A DNA stretch of 64,000 bases from contig NZ_CP151650.1 of NCBI RefSeq assembly GCF_038397775.1, positions 62,001-126,000 of the forward strand. The letters run 5' to 3'. Under the pieces are notes generated by a model that was given only the letters and a program-made list of their open reading frames with translations, made no database searches and was not told the origin of the DNA. A program made the translations under genes and the position numbers. Shown piece after piece: positions 1-64,000 of this stretch. This stretch comes from Pseudomonas sp. RC10. Lineage in GTDB: Bacteria > Pseudomonadota > Gammaproteobacteria > Pseudomonadales > Pseudomonadaceae. Positions within the stretch are counted from its first letter, which is position 1. Each line of letters begins with the position of its first letter.

Positions 1-1443
1 CGCAGCGGCAATGGCCAGCGGCGCGGCCAGCAGCATTGCGTAGAACGCGGCCTTGAGCGTGCCGTAGGTGAGCGGGGCCAGGCTGAGCTTGGGTTCGAAG
101 TCACTGTTCGAGGCCGTGGACTGCCAGATGTATTTGGGTTCGTCGTAGTTCTCGTACCAGACCTTGTCCCACAACGCGCTCCATGAGACTTCCGGGTGCG
201 GGTTGTTAAGGGTCAAAGGCAGCAGCTTGCCGTTGTCTTCGACGACGATGCGATCAGCGCGCGGCGACAGGGCCATGACCGACGGGCCGCTGGCGACCGG
301 ATCGATGAGTAACGTGCGATGGGCCGTGCTGTGGAACACGCCCAGCTTGCCGGAGGTGTCCATGGCAATGAAGCCTTTGCGGCGTTGCTCGGCGGTGATC
401 TGCGAGATGGGCGCGCCGCTCATTTTGAAGTCGCGGATATGCTGCAAGCGCATCTCGCCATCGACGTCGCGGGCCATGAACCATTGGGCGATGTTGCCGC
501 GAGAACTGCCGATCATCAGGGAAATGCCGCCCACCAGCTGCGTGCTGGCGGTGGTTTCAGCGTTGGCGTCTTCCAGCAGTTTGTAGCGACCGTTGAGCGT
601 ACGGTCTTGCAGACTGAACACGTCGGCCTGGGCGCGACCATTGATGACGTACAGCCACTGCTGGCGCGGATCGACGTAAATCGCTTTCACCATGGCCGAC
701 AGCTGTGGCAGCGCAATGCGGTTCTGTTCGCGGGTGGTTTCGCCGGTCATCAGGTTTTCGGACTGGGTCAGCGACAGCACGTGCAGTTCCGCGCCGGTGG
801 CACCCGCCAGAATCAGCGTGGTGTCGTTGGCGTTGAGGCTGACATGCTCAAGTGCACGCCCCGCGTCATCCAACACCAAGGGGGTTTCGCCGTAGGGCCA
901 CGTGATAGCCGGGGTGATGGTCTTTTTGTTGCCGGGGTAGCTGATCGGGTAGGCGTGCTTGAACACCAGCACCTGGCCATTGGACAAACCTACCGCCATT
1001 AGCGGCTTGCCAGGCTGATCCTGCGCCACCGACGTCACGTGCGCGCCAGCAGGGATTGGCAGCGCCACACGGGTCAGCTCGCTTCCGTCTGCGATATTGA
1101 AGAACAGCGCTTCGCCCTTGTCCGAGACCCGCAGGCCGACCTGATTCTGCTCTTCGAGGACGAGCACCAGCGGTTTGCCAGCGTCCTGCATCCAGGTGGG
1201 AGTCTGTACGGTCTGGGCGGTCAGCTTCGCGCCCTGAAACAGAGGGGCGACGACGTAGGCCAGATAAAAGAAGATCAGCGTGATTGCCGCGAGAACGGCG
1301 AGGCCACCCACCAACACGTACCAGCGCGTCAGTCGGTCCTTGAGCGCACGAATACGACGCTGGCGTTGCAGCTCCGGCGCATTGAAATCAATGCGCTCAG
1401 GCGAGGACTTCTCGGTCATTGATGAATTGGCCAAATCATTCAT
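1..1443 (-). CDS. pstC: Phosphate ABC transporter permease PstC, N-terminal part (cut by window edge)
   Basis: PstC is one of the two inner-membrane permeases of the high-affinity phosphate importer PstSCAB. The reading frame is open from the ATG at 1443 to base 1, giving 481 codons. Residues 41-66 form a transmembrane helix after a charged cytoplasmic tail. A hydrophilic stretch of about 390 residues follows before the next hydrophobic segment starts near residue 463, at the window edge. E. coli PstC is only about 320 residues in total, so this is the enlarged Pseudomonas form with a big domain, presumably periplasmic, inserted after the first helix. The assignment rests on the pstS neighbour on the same strand and the Pho box at 1466-1483, 23 bases before the start. 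An AGGG ribosome binding site lies 8 bases upstream of the ATG. The transport domain lies outside the window. Confidence 0.85.
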   Translation of the reverse strand, partial: MNDLANSSMTEKSSPERIDFNAPELQRQRRIRALKDRLTRWYVLVGGLAVLAAITLIFFYLAYVVAPLFQGAKLTAQTVQTPTWMQDAGKPLVLVLEEQNQVGLRVSDKGEALFFNIADGSELTRVALPIPAGAHVTSVAQDQPGKPLMAVGLSNGQVLVFKHAYPISYPGNKKTITPAITWPYGETPLVLDDAGRALEHVSLNANDTTLILAGATGAELHVLSLTQSENLMTGETTREQNRIALPQLSAMVKAIYVDPRQQWLYVINGRAQADVFSLQDRTLNGRYKLLEDANAETTASTQLVGGISLMIGSSRGNIAQWFMARDVDGEMRLQHIRDFKMSGAPISQITAEQRRKGFIAMDTSGKLGVFHSTAHRTLLIDPVASGPSVMALSPRADRIVVEDNGKLLPLTLNNPHPEVSWSALWDKVWYENYDEPKYIWQSTASNSDFEPKLSLAPLTYGTLKAAFYAMLLAAPLAIAAA

Positions 1444-1465
1444 GCGCACACCCTAGCGGCAATGT

Positions 1466-1483
1466 ATGACAGATACATGACAG
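1466..1483 (-). promoter_or_regulatory. Pho box upstream of pstC
   Basis: On the minus strand the 18 bases read CTGTCATGTATCTGTCAT: two 7-base CTGTCAT repeats separated by GTAT, which matches the enterobacterial/Pseudomonas PhoB consensus almost exactly. The site lies 23 bases upstream of the pstC start and downstream of the pstS terminator. pstC therefore probably has its own PhoB-driven promoter besides read-through from pstS. Confidence 0.85.
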
Positions 1484-1494
1484 CATAGTGACGC

Positions 1495-1530
1495 AAAAAA
1501 GCCCGTCGCCTCGGAACCGTGGCAACGGAC
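1495..1530 (-). terminator. Rho-independent terminator after pstS
   Basis: On the minus strand, 10-base arms (GTCCGTTGCC / GGCGACGGGC, with some G-U pairs) enclose a 10-base loop and are followed by six T. The hairpin lies about 107 bases after the pstS stop and 50 bases before pstC. It would let the abundant binding protein be made in excess over the permeases. Confidence 0.75.
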
Positions 1531-1637
1531 TGTTCATGTTTCGCAAGCCTCGTTCCATAAGGCCCTTGGGTTCAGCGGCGGGACGAACCTGTCACCCCGC
1601 GCAGGGTTGTCTGGCAGCGCTTCGCACTGCCGCGTTC

Positions 1638-2609
1638 TTATAGCCCCAGATCAGCCAATGCTTTGCTGACAACCTTGGCTGGTAGAGGAATGTACCCGTC
1701 TTTCGTGACAACTTCCTGACCTTGTTTTGACAGGATCAGTTTGACGAACTCGGCCTCCAGCGGGTTGAGCGGCTTGTTGGGCGCCTTGTTCACGTAGACA
1801 TAAAGGAACCGCGCCAGCGGGTACGTGCCATTCAGCGCGTTGGCTTCGTTGTCTTCGATGAAGGCATCGCCCTCTTTCTTGGCCAGCGGCACGGTGCGCA
1901 CGCTGGACGTTTTATAACCAATGCCCGAATAACCGATGCCGTTCAGCGAGCTGCTGATGGAGCTGACCACCGAGGCGGAGCCGGGCTGCTCGTTGACGTT
2001 GGGCTTGAAGTCGCCCTTGCATAGCGAGACTTCCTTGAAGTAGCCGTAAGTGCCCGAAACCGAATTGCGGCCAAACAGCTGGATCGACTTCCCCGCCAGA
2101 TCCCCGGTCACGCCCACGTCCCCCCAGGTTTTTGCGTCCGTCTTGGCACCGCAAAGACGAGTGGCCGAGAAGATCGCGTCCACTTGCTGCAAGGTCAGGC
2201 CCTTGATCGGGTTGTCCTTGTGCACGAACACCGCCAACGCATCCACCGCCACCGGGATCGCGGTTGGCTTGTAGCCGTATTTCTGCTCGAAGGCCGACAT
2301 CTCGCCGTCCTTCATCTTGCGACTCATAGGGCCAATGGTTGCAGTGCCTTCGGTCAGTGCCGGAGGCGCCGTGGACGAGCCCGCCGCCTGAATCTGGATG
2401 TTCACCGTTGGGTATTCTTTCTTGTAAGCCTCGGCCCACATGGTCATCAGGTTGGCCAAGGTGTCCGAGCCAACGCTCGACAGATTGCCCGAGACGCCGG
2501 AGGTTTTGACGTAAGGTTTGATCGCCGGATCAACCGCAGCAACAGCGCTTGCGGTGGCAACGCTGGCTGCGACAAAGGTGAGTGCAGTCATCAAACGCTT
2601 GAATGTCAT
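1638..2609 (-). CDS. pstS: Phosphate-binding periplasmic protein PstS
   Basis: PstS captures inorganic phosphate in the periplasm and passes it to PstC/PstA. The 323-residue protein begins with a signal peptide (hydrophobic to about residue 24, with a likely Ala-x-Ala cleavage after SAVA). The mature part carries typical PstS features: the [10 protein letters not shown] segment near residues 46-55, [10 protein letters not shown] near 73-82, and the [13 protein letters not shown] phosphate loop near 179-191. Length and motifs fit the DING/PstS-like proteins of Pseudomonas. It is transcribed before pstC. A Pho box at 2670-2687 and a terminator at 1495-1530 bracket it, so phosphate-starvation induction through PhoB is expected. 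Confidence 0.95.
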
Positions 2610-2669
2610 GCCTGGCTCCTGGCGAGGTCAAAAATCTGGCCGGGTGAATGATGGCCATGTGACTACTGT

Positions 2670-2687
2670 ATGACCAAGTTGTGACAA
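2670..2687 (-). promoter_or_regulatory. Pho box upstream of pstS
   Basis: On the minus strand this reads TTGTCACAACTTGGTCAT: two CTGTCAT-like repeats (TTGTCAC and TGGTCAT) separated by AACT. It lies 61 bases upstream of the pstS start. It is weaker than the site before pstC but has the right spacing and position for PhoB activation. Confidence 0.7.
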
Positions 2688-2696
2688 TTAAATGAA

Positions 2697-2725
2697 AGGC
2701 CGCCAGCCTTTTCAGGTGGCGGCCT
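2697..2725 (-). terminator. Terminator-like hairpin after the MFS transporter gene
   Basis: Perfect 9-base arms (AGGCCGCCA / TGGCGGCCT) enclose an 11-base loop. On the minus strand they are followed by the T-rich run TTCATTT. The hairpin lies 42 bases after the MFS stop codon and just upstream of the pstS Pho box, so it would insulate pstS from the upstream gene. Confidence 0.65.
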
Positions 2726-2766
2726 CACATCGAGCCGATTAGTTGCTACGGGCTATTTCTCATGCA

Positions 2767-4059
2767 TCAGGCGCGTTTACTCTTCAGCAAATACACCCCA
2801 ATCACCATGCCCAGCGCGCACAGAATCGCGACATACCAGGCAGGCCCCATCGGGTTGGCCTTGAGCATCAGAGTGACGACCATCGGGGTCAGGCCGCCGA
2901 AGATCGCGTAGGCCAGGTTGTAGGAGAACGATAGCCCGGAGAATCGGACGACAGGCGGGAAGGCTTTTACCATCACGAACGGCACAGCGCCGATGGTGCC
3001 GACGAACAGACCGGTGATGGCGTACAGCGGATAGAGCCAATCCGGGTAAGCGCCGACGGTGTGATAGAAGGTCCACGAGCTGACCAGCAAACCCAATGAG
3101 CCGAGCAGGAAGACTAAGCCTGCACCAAAGCGGTCGGCCAGCGCGCCTGCGCCAATGCAGCCCAGACTCAACATCACGATCGCCAGGCTGTTGGCCTTGA
3201 GTGTGACCGCGGGTGCGAAGCCATAACTGGTCTGCAACAGCGTCGGGGTCATGAGAATAACCACCACGACGCCCGCTGACAGCAGCCAGGTCAGGGCCAT
3301 CGACAACACGACGGCACTGCGATGATCACGCAGAACGGCCTTGAGCGGTACTTCCTCGGCCAATTGCTTGCGCAGTTGCAGCTCGGCAAACACCGGTGTC
3401 TCGTGCAGCCAACGGCGCAGGTACACCGACATCAGACCGAATACCCCGCCGAGCAGGAAAGGAATACGCCAGGCGTAGTCCGAAACCTCGGCAGGTGTGT
3501 AAATGCTGTTGATCCAGGTGGCGACCAGTGAGCCGAGCAAAATGCCTGCGGTCAGACCCGAGGTGAGCGTGCCACAGGCGTAACCGACGTTACGTGCGGG
3601 AACGTGCTCGGAAACGAATACCCACGCACCCGGCACTTCGCCACCAATGGCGGCGCCTTGAATGACCCGCATCAGCAGCAACAAAAGCGGCGCCCAGATG
3701 CCAATCTGCGCATAGGTCGGCAGCAGGCCCATGATCAGGGTCGGCACTGCCATCAGGAAAATACTGAGGGTGAACATTTTCTTCCGGCCGAGCAGGTCGC
3801 CGAAATGCGCCATCACGATTCCGCCCAGCGGACGCGCCAGATAGCCCGCGGCAAAAATGCCAAACGTTTGCATCAAACGCAGCCATTCCGGCATGTCCAC
3901 GGGGAAAAACAGCTTGCCCACCACAGCGGCGAAGAACACGAAGATGATGAAATCGTAGAATTCCAGCGCGCCGCCCAAGGCAGAAAGCGACAGGGTTTTG
4001 TAATCGTTGCGGGTCAGCGGACGCGAAGATTGCGCGGCACTTGAAGACACAGAGGACAT
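2767..4059 (-). CDS. MFS transporter, metabolite:H+ symporter (MHS) family
   Basis: A 430-residue inner-membrane protein with about twelve hydrophobic segments. The N-terminal ALGGALEFYDFIIF segment (near residues 28-41) and the FGDLLGRKKMF loop near residue 86 are typical of the MHS group (relatives of ProP, KgtP, CitA and ShiA), which import carboxylates, betaines or similar solutes with protons. The substrate cannot be told from sequence. It stands alone, with its own terminator-like hairpin downstream and a perfect inverted repeat (4169-4189) about 110 bases upstream that may be a repressor site. The start ATG at 4059 gives a normal MHS N-terminus; longer upstream reading frames look spurious. 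Confidence 0.85.
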   Translation of the reverse strand: MSSVSSSAAQSSRPLTRNDYKTLSLSALGGALEFYDFIIFVFFAAVVGKLFFPVDMPEWLRLMQTFGIFAAGYLARPLGGIVMAHFGDLLGRKKMFTLSIFLMAVPTLIMGLLPTYAQIGIWAPLLLLLMRVIQGAAIGGEVPGAWVFVSEHVPARNVGYACGTLTSGLTAGILLGSLVATWINSIYTPAEVSDYAWRIPFLLGGVFGLMSVYLRRWLHETPVFAELQLRKQLAEEVPLKAVLRDHRSAVVLSMALTWLLSAGVVVVILMTPTLLQTSYGFAPAVTLKANSLAIVMLSLGCIGAGALADRFGAGLVFLLGSLGLLVSSWTFYHTVGAYPDWLYPLYAITGLFVGTIGAVPFVMVKAFPPVVRFSGLSFSYNLAYAIFGGLTPMVVTLMLKANPMGPAWYVAILCALGMVIGVYLLKSKRA

Positions 4060-4435
4060 GACAATGGCTTCTCTTTTGAGACTCTTTTGGGACGAGTGAT
4101 CGGTAGCAAGGCAGCCAGGGGTAGCGGCTGTGCACGCGATTTATCGACTCGACATGTTAATCGGGCATCAAAATTGCGTGCCAATTTTGGCGGAGTGGGC
4201 CAAATCGGTTCGGCACGATAGCAAATTGCGCGTCGCTGCACATTGATTGCAACGAGCGTCGGGCAAAATGGAAACCCGGCGGTCGTTTCGTCGGACCTTG
4301 ACCGATATACTGCCCGGCCGTGACTCAACCGGTCTTTCGGGGAATTTGTGCGAAACCATTTACCCAACGTTTTCGCAGAACTTCCCCCTTTAAACGTAGT
4401 GAAGACTGAGCGTGATGGGTCAGAGGGACCCCTTG
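4060..4435. other. Intergenic region between divergent MFS and thioesterase genes
   Basis: This stretch holds no convincing gene. It contains the inverted repeat at 4169-4189 and must carry the divergent promoters. Open frames across it on the minus strand have no recognisable protein features. Confidence 0.6.
4169..4189. promoter_or_regulatory. Perfect inverted repeat, candidate operator
   Basis: CAAAATTG and CAATTTTG are separated by five bases (CGTGC), a perfect 8-base dyad in an AT-rich patch of otherwise GC-rich DNA. It lies about 110 bases upstream of the MFS gene. The form suits a dimeric repressor (MarR-, TetR- or LacI-like). No regulator gene is adjacent, so the owner is unknown. 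Confidence 0.4.
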
Positions 4436-4837
4436 ATGAATGAGTTAGAGCAAGAAGATCCAATCCCGCAGGGCGACCTCGCCTTGCAAATCACTGCCTT
4501 GCCGCGCGAAACCAACGGTTTCGGCGATATCTATGGCGGGTGGCTGGTCGCACAAATGGACTTGGCCGGCACAGCAATGGCCAGCAAAGTCGCAGGCGGA
4601 CGTGTCGCCACCGTCGCGATTGACCGCATGGCATTTCTGGTCCCCGTGGCCGTAGGCGCGCAGCTGTCCTTTTATACCCAGACGCTGGAAATCGGCCGCA
4701 GCTCGATTCAGATGATGGTCGAAGTCTGGAGCGACGATCCGCTGTCCAGCGAATGGCGCAAGGTGACTGAGGCTGTCTTTGTGTTCGTTGCCATCGACGG
4801 CAGCGGGCGCACCCGGTCGGTTCCAGCCCGGCGCTGA
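4436..4837 (+). CDS. Acyl-CoA thioesterase, YciA-like hotdog fold
   Basis: Hydrolyses acyl-CoA to free acid and CoA. The 133-residue protein has the single hotdog domain of the YciA/BACH family: the N-terminal NGFGDIYGGWLVAQMDLAG segment, in which family members have the catalytic Asp near the end, then a KVAGGRVATVAIDRMAF strand. The ATG at 4436 was chosen because AGAGGGA lies 7 bases upstream. A GTG at 4412 in the same frame would add eight residues without a good ribosome binding site. It precedes a mutarotase gene after an 86-99-base gap. A second thioesterase of this superfamily lies at 45954-46439. The physiological acyl chain is unknown. Confidence 0.88.
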   Translation: MNELEQEDPIPQGDLALQITALPRETNGFGDIYGGWLVAQMDLAGTAMASKVAGGRVATVAIDRMAFLVPVAVGAQLSFYTQTLEIGRSSIQMMVEVWSDDPLSSEWRKVTEAVFVFVAIDGSGRTRSVPARR

Positions 4838-4935
4838 ACATCGGGTCAGCGCCTCATTGCACTTGGCAGCGCGCAGTAAACTCATCAAGCTTGGCACAGT
4901 CTGATTCAGTCACTGTCCTTTGAGTGAGTACCCGT

Positions 4936-5847
4936 ATGCCTACGCCAGAAGTCGAATCCATCCAGCTCGGTGAGCTGAACTGCTGGCGCATTCGCCACGG
5001 TCAAGCCGAACTGGTGGTCGCCCAGCAGGGCGCGCACGTCGTCAGCTATCAGATCGACGGCGATGAGCCGCTGATCTGGTCCAACCCCGGTGCGGTTTTC
5101 AAACACGGAAAAGCGATTCGCGGCGGCATGCCCGTGTGCTGGCCGTGGTTCGGCAATTTCCAGCGCAACCCGCAAAGCGTGCAGGACATGCGCCAGAGCA
5201 GCGAACCGGCGAACGCCCACGGCGAAGTCCGGGCCATCGACTGGGAGTTGATGGGGATGGGCGAAGACGGCGACGCGCTGATCGTCGAGTTCATTCAACC
5301 CAAGGCCGAAGGGCATTTACCGGGCTGGCCGCACACGGTAGGCGTGAAGCTGCAGATCCGCATGGACGCTGCGCTGAACGTCAGTCTTGCCAGCTTCAAC
5401 GCGGGCCCTGAAACCGTCACGTTGAGCCAGGCGCTGCACAGCTATTTCGCGGTAAGCGACGTGCACCAAGTGAGCATCGAAGGTCTGGACGGCGTGAAGT
5501 ACCTGAACACCTTGGAAAGTTGGGAGACGCTGAACGTGCAGGCCGGTGACATCACGTTCAGCGGCGAGACGGACCGTATCTATCAGGACACACCGGACTT
5601 GGTTTCCATCGTCGACCCTGGCTGGAAGCGTCGGATTCAAATCCAGACGCAGGGCTCGAAATCCTCCGTGGTCTGGAACCCGTGGATCGAGAAGACCAAG
5701 ACGTTCAGTGACATGCAAGCCGACGGCTGGAAGAGCATGGTGTGCGTCGAGACCGCGAACGTCATGACCGACATCGTGACGCTCGCGCCGGGTGAGATGC
5801 ATGTCATGGGCGTCAGCATCTGGGCTGAGCCTTTGGGCGAAGAATAA
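4936..5847 (+). CDS. yeaD: D-hexose-6-phosphate mutarotase (YeaD-like aldose 1-epimerase)
   Basis: Interconverts the alpha and beta anomers of hexose 6-phosphates such as glucose 6-phosphate in the cytoplasm. The 303-residue product has the galactose-mutarotase beta-sandwich signature: IRGGMPVCWPWFGNF near residues 62-76, the ANAHGEVRAIDW segment with the catalytic-type His near residue 95, and the LHSYFAVSD segment with a second His near residue 170. The ATG at 4936 gives the usual family N-terminus (MPTPEVESIQL). A GTG at 4924 in frame would add four residues. Downstream is a REPIN (5867-5955). Confidence 0.88.
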   Translation: MPTPEVESIQLGELNCWRIRHGQAELVVAQQGAHVVSYQIDGDEPLIWSNPGAVFKHGKAIRGGMPVCWPWFGNFQRNPQSVQDMRQSSEPANAHGEVRAIDWELMGMGEDGDALIVEFIQPKAEGHLPGWPHTVGVKLQIRMDAALNVSLASFNAGPETVTLSQALHSYFAVSDVHQVSIEGLDGVKYLNTLESWETLNVQAGDITFSGETDRIYQDTPDLVSIVDPGWKRRIQIQTQGSKSSVVWNPWIEKTKTFSDMQADGWKSMVCVETANVMTDIVTLAPGEMHVMGVSIWAEPLGEE

Positions 5848-5866
5848 CCAAACGCTGATCTTGCCC

Positions 5867-5955
5867 TGTGGGAGCGAATTCATTCGCGATGGGATCTTAC
5901 AGTCGACACATTGTTGTGCATGTGCCGGCCTATCGCGAATGAATTCGCTCCCACA
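5867..5955. repeat. REPIN (GAGCGAATTC family)
   Basis: Two inverted REP copies, TGTGGGAGCGAATTCATTCG at the left and its complement at the right, enclose about 45 bases. The element fits between the mutarotase stop and the convergent DUF3299 gene. Confidence 0.9.
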
Positions 5956-6013
5956 GGTGATTTCAGGCATTACGCAACATTCGCAGCGTGATCGATGCAG
6001 AGGGCGGATCAGC

Positions 6014-6550
6014 TTACAAATCCGCCTCAGTCACCACCCGCACTTTCCCTGCATCCAGCGCATAAGCCGCGTCGGCCAAGTCATTGCTGACCTTCTCGAC
6101 CTTCAACGTGCCAATGACCCACAGCGGTGTGTAGATGTCATCGATCTTCAGGCCTTTCGGATAACGCACGAGCACCAATTGATTAGGCGGCGGTGGCGGC
6201 ACGTGGATGCACGCGCCTGGGTACGGCACCAGGAAAAACAGCGTGGCGTGACCCTTGGCATCGGTTTCCAGCGGGACCGGATAACCGCCCAGGCGAATGT
6301 GCTTGCCGTCCATGGCCGCGACGGTCTTGGTCGAATACATCACGGCGGGCAAGCCCTTGCTTTGCTTCAAACCACCCTTGCTGTCGAACGTCCCTTGGGC
6401 TTCCGGGGAGTTGTGATCGATTTCGGGCATGGCTTCGAGGGCTTTCTGATCCGACTTGGGCATGAGCTCAAGCCAGTCGGTTTCAGGAATGTCAGCGGCG
6501 CGTGCCAGTCCGCAGACCAGCAGCAGGGAAATGAGAAGAAGACGACGCAT
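6014..6550 (-). CDS. Exported DUF3299 protein
   Basis: A 178-residue protein of unknown function with a signal peptide (MRRLLLISLLLVCGLARA, cleavage expected before ADIP). The mature part contains the PGACIHVPPPPPNQLVLV motif near residues 116-133 that marks DUF3299 proteins. Those sit in the periplasm and are often found near lipoprotein-release type transporters, which are not present here. A second ATG at 6586 in the same frame has a better Shine-Dalgarno sequence (AGGGGG, 6 bases away) and would add twelve residues before the signal peptide. Either start still gives an exported protein. Confidence 0.75.
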   Translation of the reverse strand: MRRLLLISLLLVCGLARAADIPETDWLELMPKSDQKALEAMPEIDHNSPEAQGTFDSKGGLKQSKGLPAVMYSTKTVAAMDGKHIRLGGYPVPLETDAKGHATLFFLVPYPGACIHVPPPPPNQLVLVRYPKGLKIDDIYTPLWVIGTLKVEKVSNDLADAAYALDAGKVRVVTEADL

Positions 6551-6630
6551 CGAAGGGCTCGGCAGGAGGAATTGAATGCCGCGCATTCTAGCCCCCTGCG
6601 CGGCAATAGCGCAGAGGGCCAGACTCACAT

Positions 6631-6876
6631 TCATTTCTTTTTGATCAAGCCGTAGATCACCAGCAGCACAATCGCGCCTATTAGTGCGCCGAGGAAACCT
6701 GCGCCTTCGCCTGCTTGATAGATGCCCAGCGCCTGACCACCGTAGGTCGCCACCAGCGAGCCGGCGATGCCCAGAATAATGGTCATGATCCAGCCCATGC
6801 TGTCGTCGCCTGGCTTCAGAAAGCGAGCCAACAGACCCACGATCAGGCCGATGAAGATGGTTCCGATGATTCCCAT
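6631..6876 (-). CDS. GlsB/YeaQ/YmgE family stress-response membrane protein
   Basis: An 81-residue, strongly hydrophobic protein with three predicted membrane segments rich in Gly (MGIIGTIFIGLIVGLLARFL..., then the GWIMTIILGIAGSLVATYGG block) and a lysine tail at the C-terminus. This is the transglycosylase-associated protein family, small inner-membrane proteins linked with general stress. The biochemical role is unknown. It lies 80 bases upstream of the DUF3299 gene on the same strand and could be cotranscribed with it. Confidence 0.85.
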   Translation of the reverse strand: MGIIGTIFIGLIVGLLARFLKPGDDSMGWIMTIILGIAGSLVATYGGQALGIYQAGEGAGFLGALIGAIVLLVIYGLIKKK

Positions 6877-7028
6877 GCCATTTCCCTCTGTTTGAATGAA
6901 TATGCCAAAGCCTAGTCGGCAATTGGCAACACGCTATGAGAGGGGTGTGGGGGACGAATGGTTCAACTGGAAGATATGGACGTCTAACTTTGCTTTCACA
7001 CCGCAAATCACACGGTGCGCAAAACACC

Positions 7029-7118
7029 TGTAGGAGCGAATTTATTCGCGAGGCGGCGGCACATCCAATAGAGCTGTATCGGATGTACCGGCCAATCGCG
7101 AATGAATTCGCTCCTACA
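7029..7118. repeat. REPIN (GAGCGAATT family)
   Basis: TGTAGGAGCGAATTTATTCG at the left and the complement of the GAATGAATTCGCTCCTACA form at the right enclose about 46 bases. It lies between the GlsB-like gene and the purK 3' end. Confidence 0.88.
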
Positions 7119-7153
7119 GTCGATAGCCGTTTACATCACGCAACCTGGGGCGC

Positions 7154-8236
7154 TCAGTTTTTGATCAACGCTTCAACCAGCTTTACTTGGCGATCCAGTG
7201 TCGCGCGGTCATGGCTGCGAACAGTCGCATGCCCGACCTTACGGCCGGTCTTGAACGCCTTGCCATAGTGGTGCAAATGGCAGTCGTCGATGGCGATGAC
7301 CTTGTCCACGGCAGGCACTTCACCGATGAAGTTGAGCATCGCGCTCTCCCCCACTTTCGCAGTCGAACCCAGCGGCAGGCCAGCGACGGCACGCAGGTGG
7401 TTTTCGAACTGGCTGCACTCGGCGCCTTCGGTGGTCCAGTGGCCGGAATTGTGCACGCGTGGCGCAATTTCGTTGGCTTTCAGGCCGCCATCGACTTCGA
7501 AGAACTCGAACGCCAGCACACCGACGTAGTCGAGCTGCTTGAGGACGCGACCGGCGTAATCCTCGGCCAGCGCCTGCAACGGGTGATCGGTGCTGGCGAT
7601 GGACAGGCGCAAAATGCCGCTGTCGTGGGTGTTGTGCACCAGCGGGTAGAAGCGGGTTTCGCCATCGCGGGCGCGCACGGCAATCAACGAGACTTCACCC
7701 GTGAACGGCACGAAGCCTTCCAGCAGGCACGGTACGCTGCCCAGCTCGGCAAACGTCTCGACCACGTCTTCGGGTTTGCGCAGGACTTTCTGGCCCTTGC
7801 CGTCGTAACCCAGCGTGCGGGTTTTCAGCACCGCAGGCAGGCCGATGCTGGCGACAGCAGCGTCGAGATCGGCTTGGGACTGGATGTCGGCGAACGCAGG
7901 CGTCGGGATGCCCAGGTCCTTGAACATGCTTTTCTCGAACCAACGATCGCGGGCGATACGCAAAGCTTCGGCGCTCGGGTAGACCGGCACGAACTGCGAC
8001 AGGAACGCCACGGTTTCAGCGGGTACGCTTTCGAATTCGAAGGTCACCAAGTCCACTTCGTCAGCCAACTGACGCAGGTGGTCCTGATCGCCGTAATCGG
8101 CACGCAGGTGCTCGCCCAGTGCAGCAGCGCATGCGTCTGGCGCAGGGTCCAGAAAGGCGAAGTTCATACCCAGCGGGGTGCCCGCCAGTGCCAACATGCG
8201 ACCCAGCTGGCCGCCACCGATTACGCCGATCTTCAT
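7154..8236 (-). CDS. purK: 5-(carboxyamino)imidazole ribonucleotide synthase PurK
   Basis: ATP-grasp enzyme of purine synthesis that converts AIR, ATP and bicarbonate to N5-CAIR. The 360-residue length is normal. It starts with the nucleotide-binding MKIGVIGGGQLGRMLA segment, has the LKTRTLGYDGKGQ ATP-grasp loop near residues 136-148, and has EIAPRVHNSGHWT near residues 257-269, the family signature. It follows purE by 7 bases, so the two form a tightly coupled operon, as in many gammaproteobacteria. Confidence 0.97.
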   Translation of the reverse strand: MKIGVIGGGQLGRMLALAGTPLGMNFAFLDPAPDACAAALGEHLRADYGDQDHLRQLADEVDLVTFEFESVPAETVAFLSQFVPVYPSAEALRIARDRWFEKSMFKDLGIPTPAFADIQSQADLDAAVASIGLPAVLKTRTLGYDGKGQKVLRKPEDVVETFAELGSVPCLLEGFVPFTGEVSLIAVRARDGETRFYPLVHNTHDSGILRLSIASTDHPLQALAEDYAGRVLKQLDYVGVLAFEFFEVDGGLKANEIAPRVHNSGHWTTEGAECSQFENHLRAVAGLPLGSTAKVGESAMLNFIGEVPAVDKVIAIDDCHLHHYGKAFKTGRKVGHATVRSHDRATLDRQVKLVEALIKN

Positions 8237-8243
8237 GAAAACC

Positions 8244-8735
8244 TCAGGCCTCGCGTGGGTCTGGATTGTCCAGAACGCTGTCTGTCTGCTCAGTGCGGAA
8301 TTTTTTCAGCACTGCGTGGAATTGCGGGTGTTTGGCGCCCAGGATGCTGGCGGACAACAGCGCGGCGTTGATCGCGCCCGCCTTGCCAATGGCCAGCGTC
8401 GCGACCGGAATGCCCGCAGGCATCTGCACGATGGAGAGCAACGAATCGACACCCGACAGCATCGACGATTGCACCGGCACGCCCAGCACAGGAAGGTGGG
8501 TCTTGGCGGCGCACATGCCCGGCAGGTGAGCAGCACCACCGGCACCGGCGATGATCACCTCGATGCCACGGCCTTCGGCCTCTTCAGCGTACTGGAACAG
8601 CAAATCCGGGGTGCGGTGGGCCGACACCACTTTGACTTCGTACGGAATGCCGAGCTTTTCCAGCATGTCGGCGGTGTGGCTAAGGGTGGACCAATCGGAC
8701 TTGGAGCCCATGATCACGCCAACCAGTGCGCTCAT
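8244..8735 (-). CDS. purE: N5-carboxyaminoimidazole ribonucleotide mutase PurE
   Basis: Moves the carboxyl group of N5-CAIR to form CAIR, the step after PurK. The 163-residue protein has the class I PurE motifs: the [10 protein letters not shown] substrate loop near residues 9-18, SAHRTPD near 39-45 with the catalytic His, and [12 protein letters not shown] near 66-77. It is the first gene of the purE-purK operon. A strong hairpin followed by a T-run lies 37 bases upstream of its start (8772-8811), which suggests leader-based control in addition to any repressor. Confidence 0.97.
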
Positions 8736-9045
8736 CGTCGTGCCTCTTCATCGGGCGCCCGCAGGCGCGTCTAAAAACAACAAGCCACGCGGGAAAACCG
8801 GCGTGGCTTGTCGTACGAATTATGACCAGTGCAACCGGCCAAAGGCCGCGCAGTATACCGCAATGACAGTCGTTTAACAGATCAGCGGCGACCATCTGTC
8901 AACTGCGTCAAGTGCGCCCCTTTTTTGACAATAAAAAGCGAAAAATCCCTCCAGCCCACGCCCTCGCTCTGACTGACATCCTTAGCGGCTTCTGTTCAGC
9001 TGTGACTGCGCAACATCCATCCACTCTCAAGGACGAGAAAAGACC
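8736..9045. other. Gene-less region holding the purE leader and the metzincin gene promoter
   Basis: There is no gene here. It contains the purE leader with its hairpin, a TATACT box at 8852-8857 reading towards purE, and on the plus strand a TTGACA at 8925-8930 with no clear partner. A 71-codon minus-strand frame here is not supported by any protein feature. Confidence 0.6.
8772..8811 (-). promoter_or_regulatory. Terminator-like hairpin in the purE leader (possible attenuator)
   Basis: On the minus strand, perfect 11-base arms (ACAAGCCACGC / GCGTGGCTTGT) around a 10-base loop are followed by TGTTTTTA. It has every feature of an intrinsic terminator yet lies inside the purE leader, between a likely -10 box (TATACT, 8852-8857) and the purE start. 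A smaller hairpin (8836-8848) lies near the expected transcription start. Confidence 0.6.
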
Positions 9046-9693
9046 ATGAACGTATTTATCGCAGCGCTGGCGATCGCCTTTCTTGGCGGCGCCATAACCA
9101 CTTCAACCCTGGCGGCAGGCAACGACGCCACAGAGGCGAAAATGCCCATCGTGCTGACACTCTTTCTGCATGACGAACTCAACGATGAGGACATCCGGAA
9201 TCTGGACGCAAAATACCTGAGGTGGTTTACCGAAGACCTCGGCGCCATGACCGAACGAAACGTGCAGATTGTTCCCATACTGCGTAAACCCGGCTACACC
9301 GATTTTGACTATCGCCTGGGCGACGCAGACAAAGCGCTTTATGAATGGGACCAGCGCGTAATCGATTACGTGATTGACGAAAACAAACCCCGCGACAAGC
9401 GCCACAAATACCTATTGATCACCAAGGACAATCTGACGCTTTTCGTACAAGGCGTCGCAGGACTCGGCAAACGCTCGGCCATAGCGTCGATGACGGCCTA
9501 TCGCACCCTTGCCCACGAAGTCGGGCATACGCTCGGTGCCACACACAGTGATGGCGAATTTCACGCCACTGCAGCCCCCGCGCCGTGCATCACTAACATG
9601 TTCGTGGAGGATGTTTTCTTCCTCAAGAATTGCTACCGCTACAGTGAGAAATCGGCGCAGGCGATTCGGAATTACCTGCAAGACATCCCCTGA
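9046..9693 (+). CDS. Secreted metzincin-type zinc metallopeptidase
   Basis: A 215-residue protein with a signal peptide (about residues 1-24, ending in STLAA). Residues 157-167 read HEVGHTLGATH, the HExxHxxGxxH zinc signature of metzincins (reprolysin/archaemetzincin-like), with Glu158 as the presumed catalytic base. A Met in CITNMF shortly after could supply the Met-turn. Two Cys (CITNMF and KNCYR) flank that turn and may pair. There is no pro-domain or secretion domain, so it is a minimal catalytic unit, probably periplasmic or secreted. It stands alone. The substrate is unknown. Confidence 0.75.
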   Translation: MNVFIAALAIAFLGGAITTSTLAAGNDATEAKMPIVLTLFLHDELNDEDIRNLDAKYLRWFTEDLGAMTERNVQIVPILRKPGYTDFDYRLGDADKALYEWDQRVIDYVIDENKPRDKRHKYLLITKDNLTLFVQGVAGLGKRSAIASMTAYRTLAHEVGHTLGATHSDGEFHATAAPAPCITNMFVEDVFFLKNCYRYSEKSAQAIRNYLQDIP

Positions 9694-9717
9694 TCCGGGC
9701 ATTACCGGCCGCCGGGC

Positions 9718-10635
9718 TCACTGACTCGAATCAGCAGCCCCGGCAGCCGTTTCGAGCTTGCGCCACAACAGCCGTACATTGGCCTTGCGCACCAAGGCGC
9801 AACGGTAGAGCCGAATCTCCAGTGGGACATGCCATTGCGGGCCGCCACAAATCACCAGTTCGCCGCGCTCCAGTTCCGGCGCAATAGAAAGACGTGGCAC
9901 CCAGGCGATCCCCAATCCCTGTAACGCCATGCCTTTAAGGCTGTCGGCCATTGCCGTCTCGTAAACCGTGGTAAAGCGCACGGTGCGCTGGCGCAGCAAC
10001 AGGTTCACCGAGCGCCCCAGAAAGGCCCCCGCGCTGTAGGCCAGTAACGGCACGCTCTGTTCGCCTTCCAGATCGAACAGCGGCTTGCCGTCCGCGTCCG
10101 CCGAGCAGACGGGCAGCATTTCCGTCACGCCCAGGTGCAGGGACGGAAAGATCTCGGCGTCCATCTGCAACGCGGCGTCGGGGTCGTAGAACGCGAGCAT
10201 CAGGTCGCAACCGCCTTCACGCAAGGCATGCACCGCGTCGCCGACGTTGGTGGCCACCAGGCGGGTCGCAATGTTCAGGCCTTCGTTACGCAACTGCGCG
10301 ATCCAGCGCGGGAAGAAGCTCAGCGCCAGGGAGTGAGCGGCGGCGATTTGCATGACTTCGCCCTGCCCGCTTTCCAGATGGTGCAGATGCCGCAACACCT
10401 CACCCAGTTGATCAACCACGGTGCGCGCTGTCACCAGAAACAGTTGGCCCGCTGCCGTCAGTTCAATGGGTGTGCGCGAACGATTGACCAGCGTCAGACC
10501 CAAAGCGGCTTCCAGGCTGCGAATCCGCCGACTGAACGCCGGTTGCGTCACGAACCGACGCTCCGCCGCTTGGGAGAAACTCCGGGTGGCCGCCAGCGCG
10601 CTGAAGTCTTCCAGCCATTTGCTTTCCAGATTCAT
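9718..10635 (-). CDS. LysR-family regulator, HypT-like
   Basis: A 305-residue regulator with an N-terminal winged helix-turn-helix (residues 8-66, FSALAATRSFSQAAERRFVT) and a periplasmic-binding-type effector domain. The N-terminal MNLESKWLEDF segment and the RRFVTQPAFSRRIRSLE helix resemble the HypT/YjiE group, known in E. coli as a hypochlorite-responsive activator. It is transcribed divergently from aspA across a 331-base gap with a T-N11-A dyad at 10854-10870, so it may instead control aspartate ammonia-lyase. The HypT relationship is from sequence resemblance only. Confidence 0.8.
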   Translation of the reverse strand: MNLESKWLEDFSALAATRSFSQAAERRFVTQPAFSRRIRSLEAALGLTLVNRSRTPIELTAAGQLFLVTARTVVDQLGEVLRHLHHLESGQGEVMQIAAAHSLALSFFPRWIAQLRNEGLNIATRLVATNVGDAVHALREGGCDLMLAFYDPDAALQMDAEIFPSLHLGVTEMLPVCSADADGKPLFDLEGEQSVPLLAYSAGAFLGRSVNLLLRQRTVRFTTVYETAMADSLKGMALQGLGIAWVPRLSIAPELERGELVICGGPQWHVPLEIRLYRCALVRKANVRLLWRKLETAAGAADSSQ

Positions 10636-10700
10636 GGTGTTCTCCAGGGGCTCTCAGCCTTGGCGAGTCGGCTGCACGCCACGTAATTCGGTCGGCCCTA

Positions 10701-10789
10701 TGTGGGAGTGAGCTTGCTCGCGATGGCGGCAGGCCAGATAACGAACTCGTCACGGGCAAACAGCAATCGCGAGCAAGCTCACTCCTACA
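10701..10789. repeat. REPIN (GAGTGAGCTTGCTCGCG family)
   Basis: TGTGGGAGTGAGCTTGCTCG on the left and its near-complement GAGCAAGCTCACTCCTACA on the right enclose about 48 bases. The core differs from the GAGCGAATTC family elsewhere in the window. The same family recurs at 17091-17179. Confidence 0.88.
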
Positions 10790-10853
10790 GGACGGCAGAC
10801 CATTCGGAATACCTCTTCACACGCTCATCACAATCCGAACGTCACATCGACAT

Positions 10854-10870
10854 TATGCCGTTTGTGCATA
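10854..10870. promoter_or_regulatory. LysR-type binding dyad before aspA
   Basis: TATGC-N7-GCATA is a perfect interrupted dyad with the T-N11-A form of LysR-family sites. It lies about 100 bases upstream of aspA in the gap shared with a divergent LysR gene. That is where a LysR activator would bind. Confidence 0.45.
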
Positions 10871-10966
10871 GGCTAGCGCTTAACAGCATTGGTTCGCAAT
10901 CGCCCGCAAGCCTAGTATTAAAGGCGTTCCGGCTTAGTCCGTGCCTCTCTTGAGACTTTCTCTATC

Positions 10967-12391
10967 ATGTCCTCCGCTGCATCATTTCGCATCGAAAAAG
11001 ACCTGCTTGGCGTTCTCGAAGTACCCGCTGAAGCGTATTACGGCATTCAGACCCTGCGCGCAGTGAACAACTTTCACCTCTCCGGCGTTCCCCTTTCGCA
11101 CTACCCGAAACTGGTGGTCGGTCTGGCCATGGTCAAGCAAGCGGCCGCCGATGCGAACCATCAGTTGGGCCACTTGAGCAGCGAGAAGCACGCAGCGATC
11201 AGCGAGGCCTGCGCCCGCTTGATCCGTGGCGATTTCCACGAACAGTTCGTGGTCGACATGATTCAGGGTGGCGCCGGGACGTCCACCAACATGAACGCCA
11301 ACGAAGTCATCGCCAACATCGCCCTTGAAGCGATGGGCCATGCCAAAGGCGAATACAAACACCTGCACCCGAACAACGACGTGAACATGGCGCAGTCGAC
11401 CAACGATGCTTACCCGACGGCGATTCGCCTGGGTCTGCTGTTGGGCCACGACGCCCTGCTCGCCAGCCTCGACAGCCTGATTCAAGCCTTCGCGGCCAAG
11501 GGTCAGGAATTCAGCCACGTGCTGAAAATGGGCCGGACCCAGCTGCAAGACGCCGTTCCGATGACCCTCGGCCAGGAATTCCGCGCCTTCGCCACCACGC
11601 TGACCGAAGACCTCAACCGTCTGCGCAGCCTGGCGCCTGAGTTGCTGACCGAAGTGAACCTGGGCGGCACCGCCATCGGCACCGGCATCAACGCCGACCC
11701 GGGCTACCAGCATCTGGCAGTCGAGCGTCTGGCGATCATCAGCGGGCAGCCATTGGTGCCAGCCGCTGACCTGATCGAAGCCACCTCCGACATGGGCGCC
11801 TTCGTGCTGTTCTCCGGCATGCTCAAGCGCACCGCCGTCAAACTGTCGAAAATCTGCAACGACCTGCGCCTGCTGTCCAGCGGACCGCGCACCGGGATCA
11901 ACGAAATCAACCTGCCAGCGCGTCAACCCGGCAGCTCGATCATGCCTGGCAAGGTCAACCCGGTGATCCCGGAGGCCGTGAACATGTGCGCCTTCGAAAT
12001 CATGGGCAACGACCTGGCGCTGACCGTCGCGGCCGAAGGCGGCCAACTGCAACTGAACGTGATGGAGCCGCTGATCGCCTACAAGATCTTCGACTCGATC
12101 CGCCTGCTGCAGCGCGCCATGGACATGCTGCGCGAGCATTGCATCGTCGGCATCACCGCCAACGAACAGCGCTGCCGCGAGCTGGTCGAGCACTCGATTG
12201 GCCTGGTCACCGCGCTGAACCCGTACATCGGTTACGAAAACGCCACCCGTATCGCCCGCGTTGCGCTGGAAACAGGCCGAGGCGTACTGGAACTGGTGCG
12301 CGAAGAAGGCCTGCTCGACGACACGATGCTCGCCGACATCTTGCGCCCCGAGAACATGATCGCTCCCCGATTGGTGCCGTTAAAGGCCTGA
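10967..12391 (+). CDS. aspA: Aspartate ammonia-lyase AspA
   Basis: Cleaves L-aspartate to fumarate and ammonia, feeding amino-acid carbon into the TCA cycle. The 474-residue length is normal. It carries the fumarase/aspartase signature GSSIMPGKVNP at about residues 323-333 and the GGAGTSTNMNANEV active-site segment near 100-113. The upstream gap holds a LysR dyad and a divergent LysR gene. A strong terminator follows at 12461-12496. Then come an AGCS symporter and an asparaginase on the same strand, which together would import an amino acid, deamidate asparagine and deaminate aspartate. Aspartase is distinguished from class II fumarase by the context and the N-terminal RIEKDLLG sequence. Confidence 0.95.
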   Translation: MSSAASFRIEKDLLGVLEVPAEAYYGIQTLRAVNNFHLSGVPLSHYPKLVVGLAMVKQAAADANHQLGHLSSEKHAAISEACARLIRGDFHEQFVVDMIQGGAGTSTNMNANEVIANIALEAMGHAKGEYKHLHPNNDVNMAQSTNDAYPTAIRLGLLLGHDALLASLDSLIQAFAAKGQEFSHVLKMGRTQLQDAVPMTLGQEFRAFATTLTEDLNRLRSLAPELLTEVNLGGTAIGTGINADPGYQHLAVERLAIISGQPLVPAADLIEATSDMGAFVLFSGMLKRTAVKLSKICNDLRLLSSGPRTGINEINLPARQPGSSIMPGKVNPVIPEAVNMCAFEIMGNDLALTVAAEGGQLQLNVMEPLIAYKIFDSIRLLQRAMDMLREHCIVGITANEQRCRELVEHSIGLVTALNPYIGYENATRIARVALETGRGVLELVREEGLLDDTMLADILRPENMIAPRLVPLKA

Positions 12392-12701
12392 TCAAACCGC
12401 AATCGCGTTATCTGCAACACGCTCACCAGGCTGAGGGCCTAGACACCCCTCATCCTTTTGAGGGCCGGAAGTAGACGCTTTCCGGCCCTTTTTTTTGCCC
12501 GGAATCTTTGCGGAACGGGCTGATCTCAGACCCTGGTGCTCAAGGAACTGACTACCCAAAGAACACCACTGCTACAGAACGGTTCTCTTGGGACGCCCAT
12601 CGGAAACCGACGAAACGGGATTAAAAAGCAGAAACGGTTTACAGACTCCAATAACGCGCACCGGTATAGTGCGCCCCCTCTAAAAAAGCGAGGAAACATC
12701 A
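12392..12701. other. Intergenic region between aspA and the AGCS symporter
   Basis: It holds the aspA terminator (12461-12496) and about 200 bases of upstream region for the symporter, with a TATAGT box just before that gene. There is no gene. Confidence 0.55.
12461..12496 (+). terminator. Rho-independent terminator after aspA
   Basis: AGGGCCGGAA and TTCCGGCCCT form a perfect 10-base stem followed by a run of eight T. It lies 70 bases after the aspA stop. Confidence 0.92.
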
Positions 12702-14156
12702 ATGCTTGAAGTCATCAACGACTTCCTCTCGGGAAAACTGCTGATCGTGCTCATTGTCGGGCTCGGTGGATATTTCACGATTCGCTCGCGCTTCGTCCAA
12801 ATGCGTCATTTTTTCCACATGTTCGCGGTGTTTCGCGAAAGCCTGCGCAGCAGCTCCGGGCAACTGAGTTCGTTCCAGGCCCTGATGCTGAGCCTCGCGG
12901 GTCGCGTGGGCGCCGGTAACATCGCCGGTGTTGGCATCGCGGTCACCCTCGGCGGGCCGGGCGCGGTGTTCTGGATGTGGGTCACGGCCCTGGTCGGCAT
13001 GGCCAGCAGCTTCTTCGAATGTTCCCTCGGCCAGCTCTACAAGCGCTGCGACTCCGAAGGCCAGTACCGCGGCGGCCCCTCCTTCTATATTCAGCACGGC
13101 CTGGGCAAGCGCTGGCTGGGCATGGTCATGGCGGTGCTGTTGCTGGTGACGTTCGGTTTCGCGTTCAACGGCCTGCAATCCCACGCCGTCACCCACTCGC
13201 TCAATAATGCGTTCGGCGTATCGCCAGGCTACGCCGGTATCGGTCTGGCCGTGCTGCTGGGTCTGGTGTTCATCGGCGGTATCAAACGTATCGCAGCGGT
13301 CGCTGACCTGTTGGTGCCGGTCAAGACGCTGGTCTACATCGCAGTTACCCTCTACGTGATCGGCGTGCAGTTCGAACACGTCCCACACATGCTGGCGACC
13401 ATCGTCAAAAGCGCGTTCGGCGTAGACGAAGTGTTCGGCGGCCTGGTCGGCAGTGCCATCGTCATGGGTGTGAAACGCGGCGTGTTCGCCAACGAAGCCG
13501 GTCTGGGCAGCGCGCCAAACGTCGCTGCGGTCGCTGAGGTGCCACACCCGGTGGCGCAAGGCGTGGTTCAGGCGTTCAGCGTGTTCCTTGACACCTTCGT
13601 CATCTGCACCTGTACCGCTTTGTTGATTCTACTCTCAGGCTTCTACACCCCCGGCTTCGAAGGCGACGGCATCGCACTGACGCAGAACTCGCTGGCGGCG
13701 GTCGTGGGCGACTGGGGCAAGCTGTTCATCAGCGTGGCACTGTCGCTGTTTGTCTTCACCTCGATTCTCTACAACTACTACCTGGGCGAGAACAGCCTGC
13801 GCTACCTGCTCGGCGAGAGCCGCAAAGCGCTGATGGGCTACCGCGCACTCGTGCTGGCGTTGATCCTGTGGGGCGCTGTGGAAGACCTCGGCACCGTGTT
13901 CGCCTTTGCCGACATCACCATGACCCTGCTGGCGTTCGTGAACCTGATTGCATTGGCCATGCTGTTCAAGATCGGTTTGCGTATCCTGAACGACTACGAT
14001 GCCCAGCGTAAGGCAGGCATCAAGACGCCGGTGTTCGACTCCAGCCAGTTCCCCGATCTGGACCTGGACCTGAAGGCCTGGCCAAAGCCGGTCGATGGGC
14101 AGCCTGCCGCCAAGCCTGCGACGGCCACCGGCAAACCGGCCATCGACACACCTTGA
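12702..14156 (+). CDS. Alanine/glycine:cation symporter (AGCS family)
   Basis: Sodium- or proton-coupled amino-acid importer of the inner membrane. The 484-residue protein has about ten hydrophobic segments and the AGCS signature near residues 66-90 (GRVGAGNIAGVGIAVTLGGPG). A further NEAGLGSAPNVAA segment follows near 265-277. The last 40 residues are a Pro/Ala/Lys-rich cytoplasmic tail. It lies between aspA and an asparaginase gene, 29 bases from the latter. The substrate may therefore be asparagine, aspartate or a related amino acid rather than alanine, but the sequence does not decide this. A GAGG ribosome binding site precedes the ATG. Confidence 0.92.
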   Translation: MLEVINDFLSGKLLIVLIVGLGGYFTIRSRFVQMRHFFHMFAVFRESLRSSSGQLSSFQALMLSLAGRVGAGNIAGVGIAVTLGGPGAVFWMWVTALVGMASSFFECSLGQLYKRCDSEGQYRGGPSFYIQHGLGKRWLGMVMAVLLLVTFGFAFNGLQSHAVTHSLNNAFGVSPGYAGIGLAVLLGLVFIGGIKRIAAVADLLVPVKTLVYIAVTLYVIGVQFEHVPHMLATIVKSAFGVDEVFGGLVGSAIVMGVKRGVFANEAGLGSAPNVAAVAEVPHPVAQGVVQAFSVFLDTFVICTCTALLILLSGFYTPGFEGDGIALTQNSLAAVVGDWGKLFISVALSLFVFTSILYNYYLGENSLRYLLGESRKALMGYRALVLALILWGAVEDLGTVFAFADITMTLLAFVNLIALAMLFKIGLRILNDYDAQRKAGIKTPVFDSSQFPDLDLDLKAWPKPVDGQPAAKPATATGKPAIDTP

Positions 14157-14185
14157 CCCTCTGAAGTCTGTCCAGGGAGACACGC

Positions 14186-15190
14186 ATGAATCGCGACAAC
14201 CACGCACCGGCCAGCCACATCATGGTGCTGTACACCGGCGGCACCATCGGCATGCAGGCCAGCGAAAACGGTCTCGCGCCAGCGTCCGGTTTCGAGGCGC
14301 GCATGGCCGAACAACTGGCGAGCCAGCCCGCGCTGGTGGTGCCGCAGTGGCAGTTTCGCGAAATGTCTCCCTTGATCGACAGCGCCAACATGACGCCCGC
14401 CTATTGGCAGCGTCTGCGTGAGGCGGTCGTCGAGGCGGTTGCGGCTCAAGGCTGCGATGCCGTGCTGATCCTGCACGGCACCGACACTCTGGCCTACAGC
14501 GCAGCGGCCATGAGCTTTCAACTACTGGGGCTGGACGCGCCTGTCGTGTTCACCGGCTCCATGCTGCCCGCAGGCGTGCCGGACAGCGATGCCTGGGAAA
14601 ACGTCAACGGCGCATTGCAGGCGCTGGGCAAAGGATTGCCGTCCGGCGTGCACCTCTACTTCCATGGTGAACTGATGCAACCGACCCGCTGCGCGAAAAT
14701 CCGCAGCTTCGGTCGCAACCCGTTTGCCGCGCTGAACCGTTCTCGCGGCGGACAGACCGTTGGCACCTTGCCCACGGCACTGGCCTACAACCAGCCCAAG
14801 AAACTCGCCAACGTCGCCGTGCTGCCGCTGTTCCCCGGCATTGGCGCGGCACAACTCGACGGCCTGATCGACAGCGGCATTCAAGGTCTGATCCTGGAGT
14901 GCTTCGGCAGCGGCACCGGCCCCAGCGACAACCCGGCCTTCCTTGACAGCCTGCAACGCGCCCACCAACGCGACATCTGCGTGATCGCCATCACGCAATG
15001 CCACGAAGGCGGCGTCGAGCTGGATGTCTACGAAGCGGGCAGCCGCCTGCGCAGCGTCGGCGTCCTGTCCGGCGGCGGCATGACCCGCGAAGCTGCCTTC
15101 GGCAAACTCCACGCCCTGCTCGGCGCGGATTTGGCGGTGGAGGAAGTTCGGCGGTTGGTGGAGCTGGATGTGTGTGGGGAGTTGCGTTAA
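14186..15190 (+). CDS. L-asparaginase, type I-like (cytoplasmic)
   Basis: Hydrolyses L-asparagine to aspartate and ammonia. The 334-residue protein carries both catalytic threonine motifs of the bacterial asparaginase family: YTGGTIGM at residues 16-23 and LHGTDTLAYSA near 94-104. It has no signal peptide, so it should act in the cytoplasm, as type I enzymes do. The start ATG is preceded by CAGGGAGA. It lies 29 bases after the symporter and probably shares its transcript. The product aspartate is the substrate of AspA encoded just upstream. Confidence 0.93.
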   Translation: MNRDNHAPASHIMVLYTGGTIGMQASENGLAPASGFEARMAEQLASQPALVVPQWQFREMSPLIDSANMTPAYWQRLREAVVEAVAAQGCDAVLILHGTDTLAYSAAAMSFQLLGLDAPVVFTGSMLPAGVPDSDAWENVNGALQALGKGLPSGVHLYFHGELMQPTRCAKIRSFGRNPFAALNRSRGGQTVGTLPTALAYNQPKKLANVAVLPLFPGIGAAQLDGLIDSGIQGLILECFGSGTGPSDNPAFLDSLQRAHQRDICVIAITQCHEGGVELDVYEAGSRLRSVGVLSGGGMTREAAFGKLHALLGADLAVEEVRRLVELDVCGELR

Positions 15191-15200
15191 AGCAATCACG

Positions 15201-15506
15201 TCAAATGATCGCCTGCAACCCCTTGTCGGCGATCACGTTCAACAGCTTCAACGCCGGTCCTGCGGGTCGGCTTTCACCTTGCTCCCACTTGCGGACCGTC
15301 GATGCGGTGGTGTTGAGATGCAGCGCGAAAACGGGCTGGCTGAAACTCAGAGCCAACCGCAGATCCTTGATATCTGAAGCGCTCAGCTCCCGAACGGGTG
15401 TTGGGCAGACCGCTTCGAATTCGCGCATCGTGATTTTGCTGATAGCACCTGCCTGATGAAGCTCAGACAGATCAGCCCGTAGCGATTCGATGATTTTACT
15501 GGTCAC
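15201..15506 (-). CDS. HTH antitoxin of a type II toxin-antitoxin pair
   Basis: A 101-residue protein with a C-terminal Xre-type helix-turn-helix (about residues 40-85, LRLALSFSQPVFALHLNTTASTVRKWEQG). This is the usual layout of NadS/HigA-like antitoxins that neutralise RelE-type toxins and bind their own promoter. The start is a GTG at 15504-15506. It overlaps the end of the toxin gene, and its AGGAGGT ribosome binding site lies inside the toxin's last codons. Translation of the two genes is therefore probably coupled. The gene ends only 11 bases from the asparaginase stop, in convergent orientation. Confidence 0.85.
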   Translation of the reverse strand: MTSKIIESLRADLSELHQAGAISKITMREFEAVCPTPVRELSASDIKDLRLALSFSQPVFALHLNTTASTVRKWEQGESRPAGPALKLLNVIADKGLQAII

Positions 15507-15870
15507 AATGGACCTCCTCTAACGTTCCAATCTGCAGTGCCAATCGGAGTTGCTCTGCGGACAAGCGCAAGAAAATATCTCCCGCACAACGCAACCCTTT
15601 CTTTTCCTCCGCGGAGATATTGGCCCGAGCGCTTTTTGCAAAGCCAAACAAAAATACGTAGCGTGCGCCCACCCGTGCCGAGAGCAACGTCCGGTAACCC
15701 GTGCTCTTGCCTCTACCTTCTCGCGCAATCCGCTTTTTGTAGAGACCACCCCCCAAGTCCGCATCAACTAGACCGCTTTCCATTTCTAAAACCGCTTTGC
15801 ATAACGCGCTGTCCGCTAGCTTTTCACCCGCTTGCCACTTGGCGAAGTCCCTTCGCTTCAAAACTGCCAT
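15496..15870 (-). CDS. RelE-type toxin (PF06296-like)
   Basis: A 124-residue protein resembling the PF06296 group of RelE-superfamily mRNA-cleaving toxins. It has the characteristic VDADLGGGLYKKRIAREGRGKSTGYRTL block at about residues 35-62 and the FLFGFAKSARANIS block at about 73-86. It is encoded before its antitoxin, as in higBA-type modules, with an 11-base overlap. A perfect CCCGTTACGGG dyad just upstream (15892-15902) overlaps a TATATT box and is a good autoregulatory operator. The reading frame is intact and nothing suggests loss of activity. Confidence 0.85.
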   Translation of the reverse strand: MAVLKRRDFAKWQAGEKLADSALCKAVLEMESGLVDADLGGGLYKKRIAREGRGKSTGYRTLLSARVGARYVFLFGFAKSARANISAEEKKGLRCAGDIFLRLSAEQLRLALQIGTLEEVHCDQ

Positions 15871-15891
15871 CCATCAAGTCCTCAATATATA

Positions 15892-15902
15892 CCCGTAACG
15901 GG
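15892..15902. promoter_or_regulatory. Candidate operator of the toxin-antitoxin module
   Basis: CCCGT and ACGGG separated by a single base form a perfect dyad. It lies 22 bases upstream of the toxin start and touches a TATATT box on the minus strand. That position suits repression by the HTH antitoxin. Confidence 0.5.
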
Positions 15903-16073
15903 CATGATTTGTAGACGTCGGTCACTTGTACCCACAGGTGTCGGTAACCGTAGACTCGCTTACGGCATGCGCGATCAGATAACGATGTCCAATTGATTCA
16001 ACGCGTAGCACTGTCCTCAACGGCACATCTCTTGCTCCCCCTTTCCGATCAAAAAAACAATCGGAATGCCCTC

Positions 16074-17066
16074 ATGCTCCATTCGCACCTCACTACCCTC
16101 AACGCCGTCTCGCTGGTGCTGGAGACGTTTTCGGTCGAGGGGTGGGGCAGTGAGGCGTTGCTGGCCGGGAGTGGGATCACGGAAGCGGACCTGAGTCGGC
16201 CGGACATTCGCATCACCACGTTTCAGGAAATGCAGGTCTGTGCCAACGCGGTGGCGTTGCGTCGGGAAATCGGGTTGCCGCTGGGGCGGCGCATGCATGT
16301 GTCGTCTTACGGGATTCTTGGTTACGCCCTGCTCACCAGTGCCACTTTCGGTGACGCCCTGCGCCTGGCGCTGGAATACCCGGCGCTGCTCGGGACGCTG
16401 TTCGAGTTGCAGTTGATCGAAGACGGCGACCGCGTCTGGTTCAGCGCCAGCGATTATCGGGACGACGAGGGCTTGCGGGTCTTCAACGCCGAGCTGTGCA
16501 TGGCGTCGCTCAAAGTGATCTGCGATGACTTGCTTGGCAAACCGCTCCCTCTTATGGCGGCACGGTTCGCTCACGACGCGCCGGATTACCAGGGAAGCTA
16601 CCGCGACAGCTTCGCCTGCGAAGTGCGCTTCAACGCAGAAGACAACGCTTTTGCCTTCGAAAGCCACTGGCTCGATCAGCCGCTGACCCTCGCCGATCCC
16701 GTCACCCATCGCGACATGCGCGAGCGTTGCCGTCGGCAGAACATCGAGTTCACCGGGCGGCAGGCATGGCTAGGGCGCATTCGTCATTTGCTCGCGGATC
16801 AACTCGACAACTCCCCAAGCCTGCGGCAGCTCGCGCAGAAGATGAACTGTTCCGAGCGCACGCTACGCCGTCATTTGCAGGCCACCGGCAGCAGCTATCA
16901 ACAGCTGCTCGACGAGCTACGCTTCGAGCGAGCCAAGCAGCTCTTGCAGGATGACCAGTTGCCGATTCACCACATCGCCGAAGTGTTGGGATTCAGTGAA
17001 ACGGCGAGTTTTCGGCATGCGTTCATTCGCTGGAGCGGCGTGGCGCCGAGTCAGTTCAGGCTTTGA
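16074..17066 (+). CDS. AraC-family regulator (arabinose-binding-like N-domain, OruR-type)
   Basis: A 330-residue transcription regulator. The N-terminal half is the PF12625-type domain seen in OruR/ArgR-like Pseudomonas regulators. The C-terminal half has the two AraC helix-turn-helix motifs (SLRQLAQKMNCSERTLRRHL and IHHIAEVLGFSETASFRHAF). The ATG at 16074 (MLHSHLTTLNAVS) matches the usual start of this family; the longer frame from 15993 adds 27 residues with no family resemblance. It lies upstream of an acetylpolyamine amidohydrolase and a polyamine-binding protein on the same strand, so it is the likely local activator. Confidence 0.85.
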   Translation: MLHSHLTTLNAVSLVLETFSVEGWGSEALLAGSGITEADLSRPDIRITTFQEMQVCANAVALRREIGLPLGRRMHVSSYGILGYALLTSATFGDALRLALEYPALLGTLFELQLIEDGDRVWFSASDYRDDEGLRVFNAELCMASLKVICDDLLGKPLPLMAARFAHDAPDYQGSYRDSFACEVRFNAEDNAFAFESHWLDQPLTLADPVTHRDMRERCRRQNIEFTGRQAWLGRIRHLLADQLDNSPSLRQLAQKMNCSERTLRRHLQATGSSYQQLLDELRFERAKQLLQDDQLPIHHIAEVLGFSETASFRHAFIRWSGVAPSQFRL

Positions 17067-17090
17067 ATACCTGATTTGCCGCATGTCCCC

Positions 17091-17179
17091 TGTAGGAGTG
17101 AGCTTGCTCGCGATACCGGTATGTCAGTCCCCCCTGCGGTGTCGGACAGACCTCGATCGCGAGCAAGCTCACTCCTACA
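17091..17179. repeat. REPIN (GAGTGAGCTTGCTCGCG family)
   Basis: TGTAGGAGTGAGCTTGCTCG on the left and GAGCAAGCTCACTCCTACA on the right enclose about 48 bases. It is the second copy of the family seen at 10701-10789 and lies between the AraC gene and the amidohydrolase. Confidence 0.88.
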
Positions 17180-17365
17180 AAGGAATATCACCGGCCAATC
17201 GATTTGTGATCCGCGCCTCCAAACAGGGCGCATCGCCCTATTCAGGGGCGATATTCGGACAGCTTTTATGGCCGAATACATCCCCTTTTGGCCGTTTCCG
17301 TCGTTCTCCGAAAAGCCGTCCGCCTCAAGAATGTCGGACACCGATGCCCACAGGAGAACAAGAAA

Positions 17366-18394
17366 ATGCTGACGATCTATTCAGACGATCACCATCTGCA
17401 CCATGGCCGTTGCGAGTTGATCGACGGGCAACTGATGCCCTGCTTCGAGATGCCCTCCCGCGCCGACCACGTGCTGCAACGGGTCAAGGATCGCGAAATT
17501 GGCGCCGTCGAAGGCCCGCAGGATTTCGGCATCGAGCCGATCAAGCGCATTCACACCGAAGCGTTTCTGGAATTCTTCAAAGGCGCATGGGCTCGCTGGG
17601 CCGCGACCAACCCCCAAGGCGACCTGCTGCCGTTCACCTGGCCAGCACGCACATTGCGTTCGGTCATCCCCACCAGCTTGCACGGCCAGCTGGGCTATTA
17701 CACTTTCGATGCCGGAGCACCGATCACCGCGGGCACCTGGCAAGCCGCGTACAGCGCTGCGCAAGTCGCTCTCACTGCGCAGGCCGCGATTCAAAACGGA
17801 GCGCACAGCGCCTTCGCCCTGTGCCGCCCGCCGGGACACCACGCCGCCAGCGACGTCATGGGCGGGTATTGCTACCTGAACAACGCTGCCATCGCTGCGC
17901 AGGCCTTTATCGACCAAGGCCACAAAAAGGTCGCCATCCTCGACGTCGATTACCACCACGGCAACGGCACGCAGTCGATTTTCTACGCGCGCAGCGACGT
18001 GCTGTTCACCTCGATTCACGGCCACCCGGAGGCGGAGTTCCCGTTCTTCCTCGGCTATGAAGACGAGTTGGGCGAAGGCGCGGGGGAAGGTTTCAATTTC
18101 AACTATCCACTGGCCGCAGGCAGCGATTGGGCGGCCTGGAGCGCTGCGCTGGAAAAAGCCTGTGACGAGATCGACCGCTTCGGCGCGGACATCGTCGTGG
18201 TGTCGCTGGGCGTGGACACCTTCAAGGACGATCCGATCTCGCAATTCAAGCTCGACAGCCCGGATTACCTGCGCATGGGCGAACGCATTGCACGCCTGGG
18301 CAAACCCACGCTGTTCGTGATGGAAGGCGGCTACGCCGTCGAAGAAATCGGCATCAACGCCGTGAACGTGCTGGAAGGTTTCGAAAGCGTCTGA
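17366..18394 (+). CDS. aphA: Acetylpolyamine amidohydrolase (histone-deacetylase fold)
   Basis: Zinc enzyme that removes acetyl groups from acetylputrescine, acetylcadaverine and similar compounds. The 342-residue protein, starting at the ATG at 17366 (CAGGAGA 8 bases upstream), aligns in numbering with the well-studied Mycoplana enzyme. His158-His159 lie in PPGHH, the zinc ligands Asp195, His197 and Asp284 in DVDYHHGNG and GVDTF, and Tyr323 in GGYA. All catalytic residues are present. The gene lies between an AraC regulator and a PotF-like binding protein, which gives a coherent polyamine uptake and deacetylation set. In-frame codons upstream to 17288 are not needed. Confidence 0.93.
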   Translation: MLTIYSDDHHLHHGRCELIDGQLMPCFEMPSRADHVLQRVKDREIGAVEGPQDFGIEPIKRIHTEAFLEFFKGAWARWAATNPQGDLLPFTWPARTLRSVIPTSLHGQLGYYTFDAGAPITAGTWQAAYSAAQVALTAQAAIQNGAHSAFALCRPPGHHAASDVMGGYCYLNNAAIAAQAFIDQGHKKVAILDVDYHHGNGTQSIFYARSDVLFTSIHGHPEAEFPFFLGYEDELGEGAGEGFNFNYPLAAGSDWAAWSAALEKACDEIDRFGADIVVVSLGVDTFKDDPISQFKLDSPDYLRMGERIARLGKPTLFVMEGGYAVEEIGINAVNVLEGFESV

Positions 18395-18424
18395 CCCCTC
18401 CGACTTAAAAGAAGAGAGACAACG

Positions 18425-19525
18425 ATGAACAGACTCAAGCGCTTGATCGCCCCCGCCCTGTGCGCCGCCATGCTCGGCGGCATGGCCCACGCCGATGAAC
18501 AGAAAACCCTGCGCGTTTACAACTGGTTCGACTACATCACGCCCCAGACCCTGGAAAACTTCAAGAAGGACACCAAGGTTCCGCTGATCTACGACATCTT
18601 CGACACCAACGAAGCCCTCGAAGCCAAGCTGCTGACGGGCAACTCCGGTTATGACGTGGTGGTGCCTTCCAACGTGTTTCTGGCCAAGCAGATTCAGGCC
18701 GGCGTGTTTCAGCCATTGGACAAGAGCAAGCTAACGAACTATTCGCACCTCGACCCGAGCCTGATGAAACTGCTGGAGGCCAACGACCCGGGCAATAAAT
18801 TCGCCGTGCCCTACATGTACGGCACGATCCTGATCGGCTTCAACCCGGACAAGGTCAAGGCCGTGCTGGGCGACAAGGCGCCCGTGGACAGCTGGAATTT
18901 GATCTTCAAGGAAGAGAACATCAGCAAACTGAAGCAGTGCGGTGTGACGCTGCTCGATTCGCCTTCCGAGATTCTGCCACTCGCCCTGCAACACCTGGGG
19001 CTTGATCCGAACAGCAAGAATCCGAAGGACTACGACAAGGCGGAAGCCTTGCTGATGAAGATCCGCCCCTACATCACCTATTTCCACTCGTCCAAGTACA
19101 TGGCTGACATCGCCAACGGCGACATCTGCGTGGCCGTGGGTTATTCGGGCAGCTTCTCGCAAGCGGCCAACCGGGCGAAGGAAGCGAAGAATGGCGTGGT
19201 CGTGGACATGCGCCTACCGAAAGAAGGCGCACCGATCTGGTTCGACATGCTGGCCATCCCGAAAGGCGCCAAGGACGTGGAGGATGCGCATACCTTCATC
19301 AACTACCTCCTGCAGCCTGAAGTGATCGCGCCGATCAGCGATTTTGTCGGCTATCCAAATCCGAACAAGGACGCGACGGACAAGGTCGATCCCGCGATTC
19401 GTAACAACCCGAACCTCTACCCGACCGCCGAAGCGATGAAAACCCTCTACACGCTGACGCCGTTGCCACGCGAAGCCGAACGCGCGCGGACGCGGGTGTG
19501 GACCAAGATCAAGTCCGGCACCTAG
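18425..19525 (+). CDS. Polyamine ABC transporter periplasmic binding protein (PotF/SpuD-like)
   Basis: A 366-residue protein with a signal peptide (residues 1-23, ending AHA). The mature part begins with the LRVYNWFDYITPQTLENF segment typical of PotF/SpuD/SpuE binding proteins. Other landmarks are DIFDTNEALEAKLLTGNSGYDVVVPS and the C-terminal WFDMLAIPKGA strand. It lies 30 bases after the acetylpolyamine amidohydrolase and probably shares its transcript. No permease or ATPase genes are adjacent, so it must use an importer encoded elsewhere. The specificity (putrescine, spermidine or acetylated forms) is not determined. Confidence 0.92.
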   Translation: MNRLKRLIAPALCAAMLGGMAHADEQKTLRVYNWFDYITPQTLENFKKDTKVPLIYDIFDTNEALEAKLLTGNSGYDVVVPSNVFLAKQIQAGVFQPLDKSKLTNYSHLDPSLMKLLEANDPGNKFAVPYMYGTILIGFNPDKVKAVLGDKAPVDSWNLIFKEENISKLKQCGVTLLDSPSEILPLALQHLGLDPNSKNPKDYDKAEALLMKIRPYITYFHSSKYMADIANGDICVAVGYSGSFSQAANRAKEAKNGVVVDMRLPKEGAPIWFDMLAIPKGAKDVEDAHTFINYLLQPEVIAPISDFVGYPNPNKDATDKVDPAIRNNPNLYPTAEAMKTLYTLTPLPREAERARTRVWTKIKSGT

Positions 19526-19533
19526 AAACAGCG

Positions 19534-19590
19534 GCAAGCTTCGAGCCGCAAGCTGCAAGTGGCGTACACCCGCTTGAAGCTTGCAGCTCG
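19534..19590. repeat. Imperfect inverted repeat, AAGCTTCAAGCTGCAAG type
   Basis: GCAAGCTTCGAGCCGCAAGC is followed 39 bases later by the roughly complementary CTTGAAGCTTGCAGCTCG. A related element lies at 30647-30730. This interspersed repeat is distinct from the GAGCG-type REPs. Confidence 0.65.
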
Positions 19591-19594
19591 TCAC

Positions 19595-20476
19595 TCATCG
19601 CTGCTTCTCTGTGGCATCGCGAAGCATCGAGTTCAAATTCCCCGAAATATTCGCGCACAACGCCTTCATCTGAATCTCATGCTCGGACGCCTTGAACGGG
19701 CTTTGCAGGTCGGTGCCAATGCGTTCGATCGCCAGCAGCATGAAACCCACCACCGTCGATGCAAGTGGCGTGAACCAGCCCAATGTTTCCACCAACCCGA
19801 TCGGCACGATGATGCAGAACAGCGTGATGAACAGTCGCGGGAAGGTCACGTAGGGATAAGGCAGCGGCGTGTTGGCGATGCGCTCCATGCCGCCCTGGCA
19901 GTTGGAAATCTCCACCATTGTCGATTCGAGCCGCGCCAGACGAATGCTGTCCAGCCGACCGGCTTGGTATTCGCCCGCGATGATCGCGGCGGACTCGTTG
20001 AGGATGTCATTGGGAAAGTTGTTGGTGCGCGTGCGCCGATCGTATTCCTCTCGGGAAATCATGGCCGTGACGTCCTCACCGCATTGCTCGCCCTTGAGGT
20101 GCGCCGACAGGTATTCCACGTAGGCCACGTGCCGACGCAGCAGTACGGCTTTGACCGGATTCAGCTCGGTGCCGTCGTCGATCAGTGTCAGCACTTGCCG
20201 CGCGAAGCTGCGGGAATTGTTGACCAGCGCGCCCCATAACGTGCGGGCTTCCCACCACCGGTTGTAAGCACTGGAGTTACGAAAGCTGGTCAGCACCACC
20301 AGCGCCGAACCCAGCAACGTGAGAGGCATCGACGGCAGTGTGATCTTGCGTTCCAGGTACAGCATGAAGTCGACCGTGACAACGATGTCCCAAATCAGCA
20401 GCCAGAACAGCGACCAACCGATGTAGGTAAACGTCCTGATCATGGCGCGGTATTTCTTGATGAGCGTTTCCTGCAA
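19595..20476 (-). CDS. Bestrophin-family channel protein
   Basis: A 293-residue inner-membrane protein of the bestrophin/UPF0187 family. These form pentameric channels; bacterial members studied so far conduct small cations or anions. The N-terminal segment (GWSLFWLLIWDIVVTV, residues 19-34) and the LTSFRNSSAYNRWWEARTLWGALVNNSR block near residues 62-89 are the family's most conserved parts. Two more hydrophobic segments follow at about residues 215-255. It stands between the polyamine-binding protein gene (convergent) and transketolase (divergent). Its physiological role is unknown. Confidence 0.88.
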   Translation of the reverse strand: MQETLIKKYRAMIRTFTYIGWSLFWLLIWDIVVTVDFMLYLERKITLPSMPLTLLGSALVVLTSFRNSSAYNRWWEARTLWGALVNNSRSFARQVLTLIDDGTELNPVKAVLLRRHVAYVEYLSAHLKGEQCGEDVTAMISREEYDRRTRTNNFPNDILNESAAIIAGEYQAGRLDSIRLARLESTMVEISNCQGGMERIANTPLPYPYVTFPRLFITLFCIIVPIGLVETLGWFTPLASTVVGFMLLAIERIGTDLQSPFKASEHEIQMKALCANISGNLNSMLRDATEKQR

Positions 20477-20722
20477 TGGTCACCCCCTGTTTGCAACCGT
20501 CGACCCCGCAACAAGCTGGAATCGCAAAGGGGTTCGAATACAGTTGTTACAGATCGTTCGGGCTGCCCACCAGTGGAAATGTAACCAAATGCCTTAAAAG
20601 CGCGACCCGCCTTCGTCCGCCAACAGCCAGTCAGGTGACGGATTATTCATGGAACGAACCCGCATCCTCCGCGCTCAACACCTATCTGGAAGCTTCAGCC
20701 ACACGTCACGAGGAGAATGTTA

Positions 20723-22810
20723 ATGAGCGCGTCTGCCACCTCCACCGAACGACCTGCACCCCACACCGATCGCGACCAACTGACCATCAACACCATCCGC
20801 ACTCTGGCCATGGATGCCGTGCAAAAGGCCAACTCTGGCCATCCCGGCACGCCGATGGCACTGGCGCCGGTCGGCTACACGGTGTGGAAAGATTTCCTGC
20901 GCTATCACCCGGAACATCCCGACTGGCCCAACCGCGACCGGTTTGTGCTGTCAGTCGGTCACGCCTCGATGCTGCTCTATTCGCTGCTGCACTTGGCGGG
21001 CGTGGTTGAAATTGACGAACACGGCAAGCCGTCCGGCAAACCGGCGATCAGCCTGGAAGACATCAAGCAGTTTCGCCAAATGGATTCGAAAACCCCCGGC
21101 CACCCTGAATACCGCATGACCACTGGCGTCGAGACCACCACCGGCCCGCTGGGTCAGGGCTGCGCCAACAGCGTGGGCATGGCGATGGGTTCTCGCTGGC
21201 TGGGTGAGCATTTCAACAAACCCGGCGCGACGTTGTTCGATTACAACGTCTACGTGCTGTGCGGCGACGGCGACATGATGGAAGGCGTGACCGCAGAAGC
21301 AGCGTCGCTGGCCGGTCATTTGAAGCTGTCGAACCTGTGCTGGATTTACGACAACAACACCATCAGCATCGAAGGCCATACCGAACTGGCCTACAGCGAC
21401 GATCCGCTGAAACGCTTCGAAGGCTACGGCTGGAAGACCCTGCACGTGAAGGACGCCAACGATGCGGCCGCGCTGGCCCAAGCAATCCAGACCTTCCAGC
21501 AGACCGATGACGCGCCGACGCTGATCGTAGTCGACAGTGTGATCGGCTACGGCTCGCCGAACAAACACAACACCGCTGCCGCCCACGGCGAACCGCTGGG
21601 CGAAGATGAAATCAAGCTGACCAAAAAAGCCTACGGCTGGGACGAAAACAGCAGCTTCCTGGTGCCTGAAGAAGCGCGCCATTACCTGCGCGACGCCCTG
21701 CTGAAACGCAACGGCAGCGGCTATGACGCTTGGAAGGAAACCTTCGCCCGCTTCGAGAAAGAGCAGCCTGCACTGGCCGATGAACTCCAACGCATGCGTC
21801 AAGGCGAGATGCCCGAAGGCTGGCGCAACACGGCGGTCAGTTTCGATACCGACGCCAAAGGCATCGCGACCCGGGCGGCAGGCGGCAAGGTGCTCAACGG
21901 TTTCGCCCAGCAGATTCCCTGGCTGATCGGCGGCTCGGCGGACCTTTCGCCATCGACCAAAACCAACCTCACGTTTGAAGGCGCTGGCAGTTTCGAGGCT
22001 GGGAGCTACAGCGGCCGCAACCTTCATTTCGGTATTCGCGAACACGCCATGGGCTCGATTGCCAACGGCCTGGCGCTGTCCTACATCCGCCCGTACACCT
22101 CGACATTCCTGGTGTTCAGCGACTACATGAAGCCGCCGATTCGCCTGGCGTCGATCATGGAGCTGCCGGTGATTTTCGTCTTCACCCACGACTCCATCGG
22201 TGTCGGCGAAGACGGCCCGACTCACCAACCCATCGAACACCTGACCCAGTTGCGCGCTACCCCCGGCCTGCTGACCCTGCGTCCGGGCGATGCCAATGAA
22301 ACTGCCGAGGCCTGGAAAGTCGCCTTGGCGCAAACCCATCGACCCACGTGTCTGGTGCTGTCACGCCAACCGATGCCGACGCTGGATCGCGCTAAATACG
22401 CCAGTGCCGAGCACGTCGCACGTGGTGCGTATGTGTTGGCTGACGCGGTCGAGGGCAAAGTCGAAGTGATTCTCATCGCCACCGGCAGCGAAGTCGGCAT
22501 GAGCGTCGAGGCGTTCGAAACACTCAAGGCCGCAGGTATCGCGGCTCGCGTAGTGTCGATGCCGAGCTGGGAGTTGTTCGAGGATCAAGATAAGGCGTAT
22601 CGCGACGAAGTGCTGCCACCGAGCGTGAAAGCCCGCGTCGTGGTGGAGCAGGCCGGGCCTGTGGGTTGGGATCGGTACGTCGGCCAGACCGGCGCGAAGA
22701 TCGTGATGAACACGTTCGGGGCCTCGGCGCCGATTGACAAGCTGCAGGCGAAGTTCGGGTTTACGGCTGAGAACATCGCTAAGGTTGCCAAATCCCAACT
22801 CGGGAAATGA
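20723..22810 (+). CDS. tkt: Transketolase
   Basis: Thiamine-diphosphate enzyme of the pentose phosphate and Entner-Doudoroff-linked sugar pathways that transfers two-carbon ketol units. The 695-residue length is normal. It has the ThDP motif GDGDMMEGVTAEAAS with the distal NN near residues 153-185, the ANSGHPGTPM segment at the N-terminus, and the FGIREHAMG segment of the pyrimidine domain. The ATG at 20723 was chosen over 20717 because AGGAGA lies 6 bases upstream of it. The epd-pgk-fba genes that often follow tkt in Pseudomonas are absent here; a REPIN follows. Confidence 0.95.
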   Translation: MSASATSTERPAPHTDRDQLTINTIRTLAMDAVQKANSGHPGTPMALAPVGYTVWKDFLRYHPEHPDWPNRDRFVLSVGHASMLLYSLLHLAGVVEIDEHGKPSGKPAISLEDIKQFRQMDSKTPGHPEYRMTTGVETTTGPLGQGCANSVGMAMGSRWLGEHFNKPGATLFDYNVYVLCGDGDMMEGVTAEAASLAGHLKLSNLCWIYDNNTISIEGHTELAYSDDPLKRFEGYGWKTLHVKDANDAAALAQAIQTFQQTDDAPTLIVVDSVIGYGSPNKHNTAAAHGEPLGEDEIKLTKKAYGWDENSSFLVPEEARHYLRDALLKRNGSGYDAWKETFARFEKEQPALADELQRMRQGEMPEGWRNTAVSFDTDAKGIATRAAGGKVLNGFAQQIPWLIGGSADLSPSTKTNLTFEGAGSFEAGSYSGRNLHFGIREHAMGSIANGLALSYIRPYTSTFLVFSDYMKPPIRLASIMELPVIFVFTHDSIGVGEDGPTHQPIEHLTQLRATPGLLTLRPGDANETAEAWKVALAQTHRPTCLVLSRQPMPTLDRAKYASAEHVARGAYVLADAVEGKVEVILIATGSEVGMSVEAFETLKAAGIAARVVSMPSWELFEDQDKAYRDEVLPPSVKARVVVEQAGPVGWDRYVGQTGAKIVMNTFGASAPIDKLQAKFGFTAENIAKVAKSQLGK

Positions 22811-22860
22811 AGCTGACTTTCGTTATCTGACAAGCATCGGCTTGGCACACGATGATCACC

Positions 22861-22950
22861 TGTAGGAGCGAATTCATTCGCGAGAGGCCGGTACATCCGA
22901 CGAAAATTTTTCGGATGTACTACCGCATCGCGAATGAATTCGCTCCCACA
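22861..22950. repeat. REPIN (GAGCGAATTC family)
   Basis: TGTAGGAGCGAATTCATTCG on the left and GAATGAATTCGCTCCCACA on the right enclose about 47 bases. It lies between the convergent transketolase and TsuA-like genes. Confidence 0.9.
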
Positions 22951-22998
22951 GGGGCTTTATGAGTGCCGCAAAACTGCGGCAGTGCTGTCAGGCAGTGA

Positions 22999-24210
22999 TC
23001 AACACCCGCTCAATACCACCGGACGACGCTCGCCTTCAAAGAAGAACGGCCGAATCCGTACGCCCGCCGCATTCCCCGCAAACGCTGCGATCAGCCACAG
23101 CCAGCCGTGCAGGCTGCCCGAAGCGATGCCGCTGAAATACGCGCCAATGTTGCAGCCATAGGCCAAACGCGAGCCGTACCCCAACAACAAACCGCCCAAC
23201 ACGGCCGCAATGAGCGAACGGGTCGGGATCTTCAGGCTTGGCGAGAAACGTCCTGCAAGCCCCGCCGCCACGGCCGCACCCAACATGATGCCGATGTCCA
23301 TGACGGTGGTGATGTCTTCCCACACCGGCGCGGCCAAAGCCTTGGCATTGGCTGGCATCTGCCAGAACACCCAACTGCCGACGTCCACACCCAGCCCGCT
23401 GGCGGCTTTCGCGCCCCACAAGGCAAACGCCGAGGTGATGCCCCAAGGACGCCCCGCCAACGCGAGGGTCGCGTAGTTGAGCAACGCCAGCGCAATCGCA
23501 CCCCACACCAGCGGCCACGGGCCTCGTAGGAAGCGACGCAGGCCCACGTGCTCACTCGTCACAGCGGCTTCGAGTTCGCCATGACGGCGTTTTTCCAGTT
23601 TGACTGTGATCAGGGCGATCACAGCGAACAGCGCCAGACTCATGATCAGCGCGGGCATCACGCCGAAGGTTTTGACGATAGAGGTTGCCGGGAACGACGG
23701 CAGTGAGAACCACCAGTCGGCGTGATGGGTGGCAATCACCGAGCCGATGATGAAGAACAGCAGCGTGACCAGCATCCGCGCATTGCCACCACCGACGGTG
23801 AACAGCGTACCGGACGCGCAACCACCGCCCATCTGCATGCCGATACCGAAAATGAACGCTCCGAACACGACGGACACGCCGGCAGGTGCGACCAGCCCGG
23901 TGACCGGCGTGCCGAACAGCGTGCCCGCGCCCAAGGCCGGAAAGAACAACACGACCGCAATCGCCAGCATGACCATCTGCGCCCGCAGACCCGCGCCGCG
24001 TCGCTCGTTGATGAACACGCGCCAAGCCGAGGTGAAACCGAAGGCCGCGTGATAAAGAGTCAGGCCCAACGCGGCGCCGACGATCAGCAACAAGACCTGC
24101 TTGCCGCCGACGGCGGACTGAAGAAACAGCGCGCCGATAACCAACAGGATGAAAGCGATCAGCGGCGTACCGAGCTTGCGCTCAGGGGCGGCGGAAAGAG
24201 GGAGGCTCAT
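22999..24210 (-). CDS. YeeE/YedE family transporter, TsuA-like (thiosulfate/sulfur uptake)
   Basis: A 403-residue polytopic membrane protein made of two related halves. Each half carries the conserved Cys-Gly motif of the YeeE/YedE family: GGGCASGTLF near residues 129-138 and YGCNIGAYFSGI near 356-367. In the family member TsuA such cysteines line the path for thiosulfate entry. Both are intact here. There are no sulfurtransferase (TusA/YeeD) genes next to it, so the transported sulfur compound is uncertain. It is a single gene with REP-type sequences on both sides. Confidence 0.88.
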   Translation of the reverse strand: MSLPLSAAPERKLGTPLIAFILLVIGALFLQSAVGGKQVLLLIVGAALGLTLYHAAFGFTSAWRVFINERRGAGLRAQMVMLAIAVVLFFPALGAGTLFGTPVTGLVAPAGVSVVFGAFIFGIGMQMGGGCASGTLFTVGGGNARMLVTLLFFIIGSVIATHHADWWFSLPSFPATSIVKTFGVMPALIMSLALFAVIALITVKLEKRRHGELEAAVTSEHVGLRRFLRGPWPLVWGAIALALLNYATLALAGRPWGITSAFALWGAKAASGLGVDVGSWVFWQMPANAKALAAPVWEDITTVMDIGIMLGAAVAAGLAGRFSPSLKIPTRSLIAAVLGGLLLGYGSRLAYGCNIGAYFSGIASGSLHGWLWLIAAFAGNAAGVRIRPFFFEGERRPVVLSGC

Positions 24211-24263
24211 GGATGTGTCTCAGGGTATGTTTGCGATGGGCGCGAGTATAACCCCGCCCAGTT

Positions 24264-24365
24264 GTTTTTGATTCTGGCCGCAGCGCCGTAGGACTGCCGG
24301 GGTGGCGTGGTCAAGGCTTTTGATTCTGGCCGCAGGCCGTAGGAGCTGGCTTGCCTGCGATCTGG
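24264..24365. repeat. Short direct repeat with a single REP end
   Basis: TTTGATTCTGGCCGCAG occurs twice about 52 bases apart. The second copy leads into GTAGGAGCTGGCTTGCCTGCGA (24339-24360), a REP end of yet another family without a matching inverted partner. It looks like a decayed or single REP in the gap between the TsuA-like and MocR genes. Confidence 0.5.
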
Positions 24366-24463
24366 CGCGAAGCGGCAGTAAATCCTGCCACCGTGACTGC
24401 CCTGACACGACTAGGTCGTCTGGTTTTACTGCTGCTTCGTAGCAGAATCCGTCTGTTGGGAAA

Positions 24464-26008
24464 CTACTCTCTCCAAACACCCCGCAACCGCTCAAGTGCC
24501 GACGCAATGTCTGCCTCGGGTACCGCCGCAAACCCCAACACCAACCCCGCCCGTTTATCCACAGGGGTTTCGGAATCCGGGAGCCAATAATCACTCAACG
24601 CCCCGATCTCGACCCCCACGCTGTCGGCCTTGGCCACCAGTTCTCTTTCTCGCGCCAGGCTCTCGACCGCCACCGACACGTGCAACCCCGCCACCGGCTT
24701 GGGCATGGGACTGCAGCCCCGAACATCCTCGGGCCAGCCCGCCAGCAACGCATCCCGCCGACTCAACGCCGCTCGGCGCATGCGCCGAATGTGCCGCTGG
24801 AAATGTCCCGCCGCGATGAACTCGGCCATGACCGCCTGAGTGCCAATCTCCGAATGCCGCATGTCCACAGCACGCCGCTGGCTGAACGGCTTGACCAGAT
24901 TGCGCGGCAACACCAGATAGCCGAGGCGCAGCGCCGGGAACGCGACCTTGCCGAAGGTGCCGACGTAAAGCACCCGCCCATGCCGGTCCAGTGCAGCCAA
25001 GGGCGCGAGCGGTGCGCCGCTGTACCGGTACTCGCCATCGTAATCGTCCTCGACGATCCACCCTTGGGTGCGCTCGGCCCAGGCGAGCAACTCCAGTCGC
25101 CGCGCCAGGCTCATGGTCACGCCCAACGGGTATTGGTGAGACGGCGTGACGTAGGCCAGTTTGCAGGCTTTGCCCTGAAAATCCGGACTGCGCATCCCCT
25201 CCTCGTCCACCGGCATGCCGCGCAATGTCGCGCCCGCCACGGCGAACGCATGCCCAGCGGCGCGGTAGCCGGGGTTTTCAATCGCCACGCCGTCGCCATC
25301 GTTCAACAGCAACTGTGCACAAAGGGCAATTGCCTGCTGCGCGCCACTGGTGATCACAATTTGCTCAGCGTCACACTGCAAGTCACGAGATGTTCTTAAA
25401 TACACCGCTATCAGCTCGCGCAGCCGCCACTCCCCTGCCGGGTCGCCGTAGCCCAACTGATGCAACCCCGGTTTGCGCCAGAAAGCCGCGTGCAGCTTGC
25501 CCCACACGTCGAACGGGAACAGATCGAATGCAGGAATGCCGACCCGAAACGCCCTCGGCAAACCCTGCAAATGGGGCTTTAAATGATGCTGTTCCAAACG
25601 CTCCATAGACGCACTGTGGATAACTTTACTGGATAAATCACCAGCCTCACTTGGCAGAAATGTGGATAAAGCTGTTGATAAGCCTGGTGATAACCCTGTG
25701 GACACTTTTGTGGATAGTTTTTTGGCGGACACGGGTTTGTCCGGCAGTTGAGCGACGTAAGTACCGTCACCAATTCGCCCTTCGATGAAACCTTCGGCGT
25801 ACAACTGGTCGTAGGCGCGCATCACGCTGTTGCGGGAAATCGAAAGCGCCAGGGCCAAATCACGGCTGGCGGGTAAGCGCGTGCCGCTGCCCAAACGCCC
25901 GTCAAGGATTCGCTGGCGCAACGCCTGATACAGCTGGCGACTGAGGCCCTGTTGGCGGTCCAGCTCAATCCCGGCGAAATCGAAGGTTAGCGATGGCGTC
26001 ATTGGCAT
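24464..26008 (-). CDS. MocR-type regulator (GntR HTH fused to aminotransferase-like domain)
   Basis: A 514-residue regulator with a GntR winged HTH at about residues 22-90 (RLPASRDLALALSISRNSVMRAYDQLYAEGF) and a class I aminotransferase-like PLP domain from about residue 150. The PLP domain includes the ITSGAQQAI segment and VGTFGKVAFPALRLG, whose Lys would bind PLP. Such proteins (PdxR, GabR) sense PLP or amino compounds. The linker is unusual: about residues 93-112 are five tandem tetrapeptides of the form L-S-T-x, encoded by a 12-bp repeat (25672-25731). A palindrome at 26029-26040 in the divergent promoter is the likely operator. The target is probably the PaiB-GNAT operon. Confidence 0.9.
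   Translation of the reverse strand: MPMTPSLTFDFAGIELDRQQGLSRQLYQALRQRILDGRLGSGTRLPASRDLALALSISRNSVMRAYDQLYAEGFIEGRIGDGTYVAQLPDKPVSAKKLSTKVSTGLSPGLSTALSTFLPSEAGDLSSKVIHSASMERLEQHHLKPHLQGLPRAFRVGIPAFDLFPFDVWGKLHAAFWRKPGLHQLGYGDPAGEWRLRELIAVYLRTSRDLQCDAEQIVITSGAQQAIALCAQLLLNDGDGVAIENPGYRAAGHAFAVAGATLRGMPVDEEGMRSPDFQGKACKLAYVTPSHQYPLGVTMSLARRLELLAWAERTQGWIVEDDYDGEYRYSGAPLAPLAALDRHGRVLYVGTFGKVAFPALRLGYLVLPRNLVKPFSQRRAVDMRHSEIGTQAVMAEFIAAGHFQRHIRRMRRAALSRRDALLAGWPEDVRGCSPMPKPVAGLHVSVAVESLARERELVAKADSVGVEIGALSDYWLPDSETPVDKRAGLVLGFAAVPEADIASALERLRGVWRE
25672..25731 (-). repeat. 12-bp tandem minisatellite inside the MocR linker
   Basis: On the minus strand five consecutive 12-base units read CTATCCACAAAA, GTGTCCACAGGG, TTATCACCAGGC, TTATCAACAGCT and TTATCCACATTT. 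They encode LSTK, VSTG, LSPG, LSTA and LSTF. Two further TTATCCACA-like words (25615-25623 and nearby) flank it. The unit resembles a DnaA box, but the 12-base period and coding location point to a linker repeat. Confidence 0.8.
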
Positions 26009-26028
26009 GAATTGGCTCTACAAAATTG

Positions 26029-26040
26029 ACCATTAATGGT
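26029..26040. promoter_or_regulatory. Candidate MocR operator
   Basis: ACCATTAATGGT is a perfect 12-base palindrome in the 88-base gap between the MocR gene and the PaiB-like gene. GACCATTA at 26028 is echoed by GACCAATA 23 bases downstream, a direct-repeat spacing often seen for MocR/PdxR sites. Confidence 0.55.
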
Positions 26041-26096
26041 TCTTACAACAGACCAATAGGCTGCCTAGGATGGGGCCAATCGCCAAGGAAAATCTC

Positions 26097-26735
26097 ATGT
26101 ACACACCCAGCTATTTCAAAGAAGAGGACCTCGCCAGCCTGCATCGACAGATCGAAGGTACGCGCCTGGCGACCTTGATCAGCGTTGACGAAACAGGCCT
26201 GCATGCGAGCCATGTCCCGCTATTACTCGACCCGAACCAAGGGCCACATGGCACACTGTTCGGCCATCTGGCCAAGGCCAACCCGCAGTGGAAAGCCTTG
26301 ACATCTGGCGAAGCGCTGGTGATTTTCCAGGGTCCAGACGCCTACATCAGCCCGTCTTTTTACGCTGCCAAGGCCGAACACGGAAAAGTGGTGCCGACCT
26401 GGAATTACCTCGCCGTGCATGCCTATGGCCGCGCGGAGGTCTTCACCGACCCTGCACGCCTGTTGCAGCTTGTCAGCGACTTGACCGACAAGCACGAGGC
26501 CAAGCGCGCCGAGCCTTGGGCAGTGAGCGATGCGCCTGCCGATTACGTCGAGAAAATGCTCAACGCCATCGTCGGGTTCGCCATTCCCATCGAGCGCCTG
26601 GAAGGCAAACGCAAGCTCAACCAAAACCGCAGCGCCGAAGACATCGCCGGCGTCAGCAAAGGCCTGGCCGCCAGCCAGGATCAAACCGATCAGGAAATCG
26701 CTCGTTTGATGAGCCAAGGAGAAACCCGTGTCTGA
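26097..26735 (+). CDS. FMN-binding protein, PaiB family
   Basis: A 212-residue protein of the PaiB/'FMN-binding negative transcriptional regulator' family, a split-barrel flavin-binding fold. Family landmarks are the N-terminal MYTPSYF segment, HASHVPLLLDPN near residues 42-53 and VVPTWNYLAVHAYGRA near 98-113. The ATG at 26097 has AAGGAAAA just upstream; an in-frame ATG further up gives an unlikely N-terminus. In Bacillus, PaiB works with the acetyltransferase PaiA on polyamine or cell-wall stress. Here two GNAT genes follow directly, and a MocR regulator is divergent, so the four genes look like one functional unit. Confidence 0.87.
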   Translation: MYTPSYFKEEDLASLHRQIEGTRLATLISVDETGLHASHVPLLLDPNQGPHGTLFGHLAKANPQWKALTSGEALVIFQGPDAYISPSFYAAKAEHGKVVPTWNYLAVHAYGRAEVFTDPARLLQLVSDLTDKHEAKRAEPWAVSDAPADYVEKMLNAIVGFAIPIERLEGKRKLNQNRSAEDIAGVSKGLAASQDQTDQEIARLMSQGETRV

Positions 26736-27174
26736 CGTACAGATCCGCCCTGTTACCGCCGACGACCACGCTGCCTGGCTGCCGCTGTGGAAAGCCTACC
26801 TGACCTTCTACAAGACGGAATTGCCGGACGCGGTCACCGAAAGCACCTGGAAACGCTTTCTCGACAGCAATGAGCCGACCAATGCTGCCCTCGCCTGGCA
26901 GGACGGCAAGGCGGTGGGCATGGTGCACTTCATCTACCATCGCTCCAACTGGAGCATCAATTGGTCGTGCTACCTGCAAGACTTGCTCGTCACCCCGGAC
27001 CAACGCGGCACCGGCGTCGGGCGCCAGCTGATCGAACATGTGTACGCGACAGCCAAGAAAGACGGCGCTGACAAGGTTCACTGGCTGACCCACGAGACCA
27101 ACACGACCGCGATCCAGCTGTACGAACGCATCGCCGAACGCCCTGGCTTCATTCAATTCCGTAAACCACTTTGA
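26728..27174 (+). CDS. GNAT-family N-acetyltransferase
   Basis: A 148-residue acetyl-CoA-dependent acetyltransferase. The acetyl-CoA binding loop QRGTGVG lies at about residues 91-97, after the LQDLLVTP strand. The start is a GTG at 26728 that overlaps the PaiB-like gene by 8 bases, with AAGGAGAA upstream, so translation is coupled. It occupies the place of PaiA relative to PaiB, though its substrate is unknown. Confidence 0.85.
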   Translation: MSDVQIRPVTADDHAAWLPLWKAYLTFYKTELPDAVTESTWKRFLDSNEPTNAALAWQDGKAVGMVHFIYHRSNWSINWSCYLQDLLVTPDQRGTGVGRQLIEHVYATAKKDGADKVHWLTHETNTTAIQLYERIAERPGFIQFRKPL

Positions 27175-27191
27175 GCTCTGGAAGTCTGAAC

Positions 27192-27863
27192 ATGTCGAAC
27201 CTCGAACATTGGCAACCGGCCCAACTGCCGGACGCGCGCACCCTGAATGGTCGCTTCATCCGTCTGGAAAAACTCGATGCCACACGTCACGCGGACGGCC
27301 TGTGGACAGCACTGGAAGGCCCCGGTGCGGACCCGAAACTATGGGACTACCTGGCCATCGGTCCGTTTACCGAACGCGCGGTTTTCAATGACTACCTGGC
27401 CGGGCTGCAAAACTCGACCGATCCCTGGTTCTACACCGTGATCGATCAGCAAACGGGCGCCATCGACGGGTTTCTCAGCTTGATGTCGATCGTGCCGAGT
27501 GCGGGCCGAATCGAAATCGGCCACGTGACGTTTGGCGCGTCTATGCAACGCACGCCGAAAAGCACTGAAGCGGTTTATTTGCTGGCGAAAGAATCGTTTG
27601 CGCTTGGCAACCGCCGTCTGGAGTGGAAATGCAACGGCGACAACGCCCGCTCCAAGCGCGCGGCAGAGCGCTTTGGCTTTAGCTTCGAAGGCACGTTCCG
27701 CCAGCACATGATCGTCAAAGGCCAGAACCGCAACACCGCGTGGTTCTCGATCATCGACAGCGAATGGCCCGAGTTGGAAAAGGCGTTCTTGGCATGGCTG
27801 GCTGTGGATAACTTCAAGGATGGCGAGCAAATCAAGACGTTGGCGGATTTGCGCCACGCATGA
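27192..27863 (+). CDS. GNAT-family N-acetyltransferase, RimJ/RimL-like
   Basis: A 223-residue acetyltransferase of the RimJ/RimL type (Acetyltransf_3). It has the LNGRFIRLEKLDATRHADGLW N-terminal segment and the NRRLEWKCNGDNARSKRAAERFGFSFEG block near residues 139-166. The ATG at 27192 follows TCTGGAAG; in-frame TTG codons upstream are poorer. It comes 17 bases after the previous GNAT gene and ends the operon. The REPIN array begins 40 bases downstream. Confidence 0.87.
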   Translation: MSNLEHWQPAQLPDARTLNGRFIRLEKLDATRHADGLWTALEGPGADPKLWDYLAIGPFTERAVFNDYLAGLQNSTDPWFYTVIDQQTGAIDGFLSLMSIVPSAGRIEIGHVTFGASMQRTPKSTEAVYLLAKESFALGNRRLEWKCNGDNARSKRAAERFGFSFEGTFRQHMIVKGQNRNTAWFSIIDSEWPELEKAFLAWLAVDNFKDGEQIKTLADLRHA

Positions 27864-27902
27864 GCGAATTCACTCTTTAATCTGGCTGGAGAGCATCAAA
27901 CC

Positions 27903-28661
27903 TGTGGGAGCGAATTCATTCGCGACTGGCCGGTGCAACCGACACATCTCTATCGCCTGACCCTTTTTCGCGAATGAATTCGCTCCCACAGTTGAACCCG
28001 CGCCAGGCTCAATTTACGTGGCTCAGACCAACTCCTGTAGGAGCGAATTCATTCGCGATTGGCCAGTGCAGCTGACACATCTCTATCGCCTGAGCCTTTT
28101 ATTCGCGAATAAATTCGCTCCCACAGTTGAACCCGCGCCATGCCCAATCTACGCGGCTCAGACTAACTCCTGTGGGAGCGAATTCATTCGCGATTGGCCA
28201 GTGCAACCGACACATCTCTAGCGCCAGAGCCTTTCTTTCGCGAATAAATTCGCTCCCACAGTTGAACTCGCGCCATGCCCAATCTACGCGGCTCAGACCA
28301 ACTCCTGTGGGAGCGAATTCATTCGCGATTGGCCGGTGCAGCCGACGCATCTCTATCGCCTGACCCTTTTTCGCGAATGAATTCGCTCCCACAGTTGAAC
28401 CCGCGCCATGCCCAATCTACGCGGCTCAGACCAACTCCTGTGGGAGCGAATTCATTCGCGATTGGCCGGTGCAGCCGACACATCTCTATCGCCTGAGCCT
28501 TTTATTCGCGAATAAATTCGCTCCCACAGTTGAACCCGCGCCATGCCCAATCTACGCGGCTCAGACCAACTCCTGTGGGAGCGAATTCATTCGCGATTGG
28601 CCGGTGCAACCGACACATCTCTATCGCCTGACCCTTTTTCGCGAATGAATTCGCTCCCACA
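27903..28661. repeat. Tandem array of six REPINs (133-135 bp unit)
   Basis: Six complete REPINs lie head to tail at 27903-27990, 28036-28125, 28171-28260, 28306-28393, 28439-28528 and 28574-28661. Each has two inverted GGAGCGAATTCATTCGCG-type ends around a nearly constant 45-base middle. The five spacers of about 45 bases are also nearly identical (GTTGAACCCGCGCCATGCCC and onward to CCAACTCC). The whole is therefore a tandem repeat of about 5.7 units. Unit lengths alternate because the right arm exists in a TTTTTCGCGAATGAATTC and a TTTATTCGCGAATAAATTC form. There is no gene in this 760-base stretch. Confidence 0.95.
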
Positions 28662-28732
28662 GGGATTGTGTTCATTCAGCCACGCTGCACGACATCAGCA
28701 ACAAATCTGCTGCAGAAACAGCTCCTGCAGGA

Positions 28733-28762
28733 CAAAAAAAAGAGGAGCCACGAGAGCTCCCC
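28733..28762 (-). terminator. Rho-independent terminator after pycB
   Basis: On the minus strand GGAGC and GCTCC pair around a 7-base loop, then comes TCTTTTTTTT. It lies 66 bases beyond the pycB stop and ends the pycA-pycB unit. Confidence 0.85.
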
Positions 28763-28827
28763 CAGAGGTAATCGTCCAGCCTGCCGCGTCTGTGCGCGTC
28801 AGGCTGTTTCAGCTTGATGAATCGCGA

Positions 28828-30633
28828 TCATTCGATCTCGACCAGAATCTCACCCGGATTCACGCGGTCGCCTTTGGCCACGTGGATCGCCACGACCTTG
28901 CCTGCGACGGCTGCCTGAACCTCGGTCTCCATCTTCATCGCTTCGGTGATCAGCACTGCCTGGCCGGCCTTAACCGTGTCGCCTTCCTTGACCAGCACAT
29001 CGACGATGTTGCCCGGCATGGTGGTGCTGACGTGCCCGGGTTTGCTGGCCTGGGCGCGCTTGCCAATGCCACCGCCGACGAACTCGTTGAGGGGCTCGAA
29101 CACGACTTCTTCGGGCATGCCATCAATGGACAGGTAGAAGTGGCGCTTGCCCTCGGCCTTGACGCCTACACCGGTGATGTCGACGCGGTAGCTTTCGCCG
29201 TGAACGTCGATGACGAACTCGGTCGGTACACCTTCACCGCCCGCCCGCGCCACAGCGCCCGGCTCCGGAATCGGCAGCAGTGGCTCCGGCGCCAAGGTGC
29301 CCGCTGCGCGTTCTTCGAGGAACTTGCGGCCAATGTCCGGGAACATCGCGTACGTCAGTACGTCTTCTTCAGATTTGGCCAACGCGCCGATTTCACCGCG
29401 CAGCTTGGTCATTTCCGGCTTCAGCAGGTCTGCCGGACGCCCGTCGATAACCTCTTCGTTGCCAATTGCCTGACGACGCAGCTTCTCGTCGACCTGACCC
29501 GGCGCCTTGCCGTAGCCGCCCGTGAGGTAGAGCTTCACTTCGTTGGTGATGGTCTTGTAACGCTCACCCGCCAGCACGTTGAAGAACGCCTGAGTGCCGA
29601 CGATCTGCGAGGTCGGAGTCACCAAAGGTGGGTAGCCCAGGTCCTTGCGAACACGGGGGATCTCAGCCAGCACTTCGCCCATGCGGTTCAGCGCGCCCTG
29701 CTCTTTCAGCTGGTTGGCGAGGTTTGAAATCATGCCGCCTGGCACTTGGTTGACCTGCACGCGGGTGTCGACAGCGGTGAATTCGCTCTCGAACTGGTGA
29801 TACTTCTTACGCACGGCGTAGAAATACAGGCCGATTTCCTGCAGCAGCTCCAAGTCCAGACCGGTGTCGAATTCGCTGCCTTTGAGCGCGGCAACCATCG
29901 ACTCGGTGCCCGGATGGCTGGTGCCCCACGCAAAACTGGAGATCGCGGTGTCGATGTGATCGGCGCCGTTTTCGACCGCCTTCAGCTGGCACATCGCGGC
30001 CAGACCTGCAGTGTCGTGGGAGTGGATGAACACCGGCAGCGACTGCTCGGCTTTCAGCGCCTTGACCAGCTCGCCCGCCGCGAACGGCGTCAGCAGACCG
30101 GCCATGTCCTTGATCGCCACGGAGTCGCAGCCCATCGCTTCCATCTGCTTGGCCTGAGCAACAAAGGCCTCGACGGTGTGTACCGGACTGACGGTGTACG
30201 CAATGGTGCCTTGGGCGTGTTTGCCCGCAGCTTTAACGGCTTCGATGGCCACACGCAGGTTACGCACGTCGTTCATGGCGTCAAAGATGCGGAACACGTC
30301 GATGCCGTTGACGGCAGCCTTGGCGACGAAGGCTTTGACCACGTCGTCGCTGTAATGGCGATAGCCCAGCAGGTTCTGGCCGCGCAACAGCATTTGCAGG
30401 CGAGTGTTCGGCAGGGCCGCACGCAATTGGCGCAGGCGCTCCCACGGGTCTTCTTTGAGGAAACGCACGCACGCGTCAAACGTCGCGCCGCCCCAGACTT
30501 CCAGCGACCAGTAGCCGACTTTGTCGAGCTTCTCGCAGATCGGCAGCATGTCTTCGGTGCGCATGCGGGTCGCCAGCAGCGACTGGTGAGCGTCACGCAG
30601 GATCGTATCGGTTACAAAGATCTTCTTCGTCAT
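28828..30633 (-). CDS. pycB: Pyruvate carboxylase subunit B (oxaloacetate decarboxylase alpha-like)
   Basis: Carries out the carboxyl transfer from biotin to pyruvate to make oxaloacetate, and bears the biotin. The 601-residue protein has an HMGL-type carboxyltransferase barrel (from TDTILRDAHQSLLATRM at residues 8-24 to about 270), the conserved carboxylase domain, and a biotinyl domain with EAMKMETE, in which Lys567 is the biotin site. Sequence alone resembles the sodium-pump oxaloacetate decarboxylase alpha subunit, but no beta/gamma genes are present and a biotin carboxylase gene precedes it. The two-subunit anaplerotic pyruvate carboxylase of Pseudomonas is therefore meant. GAGGAG lies 7 bases before the ATG. 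Confidence 0.95.
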   Translation of the reverse strand: MTKKIFVTDTILRDAHQSLLATRMRTEDMLPICEKLDKVGYWSLEVWGGATFDACVRFLKEDPWERLRQLRAALPNTRLQMLLRGQNLLGYRHYSDDVVKAFVAKAAVNGIDVFRIFDAMNDVRNLRVAIEAVKAAGKHAQGTIAYTVSPVHTVEAFVAQAKQMEAMGCDSVAIKDMAGLLTPFAAGELVKALKAEQSLPVFIHSHDTAGLAAMCQLKAVENGADHIDTAISSFAWGTSHPGTESMVAALKGSEFDTGLDLELLQEIGLYFYAVRKKYHQFESEFTAVDTRVQVNQVPGGMISNLANQLKEQGALNRMGEVLAEIPRVRKDLGYPPLVTPTSQIVGTQAFFNVLAGERYKTITNEVKLYLTGGYGKAPGQVDEKLRRQAIGNEEVIDGRPADLLKPEMTKLRGEIGALAKSEEDVLTYAMFPDIGRKFLEERAAGTLAPEPLLPIPEPGAVARAGGEGVPTEFVIDVHGESYRVDITGVGVKAEGKRHFYLSIDGMPEEVVFEPLNEFVGGGIGKRAQASKPGHVSTTMPGNIVDVLVKEGDTVKAGQAVLITEAMKMETEVQAAVAGKVVAIHVAKGDRVNPGEILVEIE

Positions 30634-30646
30634 TCTTATCTCCTCA

Positions 30647-30730
30647 CAAGCTTCAAGCTCCGAGCCACAAGCTACAAGTCACCGCGAACGGCTTTTACTT
30701 GAGGCTTGACGCTCGCAGCTCGACGCTGCT
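30647..30730. repeat. AAGCTTCAAGCTC-type repeat between pycA and pycB
   Basis: CAAGCTTCAAGCTCCGAGCC on one side and the roughly complementary CTTGAGGCTTGACGCTCG on the other fill most of the 98 bases between the two genes. It is related to the element at 19534-19590. A hairpin here could modulate the ratio of the two subunits. Confidence 0.65.
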
Positions 30731-30731
30731 T

Positions 30732-32153
30732 TTAAATGCCTGCGTGGGCGGCGATGGCGGCGGCGATGGCCAGGGCCAACTCTTCGGGTTTGCGCTTGAT
30801 CGAGTAGTTGGTCAGTTCAGGGTGGCTCTCGACGAAGCTGGTGTTGAACTGGCCGCTACGGAATTCCGGGTTGCGCAGGATTTCCTGGTAATACGCTGCA
30901 GTGGTCTTCACGCCTTGCAGGCGCATGTCGTCCAGCGCGCGCAGGCCCCGGTCCATCGCTTCTTCCCAAGTCAGCGCCCAGACGATCAGCTTCAGGCACA
31001 TCGAGTCGTAGTACGGCGGAATGGTGTAGCCGGTGTAGATCGCCGTGTCGGTCCGCACGCCAGGGCCACCCGGCGCGTAGTAACGGGTGATCTTGCCGAA
31101 GCTTGGGAGAAAGTTGTTTTTCGGGTCTTCGGCGTTGATGCGGAACTGCAACGCGAAACCCCGGTGAATGATGTCTTCCTGCTTCACCGAGAGCGGCAGG
31201 CCGGACGCGATGCGAATCTGCTCGCGCACGATGTCGATGCCGGTAATTTCCTCGGTGATGGTGTGTTCCACCTGCACCCGAGTGTTCATTTCCATGAAGT
31301 ACACCTCGCCCTCGGCGAGCAGGAACTCCACAGTGCCCGCGTTCTCGTAACCCACGGCCTTGGCGGCGCGCACCGACAGGTCGCCAATGTAGGCGCGCTG
31401 TTCAGGGGTCAATTGAGGGCTTGGGGCAATTTCGATGAGCTTCTGGTTGCGACGCTGGATCGAGCAATCACGCTCGAACAGGTGCACGACGTTGCCGAAG
31501 CTGTCACCGAGGATCTGCGCCTCGATGTGCTTGGGATTGACGATGCACTTTTCCAGAAAGACTTCAGCCTTGCCGAACGCCTTGGTTGCCTCGGAAATGA
31601 CCCGAGGGAATGCCTGCTCCAGTTCTTCACGGCTGTTGCAACGACGAATGCCGCGACCGCCACCACCCGAGGTGGCCTTGAGCATCACCGGGTAGCCGAT
31701 GCGATCGCCTTCGGTCAACGCTTCGGCGATGTCGGCAACGTTGCCTTCGGTGCCAGGGGTGACCGGCACGCCGGCCTTGATCATGCTGCGGCGAGCTTCG
31801 GTTTTGTCGCCCATGCGGCGAATCACTTCGGCGGAAGGGCCGATGAATTTGATTCCGCGTTCGGCGCAAATCTCTGCCAAGTCGGCGTTTTCCGAGAGGA
31901 AGCCATAACCGGGATGCAACGCGTCGCAACCGGTTTCCACAGCCAGGTTCACCAACTTGCGCGGGTTCAGGTAACCCTCCAGCGGTTCGGAACCAATGCC
32001 ATAGGCCTCATCCGCCCGCTTTACGTGGAGCGCATGGCGGTCCGCGTCGGAGTAGATCGCCACGGAACGGATGCCCATTTCGGCGCAAGCGCGCACGATC
32101 CGGACAGCAATTTCCCCACGGTTGGCGATCAGGATTTTTGTTATCACTGGCAT
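30732..32153 (-). CDS. pycA: Pyruvate carboxylase subunit A (biotin carboxylase)
   Basis: Carboxylates biotin using ATP and bicarbonate. The 473-residue protein has the complete biotin carboxylase layout: KILIANRGEIAVRIVRACAEMG at residues 6-27, the ATP-grasp glycine loop SGGGGRGIR near residues 165-173, and MNTRVQVEHTITEEITGIDIV near 290-310 with catalytic Glu and Arg. It resembles AccC, but its pairing with pycB and the divergent LysR gene identify it as the pyruvate carboxylase subunit. The gap to pycB contains a palindromic repeat. Confidence 0.95.
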   Translation of the reverse strand: MPVITKILIANRGEIAVRIVRACAEMGIRSVAIYSDADRHALHVKRADEAYGIGSEPLEGYLNPRKLVNLAVETGCDALHPGYGFLSENADLAEICAERGIKFIGPSAEVIRRMGDKTEARRSMIKAGVPVTPGTEGNVADIAEALTEGDRIGYPVMLKATSGGGGRGIRRCNSREELEQAFPRVISEATKAFGKAEVFLEKCIVNPKHIEAQILGDSFGNVVHLFERDCSIQRRNQKLIEIAPSPQLTPEQRAYIGDLSVRAAKAVGYENAGTVEFLLAEGEVYFMEMNTRVQVEHTITEEITGIDIVREQIRIASGLPLSVKQEDIIHRGFALQFRINAEDPKNNFLPSFGKITRYYAPGGPGVRTDTAIYTGYTIPPYYDSMCLKLIVWALTWEEAMDRGLRALDDMRLQGVKTTAAYYQEILRNPEFRSGQFNTSFVESHPELTNYSIKRKPEELALAIAAAIAAHAGI

Positions 32154-32280
32154 TTCCTCGACCGATGAACAGACGGACCGGAAACCCGGTCAGTACGGAG
32201 CGACATAGCGTTACAACATGTTGCGTCGCAGCGATGGCTCACCCTATGACGAATCAGCAATTAACAAAAATGAGTAAAAA

Positions 32281-32309
32281 TTGGGTTAAACATAAGTAAA
32301 ACCTTATAG
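32281..32309 (+). promoter_or_regulatory. Sigma-70-type promoter of the LysR gene
   Basis: TTGGGT (32281-32286) and TTATAG (32304-32309) are separated by exactly 17 bases in an AT-rich stretch. They lie 34 bases upstream of the LysR start codon. It is the best promoter-like match in this divergent region. Confidence 0.5.
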
Positions 32310-32343
32310 TTGCGCTTTCAGCCATGAGCAGAGGAGTCGAAAG

Positions 32344-33294
32344 ATGCGTAAGTCATTGATGCGTATGACATTGCGTCAGTTGCGAATCTTCAATGAGGTT
32401 TGCGATCTTCGGTCCTACAGCCGTGCGGCTGAAGAAATGTCCCTCACGCAACCTGCTGTCAGCTTGCAGATTCGTCAGCTCGAAGAGCTCATCGGCCAGC
32501 CGTTGTTCGAGTATGTCGGCAAGAAGCTTTACCTGACCGAAGCTGCCGAAGCGCTTCAAATGGCCAGTCGCGACATCTTCGGGCGCCTTGAAAACCTCGA
32601 CATGCAGCTGTCCGACATGCAGGGCTCGCTTCAAGGCCAACTGAAGCTGGCCATCGAATCGAGCGCGAAATACTTCGTTCCCCACCTGTTCGCCGCTTTT
32701 AAACGTCAATATCCCGAAGTCATGCTCAACCTCACGGTGGTCAATCGGGCGCAGGTGATTCGACGGCTGTCCGACAACCGCGATGATCTGGTGGTGATGT
32801 CGATGGTCCCGCAGGACATGGGGCTGGAGTTTCTACCTTTCCTCAATAATCCCATCGTGGCGGTGGCGCGACCGGACCATCCGCTTTCACAACGGCCAAA
32901 TCTGTCGCTGAAAGATCTGGAAGCCTACACGCTGGTGGTACGCGAGCAGGGGTCAGGAACGCGCAAGGCGTGCGAGGAATATTTCAAGGAGAAGCGCATT
33001 CACTTCGAGCATTCGCTGGAGGTGTCTTCGGCGGAAGCTCAACGGGAGTGTGTCGTGGCCGGGCTGGGGGTGGCGCTGCTGACGAGGCATGCGCTGAGTC
33101 TGGAACTGGCCACTGGCACGCTCAAGGAGCTGCCCGTGGCCGAACTGCCGCTTTATCGCAGTTGGTGCGTCGTACACGCTCGGGAGAAACGTCTGTCACC
33201 AGTGGCGCATGCCTTCCTGGCGTTCATTCGCACCGAGCGTGCACAGATCAGCGAGCTGGTCGCGCGCTTTGACGGGCACCTTCCGAAACGCTAG
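32344..33294 (+). CDS. pycR: LysR-family regulator next to pyruvate carboxylase (PycR/CysB-like)
   Basis: A 316-residue LysR protein with an N-terminal HTH (residues 9-67: LRQLRIFNEVCDLRSYSRAAEEMSLTQ) and a CbbR-like effector domain (SSAKYFVPHLFAAFKRQYPEV). It is divergent from pycA across 190 bases, the place of the regulator called PycR in P. aeruginosa. The symbol is given on that positional basis. CbbR-type regulators sense carbon-flux metabolites, which would suit control of an anaplerotic enzyme. The 3' end overlaps the convergent small gene at 33248-33475 by 47 bases. Confidence 0.85.
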   Translation: MRKSLMRMTLRQLRIFNEVCDLRSYSRAAEEMSLTQPAVSLQIRQLEELIGQPLFEYVGKKLYLTEAAEALQMASRDIFGRLENLDMQLSDMQGSLQGQLKLAIESSAKYFVPHLFAAFKRQYPEVMLNLTVVNRAQVIRRLSDNRDDLVVMSMVPQDMGLEFLPFLNNPIVAVARPDHPLSQRPNLSLKDLEAYTLVVREQGSGTRKACEEYFKEKRIHFEHSLEVSSAEAQRECVVAGLGVALLTRHALSLELATGTLKELPVAELPLYRSWCVVHAREKRLSPVAHAFLAFIRTERAQISELVARFDGHLPKR

Positions 33295-33475
33295 CGCTCT
33301 GCCAAAAGCTGGCGGAGTCTGCGTCCAGGTAGTCATCGAATTCGAGGGTCAGGCGACGGTCTTCGGACCGCGTTTCAATCGCACGCCGAAACGCCATGCG
33401 GCGCTGGTCTTCCTGCTGACGGCGGGTTTTGGCGCTGTTGCTTTGCTGCTGCGAGTCATCGTAGTGCCGAGGCAT
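33248..33475 (-). CDS. Small charged conserved protein (PA3496-like)
   Basis: A 75-residue, highly charged protein (MPRHYDDSQQQSNSAKTRRQ...) with a central QQEDQRRMAFRRAIE helix. This helix resembles a small Pseudomonas family known by the locus PA3496 and annotated as a putative envelope-integrity protein; that link is from memory. A good ribosome binding site (GGGAGACAGG) precedes the ATG. It overlaps the end of the convergent LysR gene by 47 bases, which is unusual but does not disturb either reading frame. It has no signal peptide or membrane segment. Confidence 0.65.
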   Translation of the reverse strand: MPRHYDDSQQQSNSAKTRRQQEDQRRMAFRRAIETRSEDRRLTLEFDDYLDADSASFWQSASVSEGARQSARPAR

Positions 33476-33595
33476 ATCCTGTCTCCCATTGCGTGTGCGG
33501 GAGTACAGAGTGGCGGGACGCGGTGACGATCAGGCGTCGGAAGCGTTACAAGTTGGTGAAGGTTGAGTCGCAAGCCCAGACGCTGTGGTCACCCC

Positions 33596-33685
33596 TGTAG
33601 GAGCGAATTTTTTCGCGAGGCGGCGGTTTGGCCGATGGAGATGTGCCGGATGTAAGGCCCTCTCGCGAATGAATTCGCTCCTACA
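33596..33685. repeat. REPIN (GAGCGAATT family)
   Basis: TGTAGGAGCGAATTTTTTCG on the left and GAATGAATTCGCTCCTACA on the right enclose about 46 bases. The left arm has a mutated core (TTTTTT for TTCATT). Confidence 0.85.
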
Positions 33686-33708
33686 GAAGAGCGTAGGCGG
33701 GCCTGATA

Positions 33709-34575
33709 TCAATCCTCAGCCGATTTGATCGACTTCGGCGACAGCCGCAAGCTACGCAAGCTGCGCTTCACGCTCTTCAGGTGATTGACCAGGCTCGGGC
33801 CGCGGGCCATCGCTACGCCCATGGCCAGCACATCGATCACGACCAAATGGGCGATACGCGAGGTCAACGGCGTGTAGATTTCGGTGTCTTCGTGCACGTC
33901 GATCGCCAGGTTGACGGTCGAGAGTTCGGCCAAGGGGGTCTGGCTCGGGCACAGGGTGATCAGATTCGCGCCGCTCTCGCGTACGAGGTTGGCCGTGATC
34001 AGCAGGTCCTTCGACCGGCCCGACTGTGAGATGCACACCGCGACGTCTGTAGGCTTGAGCGTTACCGCCGACATGGCCTGCATGTGCGGATCGGAGTAGG
34101 ACGCCGCCGTCAGCAGCAGTCGGAAGAACTTGTGCTGGGCGTCAGCCGCGACCGCGCCTGACGCGCCGAACCCGTAGAACTCCACACGATGGGCCGCAGC
34201 CATGACGGTCACCGCAGCCTGCAACGCGTGAGGGTCGAGCTTTTCCCGAACTTCCATCAGCGTATGGAGCGTGGTATCGAAGATTTTAAGGCTGTAGTCC
34301 GCAACCGAGTCGTCTTCATGAATCGCGAACTGCCCAAAACTCGCGCCCGCCGCAAGGCTTTGCGCCAGTTTGAGTTTGAGGTCCTGGAAACCGGTGCAGC
34401 CAATCGCACGACAGAATCGCACGATGGTCGGCTCACTGATCCCGACACTGTGGGCCAGATCGGCCATGGAACTGTGCATCACGGCCGCAGGATCAAGCAG
34501 CACATGGTCGGCTACCTTGAGCTCCGACTTACGCAAGAGATGGCGAGACTGGGCGATGTGCTGCAACAGATTCAA
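33709..34575 (-). CDS. hexR: MurR/RpiR-family regulator, HexR-like
   Basis: A 288-residue repressor with an N-terminal RpiR HTH (residues 1-77: LAHSVGISEPTIVRFCRAIGCTGFQDLK) and a SIS sugar-phosphate-binding domain (EFYGFGASGAVAADAQHKF to about residue 250). HexR represses glucose catabolism genes (zwf, pgl, eda, edd, gap) and is released by KDPG. The exact palindrome TGTAGT-TAT-ACTACA (34619-34633) 43 bases before its start fits a HexR site and suggests self-repression. In many Pseudomonas hexR is divergent from zwf. Here no zwf is adjacent, so this may be a second paralogue or a relocated copy. Confidence 0.82.
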   Translation of the reverse strand: MNLLQHIAQSRHLLRKSELKVADHVLLDPAAVMHSSMADLAHSVGISEPTIVRFCRAIGCTGFQDLKLKLAQSLAAGASFGQFAIHEDDSVADYSLKIFDTTLHTLMEVREKLDPHALQAAVTVMAAAHRVEFYGFGASGAVAADAQHKFFRLLLTAASYSDPHMQAMSAVTLKPTDVAVCISQSGRSKDLLITANLVRESGANLITLCPSQTPLAELSTVNLAIDVHEDTEIYTPLTSRIAHLVVIDVLAMGVAMARGPSLVNHLKSVKRSLRSLRLSPKSIKSAED

Positions 34576-34618
34576 AGGACAGGACTCAATAGGAGGATGG
34601 GTCGGGCTGTAGCTTTCT

Positions 34619-34633
34619 TGTAGTTATACTACA
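34619..34633. promoter_or_regulatory. HexR-type operator
   Basis: TGTAGT and ACTACA arms separated by three bases form a perfect dyad, 43 bases upstream of the RpiR/HexR-like gene. The TTGTAGT-ACTACA form agrees with HexR sites described for Pseudomonas. Confidence 0.7.
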
Positions 34634-34719
34634 TGACCTGCAAACCGCACAGCTAAACGAGTTTGATGATCCCAAACGAAAAGCCCGGAGCGACGGGTCG
34701 CCATGCAGTGTAGGACTTT

Positions 34720-36759
34720 TCACACAGGACTCCAGGCAACCGCTTCACAATCACGTAGGACAGTGCCCATCGCATTGGCCTCCACTGGCCGACTGACCAG
34801 GTAGCCTTGCACCTCGTCGCATGCATGGGCTCGGAGAAATTCCAGCTGTTGCTCGTTCTCTACCCCTTCGGCGACCACCTTCAATTCAAGGCTGTGAGCC
34901 ATGGCGATGATCGCCCGCGTGATGGCGGCGTCTTCGGTGCCCTCGTTCAGGCCTCTGATAAATGCTTGATCAATTTTTACGTAGTCCACGGGGAAGCGCT
35001 TCAAGTAACTGAGTGACGAATAGCCTGTGCCGAAATCATCGATAGCCAACTTCACGCCCAACTCACGCAACTGCTGGAAGGTGCTGATGATGTGCTCGAC
35101 GCTGTCCAGCAGCTGGCTTTCGGTCAGTTCAAGCTCCAAGTATTCAGGCAGCAGCCCGCTTTCATCGAGCACTTGGCGCACCAGACTGACGAGCTTGCCC
35201 TGCCGTAATTGATGCACAGACAGATTGACTGACACCCGAATGGGCCGCAGCCCGCTGGCTTGCCATTCGCAGGCCTGTCGGCAGGCGCGGCGCAGCACGA
35301 ACTCGCCGATGTCGGCGATCAGCCCGGACTCTTCGGCCAAGCCGATGAATTCGCTGGGCGGTACCATGCCGAGCACCGGATGCCGCCAACGCACAAGGGC
35401 CTCGGCAGAACTGAGCTGACCCGTCGCCAGTTCGAGCTTGGGCTGATAGAAGACCTCCAACTGACCGTCTTCAATCGCTCGGCGCAGTTGAATCTCCAGC
35501 TGCAAACGCTCAAGGGTCCGGGCTTGCAGGCTGTCGGTGTAGAACTGGAAGTTATTACCGCCCAAGTGTTTGGCGTGCTGCATCGCCATGTTGGCTTGGG
35601 TGACTAACGCAGAAATGTCTCTGGCCGAATCCGGCAGCAAGGCGATGCCGATGGACGCGCTGACCACCAGTTCGTGCCCAGCCACCAGAACCGGTGAACG
35701 CAGTTTGTTCAGCAACCGGGTGGTCATTCGCGTCAGTGTCGTCAGGTTGCCGAAGGTGTCGAACAGCACCGCGAATTCATCGGCGGACAAGCGCGCCACA
35801 GTATCGGCGTCTGCCAGCTCGGCGCTGATGCGGCGGCCTATCTGACGCAGCAATTGATCGGCAACCTCATGCCCAAGGCTGTCGTTGAGCAGCTTGAAAC
35901 GGTCCAGATTGATGTGCAGCAGCGCCAGGGTTTGCCTGCCGTGGCGTACGCGCTGATTGGCTTCGCGCAGCCGCTCGTTGAACAGCGCGCGGTTGGCCAG
36001 GCCTGTCAGCTCGTCATAGTGCGAGAGGAATCGGGCCCGCTCTTCATATTGCCGCGTCAGCTCTCGATTCAGCGCTTCGCTTTGGGCTTGAGCCTGTTGC
36101 AGGTGCTCAATCAAGGCCTGATTCTGAAAGCGCCGGGTCAGACCTCGCTCAATCAACCGGTTGACCTGCGCCGCCACGACAATCAGCGCCAGCAGCAGGA
36201 TCAACCCCAGCCAGCCCCAACCACGCAACGGCACGTCGCCACCCCAGAACAGATAGAGGATGGGCGGCAGCAGGCAGGGCACGGTGAACGTCAGGAAGGC
36301 TGGAATGCTCGCGGCGTAGGCCACGCTGGCCGAGAGCGTGGCCGCGCCGATCAGGCCGAAGACCCACGCCTGTTGCACGAAGCTTTCCACGGGAACCAGC
36401 ACCAGCGCCGCGCTGGAGAGCGTGAACCCGCTGACACAGGCGCCCGCCAGAAACATCCGCGTCCAGACCGGATGCGCCTGACGCTCAGGTGGCGCCGCAC
36501 GAAACGCCGCCACCTGAAGCACCCGTAGGCACACCAGCGCTGACAGCCAGCCCACCCAAATACTGACGAGCACGTACCGCTGCGGACTCCAGAGCAGCCA
36601 GGCGCAGAGCAAACCATTGATGAACATGAACAGAGTCGGCAGCAGCGACCCCTGATAAAGAAGGCGTGTGCGCTCGACGGCAAGCTGGGTGGCGAACTGT
36701 CTGCGGATGACACGTCGTGTCGCCACAGCATCGGCCGGGGCTTTGGAGCTGGTGGTCAT
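34720..36759 (-). CDS. Membrane GGDEF-EAL protein, probable c-di-GMP phosphodiesterase
   Basis: A 679-residue inner-membrane signalling protein. About six hydrophobic segments fill residues 35-200, then a short coil, a GGDEF domain (about 240-400) and an EAL domain (about 415-660). The GGDEF signature is degenerate: RLSADEF instead of RxGGDEF, so cyclase activity is unlikely. The EAL domain looks complete: SSAEALVRWRHP, the LELTESQL segment, and DFGTGYSSLSYLKRFPVDYVKID with the catalytic Asp and Lys. Degradation of c-di-GMP is therefore the expected activity, with the GGDEF part perhaps binding GTP as a sensor. The start ATG at 36759 replaces a 63-codon longer frame that has no conserved sequence. 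Confidence 0.88.
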   Translation of the reverse strand: MTTSSKAPADAVATRRVIRRQFATQLAVERTRLLYQGSLLPTLFMFINGLLCAWLLWSPQRYVLVSIWVGWLSALVCLRVLQVAAFRAAPPERQAHPVWTRMFLAGACVSGFTLSSAALVLVPVESFVQQAWVFGLIGAATLSASVAYAASIPAFLTFTVPCLLPPILYLFWGGDVPLRGWGWLGLILLLALIVVAAQVNRLIERGLTRRFQNQALIEHLQQAQAQSEALNRELTRQYEERARFLSHYDELTGLANRALFNERLREANQRVRHGRQTLALLHINLDRFKLLNDSLGHEVADQLLRQIGRRISAELADADTVARLSADEFAVLFDTFGNLTTLTRMTTRLLNKLRSPVLVAGHELVVSASIGIALLPDSARDISALVTQANMAMQHAKHLGGNNFQFYTDSLQARTLERLQLEIQLRRAIEDGQLEVFYQPKLELATGQLSSAEALVRWRHPVLGMVPPSEFIGLAEESGLIADIGEFVLRRACRQACEWQASGLRPIRVSVNLSVHQLRQGKLVSLVRQVLDESGLLPEYLELELTESQLLDSVEHIISTFQQLRELGVKLAIDDFGTGYSSLSYLKRFPVDYVKIDQAFIRGLNEGTEDAAITRAIIAMAHSLELKVVAEGVENEQQLEFLRAHACDEVQGYLVSRPVEANAMGTVLRDCEAVAWSPV

Positions 36760-36962
36760 GGCGATTCTTATAATTAGTGAGCCTTGAACGTGCACGGAGC
36801 ATACACAAGCCACCGAAGAGACCAAACAGTCAGGGAAATAAATTGCGTGAATGGTCGGCATACGTGACGGTTTTCCGCTCCGACAGGCAGAGGGCAACAG
36901 CTTTTCACGACCGACCAGCGTTAGAGTTTGCCCGGCATCCGTCGGCACCCTAGAATGCCCCG

Positions 36963-39149
36963 ATGCATACTGATGACCTCTCCCTTCTGCTCAACTCCCT
37001 CAACGATGCCCAACGCCAGGCGGTCGCCGCCTCCGTGGGTCGTCAGTTGGTTCTCGCTGGCGCAGGCTCCGGCAAAACCCGCGTGCTGGTGCACCGTATC
37101 GCCTGGTTGATCCAGGTGGAGAACGCGTCGCCCCACTCGATCCTGTCGGTGACGTTCACCAACAAGGCGGCCGCCGAGATGCGCCATCGCATCGAGCAGC
37201 TGATGGGCATCAACCCGGCAGGCATGTGGGTCGGCACCTTCCACGGGCTGGCGCACCGTCTATTGCGTGCGCACTGGCAGGAAGCCGGGCTGAACCAGAA
37301 TTTCCAGATTCTCGACAGCGACGACCAGCAGCGTCTGGTCAAGCGCGTCATCCGCGAGATGGGTCTGGACGAGCAGAAATGGCCTGCGCGTCAGGCGCAA
37401 TGGTTCATCAACGGCCAGAAGGATGAAGGGCTGCGTCCCAAGCACATTCAGGCGTCCGGCGACCTGTTCCTCAGCACCATGAAAGGCATCTACGAGAATT
37501 ACGAAGCGGCGTGCCAACGGGCCAGCGTCATCGACTTCTCGGAACTGCTGCTGCGTGCGCTGGACCTGTGGCGCGACAACCCTGGCCTGCTGGAGCATTA
37601 CCAGCGCCGTTTCCGCCACGTCCTTGTAGACGAATTCCAGGACACCAACGCCGTGCAGTACGCCTGGCTGCGTTTGCTGGCCAAGGGTGGCGACAGCCTG
37701 ATGGTGGTCGGCGACGACGATCAGTCGATTTACGGCTGGCGCGGCGCGAAGATCGAGAACATTCATCAGTATTCCGATGACTTCCCGGACACCGAGACGA
37801 TCCGACTGGAGCAGAACTACCGCTCCACCGCGAGCATCCTGAAGGCTGCCAACGGCCTGATCGTCAACAACAGTGGCCGTCTGGGCAAAGAGCTGTGGAC
37901 CGATGTCGGCGACGGCGAACTAATCAGCCTGTACGCCGCCTTCAACGAACACGATGAAGCGCGCTACGTGGTCGAGACCATCGAGAGCGCGATCAAGACC
38001 GGCATGTCCCGCAGCGACATCGCGATTCTTTACCGCTCCAACGCCCAGTCCCGGGTGCTGGAAGAGGCCCTGTTGCGCGAGCGCATCCCGTACCGCATTT
38101 ATGGCGGTCAGCGCTTCTTCGAACGGGCAGAAATCAAAAACGCGATGGCCTATCTGCGCGTTCTGGAAGGCCGTGGCAACGATTCGGCCCTCGAACGCGT
38201 GATCAACGTGCCGCCCCGTGGCATTGGCGAGAAAACCGTCGAAGCCATTCGCGAGCATGCGCGCCACGCCGATGTGTCGATGTGGGAATCCATGCGCCTG
38301 CTGGTGGCTAACAAAGGCGTGACCGGTCGGGCCGCCAGCGCCTTGGGCGGGTTTATCGAACTGATCGAGAACCTCTCGGCCAAGGTCATGGAGATGCCGC
38401 TGCACCTGATGACCCAGACCGTCATCGAGCAGTCCGGGCTGATCACCTATCACCAGGAAGAAAAAGGCGAGAAAGGCCAGGCTCGGGTAGAAAACCTTGA
38501 GGAATTGGTCAGTGCCGCCCGCGCCTTTGAGAACAGCGAAGACGAGGAAGACTTGACGCCACTGGCCGCGTTCCTCGGCCATGCTTCACTGGAGGCAGGC
38601 GATACCCAGGCCGATGAGCACGAAGACAGCATCCAGCTGATGACGCTGCACAGCGCCAAGGGTCTGGAATTCCCTTACGTGTTTCTCGTTGGCATGGAAG
38701 AAGGGCTGTTCCCGCACAAGATGAGCCTGGAAGAACCGGGCCGTCTGGAAGAGGAACGCCGCCTGGCTTACGTCGGGATCACACGAGCGATGCAACATCT
38801 GGTGCTGACGTACGCCGAAACCCGACGTTTGTACGGCAGCGAGACCTACAACAAGGTGTCGCGCTTCGTACGTGAAGTCCCGCCGAATCTGATTCAGGAA
38901 GTGCGCCTGTCCAACAGCGTCACGCGTCCTTTCGGTGGCTCCAAGACCATGGCGCCGAGCCGGCTGTTCGACGGCGAAGGCATTCCACAAAGCCAGTTCT
39001 CGCTCGGCCAACGCGTGCAGCACGCGGTGTTCGGCGAGGGCACCATCCTCAACTTCGAAGGCTCCGGCGCCCAGGCTCGGGTGCAGGTGAACTTCTCCGA
39101 AGGCAGCAAGTGGCTGATGCTGGGGTACGCCAAGCTGGAGCCGGTTTGA
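36963..39149 (+). CDS. uvrD: DNA helicase II UvrD
   Basis: SF1A helicase that unwinds DNA 3' to 5' in nucleotide excision and mismatch repair. The 728-residue protein has all helicase motifs: Walker A AGAGSGKT at about residues 32-39, VDEFQDTN (Walker B) near 223-230, GDDDQSIYGWRGA near 250-262, and VGITRAMQHLVLTYA near the C-terminal third. The conserved C-terminal tail (GQRVQHAVFGEGTILNFEG) ends the protein, as in true UvrD rather than Rep. It is divergent from the GGDEF-EAL gene. Nothing unusual is seen. Confidence 0.97.
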   Translation: MHTDDLSLLLNSLNDAQRQAVAASVGRQLVLAGAGSGKTRVLVHRIAWLIQVENASPHSILSVTFTNKAAAEMRHRIEQLMGINPAGMWVGTFHGLAHRLLRAHWQEAGLNQNFQILDSDDQQRLVKRVIREMGLDEQKWPARQAQWFINGQKDEGLRPKHIQASGDLFLSTMKGIYENYEAACQRASVIDFSELLLRALDLWRDNPGLLEHYQRRFRHVLVDEFQDTNAVQYAWLRLLAKGGDSLMVVGDDDQSIYGWRGAKIENIHQYSDDFPDTETIRLEQNYRSTASILKAANGLIVNNSGRLGKELWTDVGDGELISLYAAFNEHDEARYVVETIESAIKTGMSRSDIAILYRSNAQSRVLEEALLRERIPYRIYGGQRFFERAEIKNAMAYLRVLEGRGNDSALERVINVPPRGIGEKTVEAIREHARHADVSMWESMRLLVANKGVTGRAASALGGFIELIENLSAKVMEMPLHLMTQTVIEQSGLITYHQEEKGEKGQARVENLEELVSAARAFENSEDEEDLTPLAAFLGHASLEAGDTQADEHEDSIQLMTLHSAKGLEFPYVFLVGMEEGLFPHKMSLEEPGRLEEERRLAYVGITRAMQHLVLTYAETRRLYGSETYNKVSRFVREVPPNLIQEVRLSNSVTRPFGGSKTMAPSRLFDGEGIPQSQFSLGQRVQHAVFGEGTILNFEGSGAQARVQVNFSEGSKWLMLGYAKLEPV

Positions 39150-39378
39150 TCAGGCCCTGTCTGGCATCCGTTGATACCAGGTGACGCTGCGTTGAAAACC
39201 GCCTTGATCGAGAGCCAGGTCGGAACGTTCATGTACAACACGGACACTCAAAGCGGGCCCGGCAGCCGATCGCGCCCCGGTCCGCTTTCTCGGCCGTTTT
39301 TGCCGTGCCGGACCTTCGTCTCAATACTTTTCATACAGAGCCTAATTTCTACATGGCTTATTACTGGAAAACATCACA

Positions 39379-41994
39379 CTAAATAGCGCGATTCGCCCTG
39401 AGAGACTTGAAAGTAGCGTATGCTGCGGGGTTCGACCTGACAAAGCGACCGTAAGTGTCGGCGTTTGAGAGCAGCACTTTACTCCTGATTTTTTCGTCCC
39501 CGATGAAGCGTTCAAGCGGCGTTCTTTTGGAAAATACCGAAACTATCTTTGATCGTTTGGCAAGGTCGTCGAAGGCTTCGCGATTCAAGCTGTGGGCGTT
39601 TACCAAGATGGGGCCGCTGGCGGCAATCTTGACTAGATTACCGGCCACGAGCCTGGCGTTTTCAGACAGCTCCTCATCGCTCACATTACGCCCGGAAAAC
39701 GGGATATTTTTATTATAAAAAACATCCCTGGTGTTATGAGAAGCATGACTTGCTTCATGTATCAGCGTGTCAGCGACTTCAAGAGGATGAGCATCCATGA
39801 CGTGATCTTCACGCAGGGCCATCGTTTTCTGTGGTGCATATGGCCTGACGCCGAATGTAACGCCCGCTGCTGAAGCACCGCTATATAAGCTCACCTTCCA
39901 GCCATTCTCACCATTAAGACTTTGCAGGTAATCACGTTGTTGTTTGTAATTACCGCGCAGTTTCTTGATGACTGATTTTCTTTGCTGGTTTGATAATGTG
40001 CCAAATGCTGCTTCAAGCGAGGCTTCCGTGCCTTTGTCCAGCGACGAAGAAGATAATCCAGCGATTGCATCGTCTAGCAACGTTGTCGCCAGGACCAGCG
40101 CCTCCTCGAACGCCACGTTCTGAGCCGCACTGAACTCACCTCTCCCTCGGGCAACAAACTTGAAAGGCACCCCATTGGCCCCATGCATTTCGCCTTCATG
40201 CAAAACGTCGTAAGGCGCAGCGCCGAGCACGTCGCCATAGCGCACCGGCGAATTGCTCGCGAACCGATACCGATTCAACCCGTCCATCTCCCCCGCCGGG
40301 TCTGGATTGATCCAGCGGCATAGCCACGGTGCGTAATACCGAAGCCCGTAGTCATACAAGCCAGTGGCATCGCGCTCCCTGCCTGAGTAGCGCACGAAAC
40401 GATACTTCACCTCGGTGGCGCTTCTGGCAGCACTCCAAGCGGTGCCGCCGTAGGGGTAATAGATCTCTTGGCTGATCAGTCTCGTCTCGGAATCGAGTTC
40501 CAGCGTGGTCGAGCCCAAGTGGTCGGTCAGTAAATAGCGCGGCTGATTGTTTGTCAGTTCGGCAGGCCTGCCTTGCACCCAATGCAGCACGCGCACGCCG
40601 CAGACGTCGAGCACATGCAATGTCTCGCCCGTGGCGCTGTTATTGCGAATCTGGAGGTCAGGCAGGTACAGCACGTCTTCAACCAGCGAATGGCTTCCCG
40701 CCTTGGCATGACGCGTCTTGCATGCACGCAGGTTATCAGCGCCATAAAGATAACGCTCGTAGTCGTCATTGCCGTCATCACGCTGCACCGGACTCACTCC
40801 GCTTAGCCGGTTGTGGCTGTCCCACTGCAACGACTGGCCAGGCTGCAGTTGCTGCAGGTTGCCGTTCGCATCGAAGTCCGGTGGGTTGTCCTTGAGATGG
40901 GCGCGGTTGCTACTGCCACACACCTGCCAGGTGCGTGTGAAATTCTTTGCGCCAACATGCACCAACTGCAGCATGTTGCCGCCCAGGTCGTAGTCGTAGG
41001 TTTCACTGTAGATAGCGATGCCTTGATTGTCCGCCGCTTCATAGCCGGTGGCTTCGATCAGTTGGTAGTGGATATCGTAGGCGAAGGTGCGCACCGGCTC
41101 GACGCGCTGGTTGTTGAAGTGCCGAACGGGCTGCGCAGCGTCTTCGATGCGCAGTGGGTTGCCTACGGGGTCGTAGCGGTAGGTCAGGTCCTGCAGCACC
41201 GTGCCGTCTGTGCAACGGCTGCGCAGTCGGGCCAAGCGACCATCGGCAGGATCATACTCACGCTCGGTGCCTACACCATTGCCTAAGGTTTGCGCCTGAA
41301 GGCGGCCTTCGGCGTCATAACACGTGCTGCTGATCATCAACCGACCCATGGCCTGCGCAGTATCCGCCTCGCCGCTCACGGATGCCGTGAATCGGCGTAA
41401 ATGGCCGCCGGCATCAGTCTGCTGCTGAACATCCCCAAGTGGACCATACGCCCAATGCGTGCGCAGCATCGCTGTGGGAGCGATTTCAGTTGCAACAACC
41501 TCTCGCCCTTGAACCAACACCTGCCCCCCCAGCGCATAGTGTTCATTTACCAGCCTACCTGCCTGATCCCGCTGCTCGGTCAGGCGCCCGCAACGGTTGC
41601 CAGCAGCCTCATCGGCGGCGCCATAGGCATAACACTCAACACGGATACCGCTTTCAAACACTGCAATGGGCCGCAAAAGCGCGTCATGTTCGACACGCCG
41701 GACAAGCCCCCGGCCGTCGCGCTGCTCGACTGTCTGTCCGGCCTCACCAAGCAGCGAAAGCTGCCAGCCAGCGTCGGCACATTCGGCCGACAGCTCCGTT
41801 CCAGAGAGTGCGTAGAGAGATCGACGGCTAAAAAGACGACGGGCGTCGAAACGCTCGATCACTCGCGCGGCGTTATCGAATACGTCGCGCTCGCGGCGGG
41901 CACCACGAATCGTCAAAACAACCAATTGCCGAGAGTCGCGCGCAGTGATGCTGGCGGTACGCGCATGCAGAAAAGCATCCATATGGGCATCCAT
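39379..41994 (-). CDS. RHS/TccC-like protein with a putative zinc-metallopeptidase tip
   Basis: An 871-residue RHS-repeat protein of the size and layout of Pseudomonas TccC-like toxins. Residues up to about 590 are YD/RHS repeats. The RHS core motif follows (RYYAPWLCRWINPDPAGEMDG, then LNRYRFASNSPVRYGD), after which such proteins cut themselves and carry a variable toxic tip. The last about 270 residues contain HEASH at 746-750 in LIHEASHASHNT, with a SDEELSENARL segment 25 residues on that could give the third ligand. This suggests a gluzincin-type protease. The tip DNA is visibly AT-richer than the core. No secretion tag is seen. A transposase remnant ends one base before the start codon, so the native promoter may be lost. 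Confidence 0.82.
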   Translation of the reverse strand: MDAHMDAFLHARTASITARDSRQLVVLTIRGARRERDVFDNAARVIERFDARRLFSRRSLYALSGTELSAECADAGWQLSLLGEAGQTVEQRDGRGLVRRVEHDALLRPIAVFESGIRVECYAYGAADEAAGNRCGRLTEQRDQAGRLVNEHYALGGQVLVQGREVVATEIAPTAMLRTHWAYGPLGDVQQQTDAGGHLRRFTASVSGEADTAQAMGRLMISSTCYDAEGRLQAQTLGNGVGTEREYDPADGRLARLRSRCTDGTVLQDLTYRYDPVGNPLRIEDAAQPVRHFNNQRVEPVRTFAYDIHYQLIEATGYEAADNQGIAIYSETYDYDLGGNMLQLVHVGAKNFTRTWQVCGSSNRAHLKDNPPDFDANGNLQQLQPGQSLQWDSHNRLSGVSPVQRDDGNDDYERYLYGADNLRACKTRHAKAGSHSLVEDVLYLPDLQIRNNSATGETLHVLDVCGVRVLHWVQGRPAELTNNQPRYLLTDHLGSTTLELDSETRLISQEIYYPYGGTAWSAARSATEVKYRFVRYSGRERDATGLYDYGLRYYAPWLCRWINPDPAGEMDGLNRYRFASNSPVRYGDVLGAAPYDVLHEGEMHGANGVPFKFVARGRGEFSAAQNVAFEEALVLATTLLDDAIAGLSSSSLDKGTEASLEAAFGTLSNQQRKSVIKKLRGNYKQQRDYLQSLNGENGWKVSLYSGASAAGVTFGVRPYAPQKTMALREDHVMDAHPLEVADTLIHEASHASHNTRDVFYNKNIPFSGRNVSDEELSENARLVAGNLVKIAASGPILVNAHSLNREAFDDLAKRSKIVSVFSKRTPLERFIGDEKIRSKVLLSNADTYGRFVRSNPAAYATFKSLRANRAI

Positions 41995-41995
41995 G

Positions 41996-42301
41996 TCAGA
42001 TGAAGCGCTGCGGCCAATCCCGCAGCCACAGCGATGTAATTAGGTCTAGCCCAGCTTCAACTGGGCGCAAGGAGCGCCGCTCAACGGCGACACGCAGACC
42101 CTGCGTCAACAGTTCGAAACCAGCGTGCATGTGGGTTGAAGTAACCATGGCCGCGTAGCTCATCACCCGGTGGTCGAACCGCGCGACGACACGGCAGTTT
42201 TCCTTCAACCAGCCAAACATGCGTTCGATGATGTCGCGCTCCCACAGAGGATTTGCGTGATGGCTGACCTCCGGTATTGCATTCCTACATCTGGCCCCCA
42301 T
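41996..42301 (-). pseudogene. IS5-family transposase remnant
   Basis: The 101-codon frame contains WERDIIERMFGWLKENCRVV and ARFDHRVMSYAAMVT, the typical C-terminal catalytic segment (with the DDE glutamate) of IS5/IS1182-type transposases. The rest of the transposase, including both aspartates, is missing. Sequence after the AAMVT point does not match the family either. It is therefore a short scar (core 42145-42255) of an insertion sequence. It abuts the RHS gene and marks one edge of the accessory segment. Confidence 0.75.
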
Positions 42302-42454
42302 CTTTCCTACAGAACTTTCTCAATCGCCCTGCAGCCCAAGTAGTACGCGGGTGATTGAGATCCACGCAAAAGCCAGAAACATATGGTCGCTGGTCAGACA
42401 CATTTGTCCTGTTCAATATGGCGCGCGTGCAATCCACAAACGGGAATTCCCAAT

Positions 42455-43309
42455 ATGCAACGTTTTCTAAGCATCGCTTTGGCGCTGGTCATCGGACTCA
42501 CCATGAGTCTGGATGCCAACGCCGCGCGTTTCGGTGGCGGCAAGAGCATGGGCTCGGCGCCAAGTCACCAAGCGCGTCAGACAGCTCCTTCTGCTCCTGC
42601 CGCTGCACCTAACGCTGCCGGTCGTCCTGCGCCTGCTGCGGGCGGTGCTTCCAAATGGCTGGGCCCTCTGGCCGGTATCGCTGCCGGTGGCCTGCTCGCC
42701 TCCATGTTCATGGGCGGCGGCTTCCAGGGCATGCAGTTCTTCGACATCCTGATTATGGCGGTCATCGCTTTCGTGATCTTCCGTTTCATCGCCGCCCGTC
42801 GACGCAAGCAGCAGCCAAACATGGCTCCGGCTGGCGCGCCGTTCCAGCGTGAAACCTTCGAACAGCAGCCTGCGCAAAACGCCAATTCGATGTTCGGCGG
42901 TTCGCCTGCCGCGTCGGCTCGCCCGGTCATCAACGCACCGGCATGGTTCAACGAAGAGCGCTTTATCGAGGCCGCGCGTAACCACTTCCAGTCGCTGCAA
43001 CAGCACTGGGATGCGAACGAGATGGACAAGATCTCCGAGTTCGTGACCCCGCAAATGCTGCAGTTCCTGAAAAAAGAACGCGCAGACCTGGGTGATGGCT
43101 TCCAGTCCACCTATATCGACAACCTGAACGTGCAACTGGAAGGTGTCGACGACCGCGCCGACAAGACCATTGCTACCTTGACCTTCAGCGGTGTGTCGAA
43201 AACGTCGCGCTTCGACCAGGGCGAAGTGTTCAGCGAAAGCTGGAACATGGAACGCGCTCCGGGCGAGAACCAGCCTTGGCTGGTGGCAGGTATTCGCCAG
43301 AACGGCTGA
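42455..43309 (+). CDS. Tim44-like domain membrane protein
   Basis: A 284-residue protein with a signal-like N-terminus (MQRFLSIALALVIGLTMSLDANA), an Ala/Pro-rich segment, a second hydrophobic helix (FFDILIMAVIAFVIFRFIA, about residues 98-116), and a C-terminal Tim44-like domain (WFNEERFIEAARNHFQSLQQHWDANEMD onward). Such proteins are widespread in proteobacteria, but their function is not settled. The ATG at 42455 was chosen because it begins a proper signal sequence; the 24 upstream codons in the same frame are not conserved-looking. A terminator follows at 43333-43366. Confidence 0.85.
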   Translation: MQRFLSIALALVIGLTMSLDANAARFGGGKSMGSAPSHQARQTAPSAPAAAPNAAGRPAPAAGGASKWLGPLAGIAAGGLLASMFMGGGFQGMQFFDILIMAVIAFVIFRFIAARRRKQQPNMAPAGAPFQRETFEQQPAQNANSMFGGSPAASARPVINAPAWFNEERFIEAARNHFQSLQQHWDANEMDKISEFVTPQMLQFLKKERADLGDGFQSTYIDNLNVQLEGVDDRADKTIATLTFSGVSKTSRFDQGEVFSESWNMERAPGENQPWLVAGIRQNG

Positions 43310-43332
43310 AACTCTTTGCCGCTTCGCTAATC

Positions 43333-43366
43333 CAAAACCCCGACTGTGTTCGGGGTTTTGTTTTTT
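43333..43366 (+). terminator. Rho-independent terminator after the Tim44-domain gene
   Basis: CAAAACCCCGA and TCGGGGTTTTG form a perfect 11-base stem around a 6-base loop, followed by six T. Confidence 0.93.
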
Positions 43367-43439
43367 GTGGGCCGCAGTTAATTTGGTGATGTCTTTGAGC
43401 TACTGTATAAACCGCGAAAACCGTTAGAGGATCCACGTC

Positions 43440-43847
43440 GTGGAAGAAGTCATCGAACAACTCCGTGAAGCCAATGAGCCGGTTCCCGTCCCGCTTGAGC
43501 TGCCGGACGAAGATCAGCTTGTCGAAATCGAAGAGCAGCTGTTCATCAACATTCCTTTCGTCTTCAAGGAATTCTTGCTGACCGTCAGCGACGTGGTGTA
43601 TGGCAGCCTGGAGCCGGTGACTGTCACCGATCCGCAATCTCATACCTACCTGCCGGACGTGGCGGCAAATGCCTGGGACATCGGTGTTCCGCGCGAGCTC
43701 ATCCCGATCTGCCAAGATGGCGAAGATTACTACTGCGTTGAAGAAGACGGCACTGTGGTGCTGTGGTCCGGCGAAGAAGAACTCGTCACCGAAGAAAGCT
43801 GGGAATCGGTTTGGCACTGGGCGCGGGACGTCTGGCTGGAAAGCTGA
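43440..43847 (+). CDS. SMI1/KNR4-like protein
   Basis: A 135-residue acidic protein of the SMI1/KNR4 (SUKH) superfamily: VEIEEQLFINIPFVFKEFLLTVSD is the typical N-terminal segment, and the WSGEEELVTEESWESVWHWARDVW tail closes the fold. It starts with GTG at 43440 after AGAGGATC. SUKH proteins often act as immunity proteins to polymorphic toxins. This one is on the opposite strand from the RHS gene, separated by the Tim44 gene, and sits in a conserved-looking neighbourhood beside a Kef-type antiporter. A housekeeping or orphan role is more likely. Confidence 0.8.
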   Translation: MEEVIEQLREANEPVPVPLELPDEDQLVEIEEQLFINIPFVFKEFLLTVSDVVYGSLEPVTVTDPQSHTYLPDVAANAWDIGVPRELIPICQDGEDYYCVEEDGTVVLWSGEEELVTEESWESVWHWARDVWLES

Positions 43848-43883
43848 GACATTTCCCACGCACGCAGGGAAGCCTTCAGCCGC

Positions 43884-45647
43884 TTAATGCTCTGAAGGCT
43901 CCTGATGATTCCCCAGTGTTTCCAGCAGCGCGATCTGCATGCGGGTGTGCACCCGGATGAACCAGCGCCACAGCACCGCCGCCACCACCGCTGCCACGAT
44001 CACGATCAGCAGCAACCATTCGTGGGTCGGCAGCATGCTCGCCGACAGCAGGGCGATCAGCAGGAAAATCACCACCAGCGACAGCAACGGGATCACCTCC
44101 GCAATCACTCGGCGTACGCGTGCGGTATGCCTGCCCGCCATCTCTGGCTTCACACTCATCTCGGCCAACAGCATCGACAGCGCTTTCAGCTTGCGATAGG
44201 CCGCGATCAGAAACGGTAGCGACAACAGTAAAGAAGCGCCCCATATCCAGGCCTTCTGCTGACCGACTTCGCTGACCCATTCGCTGAAGTAATCCCCAAT
44301 GCGCTCGGCGAAATAAGCACCGCAGAAGAAGATCGCCACCACCAGCGCCAGGTTCACCCCCACTTGCAGCAGGATCTTGCGAATCATCGAAGCCAGTAAC
44401 GCCCCCTGCCCCTGTGGCTGAATGCTGCGCAGCCACTCTCCGTACAGACCGAAAACCCGGGCCACTCGCGTAGGCATGATCCTCGCCAACGTGTGGGACA
44501 GTGGATCGGCAGCCCGAATCAGATACGGCGTGAGCAGTGTGGTGATCGCCGACACCGCCACCGCAACGGGATAGAGAAAATCGCTGGTGACCTGCAATGT
44601 CATCCCGAGCGCGGCAATGATGAAAGAAAACTCGCCAATCTGTGACAGCCCCATTCCAACACGGAGCGAGGTTTTTCCGTCGTTACCTGCGATAAACGCT
44701 CCCAGGCCGCAGGACAGCATCTTGCCCAGCACAACGGCCACGGTGATCACGGCGATGGGCCATGCGTAGGCAAGCAGGATCTGCGGGTCGATAAGCAAGC
44801 CGATGGCAACAAAGAAAATTGCGCTGAACATGTCGCGAATGGGTTCGATCAAATGCTCGATCTTCGCCAGTTGCTTCGATTCGGCCATGATCGCGCCAAT
44901 CAGAAAAGCCCCTAGCACCATGCTGTACTCGAGTTTGACCACCAGCAGACAGAAGCCGAAACACAGGCCCAGGACCGTGACCAGTAGCATCTCGTTGCTT
45001 TCGAATTTCGCGACGTAGGCCAGCAAACGCGGCACCAGCAGAATCCCGATCACCAGCGCGACGATCATGAACAACGAAAGCTTGCCGACGGTGGAGAACA
45101 CTTCACCGGAACTCACCGAGCCGCTGACCGCAATGCCCGACAACAGCGCGATGATGCCGATGCCGAGGATGTCTTCCACGATCAGCACGCCAAAGATCAG
45201 TTGGGCGAAACGCTGGTTTTTCATTTTCAGGTCGTTGAGCGCCTTAACGATGATCGTGGTCGAGGAGATGGCCAAAATCGCTCCCAAGAACAGCGAATCC
45301 ATGGTGCTCCAGCCAAAATACTGGCCGATTTCATAGCCGATCCAGATCATCAGCATGATTTCGAGGAAGGCGGCGACGAACGCCGTAGCGCCGACCTTGA
45401 ACAATTTGCGCAGACTGAATTCCAGTCCCAGACAGAACATGAGGAAGATCACGCCCAGTTCAGCAAGAATCTTGATGGTGTCTTCGTCGTGGATCAGGCC
45501 GAATGGCGGAGTGTGCGGCCCGATGATGAACCCGGCGACGATATAGCCGAGGACGACCGGTTGTTTGAGTCGATGGAAGAGAACGGTGACCACGCCAGCC
45601 ACCAGCATGATGACTGCCAGGTCCTGAATGAAACTGATGGCATGCAT
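43884..45647 (-). CDS. CPA2-family cation:proton antiporter (KefB/YbaL-like, no RCK domain)
   Basis: A 587-residue membrane protein. The first about 390 residues are a Na/H-exchanger domain of the CPA2/Kef type (GYIVAGFIIGPHTPPFG near 34-50, then FCLGLEFSLRKL near 73-84). Where KefB, KefC and YbaL carry a cytosolic NAD-binding RCK domain, this protein has another about 200 residues with four more hydrophobic segments and a short charged tail. It therefore lacks the classic ligand-gating module. It is convergent with the SMI1/KNR4 gene and divergent from a thioesterase gene. Potassium or sodium efflux is inferred from the family only. Confidence 0.88.
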   Translation of the reverse strand: MHAISFIQDLAVIMLVAGVVTVLFHRLKQPVVLGYIVAGFIIGPHTPPFGLIHDEDTIKILAELGVIFLMFCLGLEFSLRKLFKVGATAFVAAFLEIMLMIWIGYEIGQYFGWSTMDSLFLGAILAISSTTIIVKALNDLKMKNQRFAQLIFGVLIVEDILGIGIIALLSGIAVSGSVSSGEVFSTVGKLSLFMIVALVIGILLVPRLLAYVAKFESNEMLLVTVLGLCFGFCLLVVKLEYSMVLGAFLIGAIMAESKQLAKIEHLIEPIRDMFSAIFFVAIGLLIDPQILLAYAWPIAVITVAVVLGKMLSCGLGAFIAGNDGKTSLRVGMGLSQIGEFSFIIAALGMTLQVTSDFLYPVAVAVSAITTLLTPYLIRAADPLSHTLARIMPTRVARVFGLYGEWLRSIQPQGQGALLASMIRKILLQVGVNLALVVAIFFCGAYFAERIGDYFSEWVSEVGQQKAWIWGASLLLSLPFLIAAYRKLKALSMLLAEMSVKPEMAGRHTARVRRVIAEVIPLLSLVVIFLLIALLSASMLPTHEWLLLIVIVAAVVAAVLWRWFIRVHTRMQIALLETLGNHQEPSEH

Positions 45648-45953
45648 GGCGCGGCTCCTTGTGACGACTAAAGATGCGCGTTCATGCTGAAAAGGAGACG
45701 GCTGCGGTGCGAAAGATCGCCAGCAGAGTCAGAAATTTCTGAGCGGAACGCAGGAAATACCCCATCCAAGAGTTTTCGCAGGTTAACACCGCACAAAAGC
45801 CGATGAAGCCGGTGCAATATATGGAAACAGATCGACCTCAGGCGTGACGGCAGCCCGGCTGCCAGCGTCCCGATAGTGTTGGTTTTGATAGCCGATTTTA
45901 TTTCGAGCACCCACCCGAGGTGCCAATTGACCCAACCAGACCGTGAGCACGCT

Positions 45954-46439
45954 ATGGAACCCGGAAACGCCCAGCTGTCGATGACTGTATTGATGACCCC
46001 GGACATGGCCAACTTTTCTGGCAACGTGCACGGCGGCACGCTTCTTAAATACCTCGATGAAGTCGCCTACGCGTGCGCGAGCCGTTACGCCGGTCGTTAC
46101 GTCGTGACGCTGTCGGTGGATCAGGTGATTTTCCGCGAGCCGATTCACGTCGGTGAACTGGTGACCTTCCTGGCGTCGGTGAACTACACCGGCAACACGT
46201 CCATGGAAGTCGGGATCAAGGTGGTGACGGAAAACATCCGCGAGCGCTCGGTGCGTCACACCAACAGCTGCTTTTTCACCATGGTGGCGGTGGACGACCA
46301 ACGCAAACCGGCCAGCGTTCCGCCGTTGGATCCGCAGACCAGCGAAGACAAGCGCCGCTACGTACAGGCCCAGCAGCGTCGTCAGCTGCGTCAGGAGCTG
46401 GAAAAACGGTATCGCGAAATTCGCGAAGACGGCGTGTAA
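45954..46439 (+). CDS. Acyl-CoA thioesterase, hotdog fold
   Basis: A 161-residue YciA/BACH-type thioesterase: the MTPDMANFSGNVHGGTLLKYLDEVAYACASRYAG segment contains the active-site Asn and Asp, and the YVVTLSVDQVIFREPIHVGELV strand follows. A charged helical tail (QQRRQLRQELEKRYREIRED) closes the protein. The start at 45954 (MEPGNAQLSM) was preferred over a 26-codon longer frame. It is divergent from the antiporter gene. Together with 4436-4837 it makes two thioesterases of this superfamily in the window, of different length. Confidence 0.87.
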   Translation: MEPGNAQLSMTVLMTPDMANFSGNVHGGTLLKYLDEVAYACASRYAGRYVVTLSVDQVIFREPIHVGELVTFLASVNYTGNTSMEVGIKVVTENIRERSVRHTNSCFFTMVAVDDQRKPASVPPLDPQTSEDKRRYVQAQQRRQLRQELEKRYREIREDGV

Positions 46440-46454
46440 ACGGAATAGGCAATT

Positions 46455-46589
46455 TGTAGGAACGTGGCTTGTCCCGCGATCGGCTGCGCAGCAGTCGCAG
46501 ATCGTGCGATCCCATTGTGTCTGATGGACGGCATTGATTTAGTTTGCTGGCGCTGCGCGCCAGATCGCGGGACAAGCCACGCTCCTACA
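46455..46589. repeat. Long REPIN (GTGGCTTGTCCCGCGAT family)
   Basis: TGTAGGAACGTGGCTTGTCC on the left and GGACAAGCCACGCTCCTACA on the right enclose about 90 bases. Those bases contain a second inner dyad (GATCGGCTGCGCAGCAG / CTGGCGCTGCGCGCCAG). It is longer than the other REPINs here. Confidence 0.8.
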
Positions 46590-46598
46590 GAATCAGCA

Positions 46599-47465
46599 TT
46601 ACAGCCGAACGGCCTCGAACTTCACCCTTGGGTGCGCAATGCGGTCCTGCGCCCGGATCAGCTCAAGCTCGTAACTCCCGCACGCCTGGGTCTCCAACAG
46701 CACCTCATGCACCGCCGAAGCCGCGTATTCGAAGGCGCTGCGCAGATCCTCCCCGAGCAAGACCTTCGCCAGAAACAGTCCGGACGTCAGATCACCCACG
46801 CCCACCGGCTGACGCGGAAACGCGAGCAACGGGCGTCGCAGGTGCCAGCTTTCCTGCTCGGTCACCAACAGCATTTCAAAGCTCTCGGCGGGTTTGCCGG
46901 GGTAGCTCAGATGTTTGACGACAATCGCCTTCGGTCCTCTGGCCAGCAGCGCACGGGCCATTGCCAGGCAGTCGAGCAAAGATGTCGGCTTGCGCCCTGA
47001 AAAACTGTCCAGCTCCAGCTGATTCGGGCAGAGAAAATCGGCCACGGCAGCGGCGTCTTCCAACAGAAAGTCGCTGACTTCCTGGGGCACGATGCAGCCT
47101 TTTTCCGGATGCCCCATCACCGGGTCACACAGATACAACGCACGCGGGTTGGCCCGTTTGATCTGCGCGACCGCCTGCAAAATCGCCCGCCCTTGCGCTG
47201 CGCTGCCCAGATAGCCGGACAACACCGCGTCGCAATGGCCCAGTTCTCCGATCGCCGCAATGCCCTCGACCAGTGCCGGAATCTGCTGCGGCGGCAGCAC
47301 TTCGCCGGTCCAGTGGCCGTACTGAGTGTGATTCGAGAACTGAACGGTATTCAGCGGCCAGACATTGATGCCGATACGCTGCATAGGGAACACGGCAGCG
47401 CTGTTGCCGGCGTGCCCGAAGACGACGTGGGACTGAATGGCGAGCAAATGGGGCGAACGTTTCAT
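46599..47465 (-). CDS. pdxY: Pyridoxal kinase PdxY
   Basis: Phosphorylates pyridoxal to PLP in the salvage pathway. The 288-residue protein has the ribokinase-fold features of Pdx[26 protein letters not shown] at residues 8-32, [16 protein letters not shown] near 114-129, and the [17 protein letters not shown] nucleotide/anion hole near 222-238 with its catalytic Asp. The ATG at 47465 has AGGA 7 bases upstream. It faces the thioesterase gene, with a REPIN between. Confidence 0.93.
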
Positions 47466-47599
47466 GACAGGTTCCTGAAGCCGGGAAAGCACAGTAGTAG
47501 CGAAGCCGGACGAAGTGAAGCGAAATTAAACGGACGCACTATGGCTGTCAGTGACCTGACGCAGTTAAGCTGGACACCTTCTGTTGGAGCTCTCTTTCC

Positions 47600-47992
47600 A
47601 TGCTGACCCTGGGCAATATTTTCGTCCTGATGCTGCTGGCGACTGCTGGCGCTTGGCTGTGGCACTCCCATGGTCTACGTGAACGGGCGCTGGAGCGTGT
47701 CAAACAGCACTGCGCCAAGCTCGACATCGAATTGCTCGACGGCAACGTGGCACTGCGCCGTATCGCGTTCAAGCGCGACAACGAAGGCCGCAAGCGCCTG
47801 GCCCGGGTGTACAACTTCGAATTCACGGTAACGGGCGAGCAACGTCACCCCGGCACGATCACGATGTTTGGCGCACACACTGCGCAGATCGAACTGGCGC
47901 CCTACCCGTTCGAAATCAAGGACCCCAAGCCCACGGCTGAGATCATCCAGCTCGCCGAATGGCGGCAGGAACACAACAAGTGGAAGCAGTAA
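47600..47992 (+). CDS. DUF3301 membrane-anchored protein
   Basis: A 130-residue protein with a single N-terminal membrane helix (LGNIFVLMLLATAGAWLWHS, residues 4-23). A charged cytoplasmic domain follows that contains the CAKLDIELLDGNVALRRIAFKRD block typical of DUF3301. The function is unknown. It is divergent from pdxY and convergent with the CobW-type gene; no operon partners are evident. Confidence 0.85.
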   Translation: MLTLGNIFVLMLLATAGAWLWHSHGLRERALERVKQHCAKLDIELLDGNVALRRIAFKRDNEGRKRLARVYNFEFTVTGEQRHPGTITMFGAHTAQIELAPYPFEIKDPKPTAEIIQLAEWRQEHNKWKQ

Positions 47993-48012
47993 GCCGCTGT
48001 GGGTAAGCAGCG

Positions 48013-48975
48013 CTAGGTCAGACAGTTCGCTAGCTGCGCCGTCAGTTGGGCCTCGGTTTGGGGCTCGTCGAAGATCAGTTCAAGCCTCGAATCCTTGCGC
48101 CATTCGCTCGGTGCCCATTCAAACTCGGCCCTCTCCAGCGCATTGCCCGAAACCCACCCCGATCCGCTGTGGATAACCAGCTTGGCACGGCGCCATTCAT
48201 GGCTTCGCAGCCACGCCCGGACTTTGGTCGCATCGAAGATACGCTCCGGGTGCCAACGCCAGCCAATGCTCCAGCCTTCAGGCTGAGCCTGACTCAGACA
48301 AATCGGCGTCATCGGGTCGACCCAAACCGCTGGCAATTGAGCAAGAGATCGGGGCGCAACGAACTTATCCACACCCTCATTGGCCTTTGCATCGATGCCG
48401 GGCAAGCGCTGCAGCGGCAGCGCGCCAGATTCAGTCCAGCACACAGCGCGTTCGGGCAGCATCGTGACGAGGGTGTCTCGGGCCGCGGCGTTCAGCCCCT
48501 CCGATTTGTTAAGCACCAACAGACCGGCGTTTCCCACAGCCTCTTGTTGAGTCGGCGGGAGGGGTTTTCCGGCTGCAAGGGCCTGAGCGTCCAGAACGAT
48601 GACGCTAGGCTGAACGGCCAACACCCCGAGCCACGGCGCCTCTCGCAATTGCTTCAACAGCTGGACGGGATGCCCAAGACCGGACGGCTCGATGAACAGT
48701 CGGTCCGGCCGAGCCTTGCGCAGCAATCGACCCAGTCCGATCTGAAACGGCGCACCGTTGACGCAGCACAGGCAACCACCAGCGACTTCACCAAGTGCGA
48801 TACCATCTTGCGCCGTGCTGAGCAGTGCCGCGTCCAGACCGATCTGGCCGAACTCGTTGATCAGAATCGCCCAGTGTTCATTCGGCGGTTTCTGTGACAG
48901 CAGGTGCTTGATCAGGCTGGTTTTGCCTGCGCCCAAAGGGCCAGCAATGACATGGGTGGGGATGTTCTGCAGCAT
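48013..48975 (-). CDS. CobW/COG0523-family GTPase
   Basis: A 320-residue P-loop GTPase of the G3E family, to which metal chaperones belong. It has Walker A GPLGAGKTS at residues 12-20, GGCLCCVNGA (the CxCC metal-binding motif) near 64-73, the LVLNKSEGL guanine-recognition segment, and a short CobW C-terminal domain. The start ATG at 48975 places the P-loop at the usual distance; a longer upstream frame is spurious. It is one of two COG0523 proteins within 3 kb (see 49537-50739). They differ in sequence, so they may serve different partner metalloproteins. Confidence 0.88.
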   Translation of the reverse strand: MLQNIPTHVIAGPLGAGKTSLIKHLLSQKPPNEHWAILINEFGQIGLDAALLSTAQDGIALGEVAGGCLCCVNGAPFQIGLGRLLRKARPDRLFIEPSGLGHPVQLLKQLREAPWLGVLAVQPSVIVLDAQALAAGKPLPPTQQEAVGNAGLLVLNKSEGLNAAARDTLVTMLPERAVCWTESGALPLQRLPGIDAKANEGVDKFVAPRSLAQLPAVWVDPMTPICLSQAQPEGWSIGWRWHPERIFDATKVRAWLRSHEWRRAKLVIHSGSGWVSGNALERAEFEWAPSEWRKDSRLELIFDEPQTEAQLTAQLANCLT

Positions 48976-49029
48976 GTCCGGCCATTCTTGAACGTCGCTC
49001 CCGAGAACGAGCGCAGACGGAGGTAATGA

Positions 49030-49401
49030 ATGCGAGCAATCTGGCTGCCCACGCGGCTGGCGTTGGTGCTGTTGGCGGTCACGTCGGGTCAGGCGTGGGC
49101 CGAATCCTGTGTAGTCCACAGCCAGGCCGAGCGGCTTGACGTGAAAGTCTGTCAGGAAAATCTCACCATTCCGCCCGATCTGTTCCATAACGGCTTCTGC
49201 AAACCGCAGTTGAAGGATCAGAAAATCGAAGTGACCTACGCCGAACAGTGCCCGAGTGGGTCATTCGGCCAGTGCAGCAACGCGCAAGTCGCCAATATGC
49301 CTTATCGGCAGAACATTCACTATTACGGCGTGGCCAGCGATGCCGCCTTCCTCAAACCGTTCTGCGAGGAGCAGAGCAAAGGGGTGTGGAAGGCGCAGTG
49401 A
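49030..49401 (+). CDS. Exported Cys-containing small protein
   Basis: A 123-residue protein with a clear signal peptide (MRAIWLPTRLALVLLAVTSGQAWA) and six cysteines in the mature part (ESCVV, VCQEN, GFCKP, EQCPS, GQCSN, PFCEE). They probably form three disulfides in the periplasm. I do not recognise a domain. It lies between the two COG0523 GTPase genes, divergent from one and convergent with the other. In Pseudomonas such a gene commonly sits in the Zn-responsive block, so a metal-related role is possible but not shown. Confidence 0.75.
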   Translation: MRAIWLPTRLALVLLAVTSGQAWAESCVVHSQAERLDVKVCQENLTIPPDLFHNGFCKPQLKDQKIEVTYAEQCPSGSFGQCSNAQVANMPYRQNIHYYGVASDAAFLKPFCEEQSKGVWKAQ

Positions 49402-49423
49402 GCTGACGGATAGCGGATCACCC

Positions 49424-49513
49424 TGTGGGAGCGAATTCATTCGCGAGGCGGTTGTACATTCGATAGATATGCATCGGATGTACTGGCCAATCGCGAATGA
49501 ATTCGCTCCTACA
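49424..49513. repeat. REPIN (GAGCGAATTC family)
   Basis: TGTGGGAGCGAATTCATTCG on the left and GAATGAATTCGCTCCTACA on the right enclose about 47 bases. It lies between two convergent genes. Confidence 0.9.
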
Positions 49514-49536
49514 GATGTTTCAGGTGTTCGGGGGCG

Positions 49537-50739
<1,203 letters not shown>

Positions 50740-50777
50740 GGAGGTCTCATCAGGTAGCAGGTTCAGGTGCTTTTTAC

Positions 50778-50790
50778 GTTATAGTATAAC
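50778..50790. promoter_or_regulatory. Zur box between zigA and the divergent exported protein gene
   Basis: GTTATA-G-TATAAC is a perfect 13-base palindrome that matches the core of the proteobacterial Zur consensus. It lies 38 bases from each of the two divergent start codons, the best position for Zur to repress both. Confidence 0.85.
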
Positions 50791-50828
50791 AATACAAACC
50801 TGCTAACACTTTTTACAAGGTCCGCTCG

Positions 50829-51221
50829 ATGGTCAGGGTTTCCAACGTGTTCGCCGGGTTTGTCGCTCTGCTGCTAGGCACACAGGTGTGGGCTGCACCT
50901 CCGTCGCCGAGGCTGGATCGGGCGTTATGTACGCGCAGCGCAACGTTGCTGGCGTGCATCGACGCCTATAACAACCAGTACAGCGTGGCGATGTCGGGCA
51001 CGACGATGTATTTGCGCGGGTACGAAAGCGTGGGCAATCGCACGTGGGCGCAAACCAACAGCCGTTATGGCTCGATGACGTTTTTCACGGGGTTGGCCTC
51101 GGATGGCGAGGCCTGGGTGGGGTACATCCAGAAAGTCGGCTGGACGACGATCAGCCGGGTGTCCAGTTCCAGCGGCAGCCGGAGCAAGATCACCTGTGAT
51201 CGCGTGATGGGCTGTCGCTGA
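50829..51221 (+). CDS. Small exported protein of unknown function, Zur-linked
   Basis: A 130-residue protein with a signal peptide (cleavage expected after WAA, about residue 23) and four cysteines (ALCTR, LACID, ITCDR, MGCR) that could pair. The mature part is Ser/Gly/Tyr-rich with no recognised domain. It begins 38 bases from the Zur palindrome, divergent from zigA. It is therefore a good candidate for an exported protein made under zinc limitation. Its function is unknown. Confidence 0.75.
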   Translation: MVRVSNVFAGFVALLLGTQVWAAPPSPRLDRALCTRSATLLACIDAYNNQYSVAMSGTTMYLRGYESVGNRTWAQTNSRYGSMTFFTGLASDGEAWVGYIQKVGWTTISRVSSSSGSRSKITCDRVMGCR

Positions 51222-51255
51222 GTGCACGCAGCCCAGCCTGACACAACGCACCCCT

Positions 51256-51344
51256 TGTGGGAGCCGGCTTGCTGGCGAAGGCGGAGTGTCAGAAACGAAT
51301 GTGCAGACTGACCCGCCACATTCGCCAGCAAGCCGGCTCCCACA
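51256..51344. repeat. REPIN (GAGCCGGCTTGCTGGCGAA family)
   Basis: TGTGGGAGCCGGCTTGCTGG on the left and CAGCAAGCCGGCTCCCACA on the right enclose about 50 bases. This family recurs at 55059-55147. Confidence 0.9.
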
Positions 51345-51378
51345 GAGGTCGCGCCTCACTCAAGACAGATGCACGGCG

Positions 51379-52632
51379 TCAGACGACAACCTGTTCCGCC
51401 GCCTTCTGCTCCTGCCGCCAAGCGATGAACGAGCCTGCAGGTGGGTTGGCCTCGAAGTACTGCTTCATCCCGGTGAACAGCCCATCCGCCACGGCCTGTT
51501 GATGGCGCGCCGTCACCAGACGCTGGCTGTCGCGGCTGTTGGAGATAAACCCGGTCTCGACCAGAATCGACGGCACGTCCGGCGATTTCAGCACCGCAAA
51601 CCCGGCCTGCTCGACGCGTTTCTGATGCAGCGTGGTGACGCCTTCCAGACTGCCGAGTACGGTGTGACCCAGTTGCAGGCTCGCCGCGATGGTCGCGTTC
51701 ATCGACATGTCGAGAATCACGCCCGCGAGCATCGGGTCCTTGTCTTTCAGGTTCAACAGGCTGGTCGCGCCAATCAAGTCCGCGCCATTCTCGCGCTGAG
51801 CCATGAAACGGGCCGTGGCCGAGGTCGCGCCGTTTTCAGACAACGCGAACACCGATGCACCCGAAGCTGTAAGCCTTGGCGCCGCGTCAGCATGCACTGA
51901 GATGAACATGTCAGCGTTGTATTTGCGAGCGATGTCGACGCGTTTGCGCAGGGGCACGAAGAAGTCGTCGTTACGCACCAGACGCACGTCGAAGCCTTTC
52001 TCACGCTTCAACCGCTTAGCGAGCAGTTGCGCGATGGACAACACTACGTCTTTCTCGCGCTCACCCTTCGAGCCGACGGCGCCAGGGTCTTTACCACCAT
52101 GACCGGCATCGACCACGACCATGATGTCGCGCTTCGGATGCGCTTTGTCCAGCACGGGTGGAGGCGGTTCCTTGACCAGCGCGGCGGGCGCAGCTGCCAG
52201 TTGCACCGGCACATGTGGCTTCAAATCGTTACCGAGATCGACCACCAACCGGTTGCCTTGCGCACCTTCTGGACCGAGCAGGAAACTGTTGAGCTGCACG
52301 GGCGATGCGAGGTCTAGCACGATGCGTGTGTCGCCCTGTCCGAAATGGCCCGAACGAATCGCTTTGATCGGCGTGTTTTCCAGCGCCAGCTCAGGGAAGT
52401 TGCCTTCCAGGCGCGCGCCGCTCACATCAATGATGATGCGTTCAGGGGCGCTGAGGGTGAAGGTTTTGTACTGCACCGGACCACTGAGGTCGAAGACCAG
52501 TCGCAGCTTGTTATCGGAACGCCAGAGACGGGCGTTGCGAATTTGCGCGGCATTGGCAGCATTGACAGAGAAAGGGAGCGCGAAGGCGGCGCTGGCCAAA
52601 AGCATATTGAGCAGCATTTGACGTCGATGCAT
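51379..52632 (-). CDS. N-acetylmuramoyl-L-alanine amidase with AMIN domain
   Basis: Periplasmic zinc amidase that cleaves the peptide from peptidoglycan glycan during cell separation. The 417-residue protein has a signal peptide (ending FSVNAANA), an AMIN targeting domain (about residues 28-130) and an Amidase_3 catalytic domain (from about 190). That domain has the zinc ligands and catalytic residues in DAGHGGKDPGA, SVHADA and LVETGFISN. The start at 52632 (MHRRQML) is supported by the signal sequence. A Zur-like sequence lies 55 bases upstream (52687-52699). In P. aeruginosa an amidase gene near zigA is reported as Zur-controlled; that would give the cell a spare zinc amidase. It could otherwise be the housekeeping AmiB/C type. 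Confidence 0.9.
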   Translation of the reverse strand: MHRRQMLLNMLLASAAFALPFSVNAANAAQIRNARLWRSDNKLRLVFDLSGPVQYKTFTLSAPERIIIDVSGARLEGNFPELALENTPIKAIRSGHFGQGDTRIVLDLASPVQLNSFLLGPEGAQGNRLVVDLGNDLKPHVPVQLAAAPAALVKEPPPPVLDKAHPKRDIMVVVDAGHGGKDPGAVGSKGEREKDVVLSIAQLLAKRLKREKGFDVRLVRNDDFFVPLRKRVDIARKYNADMFISVHADAAPRLTASGASVFALSENGATSATARFMAQRENGADLIGATSLLNLKDKDPMLAGVILDMSMNATIAASLQLGHTVLGSLEGVTTLHQKRVEQAGFAVLKSPDVPSILVETGFISNSRDSQRLVTARHQQAVADGLFTGMKQYFEANPPAGSFIAWRQEQKAAEQVVV

Positions 52633-52686
52633 GACACGTTCCGAAAAAAGATGAGCATCCCAGCCCAGATAGAAACGACATTCTTC

Positions 52687-52699
52687 GTAACAATATAAC
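52687..52699. promoter_or_regulatory. Degenerate Zur-like site before the amidase gene
   Basis: GTAACAATATAAC shares the TATAAC half exactly with the perfect Zur palindrome at 50778; the other half differs at three positions. It lies 55 bases upstream of the amidase start. A similar form (GTTACGATATAAC) lies at 62784-62796. Confidence 0.5.
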
Positions 52700-52801
52700 A
52701 TGCAGGTCATTCGGTGAAGATGAAGCTTTTTACAGAAATGCGTTGAGTTTTCCGCTTTAAAACAAGGGGTAACAGGCGAAAACTCATGTGAAACAACAAG
52801 A

Positions 52802-52817
52802 TGTTCCACGTGGAACA
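52802..52817. other. parS: parS chromosome-partitioning site
   Basis: TGTTCCACGTGGAACA is the exact 16-base Pseudomonas parS sequence, here extended to an 18-base palindrome by flanking A and T. It is where ParB loads to organise the origin region. It lies in the gap between the amidase and DUF3617 genes, in a non-coding stretch, as functional parS sites usually do. Confidence 0.93.
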
Positions 52818-52841
52818 TGGACACGAATCTGGCGCTGAAAA

Positions 52842-52868
52842 TGAAAACGCCCCGATAAACGGGGCGTT
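52842..52868 (-). terminator. Rho-independent terminator after the DUF3617 gene
   Basis: On the minus strand AACGCCCCG and CGGGGCGTT form a 9-base stem around a 5-base loop, followed by TTCATTTT. It lies 26 bases after the DUF3617 stop codon, next to parS. Confidence 0.8.
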
Positions 52869-52894
52869 CAGACGAACGGTCGTACCGCAGCGAG

Positions 52895-53416
52895 TTAAGT
52901 GCGCGGTTTGACCGTTCCACAGTTCTGGCCCAGCCACACGGCTTTAGTGTCCATGCTGCCATTCTGCTGCTGGCCGGTGGCATTGAACGAGCCAATGACG
53001 TGGGTGGTGAACTGGCGATCACTCAAGAACTGCGCAGTGCCGGTGCCTTGCGCACGTGGGCAACTGAATTTGAATTTCCAGGTCGGCCCGTTGCGGTCAG
53101 TGATTTGCTGAGTGCAGCCTGTCTTGGGATCGGTCAGCGGAATCTGCTCGTTCTTCACCTGTTCAGGCGTCAGACACACCCGAACGCCTTGACCGCCCAA
53201 GGTAATCCCTTGTTTTGCCAGCATTTGTTCCATCGCCGCACGCTGTTCAGGGGCCATCATTTGCAGTTGAGCGAGCATGATTTGCATGTCCGGCATCTGC
53301 TGGCCATCGACCTGCATGTTGCTCGACGTCAGCTCCCACAAGCCGGGCTGAAGCACTTGCGCTTGAGCGAAGGGCGCAGCCAGACAAACCATCAACGCCA
53401 ATACGCGCTTTTTCAT
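52895..53416 (-). CDS. Exported DUF3617 protein
   Basis: A 173-residue protein with a signal peptide (MKKRVLALMVCLAAPFAQA). The mature part has the DUF3617 layout: QPGLWELTSSNMQVDGQQMPDM at the start, a Met/Gln-rich helix, VCLTPEQVK in the middle, and paired cysteines (GCTQQ, SCPR, NCGT). The function is unknown. Members are periplasmic and common in proteobacteria. It is a single gene with its own terminator. Confidence 0.87.
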   Translation of the reverse strand: MKKRVLALMVCLAAPFAQAQVLQPGLWELTSSNMQVDGQQMPDMQIMLAQLQMMAPEQRAAMEQMLAKQGITLGGQGVRVCLTPEQVKNEQIPLTDPKTGCTQQITDRNGPTWKFKFSCPRAQGTGTAQFLSDRQFTTHVIGSFNATGQQQNGSMDTKAVWLGQNCGTVKPRT

Positions 53417-53602
53417 GAATCTGTTTTCCTTTTTTGCCTGAAACAGTGTGATTGCGGCATGCCAGCAAGACCAAGCGCGGCCGCCAGACGATGACGCTTA
53501 GACGACGAATCCGATAACCAGTTGCAGCCAGAATAAAATAGCGACAATCCCCGCCCGCTGTGGTCTGTTAGACACCTATACGCCTCGAACACAAGGTTGC
53601 GC

Positions 53603-55042
53603 ATGGATTACCACAGCCCGTATTTCTTTGGCTATCTGCTTGGTTTTACTCACCTGCTCGGCATCGTAGCAGCGATTCACGCTCTGCTGACCGTGCGCAC
53701 CGCACAAGGCTCGATTGCCTGGGCGATGCCGCTGATTTTCATCCCCTACATCACCCTCATTCCTTATCTGGTCTTTGGCCGCAGCACCTTCGACGCCTAT
53801 ATCAAGGCTCGTCGTCAGGCCAACAACGAGATGCGCAATGCCATCGTCGATTTCAACTGGAAACCCTGGATCGAAGAAGCCGTCGCGGCACGGCGCTCGG
53901 ATGCCTATGAGTCGCTGCGCGCCATGCCCAAGCTCGGGCGGATGCCGTGCCTCGCCAACAACGAAGTGAAACTGCTGATCAACGGGGACGCCACGTTCAC
54001 GGCCATTTTCGATGCGATACGGGCGGCGAAGCGCGTGGTGTTCGTGCAGTTTTTCATCATTCATGACGACGGGCTCGGGCGCCGGTTGCAGTCGCTGCTG
54101 TTGGAGAAGGCCGCCGAGGGCGTCGAGATTTTCGTGCTGTACGACCGCATTGGCAGCCACTCGCTGCCCGCCAGCTATGTCGAAAAACTTCGGGCAGGCG
54201 GCGTACAAATCAAAGCCTTTGCCACACGCGGCGGATGGCTCAATCGCTTTCAAGTCAACTTCCGCAACCACCGCAAGATCGTCGTGGTGGATGGCGTGAA
54301 GGGGTTTGTCGGCGGCCATAACGTCGGCGACGAATACATGGGCCTCAAGCCACCGCTGGCGCCGTGGCGAGACACGCACGTGTCCATCGTCGGCCCGGTG
54401 GTGGCATGTTTGCAGGAATCGTTTGCCGAGGACTGGTTCTGGGCAACCCGCGAACTGCCGCCGCTGATCCTGCCGGAAAGCTACCCCGAAGACGGCGTGC
54501 TGTGCCAGTTCCTCGCCACCGGCCCGGCAGACTCGCAAGAGACCTGCTCGCTGTTCTTCGTTGAAGCCATTCATGCCGCAACCGAGCGCGTGTGGATCAC
54601 CACGCCGTATTTCATCCCGGACGAAGCGGTGTCGGCGGCGTTGCGACTTGCGGTATTGCGCGGGGTGGACGTACGCCTGCTGCTGCCCTCGCGGCCTGAC
54701 CATTACACGGTTTACGCAGCGTCCAGCCTGTTCGCGTTCGAAGCGGTGCGCGCGGGCGTGCGGATGTTCCGCTACAAGCCGGGCTTCCTGCACCAGAAGG
54801 TTGTGCTGGTGGACAACGAGATCTCGGCCATTGGCAGCGCGAACCTCGACAACCGCTCGTTCCGCCTGAATTTCGAGCTGATGCTGCTGACCGTGGATGA
54901 GGATTTCGCGCGGGAGGTTGAAGCCATGCTCAGCGACGACTTCGCCCAGGCCCATGAGATTTCCATTGAGGAAAGCAAAGAGACCCACCACTTACAGCAG
55001 CTGGGGATGCGCGTGGCGCGGTTGATCTCGCCGATTTTGTGA
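53603..55042 (+). CDS. cls: Cardiolipin synthase
   Basis: Condenses two phosphatidylglycerols into cardiolipin at the inner membrane. The 479-residue protein has two N-terminal hydrophobic segments (residues 8-55), then two phospholipase-D-type HKD motifs: [16 protein letters not shown] near 225-240 and [16 protein letters not shown] near 403-418. The ATG at 53603 ([10 protein letters not shown]) is preferred to a TTG two codons upstream. Length and motif spacing are those of ClsA. It is divergent from the DUF3617 gene; a REPIN follows. Confidence 0.95.
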
Positions 55043-55058
55043 AGGCATCGCACCACTT

Positions 55059-55147
55059 TGTGGGAGCCGGCTTGCTGGCGAAAGCGGTGTATCAGTCAAC
55101 ATGTGTGTGACTGAACTGACGCTTTCGCCAGCAAGCCGGCTCCCACA
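55059..55147. repeat. REPIN (GAGCCGGCTTGCTGGCGAA family)
   Basis: TGTGGGAGCCGGCTTGCTGG on the left and CAGCAAGCCGGCTCCCACA on the right enclose about 50 bases. It lies between the convergent cls and cfa genes. Confidence 0.9.
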
Positions 55148-55172
55148 GGAAAGCGTGGTGCTCTGTCAGCGC

Positions 55173-56357
55173 TTAAGCGTAAAGATCATCCCGCGTCAGC
55201 GGCAGGTCGTGGCTGCCATCGGCTCGGGGCTTCACGGCCAGAATCTGATGCAGGTTGATCCACCCCTTCGAGAACGCATACGCGCAACCCGCCAGGTACA
55301 GCCTGAAAATCCGCAAGGCCTGTTCCGGCACCATCGCCGCCGCCACGTCGAGCTTCTCTTCCAGACGCGCGCTCCAGTGGTCGAGGGTTTTGGCGTAATG
55401 CAAACGCAGACTTTCCACGTCCACCACTTCCAGCCCTGCTTCGCTGATGAACCCGCTGATCATCGCCAGATGCGGCAGCTCGCCGTTCGGGAACACGTAA
55501 CGGTCAATGAAATCTCCGGCGCCGCGCCCCACTGGACGGCCATCGGTGTGCTTGGCGGTGATGCCGTGGTTCATTACCAGACCGCCCTCCTTCAACGCGC
55601 CGAACAGACATTTGGCGTACAGCTCAAGGTTGGCGTGGCCCACGTGTTCGAACATGCCGACGCTGACAATCTTGTCGAAGCGGCCATCTTGCGGCAGGTC
55701 GCGATAATCCAGCAGTTGCAGCTCAACCCGGTCTTCCAGCCCTTCGGCTTTCACGCGCTCCCGCGCCAGCGCCAGTTGCTCGCGGCTCAGGGTGATGCCG
55801 AACACTTTCACACCGTACTCACGCGCGGCGAAGCGGGCCAATCCGCCCCAGCCACAGCCCACGTCGAGCAAGTATTCCCCAGGCTTCAGGCGCAGTTTCC
55901 GACACAGATGATGGAATTTGTCCTGCTGCGCTTGCTCCAGCGTCTCGGTGCCGGTCTTGAAGTAGGCGCAGGAATACACCATTTCCTTGTCCAGCCACAG
56001 CCGGTAGAAGTCATTGGAAAGGTCGTAGTGGTAGGAGATCGACTTGGCGTCGGTTTCTTTGTCGTGCTCGGTGCGCACCGGGACGACGTCGTCATCCTCG
56101 TCCACCAGCGCGGCGGTCAACTCGTCGCAGACGCGCATGACTTCGCTGATCGAGCCTTCGAGCTCCAGACGGCCTTCAACGAAGGCGCTCCCCAGCAGGT
56201 CGAGACTTGGGTGAGTGAAATCGGACACCAGCGAGGGGTCCTTGACGACAATCGTGACGCTGGGGTCTGCCCCCAACTCGACTTCATTGCCATCCCAGAG
56301 CTTGAGTCGCAGTGGTAAGTGAAGCTTCTGTAACGCCGGTGGAAGTTGCGCGAGCAT
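55173..56357 (-). CDS. cfa: Cyclopropane-fatty-acyl-phospholipid synthase
   Basis: Transfers a methylene group from S-adenosylmethionine to unsaturated acyl chains in membrane phospholipids, usually as cells enter stationary phase. The 394-residue protein has an N-terminal lipid-binding domain and a C-terminal methyltransferase domain with the SAM motif LLDVGCGWGGLARFAA near residues 170-185. Further family segments are YSCAYFK near 139-145 and SVGMFEHVGH near 239-248. The start at 56357 (MLAQLPPALQ) was chosen by comparison with the family; a GTG at 56384 in frame would add nine residues. It is convergent with cls, another membrane-lipid gene. Confidence 0.93.
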   Translation of the reverse strand: MLAQLPPALQKLHLPLRLKLWDGNEVELGADPSVTIVVKDPSLVSDFTHPSLDLLGSAFVEGRLELEGSISEVMRVCDELTAALVDEDDDVVPVRTEHDKETDAKSISYHYDLSNDFYRLWLDKEMVYSCAYFKTGTETLEQAQQDKFHHLCRKLRLKPGEYLLDVGCGWGGLARFAAREYGVKVFGITLSREQLALARERVKAEGLEDRVELQLLDYRDLPQDGRFDKIVSVGMFEHVGHANLELYAKCLFGALKEGGLVMNHGITAKHTDGRPVGRGAGDFIDRYVFPNGELPHLAMISGFISEAGLEVVDVESLRLHYAKTLDHWSARLEEKLDVAAAMVPEQALRIFRLYLAGCAYAFSKGWINLHQILAVKPRADGSHDLPLTRDDLYA

Positions 56358-56603
56358 TGAGAAAAACCCCTGATCCAGAAACACGGAAAAGGGTAGTCCA
56401 AAACCGGTTCCAGAGCAGGAACCGCCAGGCTATCGGCTTTTATGAATGACAACGTGGAACCTACTGCCGGGTACTTCCATGCCCCCAGGTTTCGAGCCAA
56501 TTTGAAGCCTGCAATGGAGCACCCTCTGCATGACTGATAGGTAATTTGTTACAGAGTTCTTCAAAGCTCAAGCGAATTTTTATACTTAGTGCAGGCGTCT
56601 AAT

Positions 56604-56627
56604 CCGGCGCTCTCAGAGAGGGCGCCG
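56604..56627 (-). terminator. Hairpin after the P1B-ATPase gene, possible terminator
   Basis: CGGCGC-CTC and GAG-GCGCCG pair almost perfectly just beyond the end of the P1B-ATPase gene. The T-run is poor on the minus strand (GGATTAG follows). It may be a weak terminator or a transcript-end stabiliser. Confidence 0.35.
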
Positions 56628-56637
56628 AATCAAAGAC

Positions 56638-58599
56638 TTACGACGGCATGTGAAATTTCGCGATGGGTTCGTGAAAGCGCAACAGGCGCCCCGCGTTGCC
56701 CAAAACCAGCAGCGTGCTGAGGTTGTGCAGCACAGCGGCGATCATCGCCCCCGCCGCACCGAGGACGCCAAAGGCTGCCAGTGCGACAATCGCCAGCGTC
56801 CATCCCAGCCCGATAATCACGTTCACCTGCAGCGTGGAGCGGCATTGGCGGCTCAGACGCACGCATGTGCCCAGACGACGCAAGTCACTGCCGATCAGCA
56901 CGATGTCGGCAGAGGCCAGCGCAATGTCCGCACCACCCGCCCCCATCGCCACGCCGACGACGCCTGCCTTCAGCGCGAGGGAGTCGTTGATGCCGTCGCC
57001 CACGACCATGGGCCGGAAGCCACTCTTGATCTCGCCCATGACACGGTTGAGTTTGTCTTCGGGCAATGCCTGCGCGTGGATGTCGCGGATGCCGACCTCC
57101 GCGCCGAGGCTGTCCGCCACGCTCTGACGGTCGCCGGTCAGCAGCAACTGACGCCCCATTCCCAGCTCGCGCAGTTCGCTCAACGCCTGACGCGCCTCTG
57201 GTTTGAGGCTGTCCGCCAGCAGCAGCCAGGCCAGGAACACGCCATCGACCGCCAGCCCCGCAATCGGGCCGTCATGGTTTGGCACGGGCGAGGTTTCGAT
57301 TCCCAGTTGCGCGAACAGCTCGGGACGGCCCATCGCCGCTTCGCCACGACCCGTTTGCGCGATGACCCCCAGCCCCTGACGTTCGCGAATGTCTTCCAGC
57401 GCCAGCAAATGATCCTTCTCCACCAGCCCTGCCAGCGCGCGACTGACCGGGTGGCTGCTGGCCGACCCGAGACTGGCCGCGAGCGTGATCACGTCATCGC
57501 CCGCGCCCTCTTCGGCTTGCACCGATTGCAAACGCAGACTGCCGTAGGTCAGCGTGCCGGTCTTGTCGACCACCAGGGAGGTCAGGTCCGCGAGCTCTTC
57601 AAGAAACGCCGAGCTGCGAATCAGAATGCCGTGGCGGGCCGCGACTGCGATCCCCGCGATGGCTGTGGCAGGTGCCGACAACACCAGCGCACAAGGACAC
57701 GCCGCCACCAGCACAGCAAGCATCGCCTGCGCGTTGTTGGTAATGAACCAAGTGACCGCCGCGATCAGCAACACCAGCACCATGTAGCTGCCCGCGTAGC
57801 GCTCCAGCAGGCGCGTGATCGGCGGCTTCGAACGTTCGGCGTTCTGCATCAGCGCGATGACTTTGCCGAGCGTCGATTCGTTGCCGATGCGCGTCACTTC
57901 GATGCGCAGCAGACCGTCGAGGTTGATCGCGCCACCGAACACTTCCATGCCCGCACGCGCTTCGAGAGGCACTGATTCTCCCGTGATCGGCGCGGTGTCG
58001 AGACTGGCCTGACCCGACATCACCAAACCGTCAGCAGGCACCCGATCACCGGCGCGCACTTCGACGCGATCACCCGCGACGAGGGAGCCGTTGTCCACTT
58101 CCCGAATCGTGCCGTCTGCCCCGATCAAACGCGCATGGCTGCGGGTGAGTTTGCCGAGGGCCTGAATCGCCTCTTGCGAGCCGATGACGCTGCGCTCTTC
58201 CAGCACGTGGCCGAAGATCATGATGATCGGCAGCAGCGCGGCGGTCATCAGGTCGCCCGTGGCCCATGCACCGAGCATGGCCAGCGCGATGAGCTGATCC
58301 GTGATGCCGTGCAGGCTCGGGTAACGCAGGCTGTACCAACCGGCGCTGACCACGGGGATCGCCACCAGCAGCGAGGCGACGCCCAGCAGCAATTGGCTGA
58401 CGCCGACCTGCTCAGGGGCGAAGAATCGCCAGACCAGCCCCAGCGCCAGCAAGCCCAGGGCGAGCATGGCCAAGGTCAGTTGTCGCGCAGCGCTGCGCTG
58501 TTCGTTGCTGGTCAGCATGCTGCCGGGCGCGGGCGCTTCGGCGTGGCCATGATCGTGCTCGTGGGTGTGGTCGTGGTTATGTGCGGCGTCGGCACTCAT
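56638..58599 (-). CDS. hmtA: P1B-type heavy-metal ATPase, HmtA-like (Zn/Cu)
   Basis: A 653-residue ion pump of the inner membrane. The N-terminus is His-rich (HNHDHTHEHDHGH, residues 7-19), suiting zinc or copper. The core has the metal-pass motif Cys301-Pro-Cys303, TGES at 206-209, the phosphorylated Asp345 in DKTGT and the His383-Pro pair. There is no Cys-x-x-Cys HMA domain. Overlap by 4 bases with an SPFH-protein gene and two more SPFH genes upstream recall the P. aeruginosa hmtA locus, whose pump is reported to import Zn and Cu. The alternative, a CadA/ZntA-type exporter, is less likely from the company it keeps. It is the last gene of a four-gene operon. Confidence 0.82.
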   Translation of the reverse strand: MSADAAHNHDHTHEHDHGHAEAPAPGSMLTSNEQRSAARQLTLAMLALGLLALGLVWRFFAPEQVGVSQLLLGVASLLVAIPVVSAGWYSLRYPSLHGITDQLIALAMLGAWATGDLMTAALLPIIMIFGHVLEERSVIGSQEAIQALGKLTRSHARLIGADGTIREVDNGSLVAGDRVEVRAGDRVPADGLVMSGQASLDTAPITGESVPLEARAGMEVFGGAINLDGLLRIEVTRIGNESTLGKVIALMQNAERSKPPITRLLERYAGSYMVLVLLIAAVTWFITNNAQAMLAVLVAACPCALVLSAPATAIAGIAVAARHGILIRSSAFLEELADLTSLVVDKTGTLTYGSLRLQSVQAEEGAGDDVITLAASLGSASSHPVSRALAGLVEKDHLLALEDIRERQGLGVIAQTGRGEAAMGRPELFAQLGIETSPVPNHDGPIAGLAVDGVFLAWLLLADSLKPEARQALSELRELGMGRQLLLTGDRQSVADSLGAEVGIRDIHAQALPEDKLNRVMGEIKSGFRPMVVGDGINDSLALKAGVVGVAMGAGGADIALASADIVLIGSDLRRLGTCVRLSRQCRSTLQVNVIIGLGWTLAIVALAAFGVLGAAGAMIAAVLHNLSTLLVLGNAGRLLRFHEPIAKFHMPS

Positions 58600-59663
58600 T
58601 TGTCGGCTCCCTGAATGATCAGGCGTGAATCGTCATGGGGATTGACCGTCGTCACGGAACCGGCCTGCTTGAGAATGCCCGGCACGCGCTCGCGGTAGAT
58701 CCGCAGCAGCAGACCGGGGTCGCTCTTGTTCTGGATCGATTGCGCCAGACCGGTGACCGCAGCGGTGTCGGTCTGCGCCTTGGCCAGTCGCTCGGACGCC
58801 TGAGCATGGGCGACCTGCAAGGTGCGGTCGGCCTGCTGATTGGCAGTCTGGTTTTGCTTTTCAGCATCTGTGCGGGCGTTGGCCACGGCCTGGTCGGCTT
58901 GCTGGCTGGCGGTCAGCACGGCGTTGAAAGCGTTGACCGCAGCGGGTGGCAGGCTGGACTGCACGTCCACCCGCACCACTTCCACACCCAGACCAATGCC
59001 GGTCGCGGTCAGGTCTTCGAGGCGGGTATTGATGCCCTGCACCAGATCACCCCGCAGACGCTCACGGCGCTCGGCCGCCTGACTGTCGGAGCCTATCAGT
59101 TCGGGGCGCGCCACCAGAATCGTGTCCAGATCCCGCGCTGCCGTCAGGCTGACCGCGCTGCGATTGACCAGACGATCCAGCGCAGGCAACACGTGCTCAC
59201 CCTGCAACACGAACTCACGGGGGTCGGTGACCTTGTAGTACGCCGTCACATCCAGCTGTACGACACCGGCATCGCCCGTCAGCAGGTAGCCCGAACCGGC
59301 CAGCGCGTCACTCATTGGCGTCGCGAAGCTGGTGACTTTGTCAGCGGCCTGGGCCGTGGGCGAGCGCAGCAGCGTTTCCACATGGCGTTCGATCACGCGA
59401 TCCGCTGACGGCAGCAGCACCACTTGCTCGAAAGGCTGCGGCCAGGCGAGCAAGAGACCGGCGTTCTGCACGCGATCCAGCTCGCCAAAGCGGAAGACCA
59501 CGGCGCGGTTTTGCGGATCGATCTGGCGCACGTTGGACACCGCCCAACCCAGTGCCGCCAACAACGTCACGACATACAAGCCCATGAACGCCAACCGACT
59601 TGCTTGCAGCCAAGGGCTGCTCACCGCCGGGCGCTCGATCGGGGTCGAGTCCTGCTCACTCAT
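58596..59663 (-). CDS. SPFH-domain membrane protein (HflK-like)
   Basis: A 355-residue protein with one N-terminal membrane helix (about residues 25-45) and a prohibitin/SPFH domain: VRQIDPQNRAVVFRFGELD near residues 46-64, then a long helical region rich in Gln and Ala (SQQADQAVANARTDAEKQNQ near 250-270). HflK/HflC pairs form large cages that modulate the FtsH protease. Here the protein is a divergent relative encoded within a metal-pump operon. It overlaps both the preceding SPFH gene and the P1B-ATPase gene by 4 bases, so synthesis is tightly coupled. A role as scaffold or quality control for the pump is inferred. Confidence 0.8.
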   Translation of the reverse strand: MSEQDSTPIERPAVSSPWLQASRLAFMGLYVVTLLAALGWAVSNVRQIDPQNRAVVFRFGELDRVQNAGLLLAWPQPFEQVVLLPSADRVIERHVETLLRSPTAQAADKVTSFATPMSDALAGSGYLLTGDAGVVQLDVTAYYKVTDPREFVLQGEHVLPALDRLVNRSAVSLTAARDLDTILVARPELIGSDSQAAERRERLRGDLVQGINTRLEDLTATGIGLGVEVVRVDVQSSLPPAAVNAFNAVLTASQQADQAVANARTDAEKQNQTANQQADRTLQVAHAQASERLAKAQTDTAAVTGLAQSIQNKSDPGLLLRIYRERVPGILKQAGSVTTVNPHDDSRLIIQGADK

Positions 59664-60703
59664 GGCTGCGTTCCAGCTTTGCCATCCGACTTGCCATCAA
59701 GGCTCGGCGGGCCATCCACCAATACGCGGAACGGCGCGGCGTCTGTGCGCAGGATCAGCTTGGTGGTCGGGCCGACCACGGTGCCGAGGGTGTCCAGCGA
59801 GCGCAGCAGGTTGTACAGCTGCGGCGAGCTGGCGTAAGCGCGGCCGTAGATGAGAGCGGCTTCGACGCGGGATTGCGCTTCGATGTCGGCAGCTTTGACG
59901 GTGGCGTCCGCTTCGACGATGCGCGCATCGCGTTCGGCTGCCGAGCGGATCTGCGCGGCTTCACGCTTGCCGATGGCCGTGCGTTCGGTGGCGATGGTTT
60001 CACGTTCGGCGCGCATGCGGTCGACCGTCGCGTTGAGGGTCACCGACGGCAGTGTAAGACGCTCGACGCCCACTTGCAGGACGCGTACGCCATAGGTCGT
60101 CAGCAATTGCTTGTCGATCTGCTGGCGCAGTTGGTTTTCGAAGTCGCCGATCCGCACTTGATTGGCGTCGGTGTTGATCAGGCTCGACAGGTCGAAGCTC
60201 GCGGCCGTGGTTTCCAGCGCCGAACCGACGAAGGTGCGGATCTGCCGCGCCGCTTCGTCCGGTTCGTTCTGCACCGCACGCATGAAGCGCTTCACGTTGT
60301 CGGGGTCGCCCTGCACCTGCCAGGCGACGTAGGCCTGCACGATGATGCGCAGGCCATCGCGGGTGCCCACGTCCTGCAAGCCGCTGGAGGTGGTGCGCAG
60401 CCTCAGGTCCACTGGAATCGCTGCCTCGAATGGCGCAGGCCAGCGCCAGCTCAAACCCGGGTCGAGCAGCACGCGGGACGGGTTACCGAAACGGGTGATG
60501 ACAGTGGCTTCGCCAGAACGCACCTGCACCAGGCTCGCGGCTGCCACGGCAAACGCGATCAACACCGCTGCCAGCCCGGCGCGACGCCACGGAAAACCCA
60601 CCGGCCCCGACGCTTCGCCGTGGTGGTGGCCATGGTGATGACCGTGACCGCCGTGGTCGTGACCTGAATGGTCGTGATGGTCGTGGGAATGAAACAGACT
60701 CAA
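59660..60703 (-). CDS. SPFH-domain membrane protein (HflC-like) with a His-rich tail
   Basis: A 347-residue protein. Residues 6-29 are an extreme His/Asp/Gly run (HSHDHHDHSGHDHGGHGHHH and further), a likely cytoplasmic zinc sink. A membrane helix (about 43-60) and an SPFH domain follow: SGEATVITRFGNPSRVLLDPGLSWRWPAPF near 63-92, with a helical stalk GKREAAQIRSAAERDARIVEAD near 248-269. HflC proper lacks such a His tail. The gene overlaps the next SPFH gene by 4 bases and follows the previous one by 11 bases. Metal sensing or buffering next to the pump is inferred from the tail. Confidence 0.8.
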   Translation of the reverse strand: MSLFHSHDHHDHSGHDHGGHGHHHGHHHGEASGPVGFPWRRAGLAAVLIAFAVAAASLVQVRSGEATVITRFGNPSRVLLDPGLSWRWPAPFEAAIPVDLRLRTTSSGLQDVGTRDGLRIIVQAYVAWQVQGDPDNVKRFMRAVQNEPDEAARQIRTFVGSALETTAASFDLSSLINTDANQVRIGDFENQLRQQIDKQLLTTYGVRVLQVGVERLTLPSVTLNATVDRMRAERETIATERTAIGKREAAQIRSAAERDARIVEADATVKAADIEAQSRVEAALIYGRAYASSPQLYNLLRSLDTLGTVVGPTTKLILRTDAAPFRVLVDGPPSLDGKSDGKAGTQP

Positions 60704-60714
60704 GGGACGACTCC

Positions 60715-62700
60715 TTATTCAGCCATTGGCTGTTCAGCCGACTTTGGCGACGCCGCAGGGTCGACCGGGAGGGTGAAAGAACGCAGATCGATAGTGGGGG
60801 CGCTGGTGCCGCCCAGTCGATGATCCAGAACGAGCAATTTGGCGTGGGTCATGCCCAGGGTCAGTTGACTCAGATACTGCTCCAGCAGAAACGCCTGACC
60901 GGCCTTGGCGTAGCCTTGTTGTTCGGCGCTGAAACGCAGGTCCGCGCTTTGCGCCGTGGCCATGACTTCGCGGGACGTGGCGGCGGCTTGATCGTGCGCT
61001 ACGCTGGCGTGCAACTGCGCCAGGTTGGCCTGATCGGCAGCGGCGCCTCGTTCGCGGGAAATGAGCGCTTGAGCGCTGATCTGCGCCGCTTGAACGGCGT
61101 GATACGCGTTGGCGGCACCGGCTGGCGGGTGAATCGATTCGACGACCGTCGCGAGGATTTCCACGCCGCTGTCGAGTTTTTTCAGGTCCCGCGCCACAGC
61201 AGTGCCAATGTCGGCGGCCAGATCAGTGCGCTGCTCGCCGAGCAATTCATCAAGGGTGCGCGAAGCGAAATCGTGGACCAGCACGCGGCTGGCGGTGCTG
61301 CGAATCAGGCTCGGAATGTCGGCGCTGTTGTAGGTCGCGGCCATAGCGGACTGATCGTCGAGACCGATACGGTAGACGAAGCGCACGTCCATGTTGACGA
61401 TCTGGAAGCTCTGCTTGTCGCCCGAACCGCTGGCGATCACTTGGGATTTGTCGTTGATGTGGGTCGCGTCCCACAGTCGGTTCGCGACGGCAGGCGGTGG
61501 ACCTTCAGCCGGATCGCGCACCTGTTCCGCGTCGTTGTTTTTGGCGTTGGTGCCCTCGGAAACGCTGGTCGCCAACTCGTGCACGACGCCATTCTCTACC
61601 GGCAACACCGTCCCGAACGGCCATGGCAGCCCGGCGTGCAGGCCCGGTCCCATGACTTCGACGGGCTTACCGAAACGCTCGTAAATGCCTCGCCCCTGCA
61701 TCGGAATTTCGTGCACGCCGCTCAGGGCCCAACCCAACGCGACGATCACGGCCATGACGGGCAAGAAGGCGCGGCGCATGTAGGTAAACGCCCAGATCTG
61801 CCGCAGGTCGATGCCGAAGCGGTTGTGCAATTCGTTCTGCAGCGCAGTCAGCGGACGCGGCGGCCAGCGCAGGAGACCAGCAGCGAAACTGCTGGCGACC
61901 AGACGCGGCTCAAGCCGGTCGTTGCGCGGGCTGAAGACTGAAAGCAGTGCGCGGATCAGCAATTCCACCGCCACCAGTCCCGGCAGCAAGCCGATCAACA
62001 CGGCCAGTCGTGCAGGCCAGACCCGCTCAACCGACGAAAAGAACAGACAGAGCGCCGCAATCAACAGCGTGCCAATGGCCATGCGCGTGATCTGCGCCAG
62101 TTGCTCGGCTTCAGGCCAGGACGCTTCGGATTCGTTGCTGAACTGGCGTTCCAGCACCAACAGACCAAAGCCGATCAGCAGCAAAAGACCGCCCACCACA
62201 CTGCCGGTCAGGCCGACGTTGGTACCGATTAGTGTGAGGTTCCAGACCAACGAGATGCTGATCAGCGCCAACAGTGACCAGCCCGCGAGCCAGAACACCG
62301 ACGCCCCGATCTGACCAACCATCGAGGTTCCGGCCCCGCCGATGCGACCGAGCATGCGGTCGTACCAGCCCTGCTCGTCGGCAACGACGTCTTCGTCCGG
62401 CACCACCGCCACGTCGTCAGGCGCGATGACACGGGCGCGCCACAAGGCCACCACCTGCGCCGACTGCATCGCCGACGCCAGCACCAGCAGGCTCGCGGCG
62501 CTGTTGGTCAGCACGGCGGTCCAGAGGGAATTAGGGGAAAACAGGTCAACGAATAACGAGAGCACCAGGCCGATCACGCCCATGGCGCCCAGCACGTAGG
62601 TCAATCGCGACAGGCGTCGAGCGTGAAAGCTCGCGCGCTGAAACCTCGGCAGACTTGCAGGCGTTGCACCTTCAACATCCAGATCAACCCGCATCGACAC
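60715..62700 (-). CDS. Large membrane SPFH-like protein with polytopic N-terminus
   Basis: A 661-residue protein and the first gene of the operon. The N-terminal half has about seven hydrophobic segments (for example 36-54, 60-80, 138-158, 162-184, 209-228, 231-250 and about 318-335). The C-terminal half is an SPFH-type domain (GRGIYERFGKPVEVMGPGLHAGLPWPFG near 350-377, then the STASRVLVHDFASRTLDELL segment). Ordinary HflK/HflC proteins have a single helix, so the polytopic half is peculiar. I do not recognise it as a known transporter. A Zur-like site at 62784-62796 lies 84 bases upstream. Confidence 0.72.
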   Translation of the reverse strand: MSMRVDLDVEGATPASLPRFQRASFHARRLSRLTYVLGAMGVIGLVLSLFVDLFSPNSLWTAVLTNSAASLLVLASAMQSAQVVALWRARVIAPDDVAVVPDEDVVADEQGWYDRMLGRIGGAGTSMVGQIGASVFWLAGWSLLALISISLVWNLTLIGTNVGLTGSVVGGLLLLIGFGLLVLERQFSNESEASWPEAEQLAQITRMAIGTLLIAALCLFFSSVERVWPARLAVLIGLLPGLVAVELLIRALLSVFSPRNDRLEPRLVASSFAAGLLRWPPRPLTALQNELHNRFGIDLRQIWAFTYMRRAFLPVMAVIVALGWALSGVHEIPMQGRGIYERFGKPVEVMGPGLHAGLPWPFGTVLPVENGVVHELATSVSEGTNAKNNDAEQVRDPAEGPPPAVANRLWDATHINDKSQVIASGSGDKQSFQIVNMDVRFVYRIGLDDQSAMAATYNSADIPSLIRSTASRVLVHDFASRTLDELLGEQRTDLAADIGTAVARDLKKLDSGVEILATVVESIHPPAGAANAYHAVQAAQISAQALISRERGAAADQANLAQLHASVAHDQAAATSREVMATAQSADLRFSAEQQGYAKAGQAFLLEQYLSQLTLGMTHAKLLVLDHRLGGTSAPTIDLRSFTLPVDPAASPKSAEQPMAE

Positions 62701-63055
62701 TCCACACCTTGCTGAACGCTGTAGTCATTACCCTGCCTGTCCACGTCGTGGGATACGCATCCCGAAACACAGTTTAACGGGGCGTTACGATATAACAGAA
62801 GTCGTGAAATTTTCGTCTGATCAATACGCCGGAACATGACGAATTATTCACTCAGACAGCCAGCAGACAGGTTAGCCCGCAAAGGGCGCCCCCACGACGT
62901 CATTTTCTGCGCGCGGGCCTTGCATCGGCGTGCGCCACAGCGTCAGATACCTCCTACAAAATTCCTCTAAAAACACACACCGTTGACCCGCCTTCTTCGA
63001 TCCGCTCGACACGAGACGAGTGGCCGCTTGAAGGGTCAGCGCTGGAGCCCGTTTG
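62701..63055. other. Divergent control region between the SPFH operon and a LysR gene
   Basis: There is no gene in this 355-base gap. It contains the Zur-like site (62784-62796) near the SPFH operon. The LysR promoter must lie to the right. A 66-codon minus-strand frame inside it has no protein features. Confidence 0.6.
62784..62796. promoter_or_regulatory. Degenerate Zur-like site before the SPFH/P1B-ATPase operon
   Basis: GTTACGATATAAC shares GTTA and TATAAC with the perfect Zur palindrome GTTATAGTATAAC at 50778. It lies 84 bases upstream of the first SPFH gene. Together with 52687-52699 it is the third such sequence within 12 kb. Confidence 0.5.
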
Positions 63056-63931
63056 ATGCGTCAATTGCCTTCGCTGAACACCTTGCGCATCTTCGAAGAG
63101 GTCGCTCGGCATCGCAGTTTCAACAAGGCCGCGGAGTCGCTGAACGTGACACAAGGCGCTATCAGTCGGCAGATCAAGCAGCTTGAAGATTATCTGGGCA
63201 TCACGCTGTTCATTCGCACGCCGCGAGGCCTGTCACTCACCGAGTCGGGTGCCGCACTGTCGCCGAATCTGGCCCAAGCGTTCGATCACATTGAACGTTC
63301 GCTGCAAGCCGTGCGTGTGCCGAACCTGCGCCAACGCCTGCGCATTCTCGCGCCGCCGACGTGGGCCACGCGCTGGCTGTCGGCGCAACTGCGCACCTTC
63401 GTGCAGCGTTATCCGGACATCAGCCTGAGCATCACCAACCAAGCGAATCACGACGGATATGCGGAAGTGGATTGTCACATCCGCTTCGGACTGGAGGCGG
63501 ACACCCACTGTCATAGCCAATTGCTGGTCATGGAGCGGCATATCGCGGTGGCGAGTCCCGAGTTATTCGACAACGGTGAAGCGCCAGACCTGCGGCGTTT
63601 TCCGCTGCTGCACATTCTCCACGAAGGCAAGCGCCTGAAGGTGTGGGAGAACTGGCTGAGCGCGGTAGGAAGAGTCGACGTCGATGCGACGCAAGGGCTG
63701 GAATTCAGCACGCTGGATCAGGTGATCAACACCGCGCTGTCAGGGGGCGGACTGGCGGTGATCGACCGACAGATGATCGAGCGCGAGCTGGCCAATGGCA
63801 GCCTGCTGCCGATCACCCCGGTCGAAGTGATCGGCCCGTACGGCTATTGGCTCGACATCCCGAACGACAAATTCGGGCTGTCCAAGGTGCAGCTATTTAC
63901 TGAGTGGTTGAGTTTGGTGAGTAATCCCTGA
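63056..63931 (+). CDS. LysR-family regulator, GcvA-like
   Basis: A 291-residue LysR protein: HTH at residues 4-62 (LPSLNTLRIFEEVARHRSFNKAAESLNVTQGAIS) and a GcvA-type effector domain (LRILAPPTWATRWLSAQL, near 96-113). The ATG at 63056 follows TGGAG by about 8 bases; the TTG one codon earlier is unlikely. It is divergent from the SPFH/P1B-ATPase operon across 355 bases. It could regulate that operon, but the GcvA type is common as an orphan and the true target cannot be told here. Nothing is seen in the last 69 bases of the window. Confidence 0.87.
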   Translation: MRQLPSLNTLRIFEEVARHRSFNKAAESLNVTQGAISRQIKQLEDYLGITLFIRTPRGLSLTESGAALSPNLAQAFDHIERSLQAVRVPNLRQRLRILAPPTWATRWLSAQLRTFVQRYPDISLSITNQANHDGYAEVDCHIRFGLEADTHCHSQLLVMERHIAVASPELFDNGEAPDLRRFPLLHILHEGKRLKVWENWLSAVGRVDVDATQGLEFSTLDQVINTALSGGGLAVIDRQMIERELANGSLLPITPVEVIGPYGYWLDIPNDKFGLSKVQLFTEWLSLVSNP

Positions 63932-64000
63932 TTCCAGCAGATCTCTCCATCTCCCATAAACATCCAGACAACCCAAAACGCTACGCCGAACGCTGTTCTG

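Follow-up and report, generated by a model that had tools for sequence, protein, structure and literature searches.

The closest described system is the hmtA cluster of Pseudomonas aeruginosa (PA2434-PA2439), whose P1B pump, HmtA, reportedly imports zinc and copper. Published work on this cluster contains a Zur EMSA for PA2439 and induction by zinc starvation (PMC8531726, PMC4542158), and PA2437-2439 are annotated as HflC/HflK (PMC4542158). PaFlo5-PaFlo6-PaFlo7 (PA14_33070, PA14_33080, PA14_33110), described as one predicted operon (PMC13086221), were taken as the same three SPFH genes by the locus-tag match to PA2437-2439 in PMC9431628. In the main text of PMC13086221 hmtA and the ATPase are nowhere mentioned, whereas the operon described here pairs these genes with a pump. 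Papers on the P. aeruginosa genes suggest a link to FtsH (PMC9431628, PMC11761036); PMC10393844, PMC2636767 and PMC8557868 were also consulted. Our literature search, outside which most subscription journals lay, turned up neither a physical link between a P1B pump and SPFH proteins nor one between an SPFH protein and the CDF fold.

The window (the whole stretch of 64,000 nucleotides analysed) carries three SPFH genes followed by a P1B pump gene. All four ORFs lie on the minus strand where the earlier note had placed them, in the order seven-helix SPFH, HflC-like, HflK-like, P1B ATPase; Pfam assigns Band_7/SPFH to the first three of these and E1-E2_ATPase with Hydrolase to the last. The features are as follows.

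56638..58599, minus strand: P1B-type ATPase, HmtA orthologue, 653 aa; CPC at residues 301-303, HN at 625-626
58543..58581, minus strand: His-rich stretch near the pump N-terminus, residues 7-19; varies among orthologues
58596..59663, minus strand: HflK-like SPFH protein, 355 aa, single anchor helix
59660..60703, minus strand: HflC-like SPFH protein, 347 aa, TTG start
60620..60691, minus strand: His/Asp/Gly-rich N-terminal tail of the HflC-like protein, residues 5-28, before the membrane helix
60715..62694, minus strand: large SPFH protein, 659 aa; ATG at 62694, ORF from GTG at 62700
61042..61710, minus strand: SPFH/Band_7 domain of the large SPFH protein, residues 329-551
61921..62643, minus strand: six-helix N-terminal domain of the large SPFH protein, residues 18-258; CDF/ZnT-like in the AlphaFold model
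62783..62797: Zur-like box TGTTATATCGTAACG (minus strand letters), roughly 90 bp before the first start codon

The junctions are as tight as the 4-11 bases claimed: an 11-bp gap separates the large SPFH and HflC-like genes, followed by two 4-bp ATGA overlaps, and on these overlapping junctions the four genes form a single putative transcription unit. A scan for promoters and terminators returned one promoter-like and three terminator-like sites, which is not above shuffled sequence. For the large SPFH gene the ATG at 62694 is a more likely start than the GTG at 62700, because the closest homologues are 659 aa long and a GGAG lies 5 nt upstream. The gene cfaB comes next after the operon in 57/86 loci, is among the 28 commonest neighbour clusters and was taken as synteny.

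The resemblance to hmtA that the earlier note had pointed out was borne out. The pump is 80% identical over 627 residues to a P. aeruginosa protein (P0147, 1424 member sequences) that we infer to be HmtA, and the gene order is shared in relatives. In the window the three SPFH genes lie directly upstream of the pump on the same strand; in the genus of the P. aeruginosa-type pumps they are upstream in the same order at 11/11 loci, and a Zur-like site precedes the first SPFH gene of the hmtA cluster as it does in the window. The two arrangements differ at one junction: 8/11 hmtA-type loci have 604-642 bp between the HflK-like gene and the pump, holding an ORF of 150-175 aa with a signal-peptide-like start, and a further locus, L118, has a 604-bp gap, whereas the window has a 4-bp overlap. 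Judged by its sequence, the operon corresponds to the hmtA cluster in print.

The pump carries CPC, DKTGT, TGES and SHP, which it shares with the P1B-2 zinc/cadmium exporters (ZntA/CadA) and P1B-4 pumps, and its score exceeds the threshold set for TIGR01512, the cadmium-type P1B subfamily. The CPC motif is in the membrane at 86/86 loci. No N-terminal metal-binding domain was found in the pump by Pfam or in its sequence beyond an optional His tail. P1B-2 exporters have a Lys in the seventh and an Asp in the eighth membrane helix, whose role is known from the ZntA structure; this pair occurs in 0/10 members of the HmtA-type family. In all ten the Lys column is Thr (GLGWT) and the Asp column is His (HN), whereas 21/24 other pumps compared have the TM7 Lys, 21/24 have the TM8 Asp, and 3/24 have another TM8 His motif. 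Moreover, GDGINDS replaces GDG[IV]NDA in the family, and the three features are present in 10/10 family members and in 0/24 of the other pumps. By these residues, the pump is a member of a discrete P1B family.

The earlier note had named the occurrence of the pump without the SPFH genes as evidence against its reading; this was seen in 0/36 pump-bearing genomes. The pump and the seven-helix SPFH gene were both present in 25/435 genomes, and neither was found alone in any, the phylum searches scoring up to three candidates per genome in genomes that are not phylogenetically independent. Matches counted as strong from 510 bits upwards for the large SPFH protein and from 869 bits upwards for the pump; weaker ones (SPFH domain alone, up to 51 bits; other pumps, up to 305 bits) were set aside. 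All four genes were found in order at 11 further pump loci and at 61 loci reached via the SPFH gene. In the genus of the 11 further loci, one (G183) of the 12 pump-less genomes was searched for the SPFH genes and gave no match. The pump is inseparable from the three SPFH genes in the genomes searched. Gene order and tight junctions are retained even where the large SPFH proteins are no more than 43% identical. The operon itself is patchy, being present in 15/25 same-genus genomes; it also occurs in Rhizobium, P. protegens carries the pump, and close relatives of the pump are found in Buttiauxella, Cedecea and Rahnella.

The Zur-like site claimed ahead of the operon is present and conserved, but taken alone it is not significant within the genome. 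The box is two bases off the symmetric pattern, and at up to two mismatches this pattern gave 24 strand-hits genome-wide against 8 for the reversed control. A site that scores at least 10 of 14 lies in the 200 bp ahead of the first gene at 23/25 orthologous loci (window included), a score that about 7% of mononucleotide-shuffled upstream regions reach, with the 25 loci being related and not independent. Putative Zur control of the window operon draws support from the conserved box here together with the published P. aeruginosa data. In Rhizobium, a palindrome ahead of the operon, GATACGTAATAACGTATC, has an exact copy at 10/12 loci. As no second site at up to three mismatches exists in the one Rhizobium genome searched, its assignment to Zur was not kept.

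The large SPFH protein has the seven helices ascribed to it, six in the N-terminal domain and one SPFH anchor helix. In the AlphaFold model the first six (pLDDT 88) adopt a CDF/ZnT-like arrangement, and the domain appears to share the fold, though not the sequence, of CDF/ZnT zinc transporters. Across 34 members, a Pfam scan at E up to 5 gave no PF01545 (CDF) match, and hhalign of the domain against 30 script-picked CDF ORFs from related genomes gave a probability of 0.5%; kinship in sequence was therefore rejected. The zinc ligands of CDF proteins are conserved Asp/His residues in helices 2 and 5. Across residues 18-258 in 64 sequences, no position holds an Asp or His that is invariant or even 90% conserved. 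Unlike CDF/ZnT (SLC30) transporters such as YiiP, this domain is fused to SPFH and lacks conserved Asp/His.

His-rich tails had been noted on both the HflC-like protein and the pump, and only the former proved constant. At least 8 His are present in the HflC-like tail at 86/86 loci (82 distinct operons), while the pump tail has no His at 41/86. The pump tail can be lost in evolution and is therefore unlikely to be central to how the system works. Both His-rich segments are N-terminal, before the first membrane helix, and by the positive-inside rule we infer that they are cytoplasmic. Cytoplasmic His-rich tails are usually held to feed or regulate exporters. Loading of zinc from tail to pump, as the earlier note proposed, would suit an exporter; with an importing pump, cytoplasmic tails would instead receive or buffer zinc.

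The trio shares with HflK-HflC, the FtsH modulators, the SPFH fold, the N-terminal anchor and a make-up of one HflC-type and two HflK-type chains. In a quick tree, which carries a long-branch warning, the HflC-like protein (P0003) groups with the genome's HflC, and the HflK-like (P0002) and large (P0004) proteins group with its HflK. Solved relatives are HflK for the HflK-like protein (3/3) and HflC/HflK for the HflC-like protein (6/7). However, the trio falls under the NCBIfam cut-offs (hflK: HflK-like protein 94.3 and large protein 55.2 against 159.4; hflC: HflC-like protein 91.6 against 134.4), one chain has six extra helices and another a His-rich tail, and the genomic partner of the trio is the pump. 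A separate hflK-hflC pair, identified by size, adjacency and similarity, lies elsewhere in the genome.

We give roughly even chances to the reading that the operon, an orthologue of hmtA PA2434-PA2439, serves in zinc starvation and encodes a station devoted to zinc uptake; a dedicated HflKC-type ring organising a zinc-uptake pump is the most likely explanation. Under zinc shortage Zur would release the promoter, and the three SPFH chains, with their N-termini inside the cell, would assemble together in the manner of HflK and HflC and cover the periplasmic membrane face with a ring or cage. The CDF-like domain, which lacks conserved zinc ligands, would hold the pump within or beside the ring and may serve for docking or dimerisation. 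The His-rich tails, one per HflC-like chain, would form a zinc-binding fringe at the cytoplasmic face of the pump that takes up or buffers imported zinc. A bolder version, which we hold only tentatively, is a composite zinc machine in which a P1B ATPase of a distinct family sits in a three-component SPFH ring, one subunit being a repurposed CDF/ZnT domain fused to an HflK-type scaffold, and in which the His-rich metal-binding segment has moved from pump to scaffold.

The kinship with HflK and HflC in the tree and among solved relatives would also suit a trio that acts in zinc starvation on FtsH, itself a zinc protease and the subject of the link suggested for P. aeruginosa, either by redirecting it or by shielding the pump or other zinc-starvation membrane proteins, with the pump merely co-regulated. 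We consider this unlikely: the NCBIfam scores are well below the HflK/HflC cut-offs, the genome has its own hflK-hflC pair, and neither the His-rich tail nor the absence of the trio without the pump would be explained. No more probable is export: like an ordinary P1B exporter, the pump would move zinc or another metal from the cytoplasm to the part of the periplasm that the SPFH cage covers, with the His tails feeding it and the cage retaining or passing on the metal. The TIGR01512 score and the usual role of cytoplasmic tails would fit, but expression in zinc starvation, published for the counterpart, makes little sense for plain export, and the pump lacks the Lys/Asp of the last two helices found in 21/24 other pumps.

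It could also be that the genes are merely transferred jointly between genomes and regulated together, and that their products form no physical complex, as the patchy presence in the genus, the occurrence in Rhizobium and the pump relatives in Buttiauxella, Cedecea and Rahnella might suggest. This we regard as the least probable reading, as no partial set was found in 435 genomes, and order and tight junctions persist among large SPFH proteins as little as 43% identical.

Taken together, the hmtA cluster, Zur binding and zinc-starvation induction were already known from the P. aeruginosa literature, and what is new here is the strict linkage in the genomes searched, the discrete pump family, the constant HflC-like tail and the apparent CDF-like fold of the modelled six-helix domain. 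If the composite machine were true, the direction or coupling of a P-type pump would be set by its scaffold, and this would be the first SPFH-transporter hybrid. HmtA is unusual in being a P1B pump reported as an importer; if it does not occur without the three SPFH proteins, it has perhaps been studied without its partners, which makes its direction of transport directly testable. Zinc limitation is not among the assays in the available text on the paFlo5-7 deletion, which would suggest a reason for its nearly silent phenotype. A transporter would also provide a defined client for a bacterial SPFH assembly, at a time when what SPFH 'microdomains' do in general is under debate.

The operon comprises four open reading frames, separated in order of transcription by an 11-bp gap and then by two 4-bp overlaps. 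Each of the three SPFH proteins contains one SPFH/Band_7 domain and the pump contains two P-type ATPase domains (Pfam).

60715-62694/62700, minus strand: large SPFH protein, 659-661 aa, transcribed first
59660-60703, minus strand: HflC-like protein, 347 aa, transcribed second
58596-59663, minus strand: HflK-like protein, 355 aa, transcribed third
56638-58599, minus strand: P1B pump, 653 aa, transcribed fourth
55173-56384, minus strand: cfaB, C17 cyclopropane fatty acid synthase, the same-strand gene after the pump

A gene for a LysR regulator (Pfam) lies divergently upstream. Loci were pooled into a set of 86 (24 fetched, 61 scanned and the window; 82 distinct), and cfaB is a neighbour in 57 of these, reflecting either synteny or a tie to membrane lipid state. 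Elsewhere in the window, an 871-aa protein (39379-41994, minus strand) has RHS_repeat as its sole Pfam match (41.9 bits).

The pump and the large SPFH protein were found strictly together. A search covered 38 relatives, 25 of them from the same genus; 15 of these 25 matched the large SPFH protein over nearly its full length (at least 664 bits), and the pump was present in the identical 15 (at least 74% identity; best other pump listed, 39%). The phylum search covered 398 genomes: 11 of them matched the large SPFH protein at 510 bits or more (next match 51), and the pump was found in precisely these 11 (at least 67% identity; next 38%). The two samples overlap only in the genome under study, giving 435 genomes, of which 25 contain both genes and 410 neither; a pump without the large SPFH gene, or the reverse, was found in none of the 435. 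Gene order is identical in all 25 loci, with the four genes sharing one strand, and 22 have the 4-bp overlap between the pump and HflK-like genes (start codons picked by script). Querying 84,980 species genomes with the large SPFH protein of Rhizobium returned 61 loci, 12 from Rhizobium/Rhizobiales and 49 from Pseudomonas; in each, the four genes follow in order. In two of these (L152, L161) the contig ends within the pump, and in four others (L150, L171, L188, L192) the matches are broken by 236 to 505 bp, which suggests damaged or interrupted copies. In a further locus, L122, the HflC-like gene (7412-7897) is open for just 161 aa before a stop, possibly a frameshift or assembly error, and the other three genes are open. 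Close relatives of the pump were also found in Buttiauxella, Cedecea and Rahnella. Two different pumps of the family (P0137, P0185) are both listed for Pseudomonas eucalypticola, and the longest contig given for each has the same length, pointing to two copies on a single chromosome.

Judged by its sequence, the pump belongs with the hmtA cluster PA2434-PA2439, sharing 80% identity across 627 residues with P0147, the P. aeruginosa pump that we infer to be HmtA (1424 member sequences). The locus type is thus already known. Published work reports that a znuA mutant induced PA2434, PA2435 (HmtA) and PA2437-2439 (HflC/HflK family) by 5.6- to 14.4-fold, a weak Zur site being noted (PMC4542158), that Zur shifted the PA2439 promoter in a zinc-dependent manner, hmtA mRNA being described there as not repressed by zinc (PMC8531726), and that zinc depletion raised HmtA and PA2437-2439 protein, not all significantly (PMC11761036). 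The three SPFH genes, as PaFlo5-7, are placed in one predicted operon; their triple deletion is described as having slight phenotypes, with biofilm about 20% lower, and the Discussion names attenuation in Galleria (PMC13086221).

In the aeruginosa-type genus the pump was found in 13 of 25 genomes, and the three SPFH genes lay upstream of it in all 11 newly fetched loci. Eight of the 11 (L213-L220) have 604-642 bp between the HflK-like and pump genes, containing a 150-175-aa ORF with a signal-peptide-like start at the position of PA2436. This separation may explain why hmtA alone seems unregulated in P. aeruginosa; the 4-bp overlap in the window would leave no space for separate regulation.

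A Zur-like box upstream of the large SPFH gene (62783-62797) is two bases off a symmetric pattern. Allowing at most one mismatch, the pattern occurs at six places in the genome, and because five of these lie 35-124 bp before genes typed ZnuD (a fragment, below its cut-off), ZigA, ZrgA (above the Pfam but below the NCBIfam cut-off), AztA and FolE2, it marks the Zur regulon; no gene of such type was seen beside the sixth. At up to two mismatches the pattern is unspecific, with 24 strand-hits in the genome versus 8 in a reversed control. A site scoring at least 10/14 is found within 200 bp upstream in 23 of 25 orthologous loci, compared with approximately 7% of shuffled regions. In Rhizobium loci L139-L150 a perfect or near-perfect palindrome, GATACGTAATAACGTATC, precedes the first gene by approximately 80-155 bp; it is exact in 10 of the 12, and one genome searched for it had no other copy. 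A second Zur-like box with one mismatch (50777-50791) lies approximately 6 kb from the pump operon, 37 bp before the ZigA gene.

48013-49188, minus strand: second CobW-type GTPase, adjoining ZigA; nucleotide-binding domain alone matched, from residue 77
49537-50739: ZigA zinc-metallochaperone GTPase, above the NCBIfam cut-off
50829-51221, plus strand: protein of 130 aa that has four Cys and a signal-peptide-like start, beginning approximately 40 bp beyond the box on its other side

The 130-aa protein, which has no match in Pfam or NCBIfam, is a candidate divergent Zur target.

Ten family pumps were compared with 24 others (L065-L069, L080-L098), the better non-family matches of the genome searches. 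All ten have GLGWT, HN[LFV]ST and GDGINDS; 21 of the 24 others have Lys in the last column of the first motif, 21 have Asp in the first column of the second, and all 24 have GDG[IV]NDA. The Lys and Asp are part of the ZntA zinc path. The Lys is likewise absent from three of the others, and three have a TM8 His (HE, HQ, HV), therefore only the combination is peculiar to the family. In a quick tree the family formed a separate clade with a long stem. Every one of the 86 loci has CPC and GDGINDSLA, and 83 have HNxSTLLVL, the misses being two pumps off the contig and one damaged-looking copy (L188). The pump tail has no His in 41 of the 86 loci and at least 6 in 26. The N-terminal tail of the HflC-like protein contains 8 to 20 His in every locus, and should be cytoplasmic, as it lies ahead of a membrane helix with adjoining Arg residues; the tails of the large SPFH and HflK-like proteins have at most 3.

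The genome encodes six SPFH genes: the three of the operon, the hflK-hflC pair and one more. In a quick tree with long branches, the HflC-like chain groups with the genome's own HflC (SH-aLRT 89), and the large SPFH and HflK-like chains group with HflK (88) and each other (84), all three scoring under the HflK/HflC equivalog cut-offs. Structure matches of these proteins include HflK/HflC structures, and HflK and HflC together build cages at the periplasmic face of the membrane. With such kinship the trio might modulate FtsH, which we consider unlikely; that the pump exports into a cage is likewise doubtful. Mere co-transfer of the genes seems quite improbable. We give an even chance to the reading as a whole that the HflC-like, HflK-like and large SPFH (CDF-HflK-like) chains would form a ring around the pump, with the cytoplasmic His-rich tails sitting at its inner face. 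Import, as opposed to export, is the weaker part of this reading; a ring around the pump fits the anatomy, the gene linkage and the control by zinc starvation.
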